From NCBI RefSeq assembly GCF_017301735.1, contig NZ_CP071090.1, positions 11,949,001-12,013,000 on the forward strand: a stretch of 64,000 bases of DNA. The letters run 5' to 3'. Position numbers and translations under genes: made by a program. Below, in pieces: positions 1-64,000 of the stretch (position 1 is the stretch's first letter; each line of letters opens with the position of its first letter). Below the pieces are notes generated by a model, which made no database searches, was not told the DNA's origin, and was given only the letters and a program-made list of their open reading frames with translations. This DNA is from Pyxidicoccus parkwaysis. GTDB taxonomy: Bacteria; Myxococcota; Myxococcia; Myxococcales; Myxococcaceae.

Positions 1-1697
1 TGACGGACCCGGGCCTCCAGGCGGGGGTACTCCTCGCTCACGTGCCGGTAGGCTTCCCAGTCCGCCTCGGAGGCCTGCCAGAAGACGCAGGCACCCGGGC
101 CATCGCGGACCGCGCCGTTCTCGAAGACGGCCCAGTGCCCGTTGTTCGCCTGCCAGTCATCCGGCACCCAGCCCAGGTCCACGTTGGTGAAGTTCACCTG
201 GGGCCAGGACGGGCTCAGCAGTCCGCCGAAGCGCTTGCCGTTGTCGCGCAGCACCTCGCGGACAATGGCGACGGCGCCCCGGTCCTCCAGCGGCTCCAGG
301 AACTTGAAGGGCGGCTGGCCTCGCACGCGTTCCTCGTAGCTCTCCTCGTACACGCGGAAGGCCCGGCCCCATCCACGCGTCACCTCCACCAACATGACAG
401 CGACGAGCACGGCGAGCCCGACGCCCAGGGCCCGTGAGCGGGGTGCCTGCGCGGGCAGCAGCATGGCCCCGAAGCGGTTGCTCGCGACGAGCATGAGCAC
501 GGACAGCAGCAGCACCTGCGCGTGGAGCCCGTACTTGAGGAAGTAGTAGTCGATGGGCAGCCGCGCCGACAGGTACGCCAGTTGGATGGCCGCGTTGACG
601 CCCGCGAAGAGCAGCGCGAAGTCGAGCAGCCGCCGCTCCACGGCCTCCTCTCCGCGCGGGGGAAGGAAGCGCACCACGAGCAGCCCCGCCACCGCCCAGC
701 ACTGCGTGCGCAGCGCGCGCTCGTAGCCGTGGGGGATGAAGCCGCCGCTCACGTGCGCCAGCGGGAGCAGCCGCCAGTACGCGTACGCGGCCGCGCCCAG
801 CATCAGCAGCCCCGCCGGCCACGCCAAGCGGCGCCACTTCGGCGGCAGCCCTCGGCCCTCCACGAAGACGAGCGCGCCGCAGGTGAAGAGGAAGTCCCCG
901 AGGTTCAGCCCGTACGTGTACCGGTAGAAGACGGTGAACAGCGCGAGCGCCACGCACCGCGCCCACGCCTGGCGCGGCAGCCCGTACGCGAGCCACGCCA
1001 GCACCAGCGGCACCAGCCCGAAGAGGTGTGCGTAGAAGCCCTCAGCCTGGTGGTAGTGCAGCAGCCGCAGCAGCAGCAAGGGCCACACGAAGGCGAAGGC
1101 CGCCAGCAGCGCCACCTGCGCCGCCACCGCCGCGCGCCCGGTGCGCCAGCGCCGCACGGCCACGACTTCCAGCCCCGCCACGAGCGCCAGCGCCAGCACG
1201 AAGGGCACCAGGTAGAAGCCGGCGCGGAAGCTGGTGAAGGCGTCTCCGCCGAAGAGCTTCTCCAGCCCATACGTCACCGTATGGAAGATGGTGAAGCCCT
1301 GGTAGGTGCCCGGCGTGCGCGTGGCGAAGTCCGCCCGCAGCGCGGCATGGTTGCCGGCGTCACCACCACCGGTGCTGGCCAGCCCGCCCATGACGGGGAT
1401 GCCCAGCATCCGCCACGTCAGCCCCAGCGCCACGGTGACATTCACCACCTGCATCAGCACGAGCGGCACGTGGTCGGGCCACGGGCGCAGGGCCGACAGC
1501 ACACGCCACGTGAGGACGCCCGCGCCCAGGACTCCGGCGGCGGCGCCCACCCAGAGGGGCAGTCCGACGGTGGCCCGGAGCACGCTCGCCAGGACGGCGG
1601 GCGACAGCCATGCGAGCAACAGGAAGTACAGCGCGCCGAGCCCGCGAGGGCGCACCGTCAGGGTCGGAGTGGGCTGCGATTCGAAGGTGTCCGTCAC
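1..1697 (-). CDS. Large multi-pass membrane protein, C-terminus cut off by the window edge
   Basis: An uninterrupted minus-strand frame runs from a GTG at 1697 through the left edge, about 565 residues. After a short N-terminus come hydrophobic segments separated by charged loops, and a GGGDAGNH motif in the loop after the third segment. The visible C-terminal part is soluble and rich in Trp, Asp and Asn. The layout (membrane N-terminal two thirds, soluble tail) resembles membrane glycosyltransferase-like proteins, but no diagnostic catalytic motif was recognised and no function is assigned. It diverges from the exported-protein gene starting at 1814, with a 116-bp intergenic region. Overlapping frames on the plus strand here look like antisense shadows. 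Confidence 0.7.
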   Translation of the reverse strand, partial: MTDTFESQPTPTLTVRPRGLGALYFLLLAWLSPAVLASVLRATVGLPLWVGAAAGVLGAGVLTWRVLSALRPWPDHVPLVLMQVVNVTVALGLTWRMLGIPVMGGLASTGGGDAGNHAALRADFATRTPGTYQGFTIFHTVTYGLEKLFGGDAFTSFRAGFYLVPFVLALALVAGLEVVAVRRWRTGRAAVAAQVALLAAFAFVWPLLLLRLLHYHQAEGFYAHLFGLVPLVLAWLAYGLPRQAWARCVALALFTVFYRYTYGLNLGDFLFTCGALVFVEGRGLPPKWRRLAWPAGLLMLGAAAYAYWRLLPLAHVSGGFIPHGYERALRTQCWAVAGLLVVRFLPPRGEEAVERRLLDFALLFAGVNAAIQLAYLSARLPIDYYFLKYGLHAQVLLLSVLMLVASNRFGAMLLPAQAPRSRALGVGLAVLVAVMLVEVTRGWGRAFRVYEESYEERVRGQPPFKFLEPLEDRGAVAIVREVLRDNGKRFGGLLSPSWPQVNFTNVDLGWVPDDWQANNGHWAVFENGAVRDGPGACVFWQASEADWEAYRHVSEEYPRLEARVR

Positions 1698-1813
1698 GGG
1701 GCGGGGCCCTCCTATCCCATGTCCCGGGGTCCGCCAAGCGAGGGCGGAGTCCACGGACAACGCCTCGGGTACCCCTGGCGGCACGGCCCGGGCCGGCGCA
1801 GACTCGGGGCACC

Positions 1814-2554
1814 GTGCTCCGAATCCTCGTGCCGTTGCTCGTGCTGCTGTGTGCTTCCTCCGCGTCCGCCCAGTGCCTGGGAGACGGCGTGCAGTTGTTC
1901 CCCACGCCGGGGGCCATCGTCCCCACCAACACGCGCTTCCTCCTGGAGGGCGTGGGCACGGCGCGCCCGCAGGTGACGGCGCTGGTGGGCAAGAAGCTGC
2001 GGCTGGTGGCCGACAAGCACGTGGTGGAGGTGAAGGCGCAGCGCGGCTGGGAGAGCAGCCTCGGCCGGGCCACCGTCATCCTCAAGGTGCTCGGGAAACT
2101 GGAGCCGGACACGCGCTACACGCTGCGCGTGGACGAGGCGATTCCCAACGTCATGGTGCTCAACGGCCCCAGCACGGTGCTGCCCGAGTGGCGCACCGGC
2201 AAGGGCCCGGACAGCTTCGCGCCGAAGTGGCTGAAGCGGCCCGCCGTGTCCGAGGGAATCCTCCGCCGCACGCCGCAGGGCACCGCGCGCTTCGTCCGGC
2301 TCAACCTGTCGCTGCGCGAGGAGAGCCCCGCCTACCTCGTGGTGAAGCTGGAGCCGCGGCGCCCGGGCCCCAGCGTCCAGCAGTACGTGGTGCCGGTGCA
2401 CAACAACACCGCCTATATCGGCCACGAGGCGTGCAGCGGCACCTTCGCCATGGAGGACGGCCGCAGCTACCGCGCCAAGATAGAGGCCTTCGACGCCGCG
2501 GGACAGGTGGCTCCGGCCACGCCGCCCGTGGACTTCGAAGCGCCCGCGGAATGA
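1814..2554 (+). CDS. Secreted protein of unknown function
   Basis: The protein is 246 residues from a GTG start chosen because it places a clean signal peptide first (hydrophobic LRILVPLLVLLCASSASAQ, with likely cleavage after ASA). Longer in-frame starts would run into the divergent membrane-protein gene. The mature part is beta-rich with no recognised domain; one late segment reads like an Ig-like or fibronectin-like fold ending in PATPPVDFEAP, but this is only an impression. Its stop overlaps the start of the next gene (ATGA at 2551), so the two are probably translated together. Confidence 0.75.
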   Translation: MLRILVPLLVLLCASSASAQCLGDGVQLFPTPGAIVPTNTRFLLEGVGTARPQVTALVGKKLRLVADKHVVEVKAQRGWESSLGRATVILKVLGKLEPDTRYTLRVDEAIPNVMVLNGPSTVLPEWRTGKGPDSFAPKWLKRPAVSEGILRRTPQGTARFVRLNLSLREESPAYLVVKLEPRRPGPSVQQYVVPVHNNTAYIGHEACSGTFAMEDGRSYRAKIEAFDAAGQVAPATPPVDFEAPAE

Positions 2555-3426
2555 CTCACATTCACCACACCCCGAGGTCTTCCTTCATGTCGTTGTGCCT
2601 TCCGCGTTTCGTCGTCGCGCTGTCCACCGCGTTCCTGCTCGCCGCCTGCGGCGGGGATGACGACGACTCCGACAAGCTCTCCCGCACCACCCTGAAGGCC
2701 ACGTCCGGCCAGTACTGGGGCGTGCCGCGCTTCTCGATGGACGGCCGCATCGCCTTCGTGCGCGCGCTCGAGCAGGGCGACACGTACGAGGTGGCGGTGA
2801 TGAAGGAGGACGGCACGGACGTCCGGAAGCTGGCCGGCGACGGCACCTACCTGACGGGCCTGGCGTGGAGCCCGGATGGCAGCCTCTACTACTCCGGTGA
2901 GAAGGGCATCTCCCTCATCCCCGCGACGGGCGGCACGGCGACGGTGGTGTACGACGCCTTCGCTGCCGCGGAGCTGGACGTGTCGCCGGACGGCAAGCTG
3001 CTCGCCTATCGCGTCAACGGCGGTGGGCTCTACCTGCTCGACCTGGAAGGGCGCATCGTCCGGGAGCTGAACGACGACGGCTCGGCCCCGGCCTTCTCGC
3101 GGGACGGCAAGCGCCTGGCGTTCATCAAGAGGTCGGAGGCTGACGTGTATGAGATTCGCACCCTGGAGCTTGCCAACCCGGGGACCAGCCAGCTGGTGGC
3201 GAAGGACGCCAACTACCTGTCCGCGGTGGACTGGCTGCCGGACGGGCGGCTCGCCGCCATCACCGAGGAGGGCATCTCCCTCTTCGACCTGTCCGGTGCC
3301 ACGCCGCAGGGCCGCCTGGTGCGCGACGAGTTCGCCGCGAAGGAGCTGGATGTGTCCCCGGACGGCGAGAAGATGGTGTACGCCATCAACGGGCAGGCCG
3401 ACCTCTACGTGCTGACGGGCTTCTAG
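2551..3426 (+). CDS. Lipoprotein with WD40/PD40-like beta-propeller repeats
   Basis: The protein is 291 residues from the ATG overlapping the previous stop. An internal ATG at 2587 gives a more compact lipoprotein signal (FVVALSTAFLLAAC, lipobox LAAC) and may be the true start. The mature protein carries repeated SPDG, SMDG, SRDG and LPDG turns spaced about 40-45 residues apart, typical of PD40/TolB-like propeller blades, for example WSPDGSLYY, VSPDGKLLAY, FSRDGKRLAF and VSPDGEKMVY. It is probably a surface or periplasmic scaffold anchored by lipid. The partner is unknown. It sits directly upstream of hemF but nothing links it to heme synthesis. Confidence 0.75.
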   Translation: MTHIHHTPRSSFMSLCLPRFVVALSTAFLLAACGGDDDDSDKLSRTTLKATSGQYWGVPRFSMDGRIAFVRALEQGDTYEVAVMKEDGTDVRKLAGDGTYLTGLAWSPDGSLYYSGEKGISLIPATGGTATVVYDAFAAAELDVSPDGKLLAYRVNGGGLYLLDLEGRIVRELNDDGSAPAFSRDGKRLAFIKRSEADVYEIRTLELANPGTSQLVAKDANYLSAVDWLPDGRLAAITEEGISLFDLSGATPQGRLVRDEFAAKELDVSPDGEKMVYAINGQADLYVLTGF

Positions 3427-3452
3427 CGCGGCCGCCCCTCCGGAGGGAGTGC

Positions 3453-4361
3453 ATGACGACGGTGGACGTGGAGAGCCTCAAGCAGCGGATGGCCGACTTC
3501 ACGCAAACGCTGCAGGACGAAATCTGCGGCGCGCTGGAGCGGCTGGATGGCTCGGCGCGCTTCCGCGAGGACCCGTGGACCCGCCCCGGCGGCGGTGGCG
3601 GACGCAGCCGCGTACTGGAGGACGGCGCCGTGCTGGAGAAGGCCGGCGTCAACACGTCCATCGTCTTCGGCGAGCTGGAGGCGCACTTCGCGCAGAAGCT
3701 CCAGGGCGAGGGCCGCCAGTTCTGGGCGGGCGGCATCTCGCTGGTGCTGCACCCGCGCAACCCGCACGTGCCCACGGTGCACGCCAACTACCGCTTCATC
3801 CAGCAGGGCGGGAAGGCGTGGTTCGGCGGCGGCGCGGACCTGACGCCGTACTACCTCTATGAAGAAGACGCGACGCACTTCCATCGCGTGCACAAGGCCG
3901 CGTGCGACAGGCACGACGCCACGTACTACCCGCGCTTCAAGGCCGCGTGTGACAAGTACTTCCACCTGCGCCACCGCGAGGAGTCGCGCGGCGTGGGCGG
4001 CCTCTTCTTCGAGAACATGGGTGGCGACCTGGAGAAGGAGTTCGCCTTCGTGCAGGACTGCGGCAAGGCCTTCATCGCCGCGTACCTGCCCATCGCCGAG
4101 CGGCGCAAGGACACGCCCGTGACGGAGGCGCAGCGCTTCTGGCAGGAGGTGCGGCGCGGACGCTATGTGGAGTTCAACCTCGTCTATGACCGGGGCACCA
4201 CCTTCGGTTTGGAGACGCGCGGGCGCACCGAGTCCATCCTCATGTCGCTGCCGCCGCAGGTGCGCTGGCGCTATGACCACCACCCGGAGCCCGGCACATG
4301 GGAGGCGCGGTTGGTGGACGTGCTCCGCCACCCGCGCGACTGGGCGGGGCAGGAGGGCTGA
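3453..4361 (+). CDS. hemF: Oxygen-dependent coproporphyrinogen III oxidase
   Basis: This enzyme carries out the oxidative decarboxylation of coproporphyrinogen III to protoporphyrinogen IX, using O2, in the cytoplasmic heme pathway. The 302-residue length is normal for the family. Family-typical blocks are visible: GGGGGRSRVLEDG near residue 46, PHVPTVHANYRF around 107, WFGGGADLTPYYLYEEDA around 123, GVGGLFFENM around 180, and GRYVEFNLVYDRGTTFGLETRGRTESILMSLPP near 236, ahead of the closing WRYDHHPEPGT. A GGAGG ribosome site precedes the ATG. An aerobic HemF fits a strictly aerobic soil predator. The next gene begins 6 bp after the stop. Confidence 0.97.
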   Translation: MTTVDVESLKQRMADFTQTLQDEICGALERLDGSARFREDPWTRPGGGGGRSRVLEDGAVLEKAGVNTSIVFGELEAHFAQKLQGEGRQFWAGGISLVLHPRNPHVPTVHANYRFIQQGGKAWFGGGADLTPYYLYEEDATHFHRVHKAACDRHDATYYPRFKAACDKYFHLRHREESRGVGGLFFENMGGDLEKEFAFVQDCGKAFIAAYLPIAERRKDTPVTEAQRFWQEVRRGRYVEFNLVYDRGTTFGLETRGRTESILMSLPPQVRWRYDHHPEPGTWEARLVDVLRHPRDWAGQEG

Positions 4362-4367
4362 GCGCGC

Positions 4368-4865
4368 ATGGCCTCGCGGAAGCAGTGGGTTCTCATCAGT
4401 GCTGGAGTCGCCGTGCTGTGCCTCGCCATCTGGGGCGGGCTCTACTACCGGGGCATGCGCGCGCTGGGCGAGGGCCTGGCGGGCCAGGGCGCCTTCAAGG
4501 CGGAGAAGCCCACGGACACGGAGGCGCGCATCAACGTGCTCGCGCTGTGTGACGCGGTGCAGAGCTACCGCGACGAGCACGGCGCGTACGTCGTCGCGGG
4601 CCCCACGCCCAAGGCGGTGCCCAAGGGCGGCGTGCCGGTGCCCTTCCCCAAGGACGAGGCCTTCCAGCGCCTCGGCTTCGAGCCGGGCGAGGAGGTCCGC
4701 TTCCAATATGAGGTGGTAGTGCAGGAGGGCCCCGTGGGCGAGCCCGAGGTGTCCTGCATCGCGCGCGGTGACTTCGACGGCGACGGGCAGAACTCCGTGT
4801 ACCGCGTTCGTCTGGATTCGAACGGAATGACGACGCCCGTCGAGGTGGAGCACGAGGGCGAGTAG
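4368..4865 (+). CDS. Membrane-anchored small protein of unknown function
   Basis: The protein is 165 residues with one N-terminal membrane segment (about residues 7-26, WVLISAGVAVLCLAIWGGLYY) and a periplasmic globular part. The C-terminal GDFDGDGQNSVYRV block and the overall plan (hydrophobic N-terminal helix, then a small beta domain) recall pilin-like proteins of delta-proteobacteria, but no prepilin peptidase site (G before a conserved F/M plus E at position 5) is present. The ribosome site GGAGGG lies in the end of hemF, so translation may be coupled to it. Confidence 0.7.
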   Translation: MASRKQWVLISAGVAVLCLAIWGGLYYRGMRALGEGLAGQGAFKAEKPTDTEARINVLALCDAVQSYRDEHGAYVVAGPTPKAVPKGGVPVPFPKDEAFQRLGFEPGEEVRFQYEVVVQEGPVGEPEVSCIARGDFDGDGQNSVYRVRLDSNGMTTPVEVEHEGE

Positions 4866-4909
4866 CCCACCGCCGCAACCCGGACTCGCCGCGTGCGAGA
4901 ATCCGGGAA

Positions 4910-6625
4910 ATGGGGCACATCGGCGACATCAAGGGCCCCCGAGGAAGGACGGGGGAGACCCGCATCGGCCCGGCTCCCAAGGGCCCGTCTCGCGAGGGCC
5001 CTCGCACGCCCCCGGCTGGCACCGCCTTCCAGGCGGACGGCATGGAGCCCGCCGTGCCTCGCGGCGAGGGGACGCGCATCGTCCGCTCTCCCTTCGCCAG
5101 TCCCATGGAGGGCACTCGCGTCACGCGGATGCCCGACGCGCCGCGAGGTGAGCAGACACGCACGGGCCGCACCCCCGATGCGCCGCGTGGAGAGAGTACG
5201 CGCGTGGCACCTCCGCCTTCCGAAGGTGCGCCGCGCGAAGCGCCCTCTTCGCAGACGCGCTCTCGTTCGGGCGATGTGCCCCGCGGTGAACCGACGCGAA
5301 CGGCACCGGCTCGCTCCGGCGAAGCGCCCTCTTCGCAGACGCGCGCTCGTTCAGGCGATGTGCCCCGCGGTGAACCGACGCGAACGGCACCGGCTCTCTC
5401 CGGCGACGCGCCGCACGGCGACGTCGACCTTCCGGACGACGTTGCTCTCGCCGACGCGCCGCACGGTGACGTCGACTTTCCGGACGACGCGGCCCTCGCC
5501 GACGCGCCGCGCGCGGAGGGCTCGCGCATCGTCCGCCTTCCGCTCCCGCTCGCCGACGCACAGCGTGGCGGCAATCCGGACGCCCCCGACGTTCCACCCT
5601 CCGGGCCGGGCGAAATGTCCGGTAACGGCGAGCCGTTTCCGCCTGCGTTAGGCTCGGAAGCGCCAGGGGCGGACACCGCGCCCTCCCTGGAGCTTCCTTC
5701 CCCGACGGCTGGTGAGGCATCTCCCATGTCCTCCTTCCGCATCCCCTCGGCCCTCACGCGCCTCCTCCCCTCGCTGGGCGGAGGAGACGTCCCGCGCACG
5801 CCCCAGCCGAAGGAGCCCGTGCCCCGCCCGCGCCAGGGCGACATCTTCCGCAATCCGCAGCCCACGCCGGCGGGCCGTCCCCCGCTGGCCGGCAACGAGC
5901 GCACCCCGGTGAAGTCCGTGGAGGAGCTGATTCCCCCCGGCCTGGAGGAGACGGCCGGCCAGGAGGAGCTGGGCACCCGCTTCGGCTCGGACGCGGCCCT
6001 GCTCGCCGCGCACCTCAAGCCCTCGCAGCTCTCCGGCTCCGAGCGCGCCACCCGCCTCTGGGCCTTCTTCGCCGCCTACGCCGAGGCCGCCGCCGCGAAG
6101 CCTCCTCAGGAGGAAGCCAAGGCCGCCTTCAAGGAGTCCATGGAGAAGCACGGCATGGCGGAGCTGCGCGACGCGCACACCCAGGAGACCGGCGTGGACC
6201 GGGGCCTGTGGGTGCTCGACGCCCGCTCCCCGGACGAGGCCCGCGAGCGCGCCGCCAGCGTCCGCCTGGAGCCGCCCCCGGACGTCCGCCACTCCGAGGC
6301 CGCCTCCCGTCAGGACACTCAGCCGGGCGAGCAGGCGCTCTCCCTCCCGGCCGGCGCCCGGCACTCGGAGGCCCTGCGAGGCATGCACGTCCCCGTCGCC
6401 CTGGAGAACCGGGAGGTCAGCCAGGAGGAGGACCCCGAGGACGTCCGCAAGCGGAAGACGAACCGGCGCCTGGGGAAGATGATGCTGTGGAACGTGCTCC
6501 ACCGTTTCCGCTCGGACCCGGAGGACGGGGCCGTGGCCGACGCCAACTGGGACCGGGCGACCTTTGGAGCCATGCTCGCCCTGGCCGCCATCGCCCTCAT
6601 CGTCGCCGCGCTCGTGAGCCTCTAA
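4910..6625 (+). CDS. Tail-anchored, repeat-containing protein of unknown function
   Basis: The protein is 571 residues. The first 240 or so are low-complexity, rich in Pro, Arg, Thr, Asp and Gly, with recurrent PRGExTR motifs and two exact-period tandem duplications (28-residue and 16-residue units). Residues about 280-400 are alpha-helical and soluble. The last 20 residues (FGAMLALAAIALIVAALVSL) form a single membrane helix ending at the C-terminus, so the protein is predicted to be tail-anchored with the disordered part in the cytoplasm. It ends 65 bp before the ECF sigma factor gene. The ATG chosen lacks a strong ribosome site; a later ATG at 5041 is possible. Confidence 0.7.
   Translation: MGHIGDIKGPRGRTGETRIGPAPKGPSREGPRTPPAGTAFQADGMEPAVPRGEGTRIVRSPFASPMEGTRVTRMPDAPRGEQTRTGRTPDAPRGESTRVAPPPSEGAPREAPSSQTRSRSGDVPRGEPTRTAPARSGEAPSSQTRARSGDVPRGEPTRTAPALSGDAPHGDVDLPDDVALADAPHGDVDFPDDAALADAPRAEGSRIVRLPLPLADAQRGGNPDAPDVPPSGPGEMSGNGEPFPPALGSEAPGADTAPSLELPSPTAGEASPMSSFRIPSALTRLLPSLGGGDVPRTPQPKEPVPRPRQGDIFRNPQPTPAGRPPLAGNERTPVKSVEELIPPGLEETAGQEELGTRFGSDAALLAAHLKPSQLSGSERATRLWAFFAAYAEAAAAKPPQEEAKAAFKESMEKHGMAELRDAHTQETGVDRGLWVLDARSPDEARERAASVRLEPPPDVRHSEAASRQDTQPGEQALSLPAGARHSEALRGMHVPVALENREVSQEEDPEDVRKRKTNRRLGKMMLWNVLHRFRSDPEDGAVADANWDRATFGAMLALAAIALIVAALVSL
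5237..5404 (+). repeat. 84-bp in-frame tandem duplication (2 copies)
   Basis: Two near-identical 84-bp copies (5237-5320 and 5321-5404) encode a 28-residue unit beginning EAPSSQTR and ending in RTAPA-x-SG. Only a few bases differ, which suggests a recent duplication inside the disordered region of the gene at 4910. Confidence 0.9.
5405..5500 (+). repeat. 48-bp in-frame tandem duplication (2 copies)
   Basis: Two 48-bp copies (5405-5452 and 5453-5500) encode the 16-residue acidic unit DAPHGDVD-x-PDD-x-ALA, and a third partial unit starts with DAP. It adjoins the 84-bp repeat, so this stretch appears to be a length-variable linker. Confidence 0.88.
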
Positions 6626-6689
6626 GGCCGCCCGGCGGCGAACCCCCCGCCCGCGCGAAACTCCATGCACGGCGACGGCTTGTGGTACG

Positions 6690-7316
6690 GTGCCGCACCC
6701 ATTGGCAACCGACGACCTTACACTCGTCAAGCGCGTCCGGAGCGGCGACCAGCGCGCATTCAAACTCCTCGTCGAGCGTTACCAGCGCAAGGTGTACGCC
6801 GTTGCCCTGGGCATGCTGAAGGACAAGGAGGAAGCGATGGACGTCTCCCAGGAGGCGTTCGTCAAGGTCTACAAGTACCTGGACCACTTCAAGGGCGACT
6901 CGTCCTTCTACACCTGGCTCTACCGCATCACCGTCAACATCTGCATCGACGTGATTCGCAAGCGCGGCGGAGGCGGTGAGGCCGTCGAGTTCGACGAGAC
7001 GCAGGACATGGACCTGTCCGAGGCCCGCATCGGCGCGCTCGGCAGCCGCCTGGGCACCAACCCCCAGAAGAGCGCCCTGCGCCGGGAGCTGGCGGACAAA
7101 ATCCAGGAGGCCCTGGCCACCGTGCCGGAGAAGCACCGCGCCATCCTCCTGCTCCGGGAGATCGAGGGCATGTCCTACGAGGACCTGGCCCGCACGCTCG
7201 ATATTCCGAAGGGCACGGTGATGAGCCGCCTCTTCCATGCCCGGGCCAAGGTTCAGAAAATCCTGAGTGAATACCTGGAGTTGGACGAAGCGAAGAGCGG
7301 GGTGGGGAACGAGTGA
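6690..7316 (+). CDS. rpoE1: ECF-family RNA polymerase sigma factor (RpoE1-like)
   Basis: The protein is 208 residues from GTG; an in-frame TTG at 6702 would give a start closer to the family norm (ATDDLTLVKRV). Sigma region 2 is visible at about residues 10-85 (AFKLLVERYQRKVYAVALGML, then FVKVYKYLDHFKGDSSFYTWLYRI). Region 4 follows at about 135-195 (LPEKHRAILL-like stretch, then GMSYEDLARTLDIPKGTVMSRLFHARAKVQ, the helix-turn-helix that reads the -35 element). The sequence matches my recollection of Myxococcus xanthus RpoE1, linked to motility and development; the symbol is given on that basis. The anti-sigma gene follows after 64 bp, the usual arrangement in which the membrane partner holds the sigma factor inactive. 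Confidence 0.9.
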   Translation: MPHPLATDDLTLVKRVRSGDQRAFKLLVERYQRKVYAVALGMLKDKEEAMDVSQEAFVKVYKYLDHFKGDSSFYTWLYRITVNICIDVIRKRGGGGEAVEFDETQDMDLSEARIGALGSRLGTNPQKSALRRELADKIQEALATVPEKHRAILLLREIEGMSYEDLARTLDIPKGTVMSRLFHARAKVQKILSEYLELDEAKSGVGNE

Positions 7317-7380
7317 GCGGGCCTCGAATATCTGAGGGAACCCTGCGTCCCAATTTTCGCACTCCCCTCCAGGAAGCAGG

Positions 7381-8040
7381 GTGAAGGATATGGCCGGAAA
7401 TCCCGCGTGTGAGCGTTTCGTCCCGATGCTCTCCCCGTACGTCGACGGGGAACTGACGCCCGCCGAGCGCGTCAACGTGGAGCGTCATCTGTCCGCGTGC
7501 CGCGACTGCACCGGCCGCGCGGCGGACCTGCGCGCCGAGTCGGGCCTGCTCCGGGTGGGCCTGGACATGGCCGTGGACGATGTCGACTTCAAGGACTTCG
7601 CCCAGAAGGTCATGGCCCGGGTGACGCCGGAGAAGCCGCCCCTGCTGGAGCGGATGAAGCTGGCGCTGTCGGAGATGTTCCTCTACCAGCGCACGGCGAT
7701 GATTTCGTCGCTGGCCACCGCGGCCGTGCTGGTGCTGGTGGCGCTGCCGCTGCTCCTCAGCGACAGGACGCCGGTGGGCTACGCCGCCGAGCGCATGACG
7801 GTGAAGTCCATCCAGCCGTATGCGGACACGCGCGTCGCGCCGGTGGTGATGGAGACGGACAACGGCGGTACCATCATCTGGCTGGTGGACGAGGATTCGA
7901 AGGACTCCGACGCCAACGGCAACGAGGACGAGGAGCTGGAGGAGGAGATTGGCGGCGGCATGTCTCCGGACCGCGACGGGGCCCACCGGCCCGCGCACCC
8001 GGCGACGGACGCCCCACGGCCGTCTGGAGGTTCTCTGTGA
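7381..8040 (+). CDS. Transmembrane zinc-finger anti-sigma factor
   Basis: The protein is 219 residues. The N-terminal zinc-finger (zf-HC2 type) anti-sigma domain carries the H-x3-C-x2-C motif (H36, C40, C43 counting from the GTG) plus an upstream Cys at 10. A single membrane helix spans about residues 107-127, followed by an acidic periplasmic tail with a DEDEELEEE run. It is expected to bind and inhibit the sigma factor encoded just upstream and to sense an envelope signal. GTG 7381 has AGGA at suitable spacing; ATG 7390 is an alternative. Its TGA overlaps the start of the next gene. Confidence 0.88.
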   Translation: MKDMAGNPACERFVPMLSPYVDGELTPAERVNVERHLSACRDCTGRAADLRAESGLLRVGLDMAVDDVDFKDFAQKVMARVTPEKPPLLERMKLALSEMFLYQRTAMISSLATAAVLVLVALPLLLSDRTPVGYAAERMTVKSIQPYADTRVAPVVMETDNGGTIIWLVDEDSKDSDANGNEDEELEEEIGGGMSPDRDGAHRPAHPATDAPRPSGGSL

Positions 8041-8483
8041 GAATGCACGCTGTTGCCGTGACGCTGGCCGTGCTGGGACTCGGGCTGATGCCCCTGGCGG
8101 CCCGCGCGCAGGACGAGAAGGTGCAGGTCCAGGCGGAGGTGGTGCTCGCCTCGAAGAAGGGCTCCGAAGTGGAGCCCCCCGAGCTGGCGAAGATGAAGGA
8201 GCAGTTCCAGAAGCAGAGCTTCAACTTCACGTCCTTCAAGCGCCTGTCGCTGCAGACGCTTGAGGTGACGGCGAAGCAGCCCACCGAGCTGAAGCTGCCC
8301 AGCGGCACCAACGCGACGCTGCAGCTCTTGGGCATCAAGGACGGCATCGCCACGGTGCGCGTGGCCATTCCGCGCCAGCCCACGCTGGACGTGGAGCTGG
8401 GGCGGCAGGGCGTCGTCTACCAGAAGGCCGGCAAGTACGTGGGCGGCGAGCTCATCCTCGTCCTGTCCCCGCCGGCGAAGTAG
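8037..8483 (+). CDS. Small secreted protein in the sigma/anti-sigma operon
   Basis: The protein is 148 residues from a GTG overlapping the anti-sigma stop, with GGAGG six bases upstream; ATG 8043 is the alternative. A signal peptide (AVAVTLAVLGLGLMPLAARAQ) is followed by about 120 residues of charged, probably beta-rich sequence with no recognised domain. Its place as third gene of the ECF operon, just before a strong terminator, suggests a periplasmic partner or sensor for the anti-sigma factor, but that is inference from position only. Confidence 0.8.
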   Translation: MRMHAVAVTLAVLGLGLMPLAARAQDEKVQVQAEVVLASKKGSEVEPPELAKMKEQFQKQSFNFTSFKRLSLQTLEVTAKQPTELKLPSGTNATLQLLGIKDGIATVRVAIPRQPTLDVELGRQGVVYQKAGKYVGGELILVLSPPAK

Positions 8484-8511
8484 CCGCGGCTTTCCGTTCC
8501 CGGCAATGCCC

Positions 8512-8551
8512 GCCGCGTCCCCTCCCTGGAGGTGACGCGGCGTTCTCGTTT
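8512..8551 (+). terminator. Strong intrinsic terminator of the ECF sigma operon
   Basis: An 8-bp perfect outer stem (GCCGCGTC at 8512-8519 with GACGCGGC at 8534-8541) encloses a second CCTCC/GGAGG stem. A T-rich run (GTTCTCGTTT) follows. It lies between convergent genes and directly follows the small secreted-protein gene. Confidence 0.8.
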
Positions 8552-8563
8552 CAGCGGGCCGCC

Positions 8564-9388
8564 TCAGGCGGCGCGGTGCACGGAGAGGTCCGCCATGAGC
8601 GGGCGCGGCGAGTCGTCGTCGTCCGACAGGTCCACGTCGAGCTCCACGTCGTGGGCGTCGTCGTCCGCCTCGTCCGCCTCCACGGCGGGCTGGGGCGCGG
8701 GGCTCGCGGCCACCGGCTCCTCGGCGCGCTCGCGCTCCAGGTGGACGCGCAGCCCGTCGAACATCAGGTCGAAGGCGGCGTAGATGCGGTCCACCATGGC
8801 CAGCGCGTCCGCGCGGACCTCGGGCGACAGCTCCATGGACTCCAGCTCCGCCGCCAGCTCCTGCTCGAACACGGCGTGCTGGGCTTCCGCCTTCATGTGG
8901 TGGTCGGAGAAGTACTTCAGCCGGTCATCCGCGCCCTGCGCCGCGGAGATGGTGGCGGTGCGGCCGAAGAAGACGTGGCTGGTGGACTCCAGCGCCCACA
9001 AGAGGACGATGCGCAGCCGGTCATCCACCGGGCGGTACACCTCGCTGATGATGGCGTAGGCCGCGTCACGCGTCTTCGCGTGGGCCTTGCCGTACATCGT
9101 CCCGATGCTCAGCGAGCCACCGGTGAGCGCGGCGATGTCGTCCTCGAACCACTGGTCATGTCCGCTCTCCTCGGCATGGTGCCGCGTGGCGAGCGCCTTG
9201 AAGTGCGCGTCCTGGACGAAGTGCGCGTTGAGGCGCAGCACGTCCTGGAACGTCATCACCCAGAAGGTCAGGCGCGGCGCGAAGGCCATCACCTGTTCAA
9301 TCGGGCGGTCCATCCTCAAGTCGGAGAAGAACGGATGTGAGGCGAACCTCGCCTCGCACACGGCGATGTGTTGCAGCACGGCCTTCAT
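8564..9388 (-). CDS. Heme-oxygenase-fold, probably diiron, oxidase-like protein
   Basis: The protein is 274 residues. Residues 1-215 are all-helical with metal-ligand-like signatures: RHHAEESGHDQWFEDD (about residues 69-84) and HHMKAEAQHAVFEQEL near 165. These resemble the TENA/PqqC/heme-oxygenase-like superfamily that includes iron-containing oxidases. The last 60 residues are a strongly acidic low-complexity tail (DEADDDAHDVELDVDLSDDDD) that the catalytic families lack. The substrate cannot be predicted. It is convergent with the ECF operon and downstream of the V4R-like gene on the same strand. Confidence 0.7.
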   Translation of the reverse strand: MKAVLQHIAVCEARFASHPFFSDLRMDRPIEQVMAFAPRLTFWVMTFQDVLRLNAHFVQDAHFKALATRHHAEESGHDQWFEDDIAALTGGSLSIGTMYGKAHAKTRDAAYAIISEVYRPVDDRLRIVLLWALESTSHVFFGRTATISAAQGADDRLKYFSDHHMKAEAQHAVFEQELAAELESMELSPEVRADALAMVDRIYAAFDLMFDGLRVHLERERAEEPVAASPAPQPAVEADEADDDAHDVELDVDLSDDDDSPRPLMADLSVHRAA

Positions 9389-9446
9389 GGATGGGGCCTC
9401 ACGGTTGTAATGCTCCGCCCCGGCCAGGCGGAGATGTCAGGGCTAC

Positions 9447-9473
9447 CGCCCGCCGCGGGGAGCAGGGCGGGCG
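9447..9473 (-). terminator. Possible hairpin between two minus-strand genes
   Basis: The inverted repeat CGCCCGC (9447-9453) and GCGGGCG (9467-9473) lies in the 104-bp gap between the V4R-like gene and the heme-oxygenase-fold gene. There is no T-run, so termination is uncertain. Confidence 0.3.
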
Positions 9474-9492
9474 TCAGGGCGTGCGGCGTGCG

Positions 9493-10065
9493 CTACCAGT
9501 TGACGGTGTAAGTGCAGGCACCGTCTCCCCGGCGCCGACAGCTCTTGGGGTCATGTTCAATACGCACCCAGAGGGAATCCTTGGGGCGGAATCTGTCGCC
9601 GATGGCCTCGATGAGACCGAGGTCCAGGTCGCACGGATAGGGATTGTCGCAGACCATGCGCGCGTTGCGCTTGTCGACAGGCTCGAAGCGGTAGCCGCCG
9701 ATGGCGCCCTTGCCGCGGTGATTCATGCGGTACGCCACGTCGATGGCGCGCAGGCCCTTCTCCAGCGTGTCGATGTCCGGAGGGAAGTGGGCGCTGTCGG
9801 GAATCTTGCGGCCAATCGTTCTCACGGTGCTCGGTCCAATCTTCTCGAAGACGAGCTGGAAGGACTTCAGCAGCGCCGGCATCGGGTACCACGTGTCCGC
9901 CTTCAGCGGGGTGATGCCGTTCTCCGCCAGGATGCGCAGCGCTCGCGACTGCGCAAGCTCCATTCCATTAACGATGGCCAGGATGGACTGCCCGATGACC
10001 TCGACACCCTGGTAGGCCATGGGCTGCATTGCTGCGGATGTGACGGGGGGGGTCTTCAAATCCAT
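9493..10065 (-). CDS. V4R/heme-NO-binding-like protein of unknown function
   Basis: The protein is 190 residues. The ATG at 10065 was preferred over an upstream in-frame GTG because a GAGGG ribosome site precedes it and the N-terminus then starts with MDLKTPP. The body is alpha/beta. The C-terminal block (VRIEHDPKSC, RRRGDGAC, TYTVNW) has the paired cysteines and terminal beta strand seen in V4R and related ligand-binding domains (C...G..C.Y...W). No DNA-binding or enzymatic partner domain is present, so it may be a stand-alone small-molecule sensor. The family assignment is tentative. Confidence 0.65.
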   Translation of the reverse strand: MDLKTPPVTSAAMQPMAYQGVEVIGQSILAIVNGMELAQSRALRILAENGITPLKADTWYPMPALLKSFQLVFEKIGPSTVRTIGRKIPDSAHFPPDIDTLEKGLRAIDVAYRMNHRGKGAIGGYRFEPVDKRNARMVCDNPYPCDLDLGLIEAIGDRFRPKDSLWVRIEHDPKSCRRRGDGACTYTVNW

Positions 10066-11078
10066 ACGTGTACGCCCTCGGGAGGAGTGCGAGACATTGA
10101 ACCGGCTTTTTCCAATATTTTCAAATTGCCTGAGTTGTCTGTAATTTTCCGGCAGGGTGACTAAGGGGTATCCCTCGGGTGTGTTTCTGACTCGGCCCCT
10201 CTGTACGGACGTGCTCGGAGGAATCTCGCTGCACGTACGGGCGGACGCGCGGCGACACGGGTGATGCATGTCTGGGTATGTCGGTGGGTTGCGCTGTCTT
10301 TGGCTGCGAATTCAGTGACAGTCACTCGCGTGCAGCCGGGCTGTGCCCAGAGGGTAAAACAGGTGGTTTGATGCAGGTGTCACCGTGTTTCGCGCGGGGC
10401 TCGGGTGGCTCGTACGCGCGGTGCCGGAGTTCCGTGCGCGCGGGTGTCGGAGCTCCAGGCACGTGGGTGCCGGACTTCCGTGCACCGGTGTCGGGCGACC
10501 GTGCATGCGGACCTCGTCGGGCCCTTCGCGCGATGTCGTGAGGCCGCGCATGTGGGCTCCGTCGCGGGCCGTGCGTGCGATGCAGGGCGGCCGTGTGCGC
10601 GGGCTTCGCGGCCGTGCGTGCGGCGCCGGGCAACCAGGCGTGCGGGTTCCGCAGCCCGGGAGTGCGGTTCTCGCAGTGCGCGTGCGCGGCCGTGCGGCCC
10701 TCACTCGCCGTCGTGGGTGCTCATGTGCGGCGGGGCAGGACGCCCCGTGCCTCGCGGCCGCTGGGGCACGTTGGGACCGCCCGGCGGCGTTCCATGCGTG
10801 GGAGCGGGTGCGCGGCGCTGGGACGCACCGCGGGCCCTCCACGGCCCTCACGGCCCGTGGAGTGCGGGCGCGCCGGTGACGTTTCGTCCGGCTTTCAGGG
10901 CCGGGACTGAAAAAACGCCAGTACTTCCGGCTCCGGCAAGGGCCAGGCAGGCGGGCGACCCTCGTAGTCCCAAGGGTTTAGCGTTCGGCATGGGCGTTGC
11001 TCTGAGGGAGGGGCGTGCAGGGCGGTGGCGGCGGGCTGATCGCAGGACAGGCAGACCCTCAACCTTGGAGATGAAACC
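10066..11078. other. 1-kb gene-poor region
   Basis: No frame here has convincing coding character on either strand. Long open frames exist in all phases but are Arg/Gly/Ala-biased shadows of GC-rich DNA, with no ribosome site or domain. From about 10390 to 10860 the DNA is unusually rich in repeated GTGCGCG/CGTGCG words and looks like degraded or non-coding sequence. A candidate sigma-54 promoter sits at its right end. Confidence 0.6.
10986..11001 (+). promoter_or_regulatory. Candidate sigma-54 (-24/-12) promoter
   Basis: CGGCATGGGCGTTGCT matches the consensus TGGCACG-N4-TTGCW at 9 of 11 defined positions. The GG (10987-10988) and GC (10999-11000) are at the exact required spacing. The transcript would begin near 11012, 67 bp before the small basic protein at 11079. 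Confidence 0.5.
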
Positions 11079-11318
11079 ATGGCGAAGACGACTCAGCGTG
11101 GGCAGGTCATCCGTCGTAAGGCCCGGCAGGTGCGGTTGACGACGGCTCGGGCGGTGAAGGGCGCGGGGCGCAGCGCCCGGCAGGTTCAGGTGACGCTGGG
11201 CGACCTCATCGCGGCCGCGTTCGACACGGTGGGCGGCGAGGTGAAGAAGGTGGCCCAGGTGGTGTCCTCCAAGGACATGACGGTGGCCACCGGCAAGCAC
11301 ATCGTCTTCGTCGGCTGA
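11079..11318 (+). CDS. Small basic protein of unknown function
   Basis: The protein is 79 residues with an ATG eight bases after GGAG. The N-terminal 35 residues are highly basic (Lys/Arg-rich, RKARQVRLTTARAVKG). The rest is neutral and helical, ending ATGKHIVFVG. It could be nucleic-acid binding, but no family is recognised. A sigma-54-like promoter lies upstream, and the phospholipase-D-family gene starts 69 bp downstream, so the two may share a transcript. Confidence 0.65.
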   Translation: MAKTTQRGQVIRRKARQVRLTTARAVKGAGRSARQVQVTLGDLIAAAFDTVGGEVKKVAQVVSSKDMTVATGKHIVFVG

Positions 11319-11387
11319 GGCGCGGCAGGACGTGCGCCACACCCCGTGGCGCCAGGGCGTAGGGGGCGACGGCAAGGGGTTGCACGG

Positions 11388-12989
11388 GTGAGACGCATCA
11401 TCATTCCCGGAAGGAATTGCTGGACGGTGGAGGAGGCGAGCGACGCGGGCGTATTGGTGGACGCGCGCGCCTACTACCGGGAGTTGTACCGGGCCGCACG
11501 GAAGGCCCGACGCTACATCGCGATTACCGGCTGGCAGTTCGACAGCGACGTGGCGCTGCTGCGAGGTGATGACCTCGGCGAGGCGCTCGGCGAGGTGCGG
11601 CTGCTGCCGATGCTGGACGAGCTGTGCCGCGCCAACCCGGAGCTGCACGTGTACGTGCTGGCGTGGGACTTCAGCCTGCTGCTCGCGCTGGAGCGCGAGT
11701 GGATGCAGCACCTCATCTTCAACTGGACGACGAACGAGCGCGTGCGCTTCCGCTTCGATGCGTCCAGCCCGCTGTATGGCGCGCATCACCAGAAGCTGGT
11801 CGTCATCGACGGGCAGGTGGCCTTCACCGGCGGAATGGATGTCTGTGATTGCCGGTGGGATGACCGGGACCACCCGGTGGGCTCGCCGCTGCGCTGTGAC
11901 AGCGGGAGGGACCCGCACGGGCCCTACCACGACGTGCAGTCCGTGCTCACGGGTCCGGTGGTGGACAAGCTCGCGGAGCTGTTCGAGGCGCGCTGGGCAC
12001 ACTCGGGTGGCGGTGAGCTGAAGCTGCCGAAGGTTGCTCGCGACGACGTCTCCTTCACCGCGAGCCTGCCGGCGCCGCCGGGGCCCGTGGCCCTGAGCCG
12101 CACCTTCGGCAAGACATTGCTGCCGCCTCAAGAGGCCGTGCAGGAGGTGCGCGCGCTGTACCTGGACGCCATCGCCTCCGCCGAGCGCTTCATCTACATC
12201 GAGAACCAGTACTTCTCCTCGCGCGCCATCTACCAGGCACTGGTGAAGCGCCTGCGCGAGCCCGGGCGCGGCCGGCTGCAGGTCATGCTGGTGCTGCCGC
12301 AGCAGCCGGAGGCACTGCGCGAGCAATTGGCCATGGGCGTGGCCCAGGTACGCCTGCTGCGCTCGCTGGAGCGCGTGGCGCGGGAGCATGGGCATGACTT
12401 CGGCGTGTACTGCTCCGCCGGGCGCGACGCGGTGAGCGGCGCGGACGTGTACACGTACATCCACTCGAAGGTGATGGTGGTGGATGACCGGTTCCTCACG
12501 CTGGGCTCGGCCAACACCACCAATCGCAGTCTCGGGTTGGACTCGGAGCTGAACCTGAGCTGGGAGGCGGAGGCGCCCGGCGACGCGGTGGCTCGCGCCA
12601 TCCGCCGCATCCGCGTGTCGTTGATGGCGGAGCACGCGGGCCTTGCCGGCGTGGAGCCCGTGCGCGTGCTGGCGCGCGCCGACGGCGACCTCGTGTCGTG
12701 GCTGAATGGGCTCGCGTCCGCGGGCCAGGACCGGCTGCGCCGCCACCCGATGCAGACGGTGTTCGACCAGAGCCCGCTGCTCAAGTCGCTGGAGCCGGAG
12801 GAGCTCATCATCGACCCGGAGGACTCCGTGCTGGACGAGTCCCTCTTCGAGGCGCTGCACCGCGCCGAGGACGGCCTCTTCGCCTCCGGCATCCGCCTGC
12901 TGTCCCGCTGGCTGGTGGGAACTGGCACCGAGCGCCCGCACCGCGCCATCTGCCCCACCAACGCGGAGGACGGCCGCTCCAGCGGCTGA
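11388..12989 (+). CDS. Phospholipase D-family phosphatidyltransferase/phosphodiesterase
   Basis: The protein is 533 residues. Two HKD motifs are present: HHQKLVVIDG around residues 133-142 (H134, K136, D141) and HSKVMVVDD around 359-367 (H359, K361, D366). This is the full catalytic pair of bacterial PLD/cardiolipin-synthase-like enzymes that cleave or exchange phosphodiester head groups. There is no signal peptide or membrane helix, so it is probably cytoplasmic or membrane-associated. GTG 11388 was chosen because AAGGGG lies at suitable spacing and the conserved RRIIIPGRNCW follows directly. The C-terminal 90 residues after the second motif carry no known domain. The specific lipid substrate is unknown. 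Confidence 0.9.
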   Translation: MRRIIIPGRNCWTVEEASDAGVLVDARAYYRELYRAARKARRYIAITGWQFDSDVALLRGDDLGEALGEVRLLPMLDELCRANPELHVYVLAWDFSLLLALEREWMQHLIFNWTTNERVRFRFDASSPLYGAHHQKLVVIDGQVAFTGGMDVCDCRWDDRDHPVGSPLRCDSGRDPHGPYHDVQSVLTGPVVDKLAELFEARWAHSGGGELKLPKVARDDVSFTASLPAPPGPVALSRTFGKTLLPPQEAVQEVRALYLDAIASAERFIYIENQYFSSRAIYQALVKRLREPGRGRLQVMLVLPQQPEALREQLAMGVAQVRLLRSLERVAREHGHDFGVYCSAGRDAVSGADVYTYIHSKVMVVDDRFLTLGSANTTNRSLGLDSELNLSWEAEAPGDAVARAIRRIRVSLMAEHAGLAGVEPVRVLARADGDLVSWLNGLASAGQDRLRRHPMQTVFDQSPLLKSLEPEELIIDPEDSVLDESLFEALHRAEDGLFASGIRLLSRWLVGTGTERPHRAICPTNAEDGRSSG

Positions 12990-13248
12990 GGTCGCCAGGG
13001 CACCTTCCCACGGGCGTGTGGGGACGTGGCTCCAGCGAAGGGGCCTCGGGATGTCTTTCCACGGGCGTGGAGGACGGGAGCTCCGCGGCGGGAGCCGCGA
13101 GACACGCGGCGAAGCTCGGCGTTCACGAGCGCCCGCGCACCCGGCCGTCCTGGGACGGGCCCGAGTCCACGGGCCTGTCCGTCGGGTTGTCCGCGCTCCG
13201 ACGGTCGCCAACTTGTGGGAGGACCCCTCTCGCCAAGGAGATTCCCCC

Positions 13249-13659
13249 ATGAGGCTTCCACTATTGGCCGCGCTGGCCGCCCTCACGTTCTGCGGATGCA
13301 TGCACCAGTCCACGAACACACGGGCGGAAGACAGCGCGACGGGCGGCACGAGCAATGCCACCACCTCGGCCCAGAAGGCCGCGCTCGAGCAGGCCAAGGA
13401 GCAGGAGATAGCCCAGGAGAGTCCCCTCCAGGGCTCCGACGTGACGGCGAAGGAGCGCAGGGACCGCATGGGCGCGCCCACCGTCTATGACGGCGAGGCC
13501 ACGGGCGGCAGCGGCACCGACACCACGGTGACGACGGGGGACGGTCAGAAGTGGGACGTGCAGGAGGAGCCCGGCTCGGACCGCGAGCCGCGCAGCAACG
13601 ACACCAAGCAGGACGCCACGCTGACGAAGGGGCAATCAGACACCGAGCCCCAACCTTGA
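13249..13659 (+). CDS. Small hydrophilic lipoprotein of unknown function
   Basis: The protein is 136 residues. The signal peptide MRLPLLAALAALTFCGC ends in a plausible lipobox (FCGC). The mature part is disordered, rich in Gly, Thr, Asp, Gln and Lys, with no hydrophobic core. AAGGAG lies eight bases before the ATG. The 259-bp stretch before it (12990-13248) shows no other gene. It may be a surface lipoprotein; the role is unknown. Confidence 0.75.
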   Translation: MRLPLLAALAALTFCGCMHQSTNTRAEDSATGGTSNATTSAQKAALEQAKEQEIAQESPLQGSDVTAKERRDRMGAPTVYDGEATGGSGTDTTVTTGDGQKWDVQEEPGSDREPRSNDTKQDATLTKGQSDTEPQP

Positions 13660-13867
13660 TGGCGTCGCGCGTGCTGACACCCGCGGAGTGAGCGGCGGCG
13701 GGCAGGTGGGCACGGGCACGGGTGGCGGCTTCCAGGCAGGCAGCTTCGGCGACATCGACAGGGAAGGGGTGGGCCGCCGACATCGAGAGGGCAGCGCTCC
13801 CTCCGTGCGTTGGCCTCTGCCTGGCTCCAGCCAGTGCTCCGAGGCCGTTCAGGAGGTCGCTTCCCGT

Positions 13868-14028
13868 GCGTGTCACCCGTCCGTCTCCGGGCCCTGGCGG
13901 GCGCGCGTGTGCCGGCTGCGGCCCGGCACGAGCGGTGGCGGCAGTGGCCTCGCGGGAAGCCGTACTCCGCGCGTGTCACCCGCCAGGTCCCTGGGCCCTG
14001 GCGGGCGCGCGTGTGCCGACGCGGCCCA
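13868..14028. repeat. Imperfect direct repeat, spacing 103-104 bp, in a non-coding region
   Basis: A block starting GCGTGTCACCCG and continuing through GGGCCCTGGCGGGCGCGCGT occurs at about 13868-13918 and again at about 13971-14022. The halves are shifted by one base. It lies in the 437-bp region between the lipoprotein gene ending at 13659 and the outer-membrane-like gene starting at 14097, where I see no gene. Confidence 0.75.
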
Positions 14029-14096
14029 GTGTCACCCACACGTTGCGCAGGCCGGTTGCTTCGCCTGGCGGCTCGGCCGGGTAGAGTTGGGGGACG

Positions 14097-15527
14097 ATGA
14101 CTGGCGCCCCCTTCTTCGTCCTGCTCGCTCTCGTTTCCACCCAGGAACCCTCGGCCAGTTCCACCGTCGAGGATGTCCCCAACGAGGAGGCGCCCTCCGG
14201 AGGTGGCGAAACCTCTGGGGGTGGCGAGGCCTCGTCCGTCGAGAAGGCCCGGCTGACCGAGTCCGCCCCTCCGGGCGCGCGCACTGGCGGCGAGGGCTTC
14301 GGCTTCAGCGCCCAATTGGAGGCGGGCGCGCTCAGCTTCCCCTCGGGCACGCCGGGTGGTGGGCAGGACCTGTTCGCGCGGGTGTATCCGGCGCTGGGAC
14401 TGACGAAGGGGGAGACCTTCGTGCTGCGGCTGGGCGCCAACCTGCGCCTGCGCGTGATTGACGAAGACCCGAAGCAGACGGAGACGGACTACGGCGGGCA
14501 CCTGCGCCGCGAGGACTGGGACGAATTGAGCGACGCCGGCCAGGTGGTGCGCATGCTGCGCATCGGCCAGGAGGGTCGGCCGTTCCTCTTGCGCGTGGAG
14601 TCCTTCTCCGAGGAGACGCTGGGACGTGGCTACCTCGTGAATCGCTACAGCAACATGCTGTCGCCGGACTACCACCCGGCGGGCGGCACGGTGACGTTCG
14701 TCAAGGGCGCGGTGCGCGCGGAGGTGCTGGCCAGCGACGTGCTCGCCGCGCGCATCTTCGCGGGCGAGGCGCTGCTGGACCTGGGCCGCATGGCCAGCGA
14801 CGACGCGAAGCGCTTCGACCGGTACCTCGTGCGCCTGTCCGCCGCGCACGAGGCGGGCCGCGCGGGCGGGACGTCGCCGAAGATGACGCTGGCGTCGCTG
14901 GGCGGCGACGTGGCGCTCTACAAGGGCGAGCGGCTGCGCACGTGGGCGCTGCTCGGCGGTGGCGCGCGCTTCTCGGAAGGACACACGCCGGACTTCGGCG
15001 GTCTGCTCGGCATCGCGATGGAGGGCCAGACGTCGAGCGGCACGCAGCTCAGCGTCACCCTCCAGGGGCGCAAGCAGGGAGGCACCTTCCGCTTCGGCAT
15101 GTTCGGCCCCGACTACGAGCTGGCGCGCTTCTCCGGCGTGGGCCTGCGGGAGACGCCGCTGGCGGATGAGTTGCTGGAGTCGGGCTTCGCGGGCTACTTG
15201 GAGCTGAGCATGGCCAAGGGCGGCCCGGACCAGCTGATGCTGCTCGGCAGCCTGGCGGTGCAGTACTTCGGCTTCGGCCGCACGGACGCGGACGTCTCCA
15301 TGGGCTTCGAGCTGCCGGGCGCTCGCACGCGCGTCCTGGCGCGCGCGGTGCTGACGGCGCTGGGGGACAGGCCCCGTTACTCGTTGGGCGTGGAGGTGCG
15401 CCAGCGTGTCCTCAACCACTTCTATGCCTGGGGCTCCGGCGGGACGGTGCACTTCCCGCAGCCGGATGGGCACCTCGTGCCCGGCGTCACCGCGGGCGCG
15501 GGCGTGGGCGTGGACTTCCAGCGCTGA
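14097..15527 (+). CDS. Predicted outer-membrane beta-barrel-like protein
   Basis: The protein is 476 residues. A short hydrophobic N-terminus (PFFVLLALVSTQ) may be an export signal, followed by a Ser/Gly/Glu-rich linker to about residue 60. The remainder has alternating amphipathic beta strands with frequent Gly and aromatic ends (FSAQLEAGALSFPSG, TFVLRLGANLRLRV, GFAGYLELSMAKGG, AVQYFGFGRTDADVSMGFELPG) and ends in a short strand, VGVDFQR. This pattern suggests a barrel, but no named family is recognised. The next gene begins 27 bp downstream and may be co-expressed. Confidence 0.65.
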   Translation: MTGAPFFVLLALVSTQEPSASSTVEDVPNEEAPSGGGETSGGGEASSVEKARLTESAPPGARTGGEGFGFSAQLEAGALSFPSGTPGGGQDLFARVYPALGLTKGETFVLRLGANLRLRVIDEDPKQTETDYGGHLRREDWDELSDAGQVVRMLRIGQEGRPFLLRVESFSEETLGRGYLVNRYSNMLSPDYHPAGGTVTFVKGAVRAEVLASDVLAARIFAGEALLDLGRMASDDAKRFDRYLVRLSAAHEAGRAGGTSPKMTLASLGGDVALYKGERLRTWALLGGGARFSEGHTPDFGGLLGIAMEGQTSSGTQLSVTLQGRKQGGTFRFGMFGPDYELARFSGVGLRETPLADELLESGFAGYLELSMAKGGPDQLMLLGSLAVQYFGFGRTDADVSMGFELPGARTRVLARAVLTALGDRPRYSLGVEVRQRVLNHFYAWGSGGTVHFPQPDGHLVPGVTAGAGVGVDFQR

Positions 15528-15554
15528 GTCGCGGGGCTTCGCGAGCCGGAGTGG

Positions 15555-16223
15555 ATGGTGAAGGCTCGCGGCGCGGTGTTCCTGGGCCTGGTGCTCACGA
15601 GCCTCGGGGCCGCCGAGGCCGGGGACGCGCGCAAGGACTACCTGCACTCGCTGGAGCTCTATGAGCAGGGCCTGGGGTTCTCGCTGGAGCATGTCTTCGA
15701 CTCCGGCCTCGTCGCCGCGCGTGCGCTTCGGGATGCTCCTCCGGATGCACCCGCGTCCCTGCCGGGCTTCATCGTCGGCGGTGACGATGCGAGAGATTTC
15801 CGGCCCGACCCGCGCTTCTTCCTCGACCTCGCGAAGCGCCGGGGCACCGGCGTGGACCGGGAGTTCTTCTCGCTGCTGGGCCGCACCTACGCGCGAGACG
15901 GCGTGACGCGGCTGTATCACTCGCCCACCGGGTGCGATGCCTTCGACCACCCGGAGCTCGAGCCCCTCTACCGCGACTGGACGCGCTTCTGGGCCACGAC
16001 GCCTCGCGCGTACACAGTCACCGTGGAGCGCGAGGTGGCCGCGCTGGAGGACCTGTACTCCCAAGGCACGTGCGCCTGTGGCGACAGCGACTCCGTGCAA
16101 GCCGGCCTGGAGCGCTTCCTGAAATCATTCCCGCGCTCGCCCGTAGCCCCTCGTGTGCGCGCGCGCCTGGACCAGGTGCGCGCGGGGACCAGCGACTTCC
16201 GCTTCCGCTGCCAGCAGGGCTGA
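15555..16223 (+). CDS. Secreted protein of unknown function
   Basis: The protein is 222 residues. The signal peptide is VKARGAVFLGLVLTSLGAAEAG. The mature protein is charged and helical with a few cysteines (GCDAFD, TCACGDSD and RFRCQQG at the end) that could form periplasmic disulfides. The 27-bp spacing from the barrel-like gene suggests one operon. No domain is recognised. Confidence 0.7.
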   Translation: MVKARGAVFLGLVLTSLGAAEAGDARKDYLHSLELYEQGLGFSLEHVFDSGLVAARALRDAPPDAPASLPGFIVGGDDARDFRPDPRFFLDLAKRRGTGVDREFFSLLGRTYARDGVTRLYHSPTGCDAFDHPELEPLYRDWTRFWATTPRAYTVTVEREVAALEDLYSQGTCACGDSDSVQAGLERFLKSFPRSPVAPRVRARLDQVRAGTSDFRFRCQQG

Positions 16224-16287
16224 AGCCGCTGCTTTGCGGGTGAGCGCGTGCCCTTCCGCCCCTCACGACACTCCCGCTCAGGTCGAC

Positions 16288-16316
16288 TTGACTACGGCTG
16301 TAGTCACGCGTACCTT
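16288..16316 (+). promoter_or_regulatory. Candidate sigma-70 promoter of the BlaI/M56 operon
   Basis: The -35 element TTGACT (16288-16293), a 17-bp spacer and the -10 element TACCTT (16311-16316) lie upstream of the BlaI-type gene. The first operator overlaps the -35 region and the second covers the predicted start near 16323, which fits repression by the gene's own product. Confidence 0.55.
16289..16306. promoter_or_regulatory. BlaI/MecI-type operator 1
   Basis: TGACTACGGCTGTAGTCA is an 18-bp inverted repeat (7 of 8 pairs). Its TAC...GTA core is typical of BlaI/MecI/CopY operators. It overlaps the -35 element. Confidence 0.75.
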
Positions 16317-16322
16317 GCTTGG

Positions 16323-16340
16323 TGACTACAGTTGTCGTCA
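16323..16340. promoter_or_regulatory. BlaI/MecI-type operator 2
   Basis: TGACTACAGTTGTCGTCA is a second 18-bp inverted repeat (7 of 8 pairs) with the same left half-site. It lies 34 bp centre to centre from operator 1, at the predicted transcription start and 13 bp before the repressor ATG. Confidence 0.75.
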
Positions 16341-16353
16341 CGCGGGTGGCCGA

Positions 16354-16737
16354 ATGAAGAAGCCGGTAGGAGACCAGGAACTGGCGGTACTTCGGTACGT
16401 GGCGGAGCACGGCCCGGCCACGGTGGGTGAGGTGGCGGAGCGCTTCGGCGAGCCGCAGGGGCTGGCACGCTCCACCATCCTCACGGTGATGGAGCGGCTG
16501 CGGCTGAAGGGCTACCTGACGCGGCACAAGGTGGAGGGCGTGTTCCAGTACGCCTCGCCGGTGCCGGCGTCGGAGCTGCTGCGGGACGTGGTGGGGGACT
16601 TCGTGCAGCGGCAGCTCTCCGGTTCGCTGTCGCCGTTCGCTGCGTACCTGTCCGAGGCGGAGGACGTCACCGACGAGGAGCTGGCGCAGCTCCAGGACGT
16701 GGTGGCGCGGCTTCGCTCGAAGAAGCGGAAGGAGTAG
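16354..16737 (+). CDS. BlaI/MecI-family transcriptional repressor
   Basis: The protein is 127 residues, the family's usual size. An N-terminal winged helix covers about residues 5-70 (DQELAVLRYVAEHGPATVGEVAERF, then RSTILTVMERLRLKGYLTRHKVEGVFQY). A helical C-terminal dimerisation part contains the usual segment before the protease-sensitive region (VVGDFVQRQLSGSLSPF). It should bind the two operators immediately upstream and repress its own operon. The M56 peptidase gene begins 4 bp after its stop, the classic blaI-blaR1 arrangement, in which the peptidase lifts repression. Confidence 0.92.
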   Translation: MKKPVGDQELAVLRYVAEHGPATVGEVAERFGEPQGLARSTILTVMERLRLKGYLTRHKVEGVFQYASPVPASELLRDVVGDFVQRQLSGSLSPFAAYLSEAEDVTDEELAQLQDVVARLRSKKRKE

Positions 16738-16741
16738 CCAC

Positions 16742-19198
16742 ATGGGAACGGGCTGGCTGTCTCACGTGGGAGAGTGGGCGTCCGCGTGGCCCGCGGGGCT
16801 GTGGCGGGCCTCGTGGCAGGGCGCGCTGTGTGCCGTGCTGGCGTGGGCGCTGACGAGGACCTGGCCGAGGATGCCGGCCTCGCTGCGCGCCGGACTGTGG
16901 TGGCTGGTGGCGCTGAAGTTCGTGGTGTCACTGGGCTGGCTGCGGCCCGTGCCGCTCGCGGTGCTGCCCGCTTCGCTCGCGGCGTTGATGCCGGGGGCCG
17001 ACGCGCCGGTGGTCGCGGACCAAGCGCAGGGCGCGCGGAGTGAGGTGTCCGTCGTGGGGCCCGAGCTCCCGGTCGTGGCTCCGGAGCTGAGGCCCATGGG
17101 GCAGGTCGCCGTGGCTCGCGAGGCCACACGCACGCAAGCCGCTGGAACCCACGGCACGACGAGCCACGTTGCACCGTCTCGTGGGGACGCACGCACAGGG
17201 ACGTCTCCATCAGCCGAGTCAGACAGCCTCGCGAGCCAGCTCGCATTGTCCCGTGAGGACGCACGCACGGGGTCGGTTGCATCCGCTGAGCATCCTCTCG
17301 CGTTGTCACGCGAGGACGCACGCACGGGGGCATCCGAATCCGAGCGCGTCACCAGCGCATCGCCGCATGCGGCGGAGTCGCCGGTCATCATCGGCACGTC
17401 TCACGAGAACACGCTGCCCCCAGCCCCAGCCACCGTCAGCGTGCCCGCCACGCATTCCTCCACCACCCCGAGGCAGTCCCTTCCCTGGGGCACGGTGCTC
17501 GCGTGGACGCTCTTCATCGCGTGGACCACGGGCGTGCTGTGGCAGCTTCGGAGCCACGTGAAGGGCTGGGCCAGCATGCGCCGCCTGCGCCAGAGCGCGC
17601 GTCCCCTCGTGCACCCGGTGCTGGAGTCCGAGGTCCTGGAGCTCGCCGCCGCCGCGAAGCTGCGCCGTCCTCCGCGGCTCCTCGTGTCGGAGTCCGTGGC
17701 GAGCCCGCTGGCCACGGGACTGCTGGACCCGGTGGTGGTGCTGCCCGCGAAGGCGGTGCGGCGCCTGCCGGTGGAAGCCCTGCGCATGGCGCTCGCGCAT
17801 GAGCTGGCGCACCTGCGCCGCGGAGACCTGTGGCTCGGCTGGGTGCCGGCGCTCGCGGAGGCGCTCCTCTTCTTCCACCCGCTCGCGCGCCGGGCCGCGC
17901 GGGAATACTCGCTGGCACGAGAGGAGGCCTGTGACGCCGAGGCCCTCCGCCTCACCGGCGCCGAGCCCGCCGACTACGGCGAGCTGCTGATTGCCTTCGG
18001 TGTCGCCCGAGGCGCTGGCACCGCCGCCGCGCTGGGCGCGTCCGCCCACATTCACGCTTTGCACAGGAGGTTGAGCATGCTGGAGCACGTCGATGTCATC
18101 CCCACCCCGTCACGTCGCCTGTTGAAGGCGGCGCTCACCGTCCTCGGCCTCGCGGCCCTGGTGCCCTTCCAGGTCGTCGCGCAGGAGTCCGCAGCGAAGG
18201 ACGCGAAGCCCGCGGAGTCCTCGAAGGCGAAGCCCTCCACGGCTCCTGCCCCCGCGGCGGCCCCGGCGCCTGCTGCGTCCGCGAAGGCGGCCCCGCCCGC
18301 GACGCCTCCTGTTCCCTCCACGCCGGGCGTGGCCGGCAAGCTCGCCGTGCCTCCTCCGGCCCCCGTGGCCCCGCGCATCGCCGCCACGCCGCCCGTGCCC
18401 CCAGCTCCCGTGAAGGTGGGCGTGGTCCGTACGCTCCCCGTGCCGCCGGCTCCGCCCCCTCCGCGCATGGCCGCGGTGGCCGTGACGCCGCCCGTGCCTC
18501 CCGTCGCTCCGAGGCCTCCGCCCTTCGACGATGACGACGACGACAACAGCTACGTGCTGCTGGCGGACAACATGGCGATGATGAACGGCAGCTCGGTGGA
18601 CCTGAACCTCGCCGGCATGTTCAAGCAGCCCGGCAAGGAATTGCTCTACGTGCGCCGCAAGGGTGAGGCGTTCATCATCCGCGACCCGGCGACGCTGAAG
18701 GCCGTGCGCACCGCGCTCGAGCCCACGCAGGAGATGGGCAAGGCGCAGGGCGAGCTGGGTGGGAGGCAGGGAGAGCTGGGCGGGAAGCAGGGCGAGCTGG
18801 GCTCGAAGCAGGGAGAGCTCGGCATGAAGCAGGCCGAGCTGGGGCTGAAGCAGGCCGAGCTCGCGCACAAACAGGCCGGCCTCAACCTGGAGGAGCGGCG
18901 CATCGAAGCCCTGCCCGAGGCCGAGCAGGCGCGCCGCGAGGCGGACCTGCGCAAGCAGGAGCAGGCGCTGGAGCAGGAGGAGAAGGCCCTGGAGAAGCAG
19001 ATGGAAGCGCTGGAGGAGCAGCAGGAGGCGCTGGGCCGAGAGCAGGAGAAGCTCGGCGAGCAGCAGGAGGCGCTGGGCCGAGAGCAGGAGAAGCTCGGCG
19101 AGCAGCAGGAGGCGCTCTCCCGCGAGGCCGAGAAGAAGGTGCGGAGCCTCATCGACGAGGCGCTCCGCAAGGGCCTCGGCCAGCCGCTGCCCACCTGA
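16742..19198 (+). CDS. M56 (BlaR1-like) membrane metallopeptidase with long coiled-coil extension
   Basis: The protein is 818 residues. The N-terminal membrane segments (about residues 15-75) are followed by a linker with four copies of a SREDARTG-type motif. Another membrane segment lies near 250, then the gluzincin domain with HELAH at about 353-357 and the downstream EEACDAEAL zinc-ligand region at about 394. A further membrane segment near 465 leads to a Pro/Ala-rich stretch (about 490-590). The C-terminal 150 residues are a Gln/Glu coiled coil built from 7-residue (xGKQGEL) and 14-residue (EQQEALGREQEKLG) repeats. The beta-lactam-binding sensor domain of true BlaR1 is absent, so the inducing signal is probably something else. 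Confidence 0.88.
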   Translation: MGTGWLSHVGEWASAWPAGLWRASWQGALCAVLAWALTRTWPRMPASLRAGLWWLVALKFVVSLGWLRPVPLAVLPASLAALMPGADAPVVADQAQGARSEVSVVGPELPVVAPELRPMGQVAVAREATRTQAAGTHGTTSHVAPSRGDARTGTSPSAESDSLASQLALSREDARTGSVASAEHPLALSREDARTGASESERVTSASPHAAESPVIIGTSHENTLPPAPATVSVPATHSSTTPRQSLPWGTVLAWTLFIAWTTGVLWQLRSHVKGWASMRRLRQSARPLVHPVLESEVLELAAAAKLRRPPRLLVSESVASPLATGLLDPVVVLPAKAVRRLPVEALRMALAHELAHLRRGDLWLGWVPALAEALLFFHPLARRAAREYSLAREEACDAEALRLTGAEPADYGELLIAFGVARGAGTAAALGASAHIHALHRRLSMLEHVDVIPTPSRRLLKAALTVLGLAALVPFQVVAQESAAKDAKPAESSKAKPSTAPAPAAAPAPAASAKAAPPATPPVPSTPGVAGKLAVPPPAPVAPRIAATPPVPPAPVKVGVVRTLPVPPAPPPPRMAAVAVTPPVPPVAPRPPPFDDDDDDNSYVLLADNMAMMNGSSVDLNLAGMFKQPGKELLYVRRKGEAFIIRDPATLKAVRTALEPTQEMGKAQGELGGRQGELGGKQGELGSKQGELGMKQAELGLKQAELAHKQAGLNLEERRIEALPEAEQARREADLRKQEQALEQEEKALEKQMEALEEQQEALGREQEKLGEQQEALGREQEKLGEQQEALSREAEKKVRSLIDEALRKGLGQPLPT
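18739..19113 (+). repeat. Coiled-coil-coding tandem repeats (21-bp and 42-bp periods)
   Basis: From about 18739 to 18880 a 21-bp unit encoding a heptad (GGKQGEL, GSKQGEL, GMKQAEL, GLKQAEL) repeats six to seven times. From 19016 a 42-bp unit (EQQEALGREQEKLG) repeats about two and a half times. Both keep frame and heptad register. Confidence 0.85.
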
Positions 19199-19280
19199 GG
19201 ACGCTTCGCACCGCGGGGCCGTGACGCCGGGGGTAGCGCTCCTCTAACTTGAGGAGCTCCCCTTCCCCCGGAGGTCGCAC

Positions 19281-20999
19281 ATGAGCCTCGCCGCCGTTCC
19301 CCCGGCCACTCCCAGCAGCACGCTCGACGCAGTGGTGCAGCGTGTGAAGGAGGGCTCGCGCGCCTGGGTGAAGCTGGGCCTGCGTGAGCGCATCGCCCTG
19401 CTGGAAACGCTGCGCCGCGCCTTCGCCGCCGTCGCCGAGCCGAGCGTCCGCGCCGCCTGCGAGGCCAAGGGCATCGACCCCGACAGCCCGCTGGCCGGCG
19501 AGGAGTGGCTGGGCGGTCCGCTGGTCGTGCTGCGCAACATGCGCCTGCTGGTGGACTCGCTGAAGGACATCGAGAAGCACGGCGTGCCGTACATCCCCGC
19601 CTCGCACCTGCGCACGCTGGAGGACGGGCGGCTCGCGGCGCGCGTCTACCCGAAGGACGCGCTGGACGGGATGCTCCTGCCGCGCAACGTGGGCGAAGTC
19701 TACTTCCTCCCCGGCGTCACCGCGTCCAACCTCCGCGAGCACCAGGCCTCGTTCTACCGCAAGCCCCACGAGGGGAAGGTCTGCGCGGTGCTGGGCGGCG
19801 GCAACGTCAACTCGATTCCGCCCGCGGACTGTCTCTACAAGCTCTTCGTCGAGGGCACCGCGTGCGTGCTCAAGATGAACCCCGTCAATGCCTACCTCGG
19901 GCCCTTCCTGGAGCAGGCCTTCGCATCGCTCGCGAAGCACGGCGTCTTCGCGGTGGTGTACGGCGGCACGGAGGAGGGCTCGGCGCTGGTGAATCACCCG
20001 CTGGTGGACGAGGTGCACGTCACCGGCAGCGACAGGACACACGACGCGCTGGTGTGGGGCCCGCCCGGCCCCGAGGCGGAGGCTCGCCGCGCGCGCAACA
20101 CGCCGCTGATGTCGAAGCCCTTCTCCAGCGAGCTGGGCAACATCTCCCCCGTGGTGGTGGTGCCGGGGCCGTACTCGGACGGCGAGCTGCGCTTCCAGGC
20201 GGACAACATCGCCGGCATGGTGGCCAACAACGCGTCCTTCAACTGCAACTCGGCCAAGCTGCTGGTGCAGCCGAAGGACTGGGCGCGTCGCACGCAGGTG
20301 ATGCAAGGCGTGCAGGACGGGCTCGGCAAGGCGGCCGTGCGCCGCGCGTACTACCCGGGCGCGGAGCAGCGCTGGAAGCAATTCACGGACGGGCGCGCGC
20401 GTCTGAGGGTGGTGGGCAGCGCGAGCGCGGGCGAGTTGCCCTATGCGCTGCTTCCGGACGTGGACCCGAACGAGGCGCAGGACCGCGTCTTCCGGCAGGA
20501 GCCGTGGTGCACGGTGCTGTCGGAGACGGGGCTGCCCGGCTCGGATGACCCGGTGGCCTTCCTGGAGAAGGTGGTGCCCTTCCTCAACGAGAAGGTGTGG
20601 GGCACCCTCAATGCTACGCTCATCGTCCACCCGAAGTCGCTCAAGGACCCGGGCGTCAACGCCGCCGTGGAGCGCGCCATCCGCGAGCTGCGCTACGGCA
20701 CGGTGGCCGTGAACACGTGGCCCGCGGCGGGGTACGCGCTCTTGTCGCTGCCGTGGGGCGGCCACCCGACGTCGTCGCCACAGGACATCCAGAGCGGCCT
20801 GGGCTGGGTGCACAACACCTTCATGCTGGAGGACATCGAGAAGGCCGTCATCCGCGCGCCGCTGACGAACCTGCCGGCGCCGCCGTGGGTGCCGGGCCAC
20901 CGGGGCATGCGCGAGCTGGCGCGCAAGCTGGTGGAGTTCGAGCTGGGGCCGTCCTGGCTGAAGGTGCCGGGCATCGCCACGGCGGCGCTGCGGCGGTAG
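19281..20999 (+). CDS. NAD(P)-dependent aldehyde dehydrogenase-superfamily protein
   Basis: The protein is 572 residues, longer than the 480-500 usual for the family. The catalytic general base lies in SSELGNISPVVV (E284) and the nucleophilic cysteine in NNASFNCNSAK (C322). The nucleotide-binding region is near 170-200 (GKVCAVLGGGNVNSIPPADCLYKLF) and 220-250 (VVYGGTEEGSALVNHPLVDEVHVTGS). It oxidises an aldehyde to the acid; the substrate is not predictable. GGAGG lies six bases before the ATG. The N-terminal 60 residues and a 30-residue insert near 255-280 are non-standard. The TPR gene follows after 83 bp. Confidence 0.92.
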   Translation: MSLAAVPPATPSSTLDAVVQRVKEGSRAWVKLGLRERIALLETLRRAFAAVAEPSVRAACEAKGIDPDSPLAGEEWLGGPLVVLRNMRLLVDSLKDIEKHGVPYIPASHLRTLEDGRLAARVYPKDALDGMLLPRNVGEVYFLPGVTASNLREHQASFYRKPHEGKVCAVLGGGNVNSIPPADCLYKLFVEGTACVLKMNPVNAYLGPFLEQAFASLAKHGVFAVVYGGTEEGSALVNHPLVDEVHVTGSDRTHDALVWGPPGPEAEARRARNTPLMSKPFSSELGNISPVVVVPGPYSDGELRFQADNIAGMVANNASFNCNSAKLLVQPKDWARRTQVMQGVQDGLGKAAVRRAYYPGAEQRWKQFTDGRARLRVVGSASAGELPYALLPDVDPNEAQDRVFRQEPWCTVLSETGLPGSDDPVAFLEKVVPFLNEKVWGTLNATLIVHPKSLKDPGVNAAVERAIRELRYGTVAVNTWPAAGYALLSLPWGGHPTSSPQDIQSGLGWVHNTFMLEDIEKAVIRAPLTNLPAPPWVPGHRGMRELARKLVEFELGPSWLKVPGIATAALRR

Positions 21000-21014
21000 A
21001 ACGGGGAGGACACC

Positions 21015-21041
21015 CGGGGCCGGGCGGGCGGCCGGGCCCCG
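21015..21041 (+). terminator. Possible hairpin after the aldehyde dehydrogenase gene
   Basis: CGGGGCC (21015-21021) pairs with GGCCCCG (21035-21041) in the short gap before the TPR gene. There is no T-run, so this may be a weak terminator or just GC-rich symmetry. Confidence 0.35.
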
Positions 21042-21082
21042 TGGGCTGCGTGGAAGCGGCGCGCCATGGTAGACCCGGGCGC

Positions 21083-22252
21083 ATGGCATCCACGCACGCA
21101 CGGGAAGGTGGGCAGTTCCTCCAGATGGGGCGCCCCGAGGAGGCAGTGAAGAGCTTCCAGAAGGGGCTCGCCGTCGACCCGGATGACGTGGACTGTCTGC
21201 TGGGGCTCGTCCGCACGCACCTGAGCACCGGCGCGGCGGGCGACGCGGAGGCCGCCACGCTGCGGCTCCTGAAGGTGAAGCCGGACCACGCGGAGGCGCA
21301 GGCGCACCTGGCCATGCTGCGCGCGCAGGCCGGTGACGCGGATGCGCTGGAGGCGCTCAAGACGCTGGCCTCCGCTCCCACTGCCGGCTACTTCGAGCGC
21401 TTCAACCTGGGCGGGTTGCTGCTGGACCGGGGCGACCTGGCCGGAGCGCGCGCGGCCTACGAGTCCGCGCTGGAGGTGGCGCCAGCCAGCGCGCATGTGC
21501 ATTTCGAATTGGGCCGCATCCACCTCCAGCAGGGGGACGCGGACGGCGCCGCGGCGCACTTCCAGCAGGCGTCGGAGTCGGCCTCGACGGAGCCCATGCC
21601 GCTGCTGATGCTGTCGCGCGCGCACTTCGCTCGGGGCGCGCTGGGGCTGGCCATCCAGGCGGCCGTGCGGGCGCTGGAGCTCGCGCAGGGCGGCATCCGG
21701 CGCTCGGTGTTGGAGGACCTGTTCCGGCTGTACCTGACGGCGGGCAATCCGGACGCGGCGAAGCGCTCGGTGATGGAGTTGCGGCAGATGGTGCCCGCGA
21801 ATTCCAACTACGTGTACCTGCACGGGCTGGCGGAGATGAGCTCCGGGGCGTTCCGCGAGGCGGCGGGCCTCTTCGAGGAGACGCTGCGGATGGCGCCGAA
21901 GAGCTGGCAGGCGTTGCAGGCGCTGGCCCAGACGCACCTCGCGCTGCTGGAGCGGGGGCCGGCCCGGAAGAGGCTGGAGGAAGCGGTGGCGCTGGTGCCC
22001 ACGGAGCCGGGGCCGGCCAACGACCTGGCGCTGCTGTTGTTGCAGGACCAGGCTCACGAGAGCGTGCGGCCGGTGCTGGAGCCCGTGCTGGCGGCGCATC
22101 CGCGGGACGCGGTGACGCACCTGAACCTGGCGGTGTCCTGGTTCGCCTCGGACAAGGCGGCGTGCGTCCGCCATGCGAAGCAGGCCCTCGCCCATGGCGA
22201 TGCCGCCGTGCGTGAGCAGGCGGAGCGGCTGTTGAAGCAGCTCGGCGGGTGA
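21083..22252 (+). CDS. Tetratricopeptide-repeat protein
   Basis: The protein is 389 residues, almost entirely helical TPR units of about 34 residues. Recognisable units carry G-x2-EEAVKSFQKGLAVDPDD, GDLAGARAAYESALEVAPAS, GDADGAAAHFQQASE, GAFREAAGLFEETLRMAPKS and a terminal unit. No signal peptide or other domain is present, so it is probably a cytoplasmic scaffold for protein interaction; partners are unknown. The ATG at 21083 was taken because upstream in-frame sequence reads as a shadow of the dehydrogenase region. Confidence 0.85.
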   Translation: MASTHAREGGQFLQMGRPEEAVKSFQKGLAVDPDDVDCLLGLVRTHLSTGAAGDAEAATLRLLKVKPDHAEAQAHLAMLRAQAGDADALEALKTLASAPTAGYFERFNLGGLLLDRGDLAGARAAYESALEVAPASAHVHFELGRIHLQQGDADGAAAHFQQASESASTEPMPLLMLSRAHFARGALGLAIQAAVRALELAQGGIRRSVLEDLFRLYLTAGNPDAAKRSVMELRQMVPANSNYVYLHGLAEMSSGAFREAAGLFEETLRMAPKSWQALQALAQTHLALLERGPARKRLEEAVALVPTEPGPANDLALLLLQDQAHESVRPVLEPVLAAHPRDAVTHLNLAVSWFASDKAACVRHAKQALAHGDAAVREQAERLLKQLGG

Positions 22253-22531
22253 TTCACGGTGCGGTGCCGCGTGGGATGAGCGTTGCTTCCACGGATGCCT
22301 GTCGCCGGGAGGGGCGGCTCCTTCGTGCCACGTCGTGCGGGCGGCCTCCGCGTCCTGAGTGCGCCCTGGTGGTGCACCGCTCCTGCGGGCCTGCCCCCGA
22401 GTCGAGGGACGCTGCTACCGGGGCGGGCTCAGCACGCGAGGCGTGTTACCCCATGAAGGGGAGAGTGCCGCCGCGTCGCATGTGATGGACGCGTGGGTCC
22501 TCCCGCTCGGGGCGCGAGGGGGCCCTCCGCC

Positions 22532-24322
22532 ATGGAGGTTCCGGCGGTCCTCCAGGAACTGGTGTTGGTGCTCGGCGTCGCCGTGGTGGTGGTGCTCGCG
22601 CTCAGCCACCTGCGCCTGCCCACCATCGCCGGGCTCATCGCGGCTGGAGCGCTCATCGGCCCGGGTGGGCTCGGGCTGATTCACGACGCGGCCCGCATGA
22701 CGGTGCTCGCGGAGATTGGTGTCGTGCTGCTGCTGTTCAGCATCGGCCTGGAGTTCTCCCTGGCGAGACTGCGCCGGCTCTGGCGCGTGCTGCTCTTGGG
22801 CGGTGGCCTGCAAGTCGGGCTCACCACGCTCGGCGTGTCGGTGGGCGCGGTGGTGCTCGGCGTCACTCCGGCCCGGGGTGTCTTCTTCGGCTTCCTCGTC
22901 GCGCTGTCCAGCACCGCCATCGTCCTGCGCGCGCTCACCGAACGGCACGAGGTGGACGCGCCTCACGGCCGGCTCATCATCGGCGCTCTCATCTTCCAGG
23001 ACCTGTGCGTCGTGCCGATGATGCTCGCGATTCCGCTGCTCGCCGGTCAGCGGGGCGGCGCGGCGGCGCTCCTCGGCGTGCTCATCAAGGCGACGCTGCT
23101 CGTGGTGGCCACCGTGGTGCTGGGCCGCACGGTGGTGCCTCGCTTCCTCAAGGACGTGGCGGCCACGCGGCGGCGCGAGGTGTTCATCCTCGCGGTGCTG
23201 GGCCTGTGCGTGGGCATCGCGTGGCTCTCCGCGCTGGCGGGACTGTCGCTCGCGCTGGGCGCCTTCCTCGCCGGGATTGCCCTGGCGGATGGGGACTACG
23301 GGCATCAAGCCCTGGCGGACGTGCTGCCGCTGCGCGAGACGCTCTCCAGCTTCTTCTTCATCTCCGTGGGCATGCTGCTGGACGTGCGGGTGTTGATGGA
23401 GCGGCCGCTGCTGGTGGCGGTGCTGGTGCTGGGCGTGCTGGTGCTGAAGGCCCTGGTCGGCGCGGTGAGCGCCATGGTGATGCGCTTCCCACCGTGGGTG
23501 GCGGTGCTCGCGGGCCTGGGCCTCGCGCAGATTGGCGAGTTCTCCTTCGTGCTGGCGCACGAGGGCGCCCTGGCGGGGTTGTTGAGCAATGAGGAGCAGC
23601 GGCTCTTCATCACCATGAGCGTGCTGACGATGGCGGTGACACCGCTGGCGCTGCACTTCGGCCCGAGACTGGCGGCGGGAGCTGCGCACCTCAAGCGACT
23701 GGAGGCTCTCATCGGCGCGCATGGCCCGCACCACCTGGAGGAGTCACACAGCGACGGGCTGAGCGACCACTACATCATCGGCGGGCTGGGCACGGCGGGA
23801 CGGCTGGTGACGCGGGCGCTGCGGGAGAGCCAGGTGCCGCACGTGTGCATCGACCTGGACCCGGAAGTCGTCTCAGAGGCGCGGCGGCGCGGCGAGTCGC
23901 TGTACTACGGCGACATCACCAGCGCGGAGATTCTGGAGAAGGCGGGCATCCACCGCGCGAGGGCACTGGTGCTCCTCCTGGACGACCCGCTGGGCGCGGC
24001 GCGAGCGGTGTCCGCGGCCCGGCGGCTACACGCGAGCGTGCCGATTCTGGTGCGTGTGCAGCGGCTGGGAGACATCGCGGACCTGCGCGAGCGCGGGGCC
24101 AGCGAGGTGCTCGCGGGAGAGCTGGAGACGGCGCTGGAGGCGGTGTCCCGCGTGCTGAAGTCCGCGGCGCTTCCGGAGGAGGTCGTGTTGAGGATGCTGG
24201 AGGACCTGCGTAGGGACCACCACCACGGCGACGGGGCACCCGAGCCACCACCGCCACCTCCTGCGCTGCCGCCGCCGCCATCTCGGAAGGAAGGGCCGGA
24301 GCGGACGGAGTACCGGCACTGA
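22532..24322 (+). CDS. CPA2 monovalent cation/proton antiporter with C-terminal RCK domain (KefB-like)
   Basis: The protein is 596 residues. There are about 12 membrane helices over residues 1-385 of the Na_H_Exchanger fold, with the family-typical LLLFSIGLEFSL, SSTAIVLRAL and AGIALADGDYG segments. A TrkA-N (RCK) domain begins near 415 with the Rossmann signature YIIGGLGTAGRLV, followed by HVCIDLDPEVVSEARRRGESLYYGDIT. A Pro-rich tail ends the protein. It probably exports K+ (or Na+) in exchange for H+ under nucleotide control. The ATG at 22532 follows a GAGGGGG site. Its stop lies 3 bp from the convergent RCK-cNMP gene. The 279 bp upstream of the start show no gene. Confidence 0.9.
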   Translation: MEVPAVLQELVLVLGVAVVVVLALSHLRLPTIAGLIAAGALIGPGGLGLIHDAARMTVLAEIGVVLLLFSIGLEFSLARLRRLWRVLLLGGGLQVGLTTLGVSVGAVVLGVTPARGVFFGFLVALSSTAIVLRALTERHEVDAPHGRLIIGALIFQDLCVVPMMLAIPLLAGQRGGAAALLGVLIKATLLVVATVVLGRTVVPRFLKDVAATRRREVFILAVLGLCVGIAWLSALAGLSLALGAFLAGIALADGDYGHQALADVLPLRETLSSFFFISVGMLLDVRVLMERPLLVAVLVLGVLVLKALVGAVSAMVMRFPPWVAVLAGLGLAQIGEFSFVLAHEGALAGLLSNEEQRLFITMSVLTMAVTPLALHFGPRLAAGAAHLKRLEALIGAHGPHHLEESHSDGLSDHYIIGGLGTAGRLVTRALRESQVPHVCIDLDPEVVSEARRRGESLYYGDITSAEILEKAGIHRARALVLLLDDPLGAARAVSAARRLHASVPILVRVQRLGDIADLRERGASEVLAGELETALEAVSRVLKSAALPEEVVLRMLEDLRRDHHHGDGAPEPPPPPPALPPPPSRKEGPERTEYRH

Positions 24323-24325
24323 GCC

Positions 24326-25459
24326 TCACCGCCCGAACAGCCCCCGCTTCTTCTGCGGCTTCCCGCCCACCGCACGCGACAGGCGCTCGCCGAGAATCCG
24401 GCTCATCTCCAGCGCCACGGCGGGGTTCGCCATGACGACGCTGCGGAAGTCCTCGCGGCCCACCGCCGCCAATTCACACGCGGAGGTCGCCACCGCTGTC
24501 GCCGTGCGAGGCTCGCCCGTCAGCAGCGCCAGCTCGCCGAAGAAGCCTCCCGGCTTCACCGTGGCCACCACCTGCCCGTTCGAGTCCTTCAGGTTCACCT
24601 CGCCGGACAGCACCACGTAGAACGTCTCCCCCGGGTCGCCCTGGCGGAACAGCTCCGTGCCTCCGGGGTGGTGCAGGTGCTGCGCGCCTCGCGCCACCGT
24701 CTCCAACTCCTCGTCATTGAGCGGCGCGAGGAAGTCCACCTTGCGCAGCGTGGCCGCCAGCAGCGAGCCCGTGCGCTCGCCCACCGGTGGCTCCGCGCTG
24801 AGGAAGTCCACCGCCACCGCGAGCTGCGAGCGCCTCGACACCAGGATGACGGTGTGCCCTGCCTTCAGCACCGTGCTCCCCTCCGGCAGCGTCGCCCGGC
24901 CCTGCGGGTCCACCATGCCGATGAAGACGCACTCGCGCGGGAAGCCCGCCGTGCCGCGCACCTGCGCCACCGTCTGTCCCGCCACCCGCGCGCGCAGCGG
25001 CAGGGCCAGCTCGAACAGCAGCGTGTCCCCGTCCCCCAGCGGCAGCGTGCCCGCCACCTGCGGGAAGTCGATGGCCGTGGTCATCTTCGCCACCACCACC
25101 TCCGCCTCGGCGACCAGCTCCTTCACGCCGGCGAGCCGGTAGGCCTCGCGGTAGCTCGTGTCCAGCATGCGCACCATGATGCGAGCCCCGGACGTGCTGC
25201 GCACCAGCATGGCGAAGGCCAGATTCTCCGAGTCGCGCGCCAGCACTCCCGCCGCCACGTCCGCCGAGGCGATGCCCGCCGCCTCCAGCACGCGCGGGTT
25301 GGTGGCGTCCCCGCACACCGTCACCGCGCCCACCTCCTCGAAGATGCGGTTGCACACGGTGGCGTCCCGCTCGATGACGGTGACGGTGTGCTGCTCGGCC
25401 ACCAGCCGCGCCGCCAGCACGCTGCCCACCCGGCCTCCTCCCGCGATGACGATTTTCAC
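24326..25459 (-). CDS. TrkA-like RCK protein fused to a cyclic-nucleotide-binding domain
   Basis: The protein is 377 residues. The RCK N domain starts at residue 1 (MKIVIAGGGRVGSVLAARLV, NAD-binding Gly motif, then acidic VIERDATVCNRIFEE). An RCK C (TrkA-C) domain covers about 145-215. A cNMP-binding fold at about 235-360 contains the phosphate-binding-cassette-like run FFGELALLTGEPRTATAVA. It would gate a transporter in response to NAD(H) and possibly a cyclic nucleotide. Its GTG start overlaps the stop of the upstream CPA1 antiporter gene by 4 bp (GTGA), so it is probably the regulatory subunit of that antiporter. Confidence 0.88.
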   Translation of the reverse strand: MKIVIAGGGRVGSVLAARLVAEQHTVTVIERDATVCNRIFEEVGAVTVCGDATNPRVLEAAGIASADVAAGVLARDSENLAFAMLVRSTSGARIMVRMLDTSYREAYRLAGVKELVAEAEVVVAKMTTAIDFPQVAGTLPLGDGDTLLFELALPLRARVAGQTVAQVRGTAGFPRECVFIGMVDPQGRATLPEGSTVLKAGHTVILVSRRSQLAVAVDFLSAEPPVGERTGSLLAATLRKVDFLAPLNDEELETVARGAQHLHHPGGTELFRQGDPGETFYVVLSGEVNLKDSNGQVVATVKPGGFFGELALLTGEPRTATAVATSACELAAVGREDFRSVVMANPAVALEMSRILGERLSRAVGGKPQKKRGLFGR

Positions 25460-27039
25460 GACGCCTTCCTCCCGTGGCTCGCGTCGCCCGCGTCGCCGTG
25501 CAGCACCTTCTCCAGCTCGAGTGTCCGCTCGTCCAACTGCGCCAGCATGTGCTCCGCCGTGGCCTCGGGGATGAGGCCGTTCCTGCGCGCTCCCTGCAGC
25601 GCGGTGCGCTCCGCGTCGATGAGCCTCCGCCGCATGGAGATGAGGTCCCTCGCGCCTTGCGTCAGGTGCTGCTCGCTGAGGCGCCGCAGCTCACGCTCGG
25701 CGCGGGCGATGTTGACCTGGTACTCGCTGCGCAGGTGGTCATACGCGGCGCGCGGCACCAGGCCCTGGTCGTGCAGCACCTCCAGCTCCTGGTGCGCCGC
25801 GCGGCTGGCGATGAGGCGCCCGCGCTGCTCCGCCATGGACAGGGCCACCTCGTCCTGCTGGAAGAGGCCCAGCCACTTGAGCACCCGCGTCAGCATCAAC
25901 CCCTGGCCCACCAGCGACACCAGCGTGACGCCGAAGGCGATGGCCACCAGCTTCTCGCGCGCGGGCGTGGCCTCCGGAAGGCCCAGCGCGAGGCCAATGG
26001 ACAGCGCGCCCTTGATGTTCCCCGCGATGAACACGTGCTGCCAGCGGAAGGGCACGGCCTCGGTGGGGCGCAGCCAGCGCAGGAGCAGGAAGGGGAGGTA
26101 GATGGCCACCGCGCGCCCGGCGAAGACGCAGCCCACCGCTATCAGCGTCTCCCCCACGTAGCCGCTCAACGTCTCCGGTTTCGTGGTGAGCCCCACCGCG
26201 AGGAACAGGAAGGTGTTCACCCCGAAGGTGGCGTACTCCCAGAAGGTGTGGATGGCCACCTGGCTCTGCGGGGACACCTCGCGCCGCAGCGTGACGCCCA
26301 CCGCGAGCCCCGCGACGACGGCGGAGATGGCGCCGGACAGGTGGAGCTGCTCGGCCACCACGAAGGACGAGAGCGCCACCGCCGTCGTCACCATGATTTC
26401 CGCCAGCGGGTCCTCGATGCGGCGGATGACGAAGCCGCCCAGGAGGCCCAGCGCCAGCCCCACCACGCCGCCACCCACCGAGGCGAGCAGCACGCGCGCC
26501 GTCATCGTGGCCGCGGACGGCGCCGCCGCTCCCGCCACCACGCTGGCGATGGCCGCGTACGCCACCAGCGCGGTGCCGTCGTTGAAGAGGCTCTCTCCCT
26601 GCATGATGCCGGACAGGCGCGGCGGCACCGGGGCGCGGCGGAACGCGTAGAGGATGGAGACGGTGTCGGTGACGGACAGCAGCGCGCCCAGGAGCAGCGC
26701 CGGCCACAGGGGCAGGCCCACGATGAAGTGCAGCAGGGTGCCCGTGGCGCCAATGGCCAGCACCATGCCCAGGGTGGACAGGAGCATGATGGGCAGCGCG
26801 TTGGCGCGGATGCCCGAGAGGTCCGCGGTGATGCCTCCCTCGAAGAGGAGCGCGGGCAGACAGAGGAGGAAGACCACCTCCGGGTTGAGCGGCGGCACTC
26901 CGGGCAGCAGGTGCCCGATGGAGATGACGAGCCCTCCCACCACCAGCGCGACGTTGTACGGCAGGCTGGCGCGCTTGGCCGCGACGGCCAGGACAATCGC
27001 CGCCACCATCAACCCGATGACCAGGGGCATCTCGACGTG
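25456..27039 (-). CDS. CPA1-family Na+(K+)/H+ antiporter
   Basis: About 527 residues from GTG 27039 (ATG 27030 and GTG 27078 are alternatives; the start is uncertain). It has about 12 membrane helices with family-typical segments: LLFEGGITADLSGIRANALPI, the ion-site region SVTDTVSILYAFRRAPVPPRLSGIMQGESLFNDGTALVAY, and GNIKGALSIGLALGLPEA. The C-terminal 120 residues are a soluble helical domain. It exchanges Na+ or K+ for protons across the inner membrane. It is translationally coupled to the RCK-cNMP gene, which supports a regulated two-component transporter. Confidence 0.9.
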   Translation of the reverse strand, partial: HVEMPLVIGLMVAAIVLAVAAKRASLPYNVALVVGGLVISIGHLLPGVPPLNPEVVFLLCLPALLFEGGITADLSGIRANALPIMLLSTLGMVLAIGATGTLLHFIVGLPLWPALLLGALLSVTDTVSILYAFRRAPVPPRLSGIMQGESLFNDGTALVAYAAIASVVAGAAAPSAATMTARVLLASVGGGVVGLALGLLGGFVIRRIEDPLAEIMVTTAVALSSFVVAEQLHLSGAISAVVAGLAVGVTLRREVSPQSQVAIHTFWEYATFGVNTFLFLAVGLTTKPETLSGYVGETLIAVGCVFAGRAVAIYLPFLLLRWLRPTEAVPFRWQHVFIAGNIKGALSIGLALGLPEATPAREKLVAIAFGVTLVSLVGQGLMLTRVLKWLGLFQQDEVALSMAEQRGRLIASRAAHQELEVLHDQGLVPRAAYDHLRSEYQVNIARAERELRRLSEQHLTQGARDLISMRRRLIDAERTALQGARRNGLIPEATAEHMLAQLDERTLELEKVLHGDAGDASHGRKAS

Positions 27040-27121
27040 CACGGCGCGGAGTCTTCCAGAAGCCACGCGCCAGTGCACGGGGGACGCGTGAAGAAGTCGT
27101 CTCCCGTCCTGACGGAAACCT

Positions 27122-28288
27122 TCAGCGCTTCAGGCGCAGGATGAGGTCCTTGCGCGGCCCGCAGTCGCCGCGCCCGTCACAGTTGCTGGTGGTGACGTAC
27201 AGATTGCCGTCCGGCCCCATGGAGACCTCGCGCAGCCGGCCGTAGGTGTCGCGCAGGTACACCTCGTGACGGGCCACGCGGGCGGGGTTGTCCTGGGCGA
27301 ACTCCACGCGGTGCAGGTGGCGCGAGCCCAGCGTGCCGATGAGCAGCGAGCCCTTCCACTCCGCAATCGAGGTGCCGGTGTAGAGCGCGGCGCCGCCGGG
27401 AGGCATGGCGTCGTTGAAGGTGAGAGACGGCGTCACCTGTCCCTGGCGCGTCTCGCACGAGTAGATGCCGGGCCAGCCCAGGTTGTCCCCTCGGCGCGCG
27501 AGGTTCACCTCGTCGTGGCCCCGGCGCATCGTCTCGCCGCTGGGGCCGTGGTCGGTGACGTAGAGCGTGGTGGCGTCCTTCCAGTCCCAGCCCTGGAGGT
27601 TGCGGATGCCGGTGAGGAACGCGGGCGAGTTGGGGAAGGGATTGTCCTGGGGCACCTGGCCCTCGGGCGTGAGGCGCAGCAGCTTGCCGGCCGGGTCATT
27701 CACGTCCTGCGAGCGGTCCGGGCTTCGCGAGTCGCCCGTGCCCACGTAGAGCATGCCGTCCGGGCCGAAGTGGATGCGCCCGCCGTCGTGGTACGTGGCG
27801 GAGGAGATGCCGCCGAAGATGACGCGGTCGAAGGTGGCCGAGGCGTGGTCCTCGGACAGCGTCCAGCGCTCCACGCGGTTCTCGTCGTGGCCGCTCGCGT
27901 CGGTGGTGACGTACACGTAGAACTGGCGGTTGGTCGCGAAGTCCGGATGCGCGGTGATGCCGAGCAGTCCGCCCTCCGCGGTGTGCGTCGTCTGCACGGT
28001 GGCCACGGGCGTGGGTTGCAGCACGCCGCCCTTGAGCAGGCGCACGCGGCCGGGGCGCTCGGTGACGAGCGCGCCACCTCCGGGCAGCCAGGCGATGCCC
28101 CAGGGCACTTCGAGTCCCTCGGCGATGACCTCCACGTTGAAGGGCACGGTGCCGTCAGGGCCCCAGCCGTCCTCCACGAGGATGCAGTCCTGCGGGGAGG
28201 CAGTCCCCTGGGCCTGGCTCTTGCGGCAGGCGGACGCGGACACGGCGAGCACCACGAGGGAGGAGAGGAGCAGGCGGGAGGCGCGCAT
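27122..28288 (-). CDS. PQQ-dependent aldose/sorbosone-type sugar dehydrogenase, lipoprotein
   Basis: The protein is 388 residues. The signal peptide has a lipobox (VLAVSASAC at about residue 21). The rest is the six-bladed GSDH propeller: VPWGIAWLPGGGALVTERPGRVRLL, GLLGITAHPDF, FGPDGMLYVGTGD, GIRNLQGWDWKD, LYVTDHGPSGE, HDEVNLARRGDNLGWP and VSMGPDGNLYVTTSNCDGRG are family blocks. Such proteins oxidise sugars or related alcohols in the periplasm using PQQ. The CDGRGDCG loop near the end could form a disulfide. No PQQ synthesis genes are in the window. Confidence 0.9.
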   Translation of the reverse strand: MRASRLLLSSLVVLAVSASACRKSQAQGTASPQDCILVEDGWGPDGTVPFNVEVIAEGLEVPWGIAWLPGGGALVTERPGRVRLLKGGVLQPTPVATVQTTHTAEGGLLGITAHPDFATNRQFYVYVTTDASGHDENRVERWTLSEDHASATFDRVIFGGISSATYHDGGRIHFGPDGMLYVGTGDSRSPDRSQDVNDPAGKLLRLTPEGQVPQDNPFPNSPAFLTGIRNLQGWDWKDATTLYVTDHGPSGETMRRGHDEVNLARRGDNLGWPGIYSCETRQGQVTPSLTFNDAMPPGGAALYTGTSIAEWKGSLLIGTLGSRHLHRVEFAQDNPARVARHEVYLRDTYGRLREVSMGPDGNLYVTTSNCDGRGDCGPRKDLILRLKR

Positions 28289-28635
28289 GGGCGATTGATG
28301 TCAGCCCCCGGGCGCACGCGCCAGCATCTCCTGGGGATTCACGTCATGGCCCCGACGTGGCGTGGGCTCGTGGCCCGGCGCTCGGGGCTTCGGTCTGTCG
28401 TGGCCCTCACGCTGGTGCGGGGCTGCGTGCCGTCGGTCCGACGTGGCCCAGGCCTCGAAGCCCGATACCCGAAGCGCGAGGCGCCGCTCCGAGATGCTCG
28501 GCCCTTGAAGCCCGGGGGGCGGGCAGGCGGGCGACCCAGCCGAGGCCCGTTCGCTCCACGTTGGTCTGTCCCGGAGGCGTGGGCACCTTGTCCGGACGGA
28601 CGGGCACATTCATTCCAATCTCAAGGAGACACCCC
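28289..28635. other. Divergent intergenic region, 347 bp
   Basis: This region separates the minus-strand sugar dehydrogenase gene from the plus-strand DJ-1/PfpI gene, so promoters for both must lie here. I see a clear AAGGAG ribosome site for the downstream gene but no convincing -35/-10 pair or operator. Open frames across it look like shadows. Confidence 0.6.
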
Positions 28636-29217
28636 ATGGCGCGCATCGCGTTCATCGTGGCCAATGACTTCGAGGACTCGGAGTTCCGCGTCCCCTACGA
28701 CGCCGTACGCAAGGCCGGGCACGAGGCGGTCATCATCGGCGTGGAGGCGGGCAAGGAGCTGAAGGGCAAGAAGGGCAAGGAGACCCTCAAGGCCGAGAAG
28801 GCCGTGAAGGAAGTCTCCGCGAAGGACTTCGACGCGCTGGTGATTCCGGGCGGCTACTCGCCGGACCATCTGCGCACGGACATCGGCATCGTGGGCTTCG
28901 TGCGCGACTTCTACCGCGCGGACAAGCCGATTGCGGCCGTCTGCCACGCGGGCTCGCTGCTGGTGGAGGCGGACATCGTGGACGGGCGCACCGTGACGTC
29001 GTGGCCCTCCATCAAGACGGACCTGCTCAACGCGGGCGCGCGCTGGGTGGACCGCGAGGTGGTGGAGGACGGCAACATCATCACCTCGCGCAACCCGGGG
29101 GACCTGCCCGCCTTCAGCGAGGCGCTGCTGCACCAGATGGCCAAGGGCATCGCGCCGCGGCTCGAGTCGCCGCTCGCGCCCGAGGCCGCGTCGGACCAGC
29201 CGCCCACCGTGCACTGA
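28636..29217 (+). CDS. DJ-1/PfpI-family protein (YhbO-type stress protein or deglycase)
   Basis: The protein is 193 residues, typical length. The fold starts ARIAFIVANDFEDSEFRVPYDAVRKAGHEAVIIG. The nucleophile elbow AAVCHAGSLLVEA places the reactive cysteine at C103 with the following His, and DALVIPGGYSPDHLR carries the acidic partner region. Members are credited with protection against glycation or oxidative stress, or with peptidase activity; which applies here is unknown. A tail after residue 170 is disordered. AAGGAG precedes the ATG. Confidence 0.9.
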   Translation: MARIAFIVANDFEDSEFRVPYDAVRKAGHEAVIIGVEAGKELKGKKGKETLKAEKAVKEVSAKDFDALVIPGGYSPDHLRTDIGIVGFVRDFYRADKPIAAVCHAGSLLVEADIVDGRTVTSWPSIKTDLLNAGARWVDREVVEDGNIITSRNPGDLPAFSEALLHQMAKGIAPRLESPLAPEAASDQPPTVH

Positions 29218-29342
29218 CGGACGGGGCACCTCTTCCGCCGTGAGACGGTGAGGCGCCGCGCTCTCGTCCGTTGTTCGCGGACTCGGCGCCTGCCCTGCTG
29301 AACAGGGGCAGGCCTCGCGAGCCATGTGCACCCATTCGCCTG

Positions 29343-29383
29343 GCCGGCGCCCGGCTTTGTCCGGGCCGCCGGCATTTTCGTTT
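29343..29383 (+). terminator. Intrinsic terminator after the DJ-1/PfpI gene
   Basis: A GC-rich stem (GCCGGCGCCCGG at 29343-29354 with CCGGGCCGCCGGC at 29361-29373, one bulge), a 6-base loop and a T-rich run ATTTTCGTTT (29374-29383). It lies 126 bp after the stop and just before the next gene's ribosome site. Confidence 0.75.
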
Positions 29384-29405
29384 CGTGCGGGTGGGAGGTA
29401 GCGGG

Positions 29406-30803
29406 ATGCGGGCGAAGGCGTGGGCGCTGGCGGTGGTGCTGTCCGGGTGCGGCGGGCCGGAGCAAGAGGAGGGGGTGCCCCCGCACGAGGAGGAGCTGGG
29501 CACCCTGCAGCAGGCCGAAGTCACGGGCGGCCCGGTGTCGTGGGTGCGCTTTGCCCGGGGCGAGGGCCTCCAGCTCGGCTCGGCCGTCACGCAGGACCGG
29601 GACGGCAATGTGCTCACCACGGTGCTCTTCTCCGGGAGCACGAACCTCGGCTCGGGGCCCCTGGGCTCGCAGGACGCGGAGGTGCCCGGTGTCGTGCTCG
29701 CGAAGTACTCGCCGGATGGGCAGCTCCTGTGGACGCGCGTGTTCCAGGGGCGCAAGGGTGGATTGTTGTCGGTGGATGCGGTGGGCACGGACCGCGAGCG
29801 GAACGTGGTGCTCGCGGGCTGGAGCGAGACGGGCGCGGCGTTGCGCTCGGATGAGGGCGCGGCGCCGGTGAAGGTGGAGGGAGCCTTCCTCGTGAAGCTG
29901 GACCCTGCCGGGAGGACGGTGTGGACGAAGACGCTGGAGGGACGCGGCGCCTTCCTGGCGAACGGCGTGGTGACGGACCGCGCGGGCAACGTGTTCGTGT
30001 CCGGCTCGCTGTATGACGGGAGCCTGGACTTCGGCGGACAGGTGCTGCACGCGGACGGGCTGCGGGCCTTCCTGGCGAAGTACGGGCCGGACGGGACGCT
30101 GCGGTGGCTGCATGCGGAGGGCGAGTCCACGCAGGGCGGCGGTGTCGCGCTGGATGAGCAGGGCGAGGCGTACTTCTGCGACACGGCGCCGGATGAAGCC
30201 GCGGAGGACCCGAGCACGGGAATGCGGCCGGAACTGCGACGGCTCGGAGCGGAGACGGGGGCGGTGGTGTGGACGCGCTCGTTGGAGGACGGGGACTGCT
30301 CGGGCATCGCGGTGCATGGCAACCGCGTGGTGATGACGGGGAGCTTCCTCGGGGCCTTCACGTTGGGAGGGAAGACGTACCGCGCGTCGGACACGGAGGG
30401 CGTGTTGGATGCGGATGCCTTCCTGGTGGCGTACACGCTGGCGGGTGAGGAGCGCTGGGCGCGTCACTTCGCGCGAGCGAGCACCGGCGTGGCGATGGAC
30501 CTGGAGGACGGCGTGCTCGTCACCGGGCACTACGTGGGTGGGGACCGGGTGGGGAGCAAGGTGCTGCCGGGGACGGCGGGCTCGTTCGACAACGTCTTCG
30601 TGGCGAAGCTGGACCGCATCGACGGGGCGCTGCGGTGGGTGAAGGGCTTCCCCTCGACGGCGGCGCTGGCGCTGGACGTCGCCGTCACACGCGAGGGAGA
30701 GGGCGTCATCGTGGGCGCCTTCGGTGGGCCCACGGACTTCGGCGGCGGGAAGGTGACGCCGGAGGGGGGCTACGACGCCTTCATCCTCCGGCTCGGGAAG
30801 TGA
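29406..30803 (+). CDS. Lipoprotein with SBBP-like beta-propeller repeats
   Basis: The protein is 465 residues. A short signal ends in the lipobox LSGC at about residue 15. The mature part contains repeated blades of about 45-60 residues with motifs such as VTQDRDGNVLTTVLFSG, LAKYSPDGQLLWTRVF, VTDRAGNVFVSGSLYDG, LAKYGPDGTLRWLHAEG and FVAKLDRIDGALRWVKGF, typical of SBBP-type propellers common in myxobacterial cell-surface proteins. It is probably exposed on the cell surface or in the periplasm; the ligand is unknown. It ends 12 bp from the convergent DUF1684 gene. Confidence 0.8.
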   Translation: MRAKAWALAVVLSGCGGPEQEEGVPPHEEELGTLQQAEVTGGPVSWVRFARGEGLQLGSAVTQDRDGNVLTTVLFSGSTNLGSGPLGSQDAEVPGVVLAKYSPDGQLLWTRVFQGRKGGLLSVDAVGTDRERNVVLAGWSETGAALRSDEGAAPVKVEGAFLVKLDPAGRTVWTKTLEGRGAFLANGVVTDRAGNVFVSGSLYDGSLDFGGQVLHADGLRAFLAKYGPDGTLRWLHAEGESTQGGGVALDEQGEAYFCDTAPDEAAEDPSTGMRPELRRLGAETGAVVWTRSLEDGDCSGIAVHGNRVVMTGSFLGAFTLGGKTYRASDTEGVLDADAFLVAYTLAGEERWARHFARASTGVAMDLEDGVLVTGHYVGGDRVGSKVLPGTAGSFDNVFVAKLDRIDGALRWVKGFPSTAALALDVAVTREGEGVIVGAFGGPTDFGGGKVTPEGGYDAFILRLGK

Positions 30804-30815
30804 GTCGCCGCGCGC

Positions 30816-31754
30816 TCAGTGGTCCCCGTACCGCTTCTCACCGGCCTCCACGCGCACGGCGAGCCGGTTGCCGCGCGGAGGCAGGGGGCACGTCGCGAAG
30901 CGGGTGAAGGCGCAGGGCGGGTTGTAGGCGCGGTTGAAGTCCAGCACCACGTGCCCGTCCTTCGGCGCATCCGCGTAGAGGAAGCGGCCCGCGCCGTAGG
31001 TGGCGTCGCGGTTCGTCTCGTCCGCGAAGATGATGAAGAGCTTGTCGTCCTCCTCCACCGGCGTCAGCTTGTACTCCTTGCCGTTCACCGTGAAGACCAG
31101 CGTGCCCGGCACCTTCATCGCCTCCTCGGTGCCCAGCACGTTCGGCACCTGGATGGTGCGCGGCGTCTCCGCCGGCTCGAAGCGCGCGTCGACGCGCCAT
31201 GCCGCGTTCGCCGGGTACGTGGGAATGCCGTGGAACTGCTTGCGCGTCGCCGACTCGCTGTCCTTCACGCGCACGCCCAGCTTGTCCCCACGCAGAATCA
31301 CCTGGAGGCTCAGGCTGCCGAGCTTCAGCACGTCCGGCGCCCCGTTCTCGTCCGACTTGAGCGCGCCTCCGGTGAAGGGCTTCCCATCGAGCGTCATCGC
31401 CACGCCGGGCGCCGGCTGGAAGCTGGCCGTGTTCCCCTTGCGCGTGAAGGTGCCCAGCTTCGCGGGCGTGCCCTCCGGGAAGTCGAGGTCGCTCTCCGGC
31501 GCCGAGCCGGCGGTCTGCTCGCCCTCCTTGAGCCAGAACAGGCCCACCAGGGTGAGCCAGCCGTTCTCGGACTGGAGGCCCTTGAGGCGCTGCTCCTGCC
31601 AGGCTCGGGTGGAGGCGGTGATGTCTTCGGCGGCGGGCTTCGGGGCAGCGGAGGTCATGTTCTTGTCGGCGGTGGGACGGGGCTGCGCGGGCGCGGCCTT
31701 GTTGGCCGGCGCGGCGTGGAGGGCGAGAGACAGGGCCAGGGCGAACGGCGTCAT
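30816..31754 (-). CDS. DUF1684-family protein, probably exported
   Basis: The protein is 312 residues from ATG 31754, which has GAGG eight bases upstream. A short hydrophobic N-terminus (PFALALSLALHAAPA) suggests export. The family core is visible: ENGWLTLVGLFWLKEGEQTAGS near 65, RTIQVPNVLGTEEAMKVPGTLVF near 200, and the conserved RFLYADAPKDGHVVLDFNRAYNPPCAF near 260 followed by CPLPPRGNRLAVRVEAGEK. The family's biochemical role is not established. It is divergent from the acyltransferase-fold gene. Confidence 0.85.
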   Translation of the reverse strand: MTPFALALSLALHAAPANKAAPAQPRPTADKNMTSAAPKPAAEDITASTRAWQEQRLKGLQSENGWLTLVGLFWLKEGEQTAGSAPESDLDFPEGTPAKLGTFTRKGNTASFQPAPGVAMTLDGKPFTGGALKSDENGAPDVLKLGSLSLQVILRGDKLGVRVKDSESATRKQFHGIPTYPANAAWRVDARFEPAETPRTIQVPNVLGTEEAMKVPGTLVFTVNGKEYKLTPVEEDDKLFIIFADETNRDATYGAGRFLYADAPKDGHVVLDFNRAYNPPCAFTRFATCPLPPRGNRLAVRVEAGEKRYGDH

Positions 31755-31893
31755 GTCGGGTGCCTCGGAAGGGGGAGCCCGGGTGGACGGCTCCGGTGGC
31801 CCCCTGTCTAACAGGACGCCGCGCCCGGCGCAGGCGCACGTTGTCTCGCCCGGTTGCACGGCGCACACCCTCCGTGCGAAGCCGGGCCCCGAC

Positions 31894-32748
31894 GTGGACC
31901 TCGACCTGACGCCAGCGCCCCCGCCCGGCGCCTTCCGCAAGCTCGCGCTGGGCACGTGGCGCTCACCGAGAGACCCCAGCGCCTACGCCGCGCTGGAGGT
32001 GCGCATGGAGCGGGCGCTCGCGTACCTCGAGGCGTACCGCGCGAGCACCGGGCGCCGCCTCACGGTGACGCACCTGGTGGCCAAGGCCGCCGCGGACGCG
32101 CTCCACCAGTACCCCGAGGCCAACGTCCTCCTGCGCTGGAACCGTCCTTCCTTCCGCCGCGACGTGGGCGTCTGCGTCCTCGTGGTGCAGCCGGCGGAGT
32201 CGGGCCGCGCGGACCTCACGACGGCCACGGTGCACCGCGCGGACACGCTGTCGCTCGGCGACTTCGTGGAGCAGATGGAGTCGCGCATCTCCGACGTGCG
32301 CGCGCGCCGCGACGCCGTCATCGAGAAGGGCAAGCGCCGCTCGTACCGCATCCCCGGGGTTCTCATGGGGCTGGCGCTGCGGCTGCTCTCCTTCGTCTGG
32401 TACACGCTGAACGTGGACCTGCGCTGGGTGGGGATGCCGAGAGACCCGTTCGGCTCGGTGGCGGTGACGAGCCTCGGCTCGCTGGGGCTGGAGCGCGGCT
32501 ACGTGGCCATGGTGCCGTACACGCGGGTGCCGCTGCTGCTCGCCCCGGGCGCGGTGCGGCGCGTGCCCGTGGTGGAGGACGGAGTGCTGGTGCCGGGACG
32601 GCAGCTCTCGCTCACCTGCACGTGGGACGCACGCCTCCTCGACGTGGAACTGGTGGCCCGGGTGCTGCGTCACATTGGCACCACTCTGGAGGACCCGGAG
32701 GGGACGTGGGGGGCGCCGGGGGCTGCGAGCGGCTCGGCGGTGGGGTAG
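31894..32748 (+). CDS. Chloramphenicol-acetyltransferase-fold (2-oxoacid dehydrogenase E2-like) protein lacking the catalytic His
   Basis: The protein is 284 residues from GTG 31894 (start uncertain; no strong ribosome site). The fold of the E2 catalytic domain is visible: RLTVTHLVAKAAADALHQYPEANVLLRW, RRDVGVCVLVVQ, and GSVAVTSLGSLGLERGYVAMVPYTRVPLLL. No lipoyl or E3-binding domain is present. In the active-site motif normally DHRxxDG, this protein reads WDARLLDV, so His is replaced by Ala (A246) and Gly by Val. It is probably not an acyltransferase of the normal mechanism. Its role is unknown. Confidence 0.75.
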   Translation: MDLDLTPAPPPGAFRKLALGTWRSPRDPSAYAALEVRMERALAYLEAYRASTGRRLTVTHLVAKAAADALHQYPEANVLLRWNRPSFRRDVGVCVLVVQPAESGRADLTTATVHRADTLSLGDFVEQMESRISDVRARRDAVIEKGKRRSYRIPGVLMGLALRLLSFVWYTLNVDLRWVGMPRDPFGSVAVTSLGSLGLERGYVAMVPYTRVPLLLAPGAVRRVPVVEDGVLVPGRQLSLTCTWDARLLDVELVARVLRHIGTTLEDPEGTWGAPGAASGSAVG

Positions 32749-32781
32749 AAAGGGGCTCGCTGCTCCTGTGGAGGTACCGCC

Positions 32782-33015
32782 ATGCCCGTGGATACGAACC
32801 GCCGCATCAGCTCCGCCCGCCCCGTGGGCCGCGCGCTGGGTGGGCAGGACCGCTACGAGAAGGAATCCATCGAGGGACCGGCCGAGGGGGCGCTCGCCAT
32901 GACGCGCCGGCAGCGGCTGTCCGGTGGGCCCGTGAAGTCGGGCGAGGAGAGCCCCTTCGCGGCGAAGCTGCGGCGGCTCGCGGGCGGTACGCCTCCGGAC
33001 GACGAGCAGCGCTGA
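32782..33015 (+). CDS. Small hydrophilic protein of unknown function
   Basis: The protein is 77 residues with GGAGG six bases before the ATG. It is disordered and charged, with no hydrophobic segment, and no family is recognised. The good ribosome site and position 33 bp after the acyltransferase-fold gene support it as real. Confidence 0.6.
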   Translation: MPVDTNRRISSARPVGRALGGQDRYEKESIEGPAEGALAMTRRQRLSGGPVKSGEESPFAAKLRRLAGGTPPDDEQR

Positions 33016-33091
33016 GCTGCTTGCGCCTCACGCGACGTGAGGGTGTAGCCAGCTCTTCCCGCTGATTCCTGGCGGGGACGAGGTGGCGACC

Positions 33092-33427
33092 ATGTTCGAG
33101 AAGCACGACTCCCCCGCGCGGGAGTCTCGTGGCGAGGTGCTGGACGACGCGTCCCTCCACGAGGTGATGACCGAGTGGCCCCGGGTCATCGCGAGCGTCC
33201 GCGAGGAGATGGACCGGGGCACGGACCCCGCGCACGCGTCGGTGCGCTCCCTGGCCGAGCGGTGGATGGAATTGGTGCGAGTCTTCACCGGCGGCGACCC
33301 GGCGCTCGAGTCCTGGCTGCGCGCGATGCACCAGCAGGAGCCCGATGGGGCCGCGCGGCATGGCGTGGACCCGAAGCTCTTCAGGTATCTCGGGAAGGCG
33401 ATATCGGGGCTGGACGGGCCGGAGTAG
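33092..33427 (+). CDS. TipAS-domain protein, stand-alone
   Basis: The protein is 111 residues from ATG 33092 (GAGG eight bases upstream; GTG 33083 is an alternative). The sequence matches the TipAS ligand-recognition fold: VREEMDRGTDPAHASVRSLAERWMELVRVFTGGDP, then a helix and DPKLFRYLGKAI. In TipA this domain is fused to a MerR DNA-binding domain and binds thiopeptide antibiotics. Here the DNA-binding part is missing, so it may act as a sequestering or sensing protein. Confidence 0.8.
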   Translation: MFEKHDSPARESRGEVLDDASLHEVMTEWPRVIASVREEMDRGTDPAHASVRSLAERWMELVRVFTGGDPALESWLRAMHQQEPDGAARHGVDPKLFRYLGKAISGLDGPE

Positions 33428-33517
33428 GGCGGCTCGCGGGTCCGGAGGGTCAGCCCCCGTGTGTTGAAGCGTCCCTGGTACGCCGGCGCATGATGACTCG
33501 GCGGAGGAAGGGTCGCG

Positions 33518-33817
33518 ATGAAGGTCTACCTGGATGACGAGCGTCCCACGCCCGAGGGCTGGGTCGCGGTGCGGTGGCCCGAGGAGGCGATTTCGCTGCT
33601 CGAAGGCGGGCGGGTGACGGACCTGAGCCTGGACCACGACCTCGGGGATGACGCGCACGGCACGGGGTACGACGTCCTGCTCTGGCTGGAGGAGGCGGTG
33701 GCGACGCGGGGCTTCGTGCCTCCGCGCGTGCGTGTGCACTCGGCGAACAGCTCCGCGCGCCAGAAGATGGAATTGGCGATTGCTCGCATCGAGCGCTTCG
33801 CTCGTGAGCGGGAGTGA
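33518..33817 (+). CDS. Cyclic-phosphate-processing receiver-like (cREC) protein
   Basis: The protein is 99 residues, one domain. It carries LDDERPTPEGW near the N-terminus, SLDHDLGDDAHGTGYDVLLWLEE in the middle and the late VHSANSSARQKM. These are signatures of the small receiver-like cREC family, which has been proposed to act on cyclic phosphates or nucleotide signals. The last 19 codons form the first unit of an 86-bp tandem repeat that continues past the stop. Confidence 0.8.
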   Translation: MKVYLDDERPTPEGWVAVRWPEEAISLLEGGRVTDLSLDHDLGDDAHGTGYDVLLWLEEAVATRGFVPPRVRVHSANSSARQKMELAIARIERFARERE

Positions 33818-34030
33818 CGGTGGGTTGAGGGAAGCCTTCGGGGCGCCAGAAGATGGAATTGGCGATTGCTCGCATCGAGCGCTTCGCTCGCGAGCGGGAG
33901 TGACGGTGGGCTGAGGGAAGTCTTCGGGGCGCCAGAAGATGGAATTGGCGATTGCTGGTATCGAGCGCTTCACTCGCGAGCGGAAGTGACGGTGGGCTGA
34001 GGGAAGCCTCCGGGGCGCCAGGAGGGGAGA
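33757..34030 (+). repeat. 86-bp tandem repeat, three copies, starting inside the cREC gene
   Basis: Three copies lie at about 33757-33842, 33843-33928 and 33929-34014, and a partial fourth follows. Each carries CAGAAGATGGAATTGGCGAT (at 33761, 33847 and 33933) and most carry the GAGCG-CTT-CGCTC hairpin. Copy 1 overlaps the coding end and stop of the cREC gene; because 86 is not a multiple of 3, later copies cannot encode the same peptide in frame. Confidence 0.93.
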
Positions 34031-34081
34031 CGGCTCCCGCCTGGCGGCCCGGAGCGGGACGCGCGTGGGGCGCGCTTCACT

Positions 34082-35512
34082 TCATCGCGTGCGCGGCTGG
34101 GCCTGTTGTTGTTGCTGTTGCTGTTGCTGTTGCTGCTGGGGCTGCCGCTGTTGCTGCTGCTGGGGCTGGCGGACCTGGGGTGACTGTTGGGGCTGGGGGA
34201 CGACCTGGATGCGGGTCGCGTAGCTGTCTCCGTCGGCGGCGAGGTTGAAGGCTGCTTGGACGGGAGTGCCCGGGGGAATGCTCTGCACGGAGATGCTCCG
34301 GTTGCCGCTCGTGGCGCGCGTCCTGTCGCCGACGAAGAGCGTGTAGAGGTCGCCGGATTCCGAGTCACGAAGCTGGATGCGGTCCTTCGAGGTGCCGGTG
34401 ACCTGGCCCTGCATGAGGACGCTTGCCACAACGGTGTTGTTCGGGTCCGCCGCTGGCGCCGAGCCCGCCGTGCCCGAGCCGCCCGTGCCCGTGTTGTTAT
34501 TGGAGAGGCTGGCGCGGCGCAGCGAGTCGACTTCCTGCTGGAGGTTCTCGACCTGGGAGCGGAGGCGCCTCAGTTCCTGCGCGTCAGAGGTTGTGCCCGC
34601 GCCCGCGGCGCTCGCGCTTCCGCCGCCCGCTCCGCCGGTGCCACTGCCGCCCGTTGCGCCGCCCGATGTCCCGCCACCGGTAGCACCGCCGCTAGTACCG
34701 CCACCTGTCACGCCGCCCGACGTTCCGCCACCGGTTGCGCCGCCCGATGTCCCGCCACCGGTAGCACCGCCGCTATTGCCGCCACCTGTCGCGCCGCCCG
34801 ACGTTCCGCCACCGGTTGCGCCGCCTGTTGTTCCACCTCTCGTGCCACGATTGGTGCCTGTGCTCGTCGAGCTCGGATTGGATACGCCACCGGTCCCGGT
34901 GCCAGTTGTACCCGAGCCTCCGGTGCCGCCCGTGCTGGTGCCGCTGACATTCGAGCTCGACCCGCTAGTCCCAGTGGTGGACCCGCTTGTGCCCGCGCCA
35001 CCAGTACCGCTGACATTCGAGCTCGCTCCACCAGTGCCCGCGCTGGACCCGCCAGTACCCGCGCCACCGGTACCGCTGACATTCGAGCCACCTGTGCCCG
35101 CGCCACCGGTACCGCTGACATCCGAGCCACCCGTGCCTGCGCCACCAGTGCCGCCGACACCCGAGCTACCCATGCCCTCGCCACCCGTACCGCTGACATC
35201 CGAGCCACCGGTACCGCTCGTGCCCGTGCCGCCGGTTCCGCTGGTCCCTGTCGTGCCCGTTCCTGTTGCAGTGCCCGTGCCGTCCGCCGGAGCGCCAGTC
35301 GCGCCGGAACCGCCCGTGCCTCCGGCGCCGGTGGTCGCTCCCGTGTTCGTCTCGATGCCGCCCATGCTCCCGTTTCCGCCCGCGCCACCCTGCGTACCCG
35401 CGGTCCGGTCGCTCGTATCTCCGCTCGAACCGCCGCCTGCTGATTGGGCGAGCCCCACGGTCGAGAGCAGAAAGCTGAAGGCCAGGGCAGCAGTAGCAAT
35501 CGTGCGTCGCAT
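34082..35512 (-). CDS. Exported Gly-rich repeat protein with coiled coil and poly-Gln tail
   Basis: The protein is 476 residues from ATG 35512 (AAGGA seven bases upstream). The signal peptide RRTIATAALAFSFLLSTVGLAQ leads into about 280 residues of Gly/Thr/Ser-rich sequence: 13-residue units SGTGGAGTGGS-x2 and then 9-residue units SGGATGGGT. A short coiled coil follows (about 315-345, ELRRLRSQVENLQQEVDSLRRA). A compact beta domain at about 370-440 contains VLMQGQVTGTSKDRIQLRDSESGDLYTLFVGD. The tail is Gln-rich with a run of 12 Gln. It is probably secreted or surface-located; the function is unknown. Confidence 0.8.
   Translation of the reverse strand: MRRTIATAALAFSFLLSTVGLAQSAGGGSSGDTSDRTAGTQGGAGGNGSMGGIETNTGATTGAGGTGGSGATGAPADGTGTATGTGTTGTSGTGGTGTSGTGGSDVSGTGGEGMGSSGVGGTGGAGTGGSDVSGTGGAGTGGSNVSGTGGAGTGGSSAGTGGASSNVSGTGGAGTSGSTTGTSGSSSNVSGTSTGGTGGSGTTGTGTGGVSNPSSTSTGTNRGTRGGTTGGATGGGTSGGATGGGNSGGATGGGTSGGATGGGTSGGVTGGGTSGGATGGGTSGGATGGSGTGGAGGGSASAAGAGTTSDAQELRRLRSQVENLQQEVDSLRRASLSNNNTGTGGSGTAGSAPAADPNNTVVASVLMQGQVTGTSKDRIQLRDSESGDLYTLFVGDRTRATSGNRSISVQSIPPGTPVQAAFNLAADGDSYATRIQVVPQPQQSPQVRQPQQQQQRQPQQQQQQQQQQQQAQPRTR
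34103..34138 (-). repeat. Twelve-codon CAA/CAG (poly-Gln) tract
   Basis: Thirty-six consecutive bases encode 12 Gln at the end of the Gly-rich protein, followed by AQPRTR and stop. A second Gln-rich run lies just before it. Short-period DNA like this can change length by slippage. Confidence 0.95.
34680..35230 (-). repeat. Gly-rich 27-bp and 39-bp coding repeats
   Basis: About seven 27-bp units (SGGATGGGT-type, roughly 34655-34840) and about five degenerate 39-bp units (SGTGGAGTGGSxx, roughly 34990-35230) encode the low-complexity part of the exported protein. Confidence 0.85.
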
Positions 35513-35852
35513 GGTCGGTCCTTTTCCCTTACCCACCGCAAAGGTGAGGCCCGGGGGCAGGGCGACAAGCGCGGAGCAACAGGGCAATGCGGAAGCACGG
35601 CCGCACGCCAGGGCTCGGAGCGGGAGCCACACGGCGCGCCAGTCTCCTCATGGGATGCACATGCGCATCGACGCGGACCGAGCCGGGCCTGAGTCGGTGC
35701 CCGTCGCACGACCGCCGCGCGCCACTTGAGAGGGCATGGGGTTGAAGCCTTATGCCCATGCCTCCTGCCCGCTCCTCCTCGAGGATTGCCTACCCGGGAG
35801 GCGGGGCTCTCGCATCCAACCCATGTCAGCCCCCTCCGGTAGAAGGGAATCG

Positions 35853-35872
35853 TGGAAGGAACGTTCCTTCCA
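35853..35872. promoter_or_regulatory. Perfect 20-bp palindrome, likely TetR operator
   Basis: TGGAAGGAACGTTCCTTCCA is perfectly self-complementary and lies 42 bp before the TetR-family ATG, in the 402-bp divergent region 35513-35914. It is the usual place for an autorepressor operator. The rest of that region shows no gene. Confidence 0.7.
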
Positions 35873-35914
35873 GGCGACGGGCCGCCCGGAGGGGTGGGCA
35901 GGAGGGGCAGGGGC

Positions 35915-36994
35915 ATGGGATTCCAGGAGCATTTCCTCTCGGGGATGATGCAGAGCTCGGCGGAGGTGCTGGGCCAGCACGGCTATGAACATGTGAAGGC
36001 CGAGCAACTGGCGCGGGCCGCGGGCCTGTCGGTGGGCTCGCTGTACCGGCGCTACGGCAGCAAGCAGCGCTTCGCCCAGGAAGTGCTCGACTTCAGTGAG
36101 AACGTCTTCTGCCAGGAGGTGGACTGGGCGTACCTGTGCAAGCACGGGGCGGACGGAGTCACCTTCCGTGAGGCCTTCTTCGTCTTCTGGAACGCGATGA
36201 CGAAGTGGGCGCTGGGACTGCCCGGCCCCTTCAGCTTCACCTTCCTGCATCCGCGAGTCCCCGGCCAGCAGGTGCCCGGCGGTGCGGCGCGAGCCCTGGT
36301 GCGCGAAGTGCTTCAGCACGGAGTGCAGGAAGGAGCGCTGCTGCCCGGCTATGTCAGGACGGGAGAGGCGCTGGTGTGGGGCACGTTGGCGGAGTTGGTG
36401 CGGGCGTCGGCGGAGCGAAACGAGACGGTGTACCAGGAGGAGATCGCCGAGTCGGGAGAGGCCCTCTGGCGCGCGCTGGCCAGGCCGGAGGAATCCGGTG
36501 GCGCATCGCGGGGTGGCGCTCCTCCGGACCCGGTTCAGTCAACGTCTCAGGAGCCCATCAGCCATGAGGCCCACACCCCGGGACAACCCCTCCTTGCGTC
36601 CGAGGTCGATGCCTCAGCGTCGCCTGGGGTCATTCCGAAGGCTGTTGACCCGGGATGGGACAGGGCTCCCACTCCGAGGGGCGAAGCGCGAGGGCCAGTG
36701 GAGTCCGGAGTGCCGTGTCCGTCTCCTCCGGGGAGAGAACACCTGTCTCTCTCATCCGCTTCAATATCCAATCTCGCCTCGTTCGAATCCCGTCCGGAAA
36801 ACACCAGGGGTCCCGCCTGCGACCGGGCGCATCCGCCACCGCGAGCAACAGGGCGATGCCTACCGCATCCAGTCGGGCCCACTCATTCCCGAGCAACACC
36901 TTCGCACCGGCTCTCATGCCAACGACGCGGTGACCGAGGTCGGTGTGCTCCGCCTCGAAGGCGAGCAACTCCTCCGCGCTCCAATGGCGGGTGA
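35915..36994 (+). CDS. TetR/AcrR-family regulator with unusual C-terminal read-through
   Basis: The frame is 359 residues, but the family norm is about 190-210. The helix-turn-helix is clear at about residues 5-60 (SAEVLGQHGYEHVKAEQLARAAGLSVGSLYRRYGSKQRFAQEVL). A helical ligand-binding part runs to about residue 200 (EEIAESGEALWRALARPEE). From there the frame has no stop until 36994 and is antisense to the transglycosylase-like gene. That tail is Pro/Ser/Arg-rich, so the true end may have been lost. GGAGGGG precedes the ATG and a perfect palindrome lies upstream. Confidence 0.75.
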   Translation: MGFQEHFLSGMMQSSAEVLGQHGYEHVKAEQLARAAGLSVGSLYRRYGSKQRFAQEVLDFSENVFCQEVDWAYLCKHGADGVTFREAFFVFWNAMTKWALGLPGPFSFTFLHPRVPGQQVPGGAARALVREVLQHGVQEGALLPGYVRTGEALVWGTLAELVRASAERNETVYQEEIAESGEALWRALARPEESGGASRGGAPPDPVQSTSQEPISHEAHTPGQPLLASEVDASASPGVIPKAVDPGWDRAPTPRGEARGPVESGVPCPSPPGREHLSLSSASISNLASFESRPENTRGPACDRAHPPPRATGRCLPHPVGPTHSRATPSHRLSCQRRGDRGRCAPPRRRATPPRSNGG

Positions 36995-37388
36995 GCCATA
37001 TCGCCAACGCGATGCGCTCGAACACCTTCAGGCGCCTGCCACCCGCATCCTCACACTGGAACCCCCACTCCCCAGCAACCTCGTCCGCGAGGCGATACCC
37101 GTGGGGCATCCACAGTGAATGGCCCGGCTTGAACACGAGCATGTCCGCAAGCACATGGACGAGGGTCCACGGCCACACGGCCTCCACCTGTTGCGGCGCC
37201 GAGCCTTCGAACGAGGCCCACCGCAGACGGGCATGCAGGGGCGGAACGGAGATGCGTTCGGGACGGGGCGGAAACGCGGGTACCTTGGAGAGTGCGGCCC
37301 GATAGAGACACTCCACCGTGGCAAGCGTCACCACGAGCCCGAGGCCGAGCAGCCACATCACCCACTTCGAGACGCGTCTCCAGCGCAT
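36630..37388 (-). CDS. Degenerate transglycosylase (GT51)-domain protein
   Basis: The protein is 252 residues with one N-terminal membrane helix (VMWLLGLGLVVTLATVECLY). The later GT51 signature region is visible: RRLKVFERIALAIWLTRHWSAEELLAFEAEH, then AGAKVLLGNEWARLDAVGIALLLAVADAPGRRRDP and a closing RRDWILKRMRETGVLSPEE. The first two catalytic blocks of peptidoglycan glycosyltransferases (EDxxFxxHxG and GGSTITQQ) are not seen, so it is probably inactive or has a different task. It starts 39 bp after the TonB-dependent receptor on the same strand and overlaps the TetR frame antisense. Confidence 0.7.
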   Translation of the reverse strand: MRWRRVSKWVMWLLGLGLVVTLATVECLYRAALSKVPAFPPRPERISVPPLHARLRWASFEGSAPQQVEAVWPWTLVHVLADMLVFKPGHSLWMPHGYRLADEVAGEWGFQCEDAGGRRLKVFERIALAIWLTRHWSAEELLAFEAEHTDLGHRVVGMRAGAKVLLGNEWARLDAVGIALLLAVADAPGRRRDPWCFPDGIRTRRDWILKRMRETGVLSPEETDTALRTPLALALRPSEWEPCPIPGQQPSE

Positions 37389-37427
37389 GGCCGAGGGCCC
37401 GGTGCAGGCTCCGGGCCAGCAGTCCCG

Positions 37428-39716
37428 TCAGAAGTCGTACCGAACCCCGAGCCGCACCTGACGCGGAGGCTGATAGCGCACGGCGCTGAGAGAGGTATCG
37501 CTCCGCTCGGCCTGGAGGGGCTCCTGCGAGTTGAGGACGTTGAACACGTCGAGGCGGAACGTCAGGCCCTGGTCCCTGCTCAGCGCGTACTGCACGTCGA
37601 GATACGCATCCAACGACTGCATCCACGGCGTGCGCTTCCCCTCGCCGTCCAGCAGCAGGCCCGACGCCCCCAGGTACGACGCGCCCACCTCTCCTCTCCA
37701 CCGACGGAGCGAGGCGAAGCGGAGCTCCCGCGCTCCGTACAGGCGAATGACATGCGTCCGGTCCATCGGCAGCCGCTGCATCGACGCGAGCCCGTCCCAC
37801 TCCGTGAACGGGCTCACGTAGTTACCCGTCAGCCGGGACCACGTGTAGCTCACCTGCGCCTGCCATGACTCCATGAACCTGCGGCGCAGCTCCACTGTCG
37901 CCGCATCGTAGTCGCGCGCAGCACGCGGCGAATCCGCCGCGAGACCGGAGCCGGGATTCGCGAGCACGACGCCGCTCCCGTCCGTCCGTGGCACGAGCGC
38001 GAGCCCGTCCTCCAGCGTCCGGTGCGTATAGTTCGCGGCGAAAATCAATTGCGCCAGGACTTCGTATTCGAGCCCCGCGAGAGTCTCGCGGGAGGACAGC
38101 GGCTCCAGGTCCGGGTCCAACGTCACGTCCGTCGTTGCATCCATGAGCCCCAGCGGAATCAGCCCCTGGAACCTCCCGTAGTGGAGGAACACCTTCATCC
38201 GGCCGTTGGCCATCGGGTCGAGGACGAGGCCCACGCGAGGCGAGAGCCGTGCGCTGGTGATGTGGCCACCGCTCGCCTCGTCGATGCGCTGCACGTCGTA
38301 CCGGGCGCCCACGTTCAAGGTGATGCGATTGGAGAAGGACGCGCTGTCCTGCGCGAAGCCCCCGAAGACCTGGCTGGGAGTCCTCGCGCCGGGCCGCTCG
38401 TAGGCGAGCCACTCAGAGTCCACGCCCGCCTTCATCACGTGCGTGCCGCCCAACCCGTTGACGAGCCACGTGGCCCTGGCGTTGGCCTGGTAGCGGTCCA
38501 CCGAGAGCGCTCCGCTGGCGCCATCCCGCGGAGTCACCTGCTGCGAGAACCAGCCCGCGTTGGCATCGACCAGTATCCTCTTGTCCATCAACGCGCCGGA
38601 GTAGTGGAACGAGCGCAGCGTCGAGTCGGTGCTCGCTCCTTCCCGCGAGGCCGGCGCGGTGACGAGCGCCAGCGACACGTTGTGGTCCTGGTTGATGAGG
38701 TACGTCAGCTTGCCCACGGCCTGGAGGCTGCGCATGTCGTCGAAGCTCCGCAGGGTGCCATCCTCCGAGCCCGGAGCCTGGAGGGTGCGCTCCATCCGGC
38801 TCAGCGCCGGAGTGACTCCCGCGAAGAACCAGAGCTTGTCCTTGACCAACGGGCCGCCCAGGGTGGCGCCGAAGTCTCCTTGGTGCTTGAGCGCATCCTG
38901 GCTCGCGAGCCCCGTGTACTCGCGCTGCCCCTCCAGCTGGCCCGGCGTCCAGAAGGCGAAGAGCGAGCCATACAGCTCGTTGGAGCCGGACCGTGTCATC
39001 GCCTCCAGGAGCCCGCCCGTGGCGCTTCCGAACTCCGGCGGGTATCCGCCCGAGACGATGTTGGTGTCCTGGGTCAGCTCGGTGCTCAGGGACAGGGCAC
39101 TGAGTCCCAGCACCGCGTCACGGAGGGACAGGCCGTCCAGCCGGTACTCGTTCTCGAAGATGGACGCGCCGTTGATGGACAGGCCTCCCACCTGCTCCAG
39201 CACACCGGGGATGAACGGCGCGAGGTCTTCGATGGAGCGCACCGCGTCGCGTGAGCCCGGAGGACTGTCCATCCCGTGGAGGAAGTCGGACGCGAGAGCG
39301 AACTGCCGCCCCGTGCTCGTGCTGCCGACGTTCACCGCGGGTGGGGCGTCGATGAGGACCAGGAACGTGTCGTACTGCTCGGGAGCAAGCGATACCTCGA
39401 GCTTCGTGGCGTGCCCTCCCTTCAGCGGTACGTTGGCTCGCGAATACGGCCGGAACATCTCGTGCTCGAACTGCACGGTGTACGTCCCCGGAGGCAGGCC
39501 CGGAATCCGGTACTTCCCCAGCATGTCCGACACCACGGTCTGCTCCCTCTCCAGCGAGGGCGAGGTCGCCGAGACGACGACATCGCCCACGGGAGTCCCC
39601 GTTTCGACTTCCTTCACCGTGCCGAAGATGATCCCGCGTCCCTCGGCTCCGGCCGGCGAGGCCGCCAGCCACACCGCCAGGACTCCCACGGCCCGGAACA
39701 GGTCCTTCACGCGCAT
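37428..39716 (-). CDS. TonB-dependent receptor with N-terminal carboxypeptidase-regulatory-like domain
   Basis: The protein is 762 residues from ATG 39716. After the signal peptide (AVGVLAVWLAASPAGA) comes a carboxypeptidase-regulatory-like beta sandwich at about 25-115 (GTVKEVETGTPVGDVVVSATSP, then YRIPGLPPGTYTVQFEHE). A plug at about 130-240 contains ENEYRLDGLSLRDAVLG and GGYPPEFGSATGGLLEAMTRSGSNELYGSLFAFW. A large beta barrel ends in RQVRLGVRYDF with a terminal Phe, as outer-membrane barrels do. No clear TonB box was found. The ligand is unknown. The degenerate transglycosylase gene follows on the same strand. Confidence 0.9.
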   Translation of the reverse strand: MRVKDLFRAVGVLAVWLAASPAGAEGRGIIFGTVKEVETGTPVGDVVVSATSPSLEREQTVVSDMLGKYRIPGLPPGTYTVQFEHEMFRPYSRANVPLKGGHATKLEVSLAPEQYDTFLVLIDAPPAVNVGSTSTGRQFALASDFLHGMDSPPGSRDAVRSIEDLAPFIPGVLEQVGGLSINGASIFENEYRLDGLSLRDAVLGLSALSLSTELTQDTNIVSGGYPPEFGSATGGLLEAMTRSGSNELYGSLFAFWTPGQLEGQREYTGLASQDALKHQGDFGATLGGPLVKDKLWFFAGVTPALSRMERTLQAPGSEDGTLRSFDDMRSLQAVGKLTYLINQDHNVSLALVTAPASREGASTDSTLRSFHYSGALMDKRILVDANAGWFSQQVTPRDGASGALSVDRYQANARATWLVNGLGGTHVMKAGVDSEWLAYERPGARTPSQVFGGFAQDSASFSNRITLNVGARYDVQRIDEASGGHITSARLSPRVGLVLDPMANGRMKVFLHYGRFQGLIPLGLMDATTDVTLDPDLEPLSSRETLAGLEYEVLAQLIFAANYTHRTLEDGLALVPRTDGSGVVLANPGSGLAADSPRAARDYDAATVELRRRFMESWQAQVSYTWSRLTGNYVSPFTEWDGLASMQRLPMDRTHVIRLYGARELRFASLRRWRGEVGASYLGASGLLLDGEGKRTPWMQSLDAYLDVQYALSRDQGLTFRLDVFNVLNSQEPLQAERSDTSLSAVRYQPPRQVRLGVRYDF

Positions 39717-39906
39717 GCTCGAATTCCCTTCCACGAGCCGCGACAGTGCCCTCACGCGAGGGGCCCATTCCTCACCGTTGCATCACGGTTGCTACACGAA
39801 ACACGCAAGCGGCCAGCCGGCCACGGGCACCGGCTCCCATGGAAGGCGTGCGCGGGTTTTTTGTGCTGTCCTGGGGGGGCGCAGGGGACGTGACACAGGA
39901 GCCGCC

Positions 39907-40794
39907 GTGAGTGGACGGGAAGGCCCGGTGACCGGGAGCAGGAAGGGAGGCCGGGCCTCCGCGAGGGCCGTGCGCGCCCTCAGCGCCCGTCCCTGGCCGC
40001 TCACCATCGCCATCGCCGCCACGCTCGGGCTGCTCGTCTACACCGCCACCACCAGCCTGCCGTACCTCATCTCCTCGCCCACCACGGACCCGCACTTCGG
40101 CGCGCTCAACCACTGCCTCTCCCGCGAGCTGCCCGCGCCCCGGCTCGGCTGGGCCGTGTCCCCGGACGCCTCCCGCGCCGCCGTCTACGGCCCCCGCTCA
40201 GTGGCCGTGTGCGGCGCCGACGGCACCGCCACTCGCCTGGATGTGACGGGCGCGCTCGCCGCCACCTTCGGCGGTGACAACCGGCTCTGGGTCTCCGCCG
40301 GAGGCCGCCTGCTCCGGGAAGACCACGGCGCACTTCGTTCAGTAGGCGACTTCGCGCCGGTTTCACTCGTGGGCCATGCGGGTGGGGTGCTCGCGCTGGA
40401 CGAGGCCGGGCAGCTCGTCTCCGTCTCGTCCGAGGGGAGTGTGCTCGGGCAGGCCACCGTCCCGGGGGCCGGAGCCCGGCTCTCCGTGGGGGCCTCCGGT
40501 CGCCTGGCCGCCGTGCTCAATGGAGGGGCCGTGCGCCTCTTCGACGCCCGCACCCTCGCCCCACTGCCCGCCGAGCCTCCGTGCCCCGTCTCCACCCTCT
40601 GGTGGCTGGACGCGCCGGAGCAGCTGTTGATCGCCTGCGCCCCGGACGGGATGCCGGCCTTCACGTGGGATGTGCGCACGGGGTCGCATGCCCCCGCCGC
40701 GGGGACTCCGGCGACGCCTGCCCGCCGGCTCCTCGGTCGTGCCCTCTATGTCCAGGGCTGCGACGGTTTTCCGTGCACGGCTCCGGCCCCCTGA
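39907..40794 (+). CDS. Single-pass membrane protein with propeller-like periplasmic part
   Basis: The protein is 295 residues from GTG with AGGAG five to six bases upstream. A basic N-terminus and one membrane helix (about 32-48, PLTIAIAATLGLLVYTATTSLPYL) are followed by a beta-rich domain with repeats of the type WAVSPDASRAAVYGP, NRLWVSAGGRLL, GVLALDEAGQLVSVSSEGS and GRLAAVLNGGAVRLFDARTL, which resemble WD-like blades. Two C-terminal Cys pairs occur. No family is assigned. Confidence 0.7.
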   Translation: MSGREGPVTGSRKGGRASARAVRALSARPWPLTIAIAATLGLLVYTATTSLPYLISSPTTDPHFGALNHCLSRELPAPRLGWAVSPDASRAAVYGPRSVAVCGADGTATRLDVTGALAATFGGDNRLWVSAGGRLLREDHGALRSVGDFAPVSLVGHAGGVLALDEAGQLVSVSSEGSVLGQATVPGAGARLSVGASGRLAAVLNGGAVRLFDARTLAPLPAEPPCPVSTLWWLDAPEQLLIACAPDGMPAFTWDVRTGSHAPAAGTPATPARRLLGRALYVQGCDGFPCTAPAP

Positions 40795-40816
40795 GATGTT
40801 GGTAGGAGGCTCCGGC

Positions 40817-40834
40817 CCCCGTGCCTTCACGGGG
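40817..40834 (+). terminator. Hairpin after the membrane-protein gene
   Basis: CCCCGTG (40817-40823) and CACGGGG (40828-40834) form a 7-bp perfect stem with a 4-base loop, 22 bp after the stop. There is no T-run. It may separate this gene from the giant kinase gene. Confidence 0.4.
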
Positions 40835-40995
40835 CGTCCGGGCGTGTGGGCCCTCAGGGTTCAGTACTGGACGGACAGGCCCATAAGCACCCGGCTTTGA
40901 ATCGACAAGCCCGCGAACTCCTTGGAGATTCGCGGCCCGCCGGGCATCGCTCAGAAGACTGCTGCAGCGCTCATCCCGATCTGAGGTCTCAAAGC

Positions 40996-48399
<7,404 letters not shown>

Positions 48400-48433
48400 C
48401 AGACTGAGTGATGGCTAGCACACGGCAGGTCTC

Positions 48434-48453
48434 CGCCGGACTTGGGTCCGGCG
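48434..48453 (+). terminator. Hairpin after the giant kinase gene
   Basis: CGCCGGAC (48434-48441), loop TTGG, GTCCGGCG (48446-48453) form an 8-bp perfect stem 35 bp after the stop. It is followed by GGGG rather than T, so it may act as a weak terminator. Confidence 0.5.
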
Positions 48454-48517
48454 GGGGCTGCGCCTAGCCTCTTCCGCCAGTCACACCACGGACGGGGCTC
48501 CCCTTCATCCCATCTCC

Positions 48518-50500
48518 ATGACGCCTAGCGAACACATCCCCGCCGAACGCACCCAGGAAGGCGCCCCGCGCCCGCGGGCCAGCATCTTGATGGTGGATGA
48601 CCATCCGTCCAACCTGCTCGCGCTCGAGGCCATCCTCGACCCGCTGGGCCAGGAACTGGTGAAGGCCACCAGCGGCGAGGAAGCACTCAAGTTCCTGCTC
48701 AAGCGCGACTTCGCGGTCATCCTGATGGACGTGCAGATGCCGGGCCTGGACGGCTTCCAGACGGCCACGCTCATCAAGCAGCGCGAGCGCACGCGCACCA
48801 TCCCCATCATCTTCCTCACCGCGCTCAGCCGCGACGCGGCCCACGTCTTCAAGGGCTACGCGCACGGCGCGGTGGACTACCTGCTCAAGCCGTTCGACCC
48901 CGAAATCCTCCGCTCCAAGGTCAGCGTCTTCGTGGACCTGTTCCTCAAGGAGCAGCAGATTCAGCGGCAGGCGGCGCAATTGCGCCAGCGCGAGCGCGAG
49001 GTCCTGGAGCGGCAGAGCGAGCTGCGCTACCGGCGCCTCACCGAGTCGCTGCCGGAAGTCATGTGGGCGGCGCGGCCGGATGGCACCTTCTCGTATGCCA
49101 ACCGCGTCGGCCGCGACTACACGGGCGTCCAGGAGGACCAGCCCGTGTCGCTGGCCACCTTCCTGGAGTTCGTCCACCCGACAGACCGGGACTCCATGCG
49201 CCATGTCTGGGAGCAGGCCATCCGCCTGGGCCAGCGCGTGGAGCGCGAGTTCCGCCTGCGCCGCTTCGACGGCGTGTACCGCTGGCACCTGCTGCGCGCG
49301 GTGCCGGAGCGCGATGAGACAAGCCAGCTCGTGGGGTGGATTGCCATTGCCACGGACATCGACGACAAGCGCCGCGCCGAGGAGGCCCTGGGCCGCTTCA
49401 AGACGACGCTGGACGCCACGCTGGACTGTGTCCTCATGTTCTCCCCGGACTCGCTGACGCTCACCTACGCCAACGCGGGCGCGGCCAAGCAGCTCGCCAG
49501 CAGCGTGGAGGAATTGGTGGGGCTGTCCGTGCTGGAGGTGGAGGGCGCCTTCGACGAGGCGGGCTTCCGCAAGCTGCTGGCCCCACTGCTCAGCGGCACG
49601 CTGCCGAGCCAGACGTACTCCACCACGCACCGTCGCCGCGACGGCACCGAGGTGCCGGTGGAGGTGGTGCTCCAGTTCGTGGCCGCCAATGACGGCCCGG
49701 GCCGCTTCATCTCCGTGGCGCGCGACATCACGGAGCGGCAGCGCGCGGAGACGGCGCTGCGGCTGGCCAGCGAGGCCAAGGACGCCTTCCTCGCGGCCGC
49801 GAGTCACGAGCTGCGCACGCCGCTGGCGGCGGCCAAGGGCCACGCGCACCTGGCCCTGCTCAAGCTGGGCAACGAGACGGAGGCGGGGCCGGGCAAGTCG
49901 CTCAAAATCATCAACCGTCAAATCGACCGGATGGCCAAGCTGGTGGAGGACCTGCTGGACATCAGCCGGTTGCAGGCGGGGCGCCTGTCGCTGGAGCTGG
50001 AGCGGTTCGACATGACCGAGCTGGTGCGCGAGACGCGAGACCGCATGGCGGTGCTCTCGCAGGGGCACGAGCTGCACGTGGACACGCCGGAGCACCTGGA
50101 GGGCACGTGGGACCGGGGGCGCCTGGACCAGGTGCTGACGAATCTCCTGTCCAACGCCATCCGCTACTCGCCCGAGGGCGGAGAGGTGGAGGTGCGGCTC
50201 ACCGGTGAGGGCGAGGAGGGCGTGCACCTGGCGGTGAGAGACAGGGGTGTGGGCATCCCCAAGGACAAGCAGGCGCTCATCTTCGAGCGCTTCGGCCGCG
50301 CGCACGGCAGCAAGTACGGCGGGCTGGGGCTGGGGCTCACCATCAGCCAGGGCATCGTCGAGCAGCACGGCGGCCGCATCTGGGTGGAGTCCGCGGGCGT
50401 GCCCGGTGAGGGCTCTACGTTCCACGTGTGGCTGCCGCGCGAGACGGGGCCGCAGCTCGCCAACGTGCACCAGTCCAGCGGTACGCGCACCGCGAGCTGA
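48518..50500 (+). CDS. Receiver-PAS-PAS-histidine kinase
   Basis: The protein is 660 residues. The N-terminal receiver (about 22-140) has the DD pair in LMVDDHPSN and the phospho-acceptor D71 in LMDVQMPGLDG. A linker coiled coil (about 143-165) is followed by two PAS domains (about 165-290 and 290-410, each ending in an ITD or DITERQRAE PAC-like tail). HisKA has ASHELRTPLAA with H430. The ATPase domain has RDRGVGIPKDK and GGLGLGLTIS. There is no membrane helix. It lies 118 bp after the giant kinase on the same strand, so phosphotransfer between them through the N-terminal receiver is plausible. Confidence 0.93.
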   Translation: MTPSEHIPAERTQEGAPRPRASILMVDDHPSNLLALEAILDPLGQELVKATSGEEALKFLLKRDFAVILMDVQMPGLDGFQTATLIKQRERTRTIPIIFLTALSRDAAHVFKGYAHGAVDYLLKPFDPEILRSKVSVFVDLFLKEQQIQRQAAQLRQREREVLERQSELRYRRLTESLPEVMWAARPDGTFSYANRVGRDYTGVQEDQPVSLATFLEFVHPTDRDSMRHVWEQAIRLGQRVEREFRLRRFDGVYRWHLLRAVPERDETSQLVGWIAIATDIDDKRRAEEALGRFKTTLDATLDCVLMFSPDSLTLTYANAGAAKQLASSVEELVGLSVLEVEGAFDEAGFRKLLAPLLSGTLPSQTYSTTHRRRDGTEVPVEVVLQFVAANDGPGRFISVARDITERQRAETALRLASEAKDAFLAAASHELRTPLAAAKGHAHLALLKLGNETEAGPGKSLKIINRQIDRMAKLVEDLLDISRLQAGRLSLELERFDMTELVRETRDRMAVLSQGHELHVDTPEHLEGTWDRGRLDQVLTNLLSNAIRYSPEGGEVEVRLTGEGEEGVHLAVRDRGVGIPKDKQALIFERFGRAHGSKYGGLGLGLTISQGIVEQHGGRIWVESAGVPGEGSTFHVWLPRETGPQLANVHQSSGTRTAS

Positions 50501-50532
50501 GGCGCGCGGGAAGGCGCTCCGCTTCACATCCG

Positions 50533-50638
50533 GCGTTACGCCCGGGGCACGCCCCCGGGACGCAGCGGATTGACGCTCGTCACCCACAGCACGCGGGTGG
50601 AGGGCTCCAGCCGGTACCTCACCTCATGGCCCGGGGCA
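50533..50638. repeat. 106-bp direct repeat, copy 1 (partner at 52763-52868)
   Basis: About 106 bp match at constant offset 2,230 with only scattered differences. The pair flanks the toxin and its downstream gene exactly. Confidence 0.9.
50536..50638 (-). pseudogene. Duplicated 3' end of a RelE/ParE-like gene
   Basis: The minus strand reads APGHEVRYRLEPSTRVLWV, then TSVNPLRPGGVPRA and stop, almost identical to the end of the small protein encoded at 52766-53056. No start or upstream part is present. It lies downstream of the presumed immunity gene, on the far side of the toxin cassette from the intact copy. Confidence 0.85.
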
Positions 50639-50717
50639 GGCCATCGGGTGATTGAGGCCGCGGTGCCTGCGGGCAATCGCGGCCCGCCCTCACTCGTGCT
50701 CGGGGCTCCGCTTCCGG

Positions 50718-51188
50718 TCAGGCTTCCTCGTCGGGGAGGAGCATGCGCAGCAGCTCGTCGTCGGGGCCGAGCGGGCGCCAGCCGGGCGGAGGGGGATTGG
50801 CGAGGAGCGCATCACCAGCCCGGTCGACGCGTTCCTTGTAGGGGTCTGGGGTGAAGGAATGCCAACCCGCGAGTGCGCGAGCGACCGCGAAGCGGGTCTC
50901 GCGGTCCAGCGCGGTGGGCCAACCGTTGGGGAGGTATTGCCACAGCTCGCGCACGAGCTGTCCGCGCACCAGGCGAGTGAACTTCTTGCTCCGTTCCGCC
51001 TCGGCCACCAGTCCGCTGAACACCTGCACCGCGTTGACGTCGTCCTTGCCAAGCTCTTCGGCCAGCGCCACCAGTGATGCCGTGGGACGAGCTTCCGCGA
51101 AGGCAGTGAGCGAATCGTAACCGTGCTCGCGAGCTCGCTCGTACAGTCGGGTCTTCCAGTCTCCTTGCCAGGAATGCCCGTCGGTCAT
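50718..51188 (-). CDS. Probable immunity protein for the SitA5-like toxin
   Basis: The protein is 156 residues from ATG 51188, which overlaps the toxin stop (ATGA). It is helical and hydrophilic with no signal peptide, so cytoplasmic. It contains DWKTRLYERAREHGYDSLTAFAEARP near the N-terminus and FTRLVRGQLVRELWQYLPNGWP in the middle. No enzymatic motif was recognised. Immunity proteins of myxobacterial Sit systems sit directly downstream of the lipoprotein toxin in this coupled way; that context, not sequence similarity, is the basis for the call. Confidence 0.75.
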   Translation of the reverse strand: MTDGHSWQGDWKTRLYERAREHGYDSLTAFAEARPTASLVALAEELGKDDVNAVQVFSGLVAEAERSKKFTRLVRGQLVRELWQYLPNGWPTALDRETRFAVARALAGWHSFTPDPYKERVDRAGDALLANPPPPGWRPLGPDDELLRMLLPDEEA

Positions 51189-52654
51189 GGCCCCCTCCAA
51201 GGAGAGAAGCTCATCGGGATGTCGTAGGCCTTCATGCGCTGGGCGACAATCTTCAAGACTTCGTTACTCGTCAACACGTCGCCAGTCCTGGCCTCGACTC
51301 TGAGCAACTCATCCATGATCATCCGGTTCCACTCACCGGGCCACGTACGTCCCAGGCGCCAGTTGCCGCCGCCGTGAATCGCCTCGTGGTGCGCCTTCTC
51401 CAGCCGGACGCAGAAGTTGTCGATGTCCAGGTCGCCCGTGAATCCGCGCTGCTGGAACCATGCGCGTCGTTCTCGTGGGAAGACGTGGTGCAGTGGATTC
51501 TCGGACATGCCCGCCCCGGCTCTGCCGGTCTCGTGCATGGCGCGCACTTCGGGACTGTCCCCCAGCGCTTCGCGAACGCCCTCCGGCAGTTCGCCATTCG
51601 ACTGCGCCATCATCACCTGACCGCCGTGAATGCGGACCGCCGCGCTGACGGCGGGAATGGAGATGACGCCCGCCTGCACGAGGCGGCGAATCATCTCTAC
51701 CCACTCGGCGGAGACGACGAGCTGTGAGCCCGCCATGACACCTCCCGAGCCCATGACGAGGCCCGTGCCGAGCATGGCGGGAGCGGCGGGTGGCAGCCGT
51801 GGCAACGATGCTTGCAGTGCCGAGGCCAGGGTGAGCATCTCCACGAACTGCACCGCTGCGAATGTCTTCGCCTGGTTCTCCATGGACCTGCGTGCGCCAT
51901 CACGGATGGCGTCGAACTCGCGAGTCAGTTGCCCCATCAACTCCGGCATGGCGAGCGTCGCGGCCTCGACCTGCCCGGGGTCCGCGGAAGCGAGCGAGGC
52001 CATGGTGGGCGCCATCCGCTGCTGAATCCGGTTCATGTCCACGAACAATGCCTCGATGCTGTAGGCGGGACACTCGCGGAGCACGACGTCCGCGAGTTGG
52101 AGGAAGTCGAGCCATACGGCCAACAACATGGCGCCGAACATGGCCGCCTGAAGCCGAGGGCCTGTCATCTGGAGGATGCCCAGCTCCATGTCCGGCTCAC
52201 CCACCTTCCCCGCGGTAGCGATTAGCGCGGTGGTGCTCCCGAGCGAGCCGCGCAGCCAGGACAGTTGCTTGGAGCCGTAGTCCAGATGGCGGGAGAAGAC
52301 GCCATTGACGCCGGTCAGGCCCCGACGGGTCAGCGGCGTGGGTGGACGGCTGGCCAGCTTCGAGAGTGCGCTGGCGACGTTGTTCGTGGAGCCTTTCACG
52401 CCATCCACGACATCGAGCACCGCGTTGCGTACCCGTACGGCACTCGTGGAAGAGACGCTCGAATCCACCTGCGTCGCGTCATCCCGTGGCCCCGCGCGAC
52501 GCACCCTCCGTTCCTCGCGCGATGGCTACGTCAGGACAGGCTTCGAGTCGCGTGCCGTGTCCGCCAGGCTTCCATGGCGGCCCGGCGCTCGCGGTACCGA
52601 AGCGCAGCCGGTGGCGAGGAGTGCCACGCATATCAACAGGGTCTCAGCGCGCAT
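51185..52654 (-). pseudogene. SitA5-like (TIGR02269/DUF2380) lipoprotein toxin gene interrupted by one in-frame TAG
   Basis: From ATG 52654 (GGGAG six bases upstream) the frame encodes a lipoprotein signal, RAETLLICVALLATGC, then 25 residues, then TAG at codon 43 (52526-52528). The same frame continues open for 446 codons. The body has helical and hydrophobic segments as expected for a polymorphic toxin. A C-terminal His-rich nuclease-like block follows: NPLHHVFPRERRAWFQQRGF, then HHEAIHGGGNWRLG and WPGEWNRM. Myxobacterial SitA toxins are exchanged between cells as outer-membrane lipoproteins. Reinitiation at GTG 52504 would make a product without the lipobox. The gene is probably inactive, unless the stop is read through or is a sequencing error. 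Confidence 0.85.
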
Positions 52655-52762
52655 CGTCCACTCCCGGGCCCACGGAGGCGAAGGTCATCGGACGCAGCGT
52701 ACCTTCGCGTGCGGGCCTCCCAGGCCATCGCCAGCGTGGGGAAGGTGGAGGGAGGTTTTCTG

Positions 52763-52868
52763 GCGCTACGCCCGGGGCACACCTCCCGGACGCAGCGGAT
52801 TGACGCCCGTCACCCACAGCACGCGGGTGGAGGGCTCCAGCCGGTACGTCACCTCGTGGCCCGGGGCG
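52763..52868. repeat. 106-bp direct repeat, copy 2 (partner at 50533-50638)
   Basis: This is the intact copy, lying within the 3' end of the small gene at 52766-53056. See the partner entry for the match. Confidence 0.9.
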
Positions 52869-53056
52869 CGCAGGGAGAACTCCTCCTCCGCCTCCTCCTC
52901 GCTGACCCACTGGCGCAGCCCCAGCGTCGACGCGATGCCCGCGAGCAGCGCCTCCAGCACCGCGCGGTCCCCCGGCGCCAACGCCTGCCACGCGGCACGC
53001 GCCTCCCACGCGGTGGCGATGCGCCACGCCCCACTTCTCCTCTGGCCCACGCTCAC
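52766..53056 (-). CDS. RelE/ParE-like small protein, paralogue 1
   Basis: The protein is 96 residues from GTG 53056, overlapping the stop of paralogue 2 by GTGA. The pattern is a strand, helix AWEARAAWQALAPGDRAVLEALLAGIA, then strands HEVTYRLEPSTRVLWVTGVN. This matches the compact RelE/ParE fold of the two neighbours. No antitoxin-like gene adjoins it. Its last 33 residues are duplicated at 50536-50638. Confidence 0.7.
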   Translation of the reverse strand: MSVGQRRSGAWRIATAWEARAAWQALAPGDRAVLEALLAGIASTLGLRQWVSEEEAEEEFSLRAPGHEVTYRLEPSTRVLWVTGVNPLRPGGVPRA

Positions 53057-53331
53057 GGCGACTCGGGAGTGCGCTGGATGTCCACCAGGAGGAGCGTCCG
53101 CGTCGCGTCGTCCCGCTCGTAGAGGACCACCAGCGAGCCCACGGCGAGGCTCAGCCGGACAGGTTTCTCCGCACCGGGCGTGCTCAGCCTGCCGCACCGC
53201 TCGGCCAGATCATCCACGGCCTTCTGGAGCACCTCGAAGAGCGCGGTGGGCATCAGCCCGATTTGCCTCCACGCCTCGGGCGCGAAGATGACGCGGTAGG
53301 GGCCGGCGGCTCTGGGAAGGATGCGGTGCAT
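53053..53331 (-). CDS. RelE/ParE-like small protein, paralogue 2
   Basis: The protein is 92 residues from ATG 53331. YRVIFAPEAWRQIGLMPTAL and a helix FEVLQKAVDDLAERCGRL are followed by strands RLSLAVGSLVVLYERDD and TRTLLLVDIQRT, the ParE/RelE order. It shares APxAWRQxG with paralogue 3. Its stop overlaps the start of paralogue 1, so they are translationally coupled. Whether it is a ribonuclease-type toxin cannot be judged from the sequence. Confidence 0.72.
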   Translation of the reverse strand: MHRILPRAAGPYRVIFAPEAWRQIGLMPTALFEVLQKAVDDLAERCGRLSTPGAEKPVRLSLAVGSLVVLYERDDATRTLLLVDIQRTPESP

Positions 53332-53546
53332 GACGATGGGGGGGCGGGCTGCGTGGACGCTGATGGACGTCGTCGATGACCCGGGCTGCCGCTTCCCGGC
53401 CACGGGGAGCGACGGATACCGGGATGACTGTCCACCGCTGAACGTCAGAGGGGGAGCGGTAACATCTGCATGGCCATGACAGGCGTATCCGCCTGCCGTT
53501 GATTCCGGGCACTCGCGGCCGTTGGGTCGCCGGGCCGCGCGCCGCG

Positions 53547-53864
53547 CTACCGCTGGCTCACCGGAGGCGGAATGGTGATGAGCCGGAGCGTGACTTCCAT
53601 CAGCCGGATGGCGGCCCGCGCCGGATCCACCTGATAGAGGAGGACGAAGTCCCCCACCGTGAGTGACAGCGCCGTGTCCACTCCGGCAGCGGTGATGAAG
53701 CGCGGGTCTGGCAGCCGTCCTTCGGAGGCCAGCATCGCCAGCGCCGTCAGTCGTTGCTGGAGGTGGACATAGTCCTGGTTGGACAGGTGGCCGAGCTGGC
53801 GCCACGCTGACGGAGCGACCTCGACGGCGTACGCGGGAGCTGAAGCGGGGGTGGGCGATTCCAT
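53547..53864 (-). CDS. RelE/ParE-like small protein, paralogue 3
   Basis: The protein is 105 residues from ATG 53864 with AGGGG six bases upstream. AYAVEVAPSAWRQLGHLSNQ, a helix DYVHLQQRLTALAMLA, then LSLTVGDFVLLYQVDPARA and IRLMEVTLRL. It is collinear with paralogue 2 and is first in the minus-strand cluster. The 215-bp gap to paralogue 2 shows no gene. The 270-bp region to the divergent kinase gene must carry its promoter. Confidence 0.72.
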   Translation of the reverse strand: MESPTPASAPAYAVEVAPSAWRQLGHLSNQDYVHLQQRLTALAMLASEGRLPDPRFITAAGVDTALSLTVGDFVLLYQVDPARAAIRLMEVTLRLITIPPPVSQR

Positions 53865-54134
53865 TCGGACCCCTGCCTAAGCAACCTCCACACCAACCCG
53901 AAGGTGCCGGGAATCAGACGTTTGGCGCGCGCCCCGGGCTGGAGTCTGTAGGAATTCCGGCGCCCTTCCGGGCAGTTTCTGTAAGTTTTTCGCACCCTGT
54001 TGTCGGTGCCGGGCATTTCTACCTCTCGGGGCTGTTGCCCCCTGGACAGGCGGAGGATTTCGCGGGACTTCGCCGCTCCCATCCCGAGGCGCCGGCCCAA
54101 TCATCCCAGCCGCGCGGGCCCGCCCCGCTTCCGC

Positions 54135-57126
54135 ATGCCTCGCATCGCCGACCTCATCGAAAGCCACCGTGAGTTGCTGCTGCGGCGCTTCCTGGACGAG
54201 GCCGGCAAGCTGGAGAGCGCCCGGGGCCTCAAGCCGTCCGACATCCTCAACTCGCTGCCGGACTACCTGGCCACGCTCGCGGCCCTCTCGCGCCAGGGCA
54301 GCGCGGCGGACACGGCGCGGGTGAAGCAGCGGCAGGAGGAGGCCCACCTGGGGAGCCGCCTGCGGCTGGGCTACAACCAGGACGAGGTGACGACGGAGTA
54401 CGTCCTCGTGGGGCGGCTCATCGCCGAGCTCTGGGAGGACCTGCCGCCCGAGGCGCAGCCCGCGCCCGAGGACTCGCAGCGGCTCTTCACCGCGCTCGAC
54501 GCCGCCATGGACCACGCGGTGGCCACCTTCACCGGCTATTCCATGGAGGACCGGCAGCGCGAGAAGCGCACCCTGCGGCAGTTGGAGGCGCTGGCGCCCA
54601 AATCATTGGGGCGCGACGAGCCCGTGGCCCCGCACCTCACGCCCATGGTGCGGCTCATCATGGAGGCCCTGGAGGCGGATGGGGCGGAGCTGTTCCTCGT
54701 CGGCACACCGGGGACGCTGCGGCTCGCCGCCGCCGCCGGCCGCTGCGAGAGCCTCACGGGGTCGGGGCGGGTGGTGCCCCTGGAGGGGGACACCTTTCTT
54801 GCCCGGGTGGCCGCCTCCGAGGAGCCGCTCGTGCTCGCGGGCACGCCGGAGTCCACCACCGCGCTGCGCGAGGGCCTGTGCGGCGGCGGGCTGCCCACGC
54901 TCATGGGGCTGCGGCTGTGGCCGCATGGCGAGCTGATGGGCGTCCTCTACGTCGGCGTCGCCCGCGCCCGGCCGTTCCAGCCACAGGCCAAGCGCTGCCT
55001 GGAGACGCTGGTGGAGTCCCTCTCCGGCATCCTCGACCGGGCCTTCCTCTTCGGGCAGCTCGAGGATGCGCACGCGCGCCTGGGCACCTCCGAGGAGCGC
55101 TACCGGCTGGCCAGCCGCGCCATCACCGACGCCATCTGGGACTGGGATTTGTCCACCGGCACGGTGCTCTGGAACGAGGGCGTGGAGACGCTGCTCGGCT
55201 TCCTCGCGCACGAGGTGACGCCGCACATCGACTGGTGGATGTCCCGCATCCACCCGGATGACCGGGAGCGCGTGGTGCGCGGCATCCACCGGGCCATCGA
55301 CAGTGGCATGGGGCGCTGGCGCAGCGAGTACCGCTTCCTCCACCGGGACGGCCACTACGTGCACGTCACCGACCACGGCGTCATCGCGCGGGACGCGTCG
55401 GGCCGGGGCGTGCGCATGGTGGGGGCCATGCAGGACATCAGCGTGCGCAAGCAGGCGGAGGAGGCCCGTGCGCGGCTGCTCAAGCGGGAGAGCCAGCGCG
55501 CCGAGCAGCTCCGCGGGCTGGCCGCCGCGTCCGTCACCATCAGCGGCACGGCCACGCTGGACGCGCTGCTGCGAGTGATTGCCGAGCAGGCCCGCGAGCT
55601 CATCGGCGCGCACCAGGCCATGACGTCCATGGCGGTGAAGGGACGCGAGGGCCCGTCGCTCCAGGTCGTCTCGCTCTCCGACAAGTACGCCGCGTGGCGC
55701 GCGGACGCGCCGTCGCTGGATGACGGCGGGCTCTACGCGTACGTGGCGAGGACGCTCCGGCCGGTGCGGCTGTCGCAGGCGCAGCTGGAGGCGCACCCGT
55801 ACTGGAAGGGCGCGGGCCCGCCGGGCGGAGGCCGGCCGCCCCTGCGCGGCTGGCTGGCGGCGCCGCTCATCGGCCGCGATGGCGTGCGCCTGGGACTGCT
55901 CCAGCTCTCCGACAAGCACGAGGGAGACTTCACCGAGGAGGACGAGGCCCTCCTCATGCAGCTCGCGCAGCTGGCGAGCGTGGCGATTGAGAACGTGCAG
56001 CTCTACACGGCGCTGAGCCAGAGCGAGGACCGGGTGCGGCTGGCGTTGATGGCGGCCCGGCTGGGCACGTGGGATTTGGACCCGGTGTCGGGCGTGCTGC
56101 GCTGGGACGAGCGCTGCAAGGAGCTCTTCGGCCTGCCTCCGGACGCGGAGGTGACGTGGGACACGTTCCTCGCCCGGCTCCACCCGGAGGACCGCGAGCC
56201 CACGTCGAAGGGCGTCCAGCGCGCGCTCGCGGGCGAGGCGGGCGGGGTCTTCAACCTCGAGTACCGTACCCTGGGCCTTCGGGACGGCGTGGAGCGCTGG
56301 GTGTCCGCGCACGGCCAGGCCTTCCTCGACGAGGAGGGCCGGGCGGTGCGCTTCATCGGCACCGTCATGGACGTCACCGAGCGCAAGCGCCTGGACGCGC
56401 GGCTGCCTCAAGCGCGAGGAGGAACTGCAGCGGCGCGCGGACCTGGAGGAGAAGCTCATCGGCATCGTCAGCCATGACCTGCGCAACCCGCTGAATGCGA
56501 TTGGCTTCTCCACCATGCTGCTCTTGCGCCGCTCGGACCTGGACGAGGCCGCGCGCAAGGGCATCGACCGCATCCGCAATGCCACCGGGCGCGCGGACCG
56601 GATGATTGGAGACCTGCTCGACTTCACCCAGGCGCGGCTCGGCGGGGGCATTCCCATCCACCGCAAGCCGGCGGACCTGAACGAGCTGGTGCGCGTGGTG
56701 GTGGAGGAGGTGCGGCTGGCCAACCCGGGACGGCGCATCGACGTCACCACGGTGGGCAGCGGCGCGGGGGAGTGGGACACGGACCGGCTGGCCCAGGTGG
56801 TGACGAACCTCCTGAGCAATGCGCTGCGCTACGGCGCGGAGGACGCGCCCGTGCGGGTGGAGACGCGCGCGGAGGACGGCGTGCTGGAGTTGAACGTGCA
56901 CAACGCCGGCGAGCCCATCCACCCGGACGTGCTGCCCATCCTCTTCCAGCCCATGAAGCGCGGCACGGGGCGCGAGCAGGCGACGACGCGCGGACTGGGG
57001 CTGGGGCTCTACATCGTGGACCGCATCGTCCATGCCCACGAAGGCACCGTCACCGTGAAGTCTTCCGCGGAGGAGGGAACGACCTTCTCCGTGCGCATTC
57101 CCCGTCACGCGGGGCGTCACGCGTGA
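54135..57126 (+). pseudogene. Multi-sensor histidine kinase split by a one-base frameshift near 56406
   Basis: From ATG 54135, about 757 residues carry an RsbRD-like helical N-terminus (about 1-120, HLGSRLRLGYNQDEVTTEYVLVG), GAF (about 180-300), PAS (about 320-440), GAF (about 460-620) and PAS (about 630-750). The frame then drifts and stops at 56477. The next frame continues the same protein with LKREEELQRRADLEEKLIGI, then VSHDLRNPLNA (phospho-His codon 56473-56475), and an ATPase domain ending at 57126. Removing one C near 56406 (reading CTGCTCAAG instead of CTGCCTCAAG) restores RLLKREEEL. It is either a real inactivation or a sequencing error. Confidence 0.85.
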
Positions 57127-57222
57127 TGCGCTGTGACAATAGTGGCGTGTGTTGCAATTGAGTCAGGCAGGGTCGGTAATGTCTCACTGGCTCGCATGGG
57201 TGCGGGCAAGACGGGAGACACG

Positions 57223-57504
57223 ATGAAGAACCTGCGTTGGCTGTTGTGCACGGTGGCGCTGGCTGTCGTTGGCTGCGGTGCTCCGATGGAGGTCATCGAC
57301 GAGGAGACCACCACCACCGAGAGCACGGGGGCGCCCGAGGGCCAGGTGTCCCAGGCCGCCACGACGTGCACGGAGACCTATGGCGAGTGTCGCGTGGGGC
57401 GGTGCGAGCTGGGCGCGAACGACACGTTCCAGGTTGTCACGACGACGTGTTGTACCGCCGCGGGCGCCTGCACGACCACGCGCCTGCGCCTCTGCGGCTG
57501 CTGA
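57223..57504 (+). CDS. Small cysteine-rich lipoprotein ending CGC
   Basis: The protein is 93 residues. The signal RWLLCTVALAVVGC provides the lipidated Cys. After a Glu/Thr linker the mature domain (about 50-93) has eight Cys in the order C, C, C, CC, C, C-G-C, so it should be disulfide-knotted outside the cytoplasm. The C-terminus LRLCGC matches the ending of the convergent lipoprotein at 57622-58050. No family is recognised. Confidence 0.75.
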   Translation: MKNLRWLLCTVALAVVGCGAPMEVIDEETTTTESTGAPEGQVSQAATTCTETYGECRVGRCELGANDTFQVVTTTCCTAAGACTTTRLRLCGC

Positions 57505-57532
57505 GCCACCCGCCAGCCGTCCGCGGGAGCCG

Positions 57533-57561
57533 CGCCGAGGCCCGATTCCCTGGCCTCGGCG
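57533..57561. terminator. Bidirectional hairpin between convergent lipoprotein genes
   Basis: CGCCGAGGCC (57533-57542) and GGCCTCGGCG (57552-57561) form a perfect 10-bp stem with a 9-base loop, in the 117-bp gap between convergent genes. It is well placed to serve both. Confidence 0.65.
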
Positions 57562-57621
57562 GGGTGCGCTTCACGGCTCACGGAGCATTCGCGCTCCGCA
57601 AGCCGGGCCTGCATCAGGACT

Positions 57622-58050
57622 TCAGCAGCCGCAAGCCATCAGCGAGGACGAGTACTGGTATTCGGTGTGCGTGTAGTTGCCGTACTGGTCGAAGCACACG
57701 CGGTAGCTGTACGTCTCGGCGAAGGTGCCGGGGTTGGGGACGCGGTAGGCGGGCATGCCGTTCTCGCAGTAGAGGATGTTCTCGTCCGGCGTCTCCTTGG
57801 CGGCGGCGTTGGAGCCCTTCGCGTACCAGTCGTCACACGTCCAGGTGTAGCCGCAGCTCCGGTAGTCACAGAACGTGTTGCCGGTGGGGTTGTACTCCGA
57901 CCAGTTGTTGCACGAGCCCAGCTCGGACTCGGACTGGGTGAGCGCCTCGTTCTCCGCCAGCGCCGCTTCCTCGGGCGTCATCTCGCCGCCGCAGGCCGCC
58001 ATCGCCAGGCTCGCGCCCGCCATCACCACTGCACGCAGAAACGTGTTCAT
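57622..58050 (-). CDS. Small cysteine-rich lipoprotein ending CGC
   Basis: The protein is 142 residues from ATG 58050 (AGGAG six bases upstream). The signal is NTFLRAVVMAGASLAMAAC (lipobox MAAC). The mature part has an acidic linker, then aromatic-rich repeats with eight Cys (CNNWSEY, FCDYRSCGYTWTC, YCENG, VCFDQYG, ACGC). It ends LMACGC, as does the convergent protein. It is probably a surface lipoprotein. An AT-rich stretch upstream (about 58106-58160) is unusual for this GC-rich region and probably holds the promoter. Confidence 0.75.
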   Translation of the reverse strand: MNTFLRAVVMAGASLAMAACGGEMTPEEAALAENEALTQSESELGSCNNWSEYNPTGNTFCDYRSCGYTWTCDDWYAKGSNAAAKETPDENILYCENGMPAYRVPNPGTFAETYSYRVCFDQYGNYTHTEYQYSSSLMACGC

Positions 58051-58286
58051 GGGCATCTCCTCTGCCGGAAGGGGTGAGGGTTCAGGAATGGAACCCTTTT
58101 CCGGTGAGGCCGGACCCTAGCTGAATTCCCTTACAATGATTTACCAATTCTTGACATGCATGAATGACGCGAAATGTCGGCAAGGTGCGTCAGGCCTTGT
58201 CCCGAGTTGGTAGGCATTGCGTCATGGCCTGGCGAGCCCGGGCGGGCTTCTCGCTGCAAGAGGCGCGAGGCTTCGCGCCGCGCTGC

Positions 58287-59126
58287 TCAGTCCGAGCCGC
58301 AGCCGAGCCGCTGCCTGCCGATGGCGAGGTCGTCCAGCCACCAGTCGGTGGGCACCGTGAGGCCCTGGTAGAGGATGACGCCGGTCTCCACCACCGTGAA
58401 GTCGGTGGCCTTCTCCCTCACCGGCTGCGTCGCCGTGGGCGGGTCTGAGAAGACGAACTGCTGGGGCCAGTCGAGCTCGACGCCGTCGAGCCAGACGCGG
58501 GGCGTGGCCGCCTCCGGGTGGTCGCCGTTGGCGCCGTCGAAGAGCCACTCGAGGCAGGCCCACGCGTCGAGCACGAGCGGTGTGCTGGAGACCTGCACCC
58601 ACTCCGGGAAGCCCGGTGGCTCGGGGGGATGCCAGATGGACATGTACTTCTGCTGCCAGGTGGCGACCTCGTACCAGTCGAGCGCGTCGAAGGCGCCGCT
58701 CGTGTGGCCCGGCCGCGGATAGCGCGCGCTGAAGAGGCCCGCGTGCGACATGGGACGCTCGGGCGTCGTGTACACCCAGACCCGGCCCCACAGCACCGGG
58801 CCGAAGTGGGCGGGCAAATCGAAGCGGAAGGTCTTCTTCGGCCCGCCCTGCGTGCCCTCCTTTCCTCCGGACAGACTCCTGGCGTGCAGTGCGTAGCGGC
58901 CCCCGTGCGCCCGCGTGTCATCCACGAGCAACTGGCCGCTGAACTCGTCGCGACGCGCCGTCCAGCCGGCCGGCGGCGTGCCTTCCTCGAAGTCCCAGCA
59001 CAGCATGGCTGGCGCGGCGCAGGCGGTGGTGGCGGGGGCCGGGTTTCCGCCGGAGGGCGCATGCGCGCAGGCGGTCGCGAGGGTGAGGAGCAGCAGTGTG
59101 CTCGACGATGCGATTCGGATGTGCAA
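58287..59126 (-). CDS. Lipoprotein with LamG-like jelly-roll domain
   Basis: The protein is 279 residues from TTG 59126, chosen because GAGG lies upstream and a lipoprotein signal follows at once (RIASSSTLLLLTLATAC). An upstream GTG is possible. The mature part (about 45-275) is beta-rich with WDFEEGTPPAGWTARRDEFSG, GRYALHARSLSG, VLWGRVWVYTT, LEWLFDGANGDHPEAATPRVWLDGVELDW and PTDWWLDDLAIGR. These fit a concanavalin/LamG-type fold that may bind sugars. No catalytic residues are evident. Confidence 0.75.
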   Translation of the reverse strand: MHIRIASSSTLLLLTLATACAHAPSGGNPAPATTACAAPAMLCWDFEEGTPPAGWTARRDEFSGQLLVDDTRAHGGRYALHARSLSGGKEGTQGGPKKTFRFDLPAHFGPVLWGRVWVYTTPERPMSHAGLFSARYPRPGHTSGAFDALDWYEVATWQQKYMSIWHPPEPPGFPEWVQVSSTPLVLDAWACLEWLFDGANGDHPEAATPRVWLDGVELDWPQQFVFSDPPTATQPVREKATDFTVVETGVILYQGLTVPTDWWLDDLAIGRQRLGCGSD

Positions 59127-59252
59127 CCGGCCACCTCTTTTGCGTGGGAGTCCTGCCCGGCACTCAAGCACGTGTGGAAGACGCGGGCCCACGGCGCGTG
59201 GGATGGAGGGGCGCTCGTCTCGGAGGATGCGCGCGGGTTGGCGGGCCCTGCT

Positions 59253-60845
59253 TCAGCGCGTGAGCTCCATCGTGGACCAGACCTCCGGGTTGCGCTGCAT
59301 GGCGGGCGTGCTGCTCGTGCCACCGAGGACATAGACGCGGCCCGTGCGGCTCGTCGCGGTGGCGAAGCTGCTCATGACGTGGTGAAGCCGCGAGGCCGGC
59401 CGCCAGTCCTTCACGGTGCCGTCGGGTTGGAGGCTCGCGGTGAGGGTGAGCCCACGAGGCATCACGACGAGGAGCGCGTCATGCAGCGCCACGAGTCGCA
59501 CCCCGTGCTGTCCGGAGGCGCCGAAGTCCACGGTTCCATTCCAGGGCGGCGTGGGCTCCGAGCGCCAGTTCCGTCCCGTGTCGAGCGGGACGGAGGAGAG
59601 CTCGCCCCGGGCTCCCACGGCGTAGAGCCGCCCGTTCGCGAGCGCCGCGCCCTGGTCGTAGTGGAGCTCGGTGGGTGCGTCGAAGGACTCCCAGGCGGTG
59701 ACTCGCGCGCCGGACACCTTCGCGCGCAGCACGTCGCGCCGTCCCTGCGTGAAGTTCCCCGAGTCGATGGTGCCCCCTGCGACCCACAGGGCCTCGTCAC
59801 TGGCCACCAGTGAATGCCAGCCGCGAGGCTGGGGCAGCGGGGCTTCCTCGCGCCATGGGCCCAGTGAGCCGTCCTCGCGAATGGGCGCGGACACCACCGA
59901 GGCCGTGAAGTCGTTGTCCCGCTGTCCTCCCGCAACGAACAGACGCCCGCCGAGCACCGCCATGCCATGGTGGATGAGCGGCACCGGAAGCGTCCCGCTC
60001 TCGCGCCACTCGCCGAGGCTGCCGTCGGGCTGGAGAGGGGCGGAGAACACCTTCGCGTTCTCTTTCAGGGTCGCGCCGGAGCCAGTGAGTTGCTGGATGT
60101 GCAGCCCGCCGGAGACGAAGACGCGGTCCGGGGACGCGGCGGCTGCGTGGTAGTAGAGGTCCATCGGCAGGTCGCGCTCGCGGCGCCAGAGCGCGAGGCC
60201 ACCTTCCGCGGGCTGGGGGATTCCGCCCGGGCCGCGCTCGGGACAGTTGCCGCCGGCACACAGGCAGAGCGGTTGTTGTCGTGTCCCCGTGTCGCTCACG
60301 AGCACGGTGCGGCGCACGCACGTCTCGCCGGAGCCGCAGGCACCGTCATCGCAGACGCGGTGGCAGCGCTGGTCTCCCGTCTGTGGCGTGTTGCATGGCC
60401 CTCCCGCGCAGAGGACGTCGTACTCCGTGAAGTCACATGCCTCGCCGTAGTCGCAGCCTCCGGGGGCTTTGTTCGGACAGGTCCGGAAGGAGGAGGGCCG
60501 TGGACCTTGCTGTGTGGTGGTCTCGGAGGGAGGCCGGACGGACGTGGCGCCGCCGTCGCCTGGCGTGCCCTGCCTGGGGGCCCCGGAGGGAGGCCGCGTG
60601 GCCATGGTGCCTCCGTCGCCCGGTGTGCCCCGCTGGGGGTCCCCGGAGGGAGGCCGCCCGGTCGTGGCGCCGCTGCCCGGCGCGTCGGGCGCGGAGGCGC
60701 TGACGGGAATGGCCCGGCTACCGCAGGTGCACGCGCTGAGCCCCAGCACGACGAGGAGCAGGAGCCTGACGCGGGCGCTGGGGCCCGCCGCGATGCGGAA
60801 CATGCGCCTGGCGCGAGCGGAAAGACGTGCAGGGACGGGAGGCAT
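59253..60845 (-). CDS. Kelch-like lipoprotein with Cys-rich N-terminal part
   Basis: The protein is 530 residues from ATG 60845 (ATG 60803 is an alternative that puts the signal first). The signal RLLLLVVLGLSAC gives the lipidated Cys. A Pro/Gly/Thr linker follows, with PPSGxPxxGTPGDGG-type repeats (about 60-110). A Cys-rich module covers about 122-205 (12 or so Cys, for example CDYGEACDFTEYDVLCAGGPC). The last 300 residues are kelch-like blades with VFVSGG, LFVAGG, LWVAGG, LYAVGA and VYVLGG turns. It is probably on the outer surface and interaction-oriented. Function unknown. Confidence 0.85.
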   Translation of the reverse strand: MPPVPARLSARARRMFRIAAGPSARVRLLLLVVLGLSACTCGSRAIPVSASAPDAPGSGATTGRPPSGDPQRGTPGDGGTMATRPPSGAPRQGTPGDGGATSVRPPSETTTQQGPRPSSFRTCPNKAPGGCDYGEACDFTEYDVLCAGGPCNTPQTGDQRCHRVCDDGACGSGETCVRRTVLVSDTGTRQQPLCLCAGGNCPERGPGGIPQPAEGGLALWRRERDLPMDLYYHAAAASPDRVFVSGGLHIQQLTGSGATLKENAKVFSAPLQPDGSLGEWRESGTLPVPLIHHGMAVLGGRLFVAGGQRDNDFTASVVSAPIREDGSLGPWREEAPLPQPRGWHSLVASDEALWVAGGTIDSGNFTQGRRDVLRAKVSGARVTAWESFDAPTELHYDQGAALANGRLYAVGARGELSSVPLDTGRNWRSEPTPPWNGTVDFGASGQHGVRLVALHDALLVVMPRGLTLTASLQPDGTVKDWRPASRLHHVMSSFATATSRTGRVYVLGGTSSTPAMQRNPEVWSTMELTR

Positions 60846-61025
60846 GGCCGCAGCGTAGACCAGACATTCCGTGTCCAGCCCCAGACCACGAAGGCATTGT
60901 CAGACGGAGCCGTGCCATGCTGCATCGGCGTACAGGTCTCGGGTTCACCTCGCCTCAACGTCCATCCCCTGAGCACGGGGGCTCCCGGACGGAAGCGCGC
61001 GAGTCCTCCGGAGAGGGAGAGGGGC

Positions 61026-61682
61026 ATGGCACTGGCGAAGAAGGGCTCGCGCCTGCTGACGCTGGAGCAGGGGCGCTTCCGCTGGACCGTGGCGCCTGCC
61101 GATGAGCCGGGCCTGGGCATCGTGGCCGAGGACGCGGACGCTCCCGGGCAGCGGATGGTGGCCTGGGTGGAGCACGACATCCGCATCACCCCCTGGGTCG
61201 TACGCGAGGCCATTCTTCACGCCCTGGCCCACGGCTGGCAGCCGCGAGCGCGCGGCGCCGAGCGCGTCTTCCGCCTCGAAACGCGGGCGCTCCATCGCGC
61301 CCGTGGCGCGTGGTTGAGCGCGAAGCTGGAGTCCCTGTGCGATGTCTTCGAGGCACGTCTGCCGAGCGTCGAAGGCGTGCGAGACCTGAACCGTCACGGT
61401 GAGCGCGCCATCGCGTTCGAGCACCTGTGTGGCCACTTCTTCGACGCCGACACTCCGCCGACGCTGAGCCTGCATGAATTCGAGCAGGTTGCTTCGCTCG
61501 GAGAGGAGCTCGGCTGTCACCTCGACTGGGTGTGGCTCATCGCCCGGCTGGAGCCCGCGGACCGCCCGCGCATCCCTCGCGGCCTGCGGACGCTGGCCAC
61601 GCGCCACCTGACGGGCGCGCTCGCGCGGGAACCCTCACGCAGGGAAGCCCATCAGCGACTGCTCGGACTGCTCGAAGCGTAG
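61026..61682 (+). CDS. Hypothetical cytoplasmic protein
   Basis: The protein is 218 residues. No signal peptide, membrane helix or known motif was seen. It is mixed alpha/beta with RFRWTVAPADEPGLGIVAED near the start and an Arg-rich helical end. It overlaps the convergent CPBP protease gene by 31 bp at the 3' end. The 180-bp region upstream, shared with the divergent kelch-like gene, contains no other gene. Confidence 0.7.
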   Translation: MALAKKGSRLLTLEQGRFRWTVAPADEPGLGIVAEDADAPGQRMVAWVEHDIRITPWVVREAILHALAHGWQPRARGAERVFRLETRALHRARGAWLSAKLESLCDVFEARLPSVEGVRDLNRHGERAIAFEHLCGHFFDADTPPTLSLHEFEQVASLGEELGCHLDWVWLIARLEPADRPRIPRGLRTLATRHLTGALAREPSRREAHQRLLGLLEA

Positions 61683-62662
61683 GCGGGACTGACTGGCGCG
61701 CGCGCCCGCCAGCGCCACACCAGCCCCAGCGTCACCGCCCCCATGACGACAGCGCCGAGGACGCCCTCGCCGTTGAAGACCCAGACGCTGCCGCTGAAGA
61801 GGCCGGGCTTGCCCGAGTACACATTCCCCAGCACCGTCGGGTTGATGAGGTTCCAGGCCAGGTGGAGCACGGCGCACGGCCACACCGAGCGCGTCCACAG
61901 GTACACGGCCTGGAACATCGCGGCCGCCGCGCCGATGGCCAGCAGGAACGTCACGTTCTGCGCCACATGTCCGCGCTGCGTGGTGGAGAACAGGATGGGC
62001 AGGTGGAAGGCGGGCCACACCACCGAGAGGATGCCCAGCGCCACGAGCGGCCGGTCCTCCCAGCGGCGCACGAGGTAGCCGCGCCAGCCGACCTCCTCGC
62101 CCAGCTCACCCGGAAGGCCGAAGGGAACGAAGAGCGCCGCGAGCAGGCCCGCCACGCCCCACTTCAGCCAGGAGACTCCCGCCGGAAGCGCCGCGCCCGC
62201 CTTGCGCACCCAGCCGAAGCGCACCGCGAGCGCCACCAGTAGCCACGGTGCCGAAATCACCGGCAGGAGGACCAGCATCAACCCGAGCGCGCCCAGCCCG
62301 GTGTATGGCCCAAGCCCGGGCAGGCTGCGCTCCAGCGCCTCGGGTGTGTAGTGGATGAAGTCCGGCCCCAGCAGCGGCCGCAGCGCATACGCGAGCACCA
62401 CCAGCACCAAGGCGTACAGGAGCGGAAGCCCCGCGGCCACGCCCCAGTGGACGGAGCGCGTGAAGCCGAAGCCGGCCGCGGCGGGGGACTCGCGCCGGAA
62501 GAACCACGCGCAGGCGAGCCCCACGACTCCGGGCACGCACATCAGCATCCGCAGCAGGATGTAGCGGCTCTCGTCCTGGAGCCAGAGCGCCCCGAGGCCC
62601 CAGGACACCAGCAGCGTGACGCCGATGAAGACCGCGGATTCCCGAGCGCGTGAGGTGGGCAT
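61652..62662 (-). CDS. CPBP-family intramembrane metalloprotease (CAAX protease-like)
   Basis: The protein is 336 residues with about eight membrane helices. Motif 1 is EEVGWRGYLVRRW (E189, E190 and the Arg). The His motifs follow at VVWPAFHLPILF and VLHLAWNLINP, giving the Glu/His ligand set of ABI/CAAX proteases. Members cleave in or near membranes, and several are linked to bacteriocin immunity or protein maturation. No substrate is evident nearby. ATG at 62662. Confidence 0.9.
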   Translation of the reverse strand: MPTSRARESAVFIGVTLLVSWGLGALWLQDESRYILLRMLMCVPGVVGLACAWFFRRESPAAAGFGFTRSVHWGVAAGLPLLYALVLVVLAYALRPLLGPDFIHYTPEALERSLPGLGPYTGLGALGLMLVLLPVISAPWLLVALAVRFGWVRKAGAALPAGVSWLKWGVAGLLAALFVPFGLPGELGEEVGWRGYLVRRWEDRPLVALGILSVVWPAFHLPILFSTTQRGHVAQNVTFLLAIGAAAAMFQAVYLWTRSVWPCAVLHLAWNLINPTVLGNVYSGKPGLFSGSVWVFNGEGVLGAVVMGAVTLGLVWRWRARAPVSPAYASSSPSSR

Positions 62663-62714
62663 GTTCGCCCCTACGCCTTACTACGGGTATCGATTGCCTC
62701 GCACCCTCAGGGAC

Positions 62715-63701
62715 TCAGCGCTTGCGGGTGAGCAGCACCACGGCGCCGAGGATGGCGGCCATGGCCACCCAGGCCGTGGGCTTCATCGTCTCACCCGCGA
62801 GCACACCGCCCAGGAACACCGCCACCACCGGGTTGACGTACGCGTAGCTGGTGGCCAGCGCCGGACGCGCATGACGCAGCAGGTAGCCATACGCGCTGTA
62901 GCCCACCAGCGAGCCGAAGGTGACGAGGTAGAAGTACGCGAAGATGGCGCTGGCTGGCGGCATCGTCGCCGGCACGTGCTCGCCCCTCAGCAGGCCGAAG
63001 GCGAACATCAGCGCGCCGCCGCACAGCATCTGCGCGGCGGTGGACATGAGCCCCTCCGGCATGGGCTGGCGGCGGCTCCACATGGAGCCGAAGGCCCAGG
63101 CCATCGGCGACGCCAGCATCGCCACCGTGGGCAGCCAGTGACCGCCCAGGTTGCCGCCGAGGTTGAGCACCACGATTCCGCTGAAGCCCAGCGCCAGCCC
63201 CCAGCGCTCCGCGCGCGCCGGCCACTGTCCGAAGAGGCCACCGAAGAGCGCCGTCCACATGGGCAGGCTGCCCACCACCAGCGCCGCCACGCCCGACGGC
63301 ACCCACTGCTGCGCGAAGACGAGGCCCCCGTTGCCGATGCCCAGGAGCAGGAAGCCCACCACCGCGCTCGACGCCCACTGCCTCGCCGTGGGCACCGGCG
63401 CGCCGCGCAGCCACAGCACCGCGAACAGCACGCTGCCCGCCAGCATGAAGCGACTGCCCGACATCAGGAAAGGCGGCAGCCCGCCCTGCAGCCCGAAGCG
63501 GATGGCCAGGTAGGTGGAGCCCCAGATGGTGTACAGCGTCAGCAGACTGGCGATGAGCCAACCCCGGTGCCCGCTGGCCGCGCTGGCGGCGGGCAGCGCG
63601 GCGGGAGGGGTGGGGGCGGAAACCAGGGGCTGCGCGGGCGAAGAGGCGGACACGGTGGCGCCGCTTGTAGCGCCCGTGCCCCAGCGTGGCCATGTGCGCA
63701 T
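62715..63701 (-). CDS. EamA/DMT-family exporter (YedA/RhaT-like)
   Basis: About 328 residues from ATG 63701 (GTG 63653 is an alternative that would remove a 16-residue Ala/Ser/Pro-rich start). Ten membrane helices form two EamA repeats: LIASLLTLYTIWGSTYLAIRFGLQG ... WTALFGGLFG, then WAFGSMWSRRQP ... PVVAVFLGGVLAGETMKPTAWV. Members export amino acids or other metabolites; the substrate is not predictable. It diverges from hrcA. Confidence 0.88.
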   Translation of the reverse strand: MRTWPRWGTGATSGATVSASSPAQPLVSAPTPPAALPAASAASGHRGWLIASLLTLYTIWGSTYLAIRFGLQGGLPPFLMSGSRFMLAGSVLFAVLWLRGAPVPTARQWASSAVVGFLLLGIGNGGLVFAQQWVPSGVAALVVGSLPMWTALFGGLFGQWPARAERWGLALGFSGIVVLNLGGNLGGHWLPTVAMLASPMAWAFGSMWSRRQPMPEGLMSTAAQMLCGGALMFAFGLLRGEHVPATMPPASAIFAYFYLVTFGSLVGYSAYGYLLRHARPALATSYAYVNPVVAVFLGGVLAGETMKPTAWVAMAAILGAVVLLTRKR

Positions 63702-63934
63702 TGCCGTACCCCACAGTCGGAGCCCGGCCGGTGCGGTACAGTGCGAGGGGGCACACTCACGGGCGCGGCAACGCCTGCCTGCCCTCCTGCCGCATGCCGC
63801 GCAGGGAATGCCGTCGAGACCTGGACGTACGGACATGGGGACGCGGATTGAACGGCCGGGCCCGCTTTCTTAAACTTCCGGTGGAGCCTGGGCGGATGTC
63901 TCACCGGGCCGCCGGCTCCGGAGTGTGAGCAGGG

Positions 63935-64000
63935 ATGTCGTCCGAAGAGCTGGGAGAACGTGAGAAGGAAGTCCTCCGCGCCGTGGTCCAGGAGTACATC
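63935..64000 (+). CDS. hrcA: Heat-inducible transcription repressor HrcA, N-terminal fragment
   Basis: Only the first 22 residues are in the window: MSSEELGEREKEVLRAVVQE then YI, matching the start of the HrcA winged helix. HrcA represses chaperone genes through CIRCE elements. No CIRCE inverted repeat is visible in the 233 bp upstream. The call rests on a short stretch but the match is characteristic. Confidence 0.75.
   Translation, partial: MSSEELGEREKEVLRAVVQEYI

Follow-up and report, generated by a model that had tools for sequence, protein, structure and literature searches.

A BlaR1-type M56 protease with a predicted head-on-hairpin tail is encoded next to a BlaI-family repressor in soil-dwelling myxobacteria

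Many bacteria pair an M56 protease with a BlaI-type repressor, and to our knowledge few of these systems have an identified signal. In BlaR1-BlaI of Staphylococcus aureus and Bacillus licheniformis, a BlaI-family repressor and an M56 protease are controlled through operators at their own promoter, according to the accessible portions of two reports (PMC9834060, PMC3305447). These portions also place a C-terminal domain past the last membrane helix of BlaR1, with a possible signal-peptidase site there (PMC9834060, PMC3305447), and give HExxH and E-x3-D motifs 41 residues apart, from H201 to E242 (PMC9834060). PetP-PetR of cyanobacteria pairs a BlaR1-like protease with a BlaI-like regulator outside beta-lactam resistance and controls petE and petJ by copper; the likeness is by description, from the part of the report at hand (PMC7896320). 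The CopY/CopR repressors belong to the BlaI DNA-binding family and use the operator RNYKACANNTGTMRNY, as excerpts of a further report give it (PMC7253601). Among the literature matches listed, with most subscription papers outside the coverage, none describes the M56-BlaI system or the tail reported here. One Corallococcus paper matched on "blai" (PMC10979478) was set aside, as its available text concerns coralinone.

We analyzed a 64,000-nucleotide stretch of the Pyxidicoccus parkwaysis genome (contig NZ_CP071090.1, positions 11,949,001 to 12,013,000), called the window, in whose coordinates the features below are given. The open reading frame of the M56 gene occupies exactly 16742-19198, next to a BlaI-family gene:

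16354..16737, + strand: BlaI-family repressor, 127 aa; PF03965 (Penicillinase_R), E 1.2e-24
16742..19198, + strand: M56 (BlaR1-type) membrane metallopeptidase, 818 aa; PF05569 (Peptidase_M56), E 2.4e-39, residues 227-447

The first-pass annotation had called the M56 core and its BlaI partner standard, and both assignments held, with 135.7 bits against PF05569 (gathering score, 31) and 87.4 bits against PF03965 (gathering score, 22.6). The catalytic motif agrees with that of BlaR1, including its 41-residue spacing:

17798..17812, + strand: zinc site H353-E-L-A-H357; H353, E354 and H357 invariant in 16/16 orthologues
17921..17935, + strand: E394-x-x-x-D398, motif of the third zinc ligand, 41 residues after H353; invariant in 16/16 orthologues

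Unlike BlaR1, the protein has a Pro-rich stem followed by a head-plus-hairpin tail, and no transpeptidase or penicillin-binding family was found in it by the Pfam scan at E <= 1. Its match to the NCBIfam model blaR1_generic covered only profile positions 101-318 of 585 and scored 77.6 bits, the cut-off being 400. These results agree with the annotation on the missing penicillin-binding domain; its description of that domain as "replaced" takes such a domain as the default, but none was found in the five M56 paralogues of the same genome that were scanned (a sixth M56 match is weak and lay outside the scan). The M56 proteins of this genome and of family f7 likewise carry diverse tails on one protease core, and these tails, unlike the one studied here, are TonB_C, SLT transglycosylase, repeats or unassigned; in three f7 proteins, another repeat tail was recognized by eye. 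In the genomes examined, M56 proteins usually carry other tails and often lack a beta-lactam sensor, so the missing sensor is in itself unremarkable. No beta-lactamase target was recognized for the window's system, unlike BlaR1-BlaI. A sensor of beta-lactams or cell-wall antibiotics acting through an unrecognized pocket would have the family name in its favor, and in view of the profile results we consider it extremely improbable.

The AlphaFold2 model of the full-length protein contains four membrane helices and has a mean pLDDT of 60, being poor outside the core and the tail. In the PDB it matched only six S. aureus BlaR1 chains at E <= 0.001 (best, 2.4e-6), with low TM-scores of 0.18-0.20 by query length. 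The membrane part was divided as follows:

16787..16936, + strand: TM1 and TM2, model helices, residues 16-40 and 46-65
16937..17479, + strand: TM2-TM3 loop, residues 66-246; hypervariable, modeled as disordered
17486..17596, + strand: TM3, model helix, residues 249-285
18110..18166, + strand: TM4, about residues 457-475; model helix 457-471, hydropathy peak 461-479
18173..18181, + strand: V478-V-A480, signal-peptidase-like -3/-1 motif at the end of TM4; Q477, V478, V479 and A480 invariant in 16/16

A plain hydropathy scan exceeded its threshold at three places only (19-mers from residues 56, 415 and 461), backing two of the four helices: TM2 and TM4 passed, TM1 and TM3 stayed below, and one peak lies inside the protease domain. 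The stem is net positive, and such charge counts do not fix the membrane orientation. By analogy with BlaR1, the tail would be periplasmic. Because the protein has no recognizable penicillin-binding domain and the tail lies outside the cytoplasm by this analogy, it is likely that a signal other than a beta-lactam is sensed, as the annotation had proposed. Envelope stress, its candidate for that signal, is plausible. The annotation had overlooked the TM2-TM3 loop, which is a further long and variable segment. This loop measures 181 aa, against about 40 in BlaR1, and includes three SR(E/G)DARTG repeats at 17168-17342.

The region past TM4 was resolved into a stem and a separate domain of 217 residues (602-818), for which the AlphaFold2 tail model had a pLDDT of 92 and showed a small head, two long helices paired as an antiparallel coiled-coil hairpin, and a conserved strand at the C-terminus:

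18182..18538, + strand: Pro/Ala-rich stem, residues 481-599, of variable length
18545..18679, + strand: tail head, beta-beta-alpha-beta-beta, residues 602-646; AlphaFold2, conserved
18686..18904, + strand: hairpin arm 1, residues 649-721; AlphaFold2 helix
18917..19168, + strand: hairpin arm 2, residues 726-809; AlphaFold2 helix
19169..19195, + strand: C-terminus KGLGQPLPT with predicted strand 813-815; K810, G811, L812, P815, P817 and T818 invariant in 16/16

The Pro-rich segment and heptad-based coiled coil of the first-pass annotation were both borne out. The stem is 31% proline and 24% alanine; the arms contain tandem units of 21 and 42 nt within 18731-18878 and 18953-19116, and the 7-residue periodicity of LIVMF over residues 649-809 was matched by 0 of 5,000 permutations. 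The coiled coil is real; the head and the conserved C-terminus with its predicted strand had been missed. The Foldseek search of the tail model against solved structures gave no match at E <= 0.001. VIA-align gave Z values of up to 12.6, in rows spanning mainly the hairpin (41-211) and within the range that is uninformative for helical models. The head of the window's M56 protein matched no Pfam or NCBIfam model. Signs that it arose by internal duplication, as two beta-beta-alpha units, are no more than suggestive: the best register scored -0.11, where the mean was -0.83 (sd, 0.35).

Constraint on the tail is visible in its length, which is 217-219 aa in the window and in 16 loci of the genus, while the linkers (loop and stem) vary. 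The lengths of the two arms also covary for the most part across genera (r = 0.83-0.88 over 18 rows with three turn choices, the rows sharing descent). One clear exception is L098, where arm 2 has lost 17 residues but arm 1 just 2; smaller deviations occur in L112 (-1) and L099 (+4). Locus L012, whose contig stops within the gene, entered neither the alignments nor the operator scan, and L031 was omitted from alignments A1-A3 because it comes from the same genome as L009. These features bear on whether the tail is a stalk or oligomerization device, with the signal read instead by the TM2-TM3 loop, the membrane helices or a partner protein. Coiled coils are commonly spacers or oligomerizers. 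In BlaR1, the extracellular TM2-TM3 loop participates in signaling, as stated in the accessible text (PMC9834060). In the present protein, however, this loop is among the least conserved stretches and the tail head, arm lengths and C-terminus are conserved; the tail also occurs without a protease. We regard the stalk as rather unlikely, and the tail probably senses the state of the envelope by touching something other than penicillin.

The annotation had proposed a search for homologues with the same tail, and this search found it in 61 of 96 genomes of the window's family, with one copy in the window's own genome. M56 relatives with the head-on-hairpin tail are present in many soil-dwelling myxobacteria. 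For relatives outside Myxococcota, tblastn searches of plasmids, run with low-complexity filtering, gave no match. Similar heptad tails may occur on M56 proteins of other phyla; if so, the module would be older and more widespread than described here. Profile matches L107-L110, which have no M56 part, and tail matches in genomes G020 and G031 were taken as chance coiled-coil similarity. The phylum search also returned several Corallococcus tails whose open frames measure just 254-316 aa. These frames run to the locus edge at three loci, and eight matches lie at contig ends, adjoining the Pro-rich stem. They were rejected as stand-alone tails and attributed to assembly breaks, being counted among the tail-bearing genomes and left out of the stand-alone proteins. 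In another family, the tail domain does stand alone, near a HisKA-receiver (histidine-kinase) gene; it has a signal-peptide-like start and is apparently secreted.

A further reading, partly compatible with the one we favor, is that signal peptidase cleaves the M56 protein past TM4, so that the tail would enter the periplasm as a free protein and be the switch's main product. The invariant Q477-VVA480 at the end of TM4 may be such a cleavage site, and signal peptidase is described, in the excerpts available, as cleaving S. aureus BlaR1 within the linker past its last membrane helix. The stand-alone homologues with their signal-peptide-like start would also fit release, as would the finding, given below, that most tail-bearing genomes have no operator site besides their own pair. 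On the other hand, many membrane helices are followed by a V-x-A, and the tail is fused to the M56 protease in 14/14 complete family loci, which suggests that the link matters. We consider release quite improbable. If shedding did occur, derepression would flood the periplasm with the module, and the output of the system would be its own shed sensor. We put little credence in the wider proposal that the head-plus-hairpin is a new portable periplasmic module, serving as M56 sensor and as free secreted protein and, in the protease, shed by signal peptidase as a self-amplifying alarm. The domain may nevertheless be a reusable periplasmic sensing part, one that no searched library names.

Next, we examined the region upstream of blaI. 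A sigma-70 scan of it found no promoter; two promoter-like hexamers there, both invariant in 8/8 aligned upstream regions, were taken as the putative promoter, around which two palindromes lie:

16288..16316, + strand: predicted promoter; TTGACT 16288-16293, 17 bp, TACCTT 16311-16316
16289..16306, no strand: operator O1, TGACTACGGCTGTAGTCA, palindromic, overlapping the -35-like hexamer
16323..16340, no strand: operator O2, TGACTACAGTTGTCGTCA, palindromic, 34 bp downstream of O1

The inner 16 bases of O2 fit the published CopY-type operator exactly and O1 departs at one base, as judged by eye; the pattern scan used a looser form, which also matched in the window at 43068-43083. The pair, with a spacing of 33-35 bp, was present at 31/31 loci scanned, at least two genomes being counted twice; at L011, O2 has two mismatches. 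BlaI presumably binds O1 and O2. In 13.2 Mb of the window's own genome, GACTACNNNTGTAGTC at <= 1 mismatch occurred at the two own-promoter sites and at one other place, contig position 11737128 (in L153), between two ORFs and with no second site listed nearby. The genome has one clear operator pair, at the system's own promoter. At <= two mismatches there was no enrichment (18 matches per strand versus 39 and 35 in the reversed control). One two-mismatch site, at 423694, starts 76 bases before a BlaI match at 423770, so that a similar site may serve this BlaI paralogue.

The resemblance to the operator of the copper repressor CopY and the precedent of PetP-PetR, for which copper sensing by the protease has been proposed, are compatible with a protease that itself senses, for example, a metal, with the tail tuning localization. 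CopY differs in being itself the copper sensor, and the window's BlaI fell below the cut-off of the CopY equivalog TIGR02698 (33 versus 121.95 bits). A metal-sensing protease leaves the conserved tail without explanation, and the Pfam scan of three neighbor genes showed no metal gene (one encodes an aldehyde dehydrogenase; the other two had no Pfam match). We therefore think metal sensing very unlikely.

Across 59 family genomes, all 27 with the tail have the operator pair at the locus and 22 of these have no other site, so that in most genomes the operon itself is the sole predicted target, a point against the account favored below; 27 of the 32 genomes without the tail have no operator site. 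Extra single sites were seen in genomes G081, G095, G103 and G143, and sites also occur in G100, G151, G168 and G173. The pair in G173 precedes a blaI-M56 locus interrupted by a contig end. In Corallococcus (genus group g13), a second operator pair lies before an unannotated ORF for a small membrane protein in 13/16 genomes.

The account we favor, and hold to be fairly probable, is a one-component proteolytic switch that regulates itself and operates in the manner of BlaR1-BlaI, with its signal read by another kind of periplasmic domain. Bound at O1 and O2 across the promoter, BlaI would repress its own gene and that of the protease. The latter would span the membrane with four helices, with a cytoplasmic zinc-protease site and, on a flexible Pro-rich stem, the 217-residue head-on-hairpin in the periplasm. 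A change in the contacts of this domain, whose partner would most likely be an envelope protein or linked to peptidoglycan, would move the helices and turn the protease on; BlaI would then be removed and the switch's own level would rise. In Corallococcus, removal of BlaI would also raise the small membrane protein. The scheme builds on the gene order, the catalytic motif, the conserved operator pair and the tail domain with its constraints, as established from sequences and predicted models; we infer the membrane topology, the periplasmic location of the tail, the binding of BlaI at both operators, its cleavage and the kind of signal. Given the defined candidate sensor domain, the predicted operators and, in Corallococcus, one predicted outside target, a simple promoter reporter in a laboratory myxobacterium could be used to look for the signal.

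The aldehyde-dehydrogenase gene downstream of the M56 gene (19281-20999) is present at 14/16 genus loci and also at L012, L104, L105, L114 and L115. It was not found at L038, L039, L146, L151, L098-L103, L106 and L111-L113, where the available downstream sequence was often short, and it was set aside as an operon partner. In genome G006, the M56 gene has been lost at the BlaI-M56 position, and the system is therefore dispensable.

The open reading frame at 16742-19198 was real and in frame, and the window corresponds to positions 11949001-12013000 of a single 13.2-Mb contig. As the first-pass annotation had claimed, the product has an M56 core and a BlaI partner: Peptidase_M56 was matched at residues 227-447, and Penicillinase_R was matched on the preceding gene (16354-16737). 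The zinc motifs H353-E-x-x-H357 and E394-x3-D398 were invariant in all 16 orthologues, and their 41-residue spacing equals that from H201 to E242 of S. aureus BlaR1 (PMC9834060). The full-length AlphaFold2 model was weak overall (mean pLDDT, 60), with helices at 16-40, 46-65, 249-285, and 457-471 and with unstructured, low-confidence linkers at 66-246 and about 472-599. Its only PDB matches at E <= 0.001 were six S. aureus BlaR1 chains (TM-scores of 0.18-0.20 by query length and 0.27-0.52 by target length). In a plain hydropathy scan, the threshold of 1.5 was passed only by 19-mers starting at 56, 415, and 461; thus, the putative topology of four membrane helices rests on the model and the BlaR1 analogy. 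The TM2-TM3 loop contains three SR(E/G)DARTG repeats (17168-17342), which by eye are absent from most orthologues; a 20-nt core from one repeat had 3 matches in the window versus 0.10 expected.

The penicillin-binding domain had been described as replaced, and the NCBIfam BlaR1 model was indeed matched only in part (profile 101-318 of 585, with a score far under the cut-off). The lack itself is ordinary, however, because no such domain was found in the five M56 paralogues scanned, one of which carried TonB_C and one SLT. Two M56 proteins with other tails were as follows.
L059:1131-2744, tail an SLT transglycosylase domain, same genome as the window
L058:1153-3489, tail long and made up of repeated 'GV.p.yv.el...G' units (by eye)
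The L058 tail showed no Pfam match at E <= 0.001.

Residues 602-818 form a separate unit. When the tail was modeled alone from 16 sequences (mean pLDDT, 92.1; pTM, 0.65), the following elements were predicted, in tail numbering.
2-7 and 10-14, strands 1 and 2
17-25, head helix
33-38 and 41-45, strands 3 and 4
48-120, hairpin helix 1, followed by a turn
125-208, hairpin helix 2
212-214, last strand
The earlier description as a coiled-coil tail therefore held for the two long helices but was incomplete, since this model adds a head of four strands and one helix and a last strand. The tail was 217-219 aa long in 16 loci and the window (L031 and L009 being from the same genome), although its coding sequence holds 21-nt repeat runs able to gain or lose units easily. 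In contrast, the Pro/Ala-rich stem and the TM2-TM3 loop varied widely in length and sequence. Together with the nearly fixed C terminus KGLGQPLPT, this argues for a folded domain kept at a constant length. The head of the window's tail was covered by no Pfam model; the five models listed at E <= 1 all lay in the arms (residues 54-206), below cut-off. For other tail members, 25 of 163 matching families were listed, without positions. Among six named records returned, the closest by tail sequence was from Pyxidicoccus caerfyrddinensis (89% identity).

If the two helices pack antiparallel, the arm lengths are expected to change together. Counted between D47 and the turn for arm 1 and between the turn and G210 for arm 2, in 18 tails of several genera, they covaried (r = 0.88, 0.87, and 0.83 for three turn choices), a descriptive value because the 18 rows share descent. 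About one heptad was lost per arm in L113 and L103, and the arms of L100 and L101 were longer by 13 and 11 residues. L098 was a counterexample, with arm 2 shorter by 17 and arm 1 by 2; arm differences in L099 and L112 were -1 and +4.

A profile built from the 18 tails was searched against 195 Myxococcota genomes (E <= 1e-7). Homologues with the same tail were found in 61 genomes of the window's family, for which the family-level search covered 96 genomes. The 66 matching genomes also included three of another family, f7, and two (G020 and G031) which were rejected as coiled coil only. The 20 loci examined comprised 14 M56 fusions, two with separate tail proteins, and four others taken as chance coiled coils. 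At L096, two free tail proteins stand in a row behind a HisKA and receiver gene, and the start of the second, MVPMLLAVLVCGAFS, looks by eye like a signal peptide. At L097, a HisKA-receiver gene is on the same strand as the free tail protein, which runs into the contig end. G194 held two similar pairs of profile matches. The three f7 genomes do hold M56 proteins; the three read (L200, L201, and L203) end in repeats of another kind, in which 'GDYE' units are seen by eye. Thus, the head-plus-hairpin module is portable.

The region before blaI contains two palindromes, the predicted operators, at a probable promoter.
16289-16306, O1, palindrome over TTGACT
16323-16340, O2, palindrome after TACCTT
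Both were nearly invariant in 8 aligned upstream regions, and the pair, at 33-35 bp spacing, was present in 31 of 31 loci scanned (up to 3 mismatches allowed in each site and up to 4 in both together; L009/L031 and L011/L105 are from the same genomes, and L012, where the contig ends, was left out). Compared by eye with the CopY-type operator RNYKACANNTGTMRNY published in PMC7253601, O2 fits and O1 deviates at one base. At <= 1 mismatch to GACTACNNNTGTAGTC, the window's own genome held only O1, O2, and one other place. Sites at <= 1 mismatch to the 18-base form occurred in 32 of 59 family genomes, against 0 or 1 site per genome for a reversed control pattern. All 27 tail-bearing genomes among the 59 had the pair at the locus; 22 had no further site, three (G095, G103, and G143) had one more, and G075 and G081 had a second pair. 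No site was found in 27 of the 32 genomes without the tail, the exceptions being G006, G173, G100, G151, and G168. On the window's contig, a two-mismatch operator-like site lies at 423694, just before a paralogous BlaI gene at 423770 (L060 region).

The second pair in G075 and G081 directly precedes an unannotated small membrane-protein ORF, roughly 90 aa long, in which a single hydrophobic stretch is visible by eye.
L148 2931-3256, small ORF behind the second pair
L147 2327-2681 (complement), small ORF behind the second pair
This ORF was present in 13 of 96 family genomes, all within the Corallococcus group (13 of its 16 members), and had no match in the window's own genome. The operator pair was beside it in 13/13 genomes (14 loci), mostly with one mismatch in one site. 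The ORF was longer in G097, and the G127 match was flagged with two stop codons, yet its frame is open at the locus. In G006, the pair survives at the syntenic place (L146 2606-2656), blaI resembles its relatives only over roughly the first nine codons, and an M56 gene was not found there. This leftover shows the system to be dispensable.

For BlaR1 (PMC7593790, PMC9834060), an outside event activates the cytoplasmic protease and BlaI is removed. By analogy, an outside event would activate the M56 protease, which would remove BlaI, and loss of BlaI would derepress the operon and amplify the switch. The signal is most likely received by the tail, which is conserved and of fixed length, and the flexible stem would let this tail reach away from the membrane. 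At a helix rise of 0.15 nm per residue, 73 helical residues correspond to about 11 nm. Our best guess is that the tail contacts a partner in the envelope. A BlaR1-like protease with a role other than beta-lactam resistance has a precedent in PetP-PetR (PMC7896320). Within the libraries searched and among the papers listed, three features seem to be novel: the head-plus-hairpin module, the occurrence of this module as a free protein in another family, and the link between the operator and the small protein.

Another gene starts 83 bases past the M56 gene; of 16 genus loci, 14 have the two side by side.
19281-20999, aldehyde-dehydrogenase-family gene (PF00171)
Elsewhere in the window, a 276-nt unit is repeated in 13.5 tandem copies at 41643-45381, a pattern that may resemble the HAMP-domain arrays of sensor kinases. 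An 86-nt unit is repeated 3.1 times at 33757-34021, and several tandem arrays with units of 15-81 nt lie at 34632-35209.
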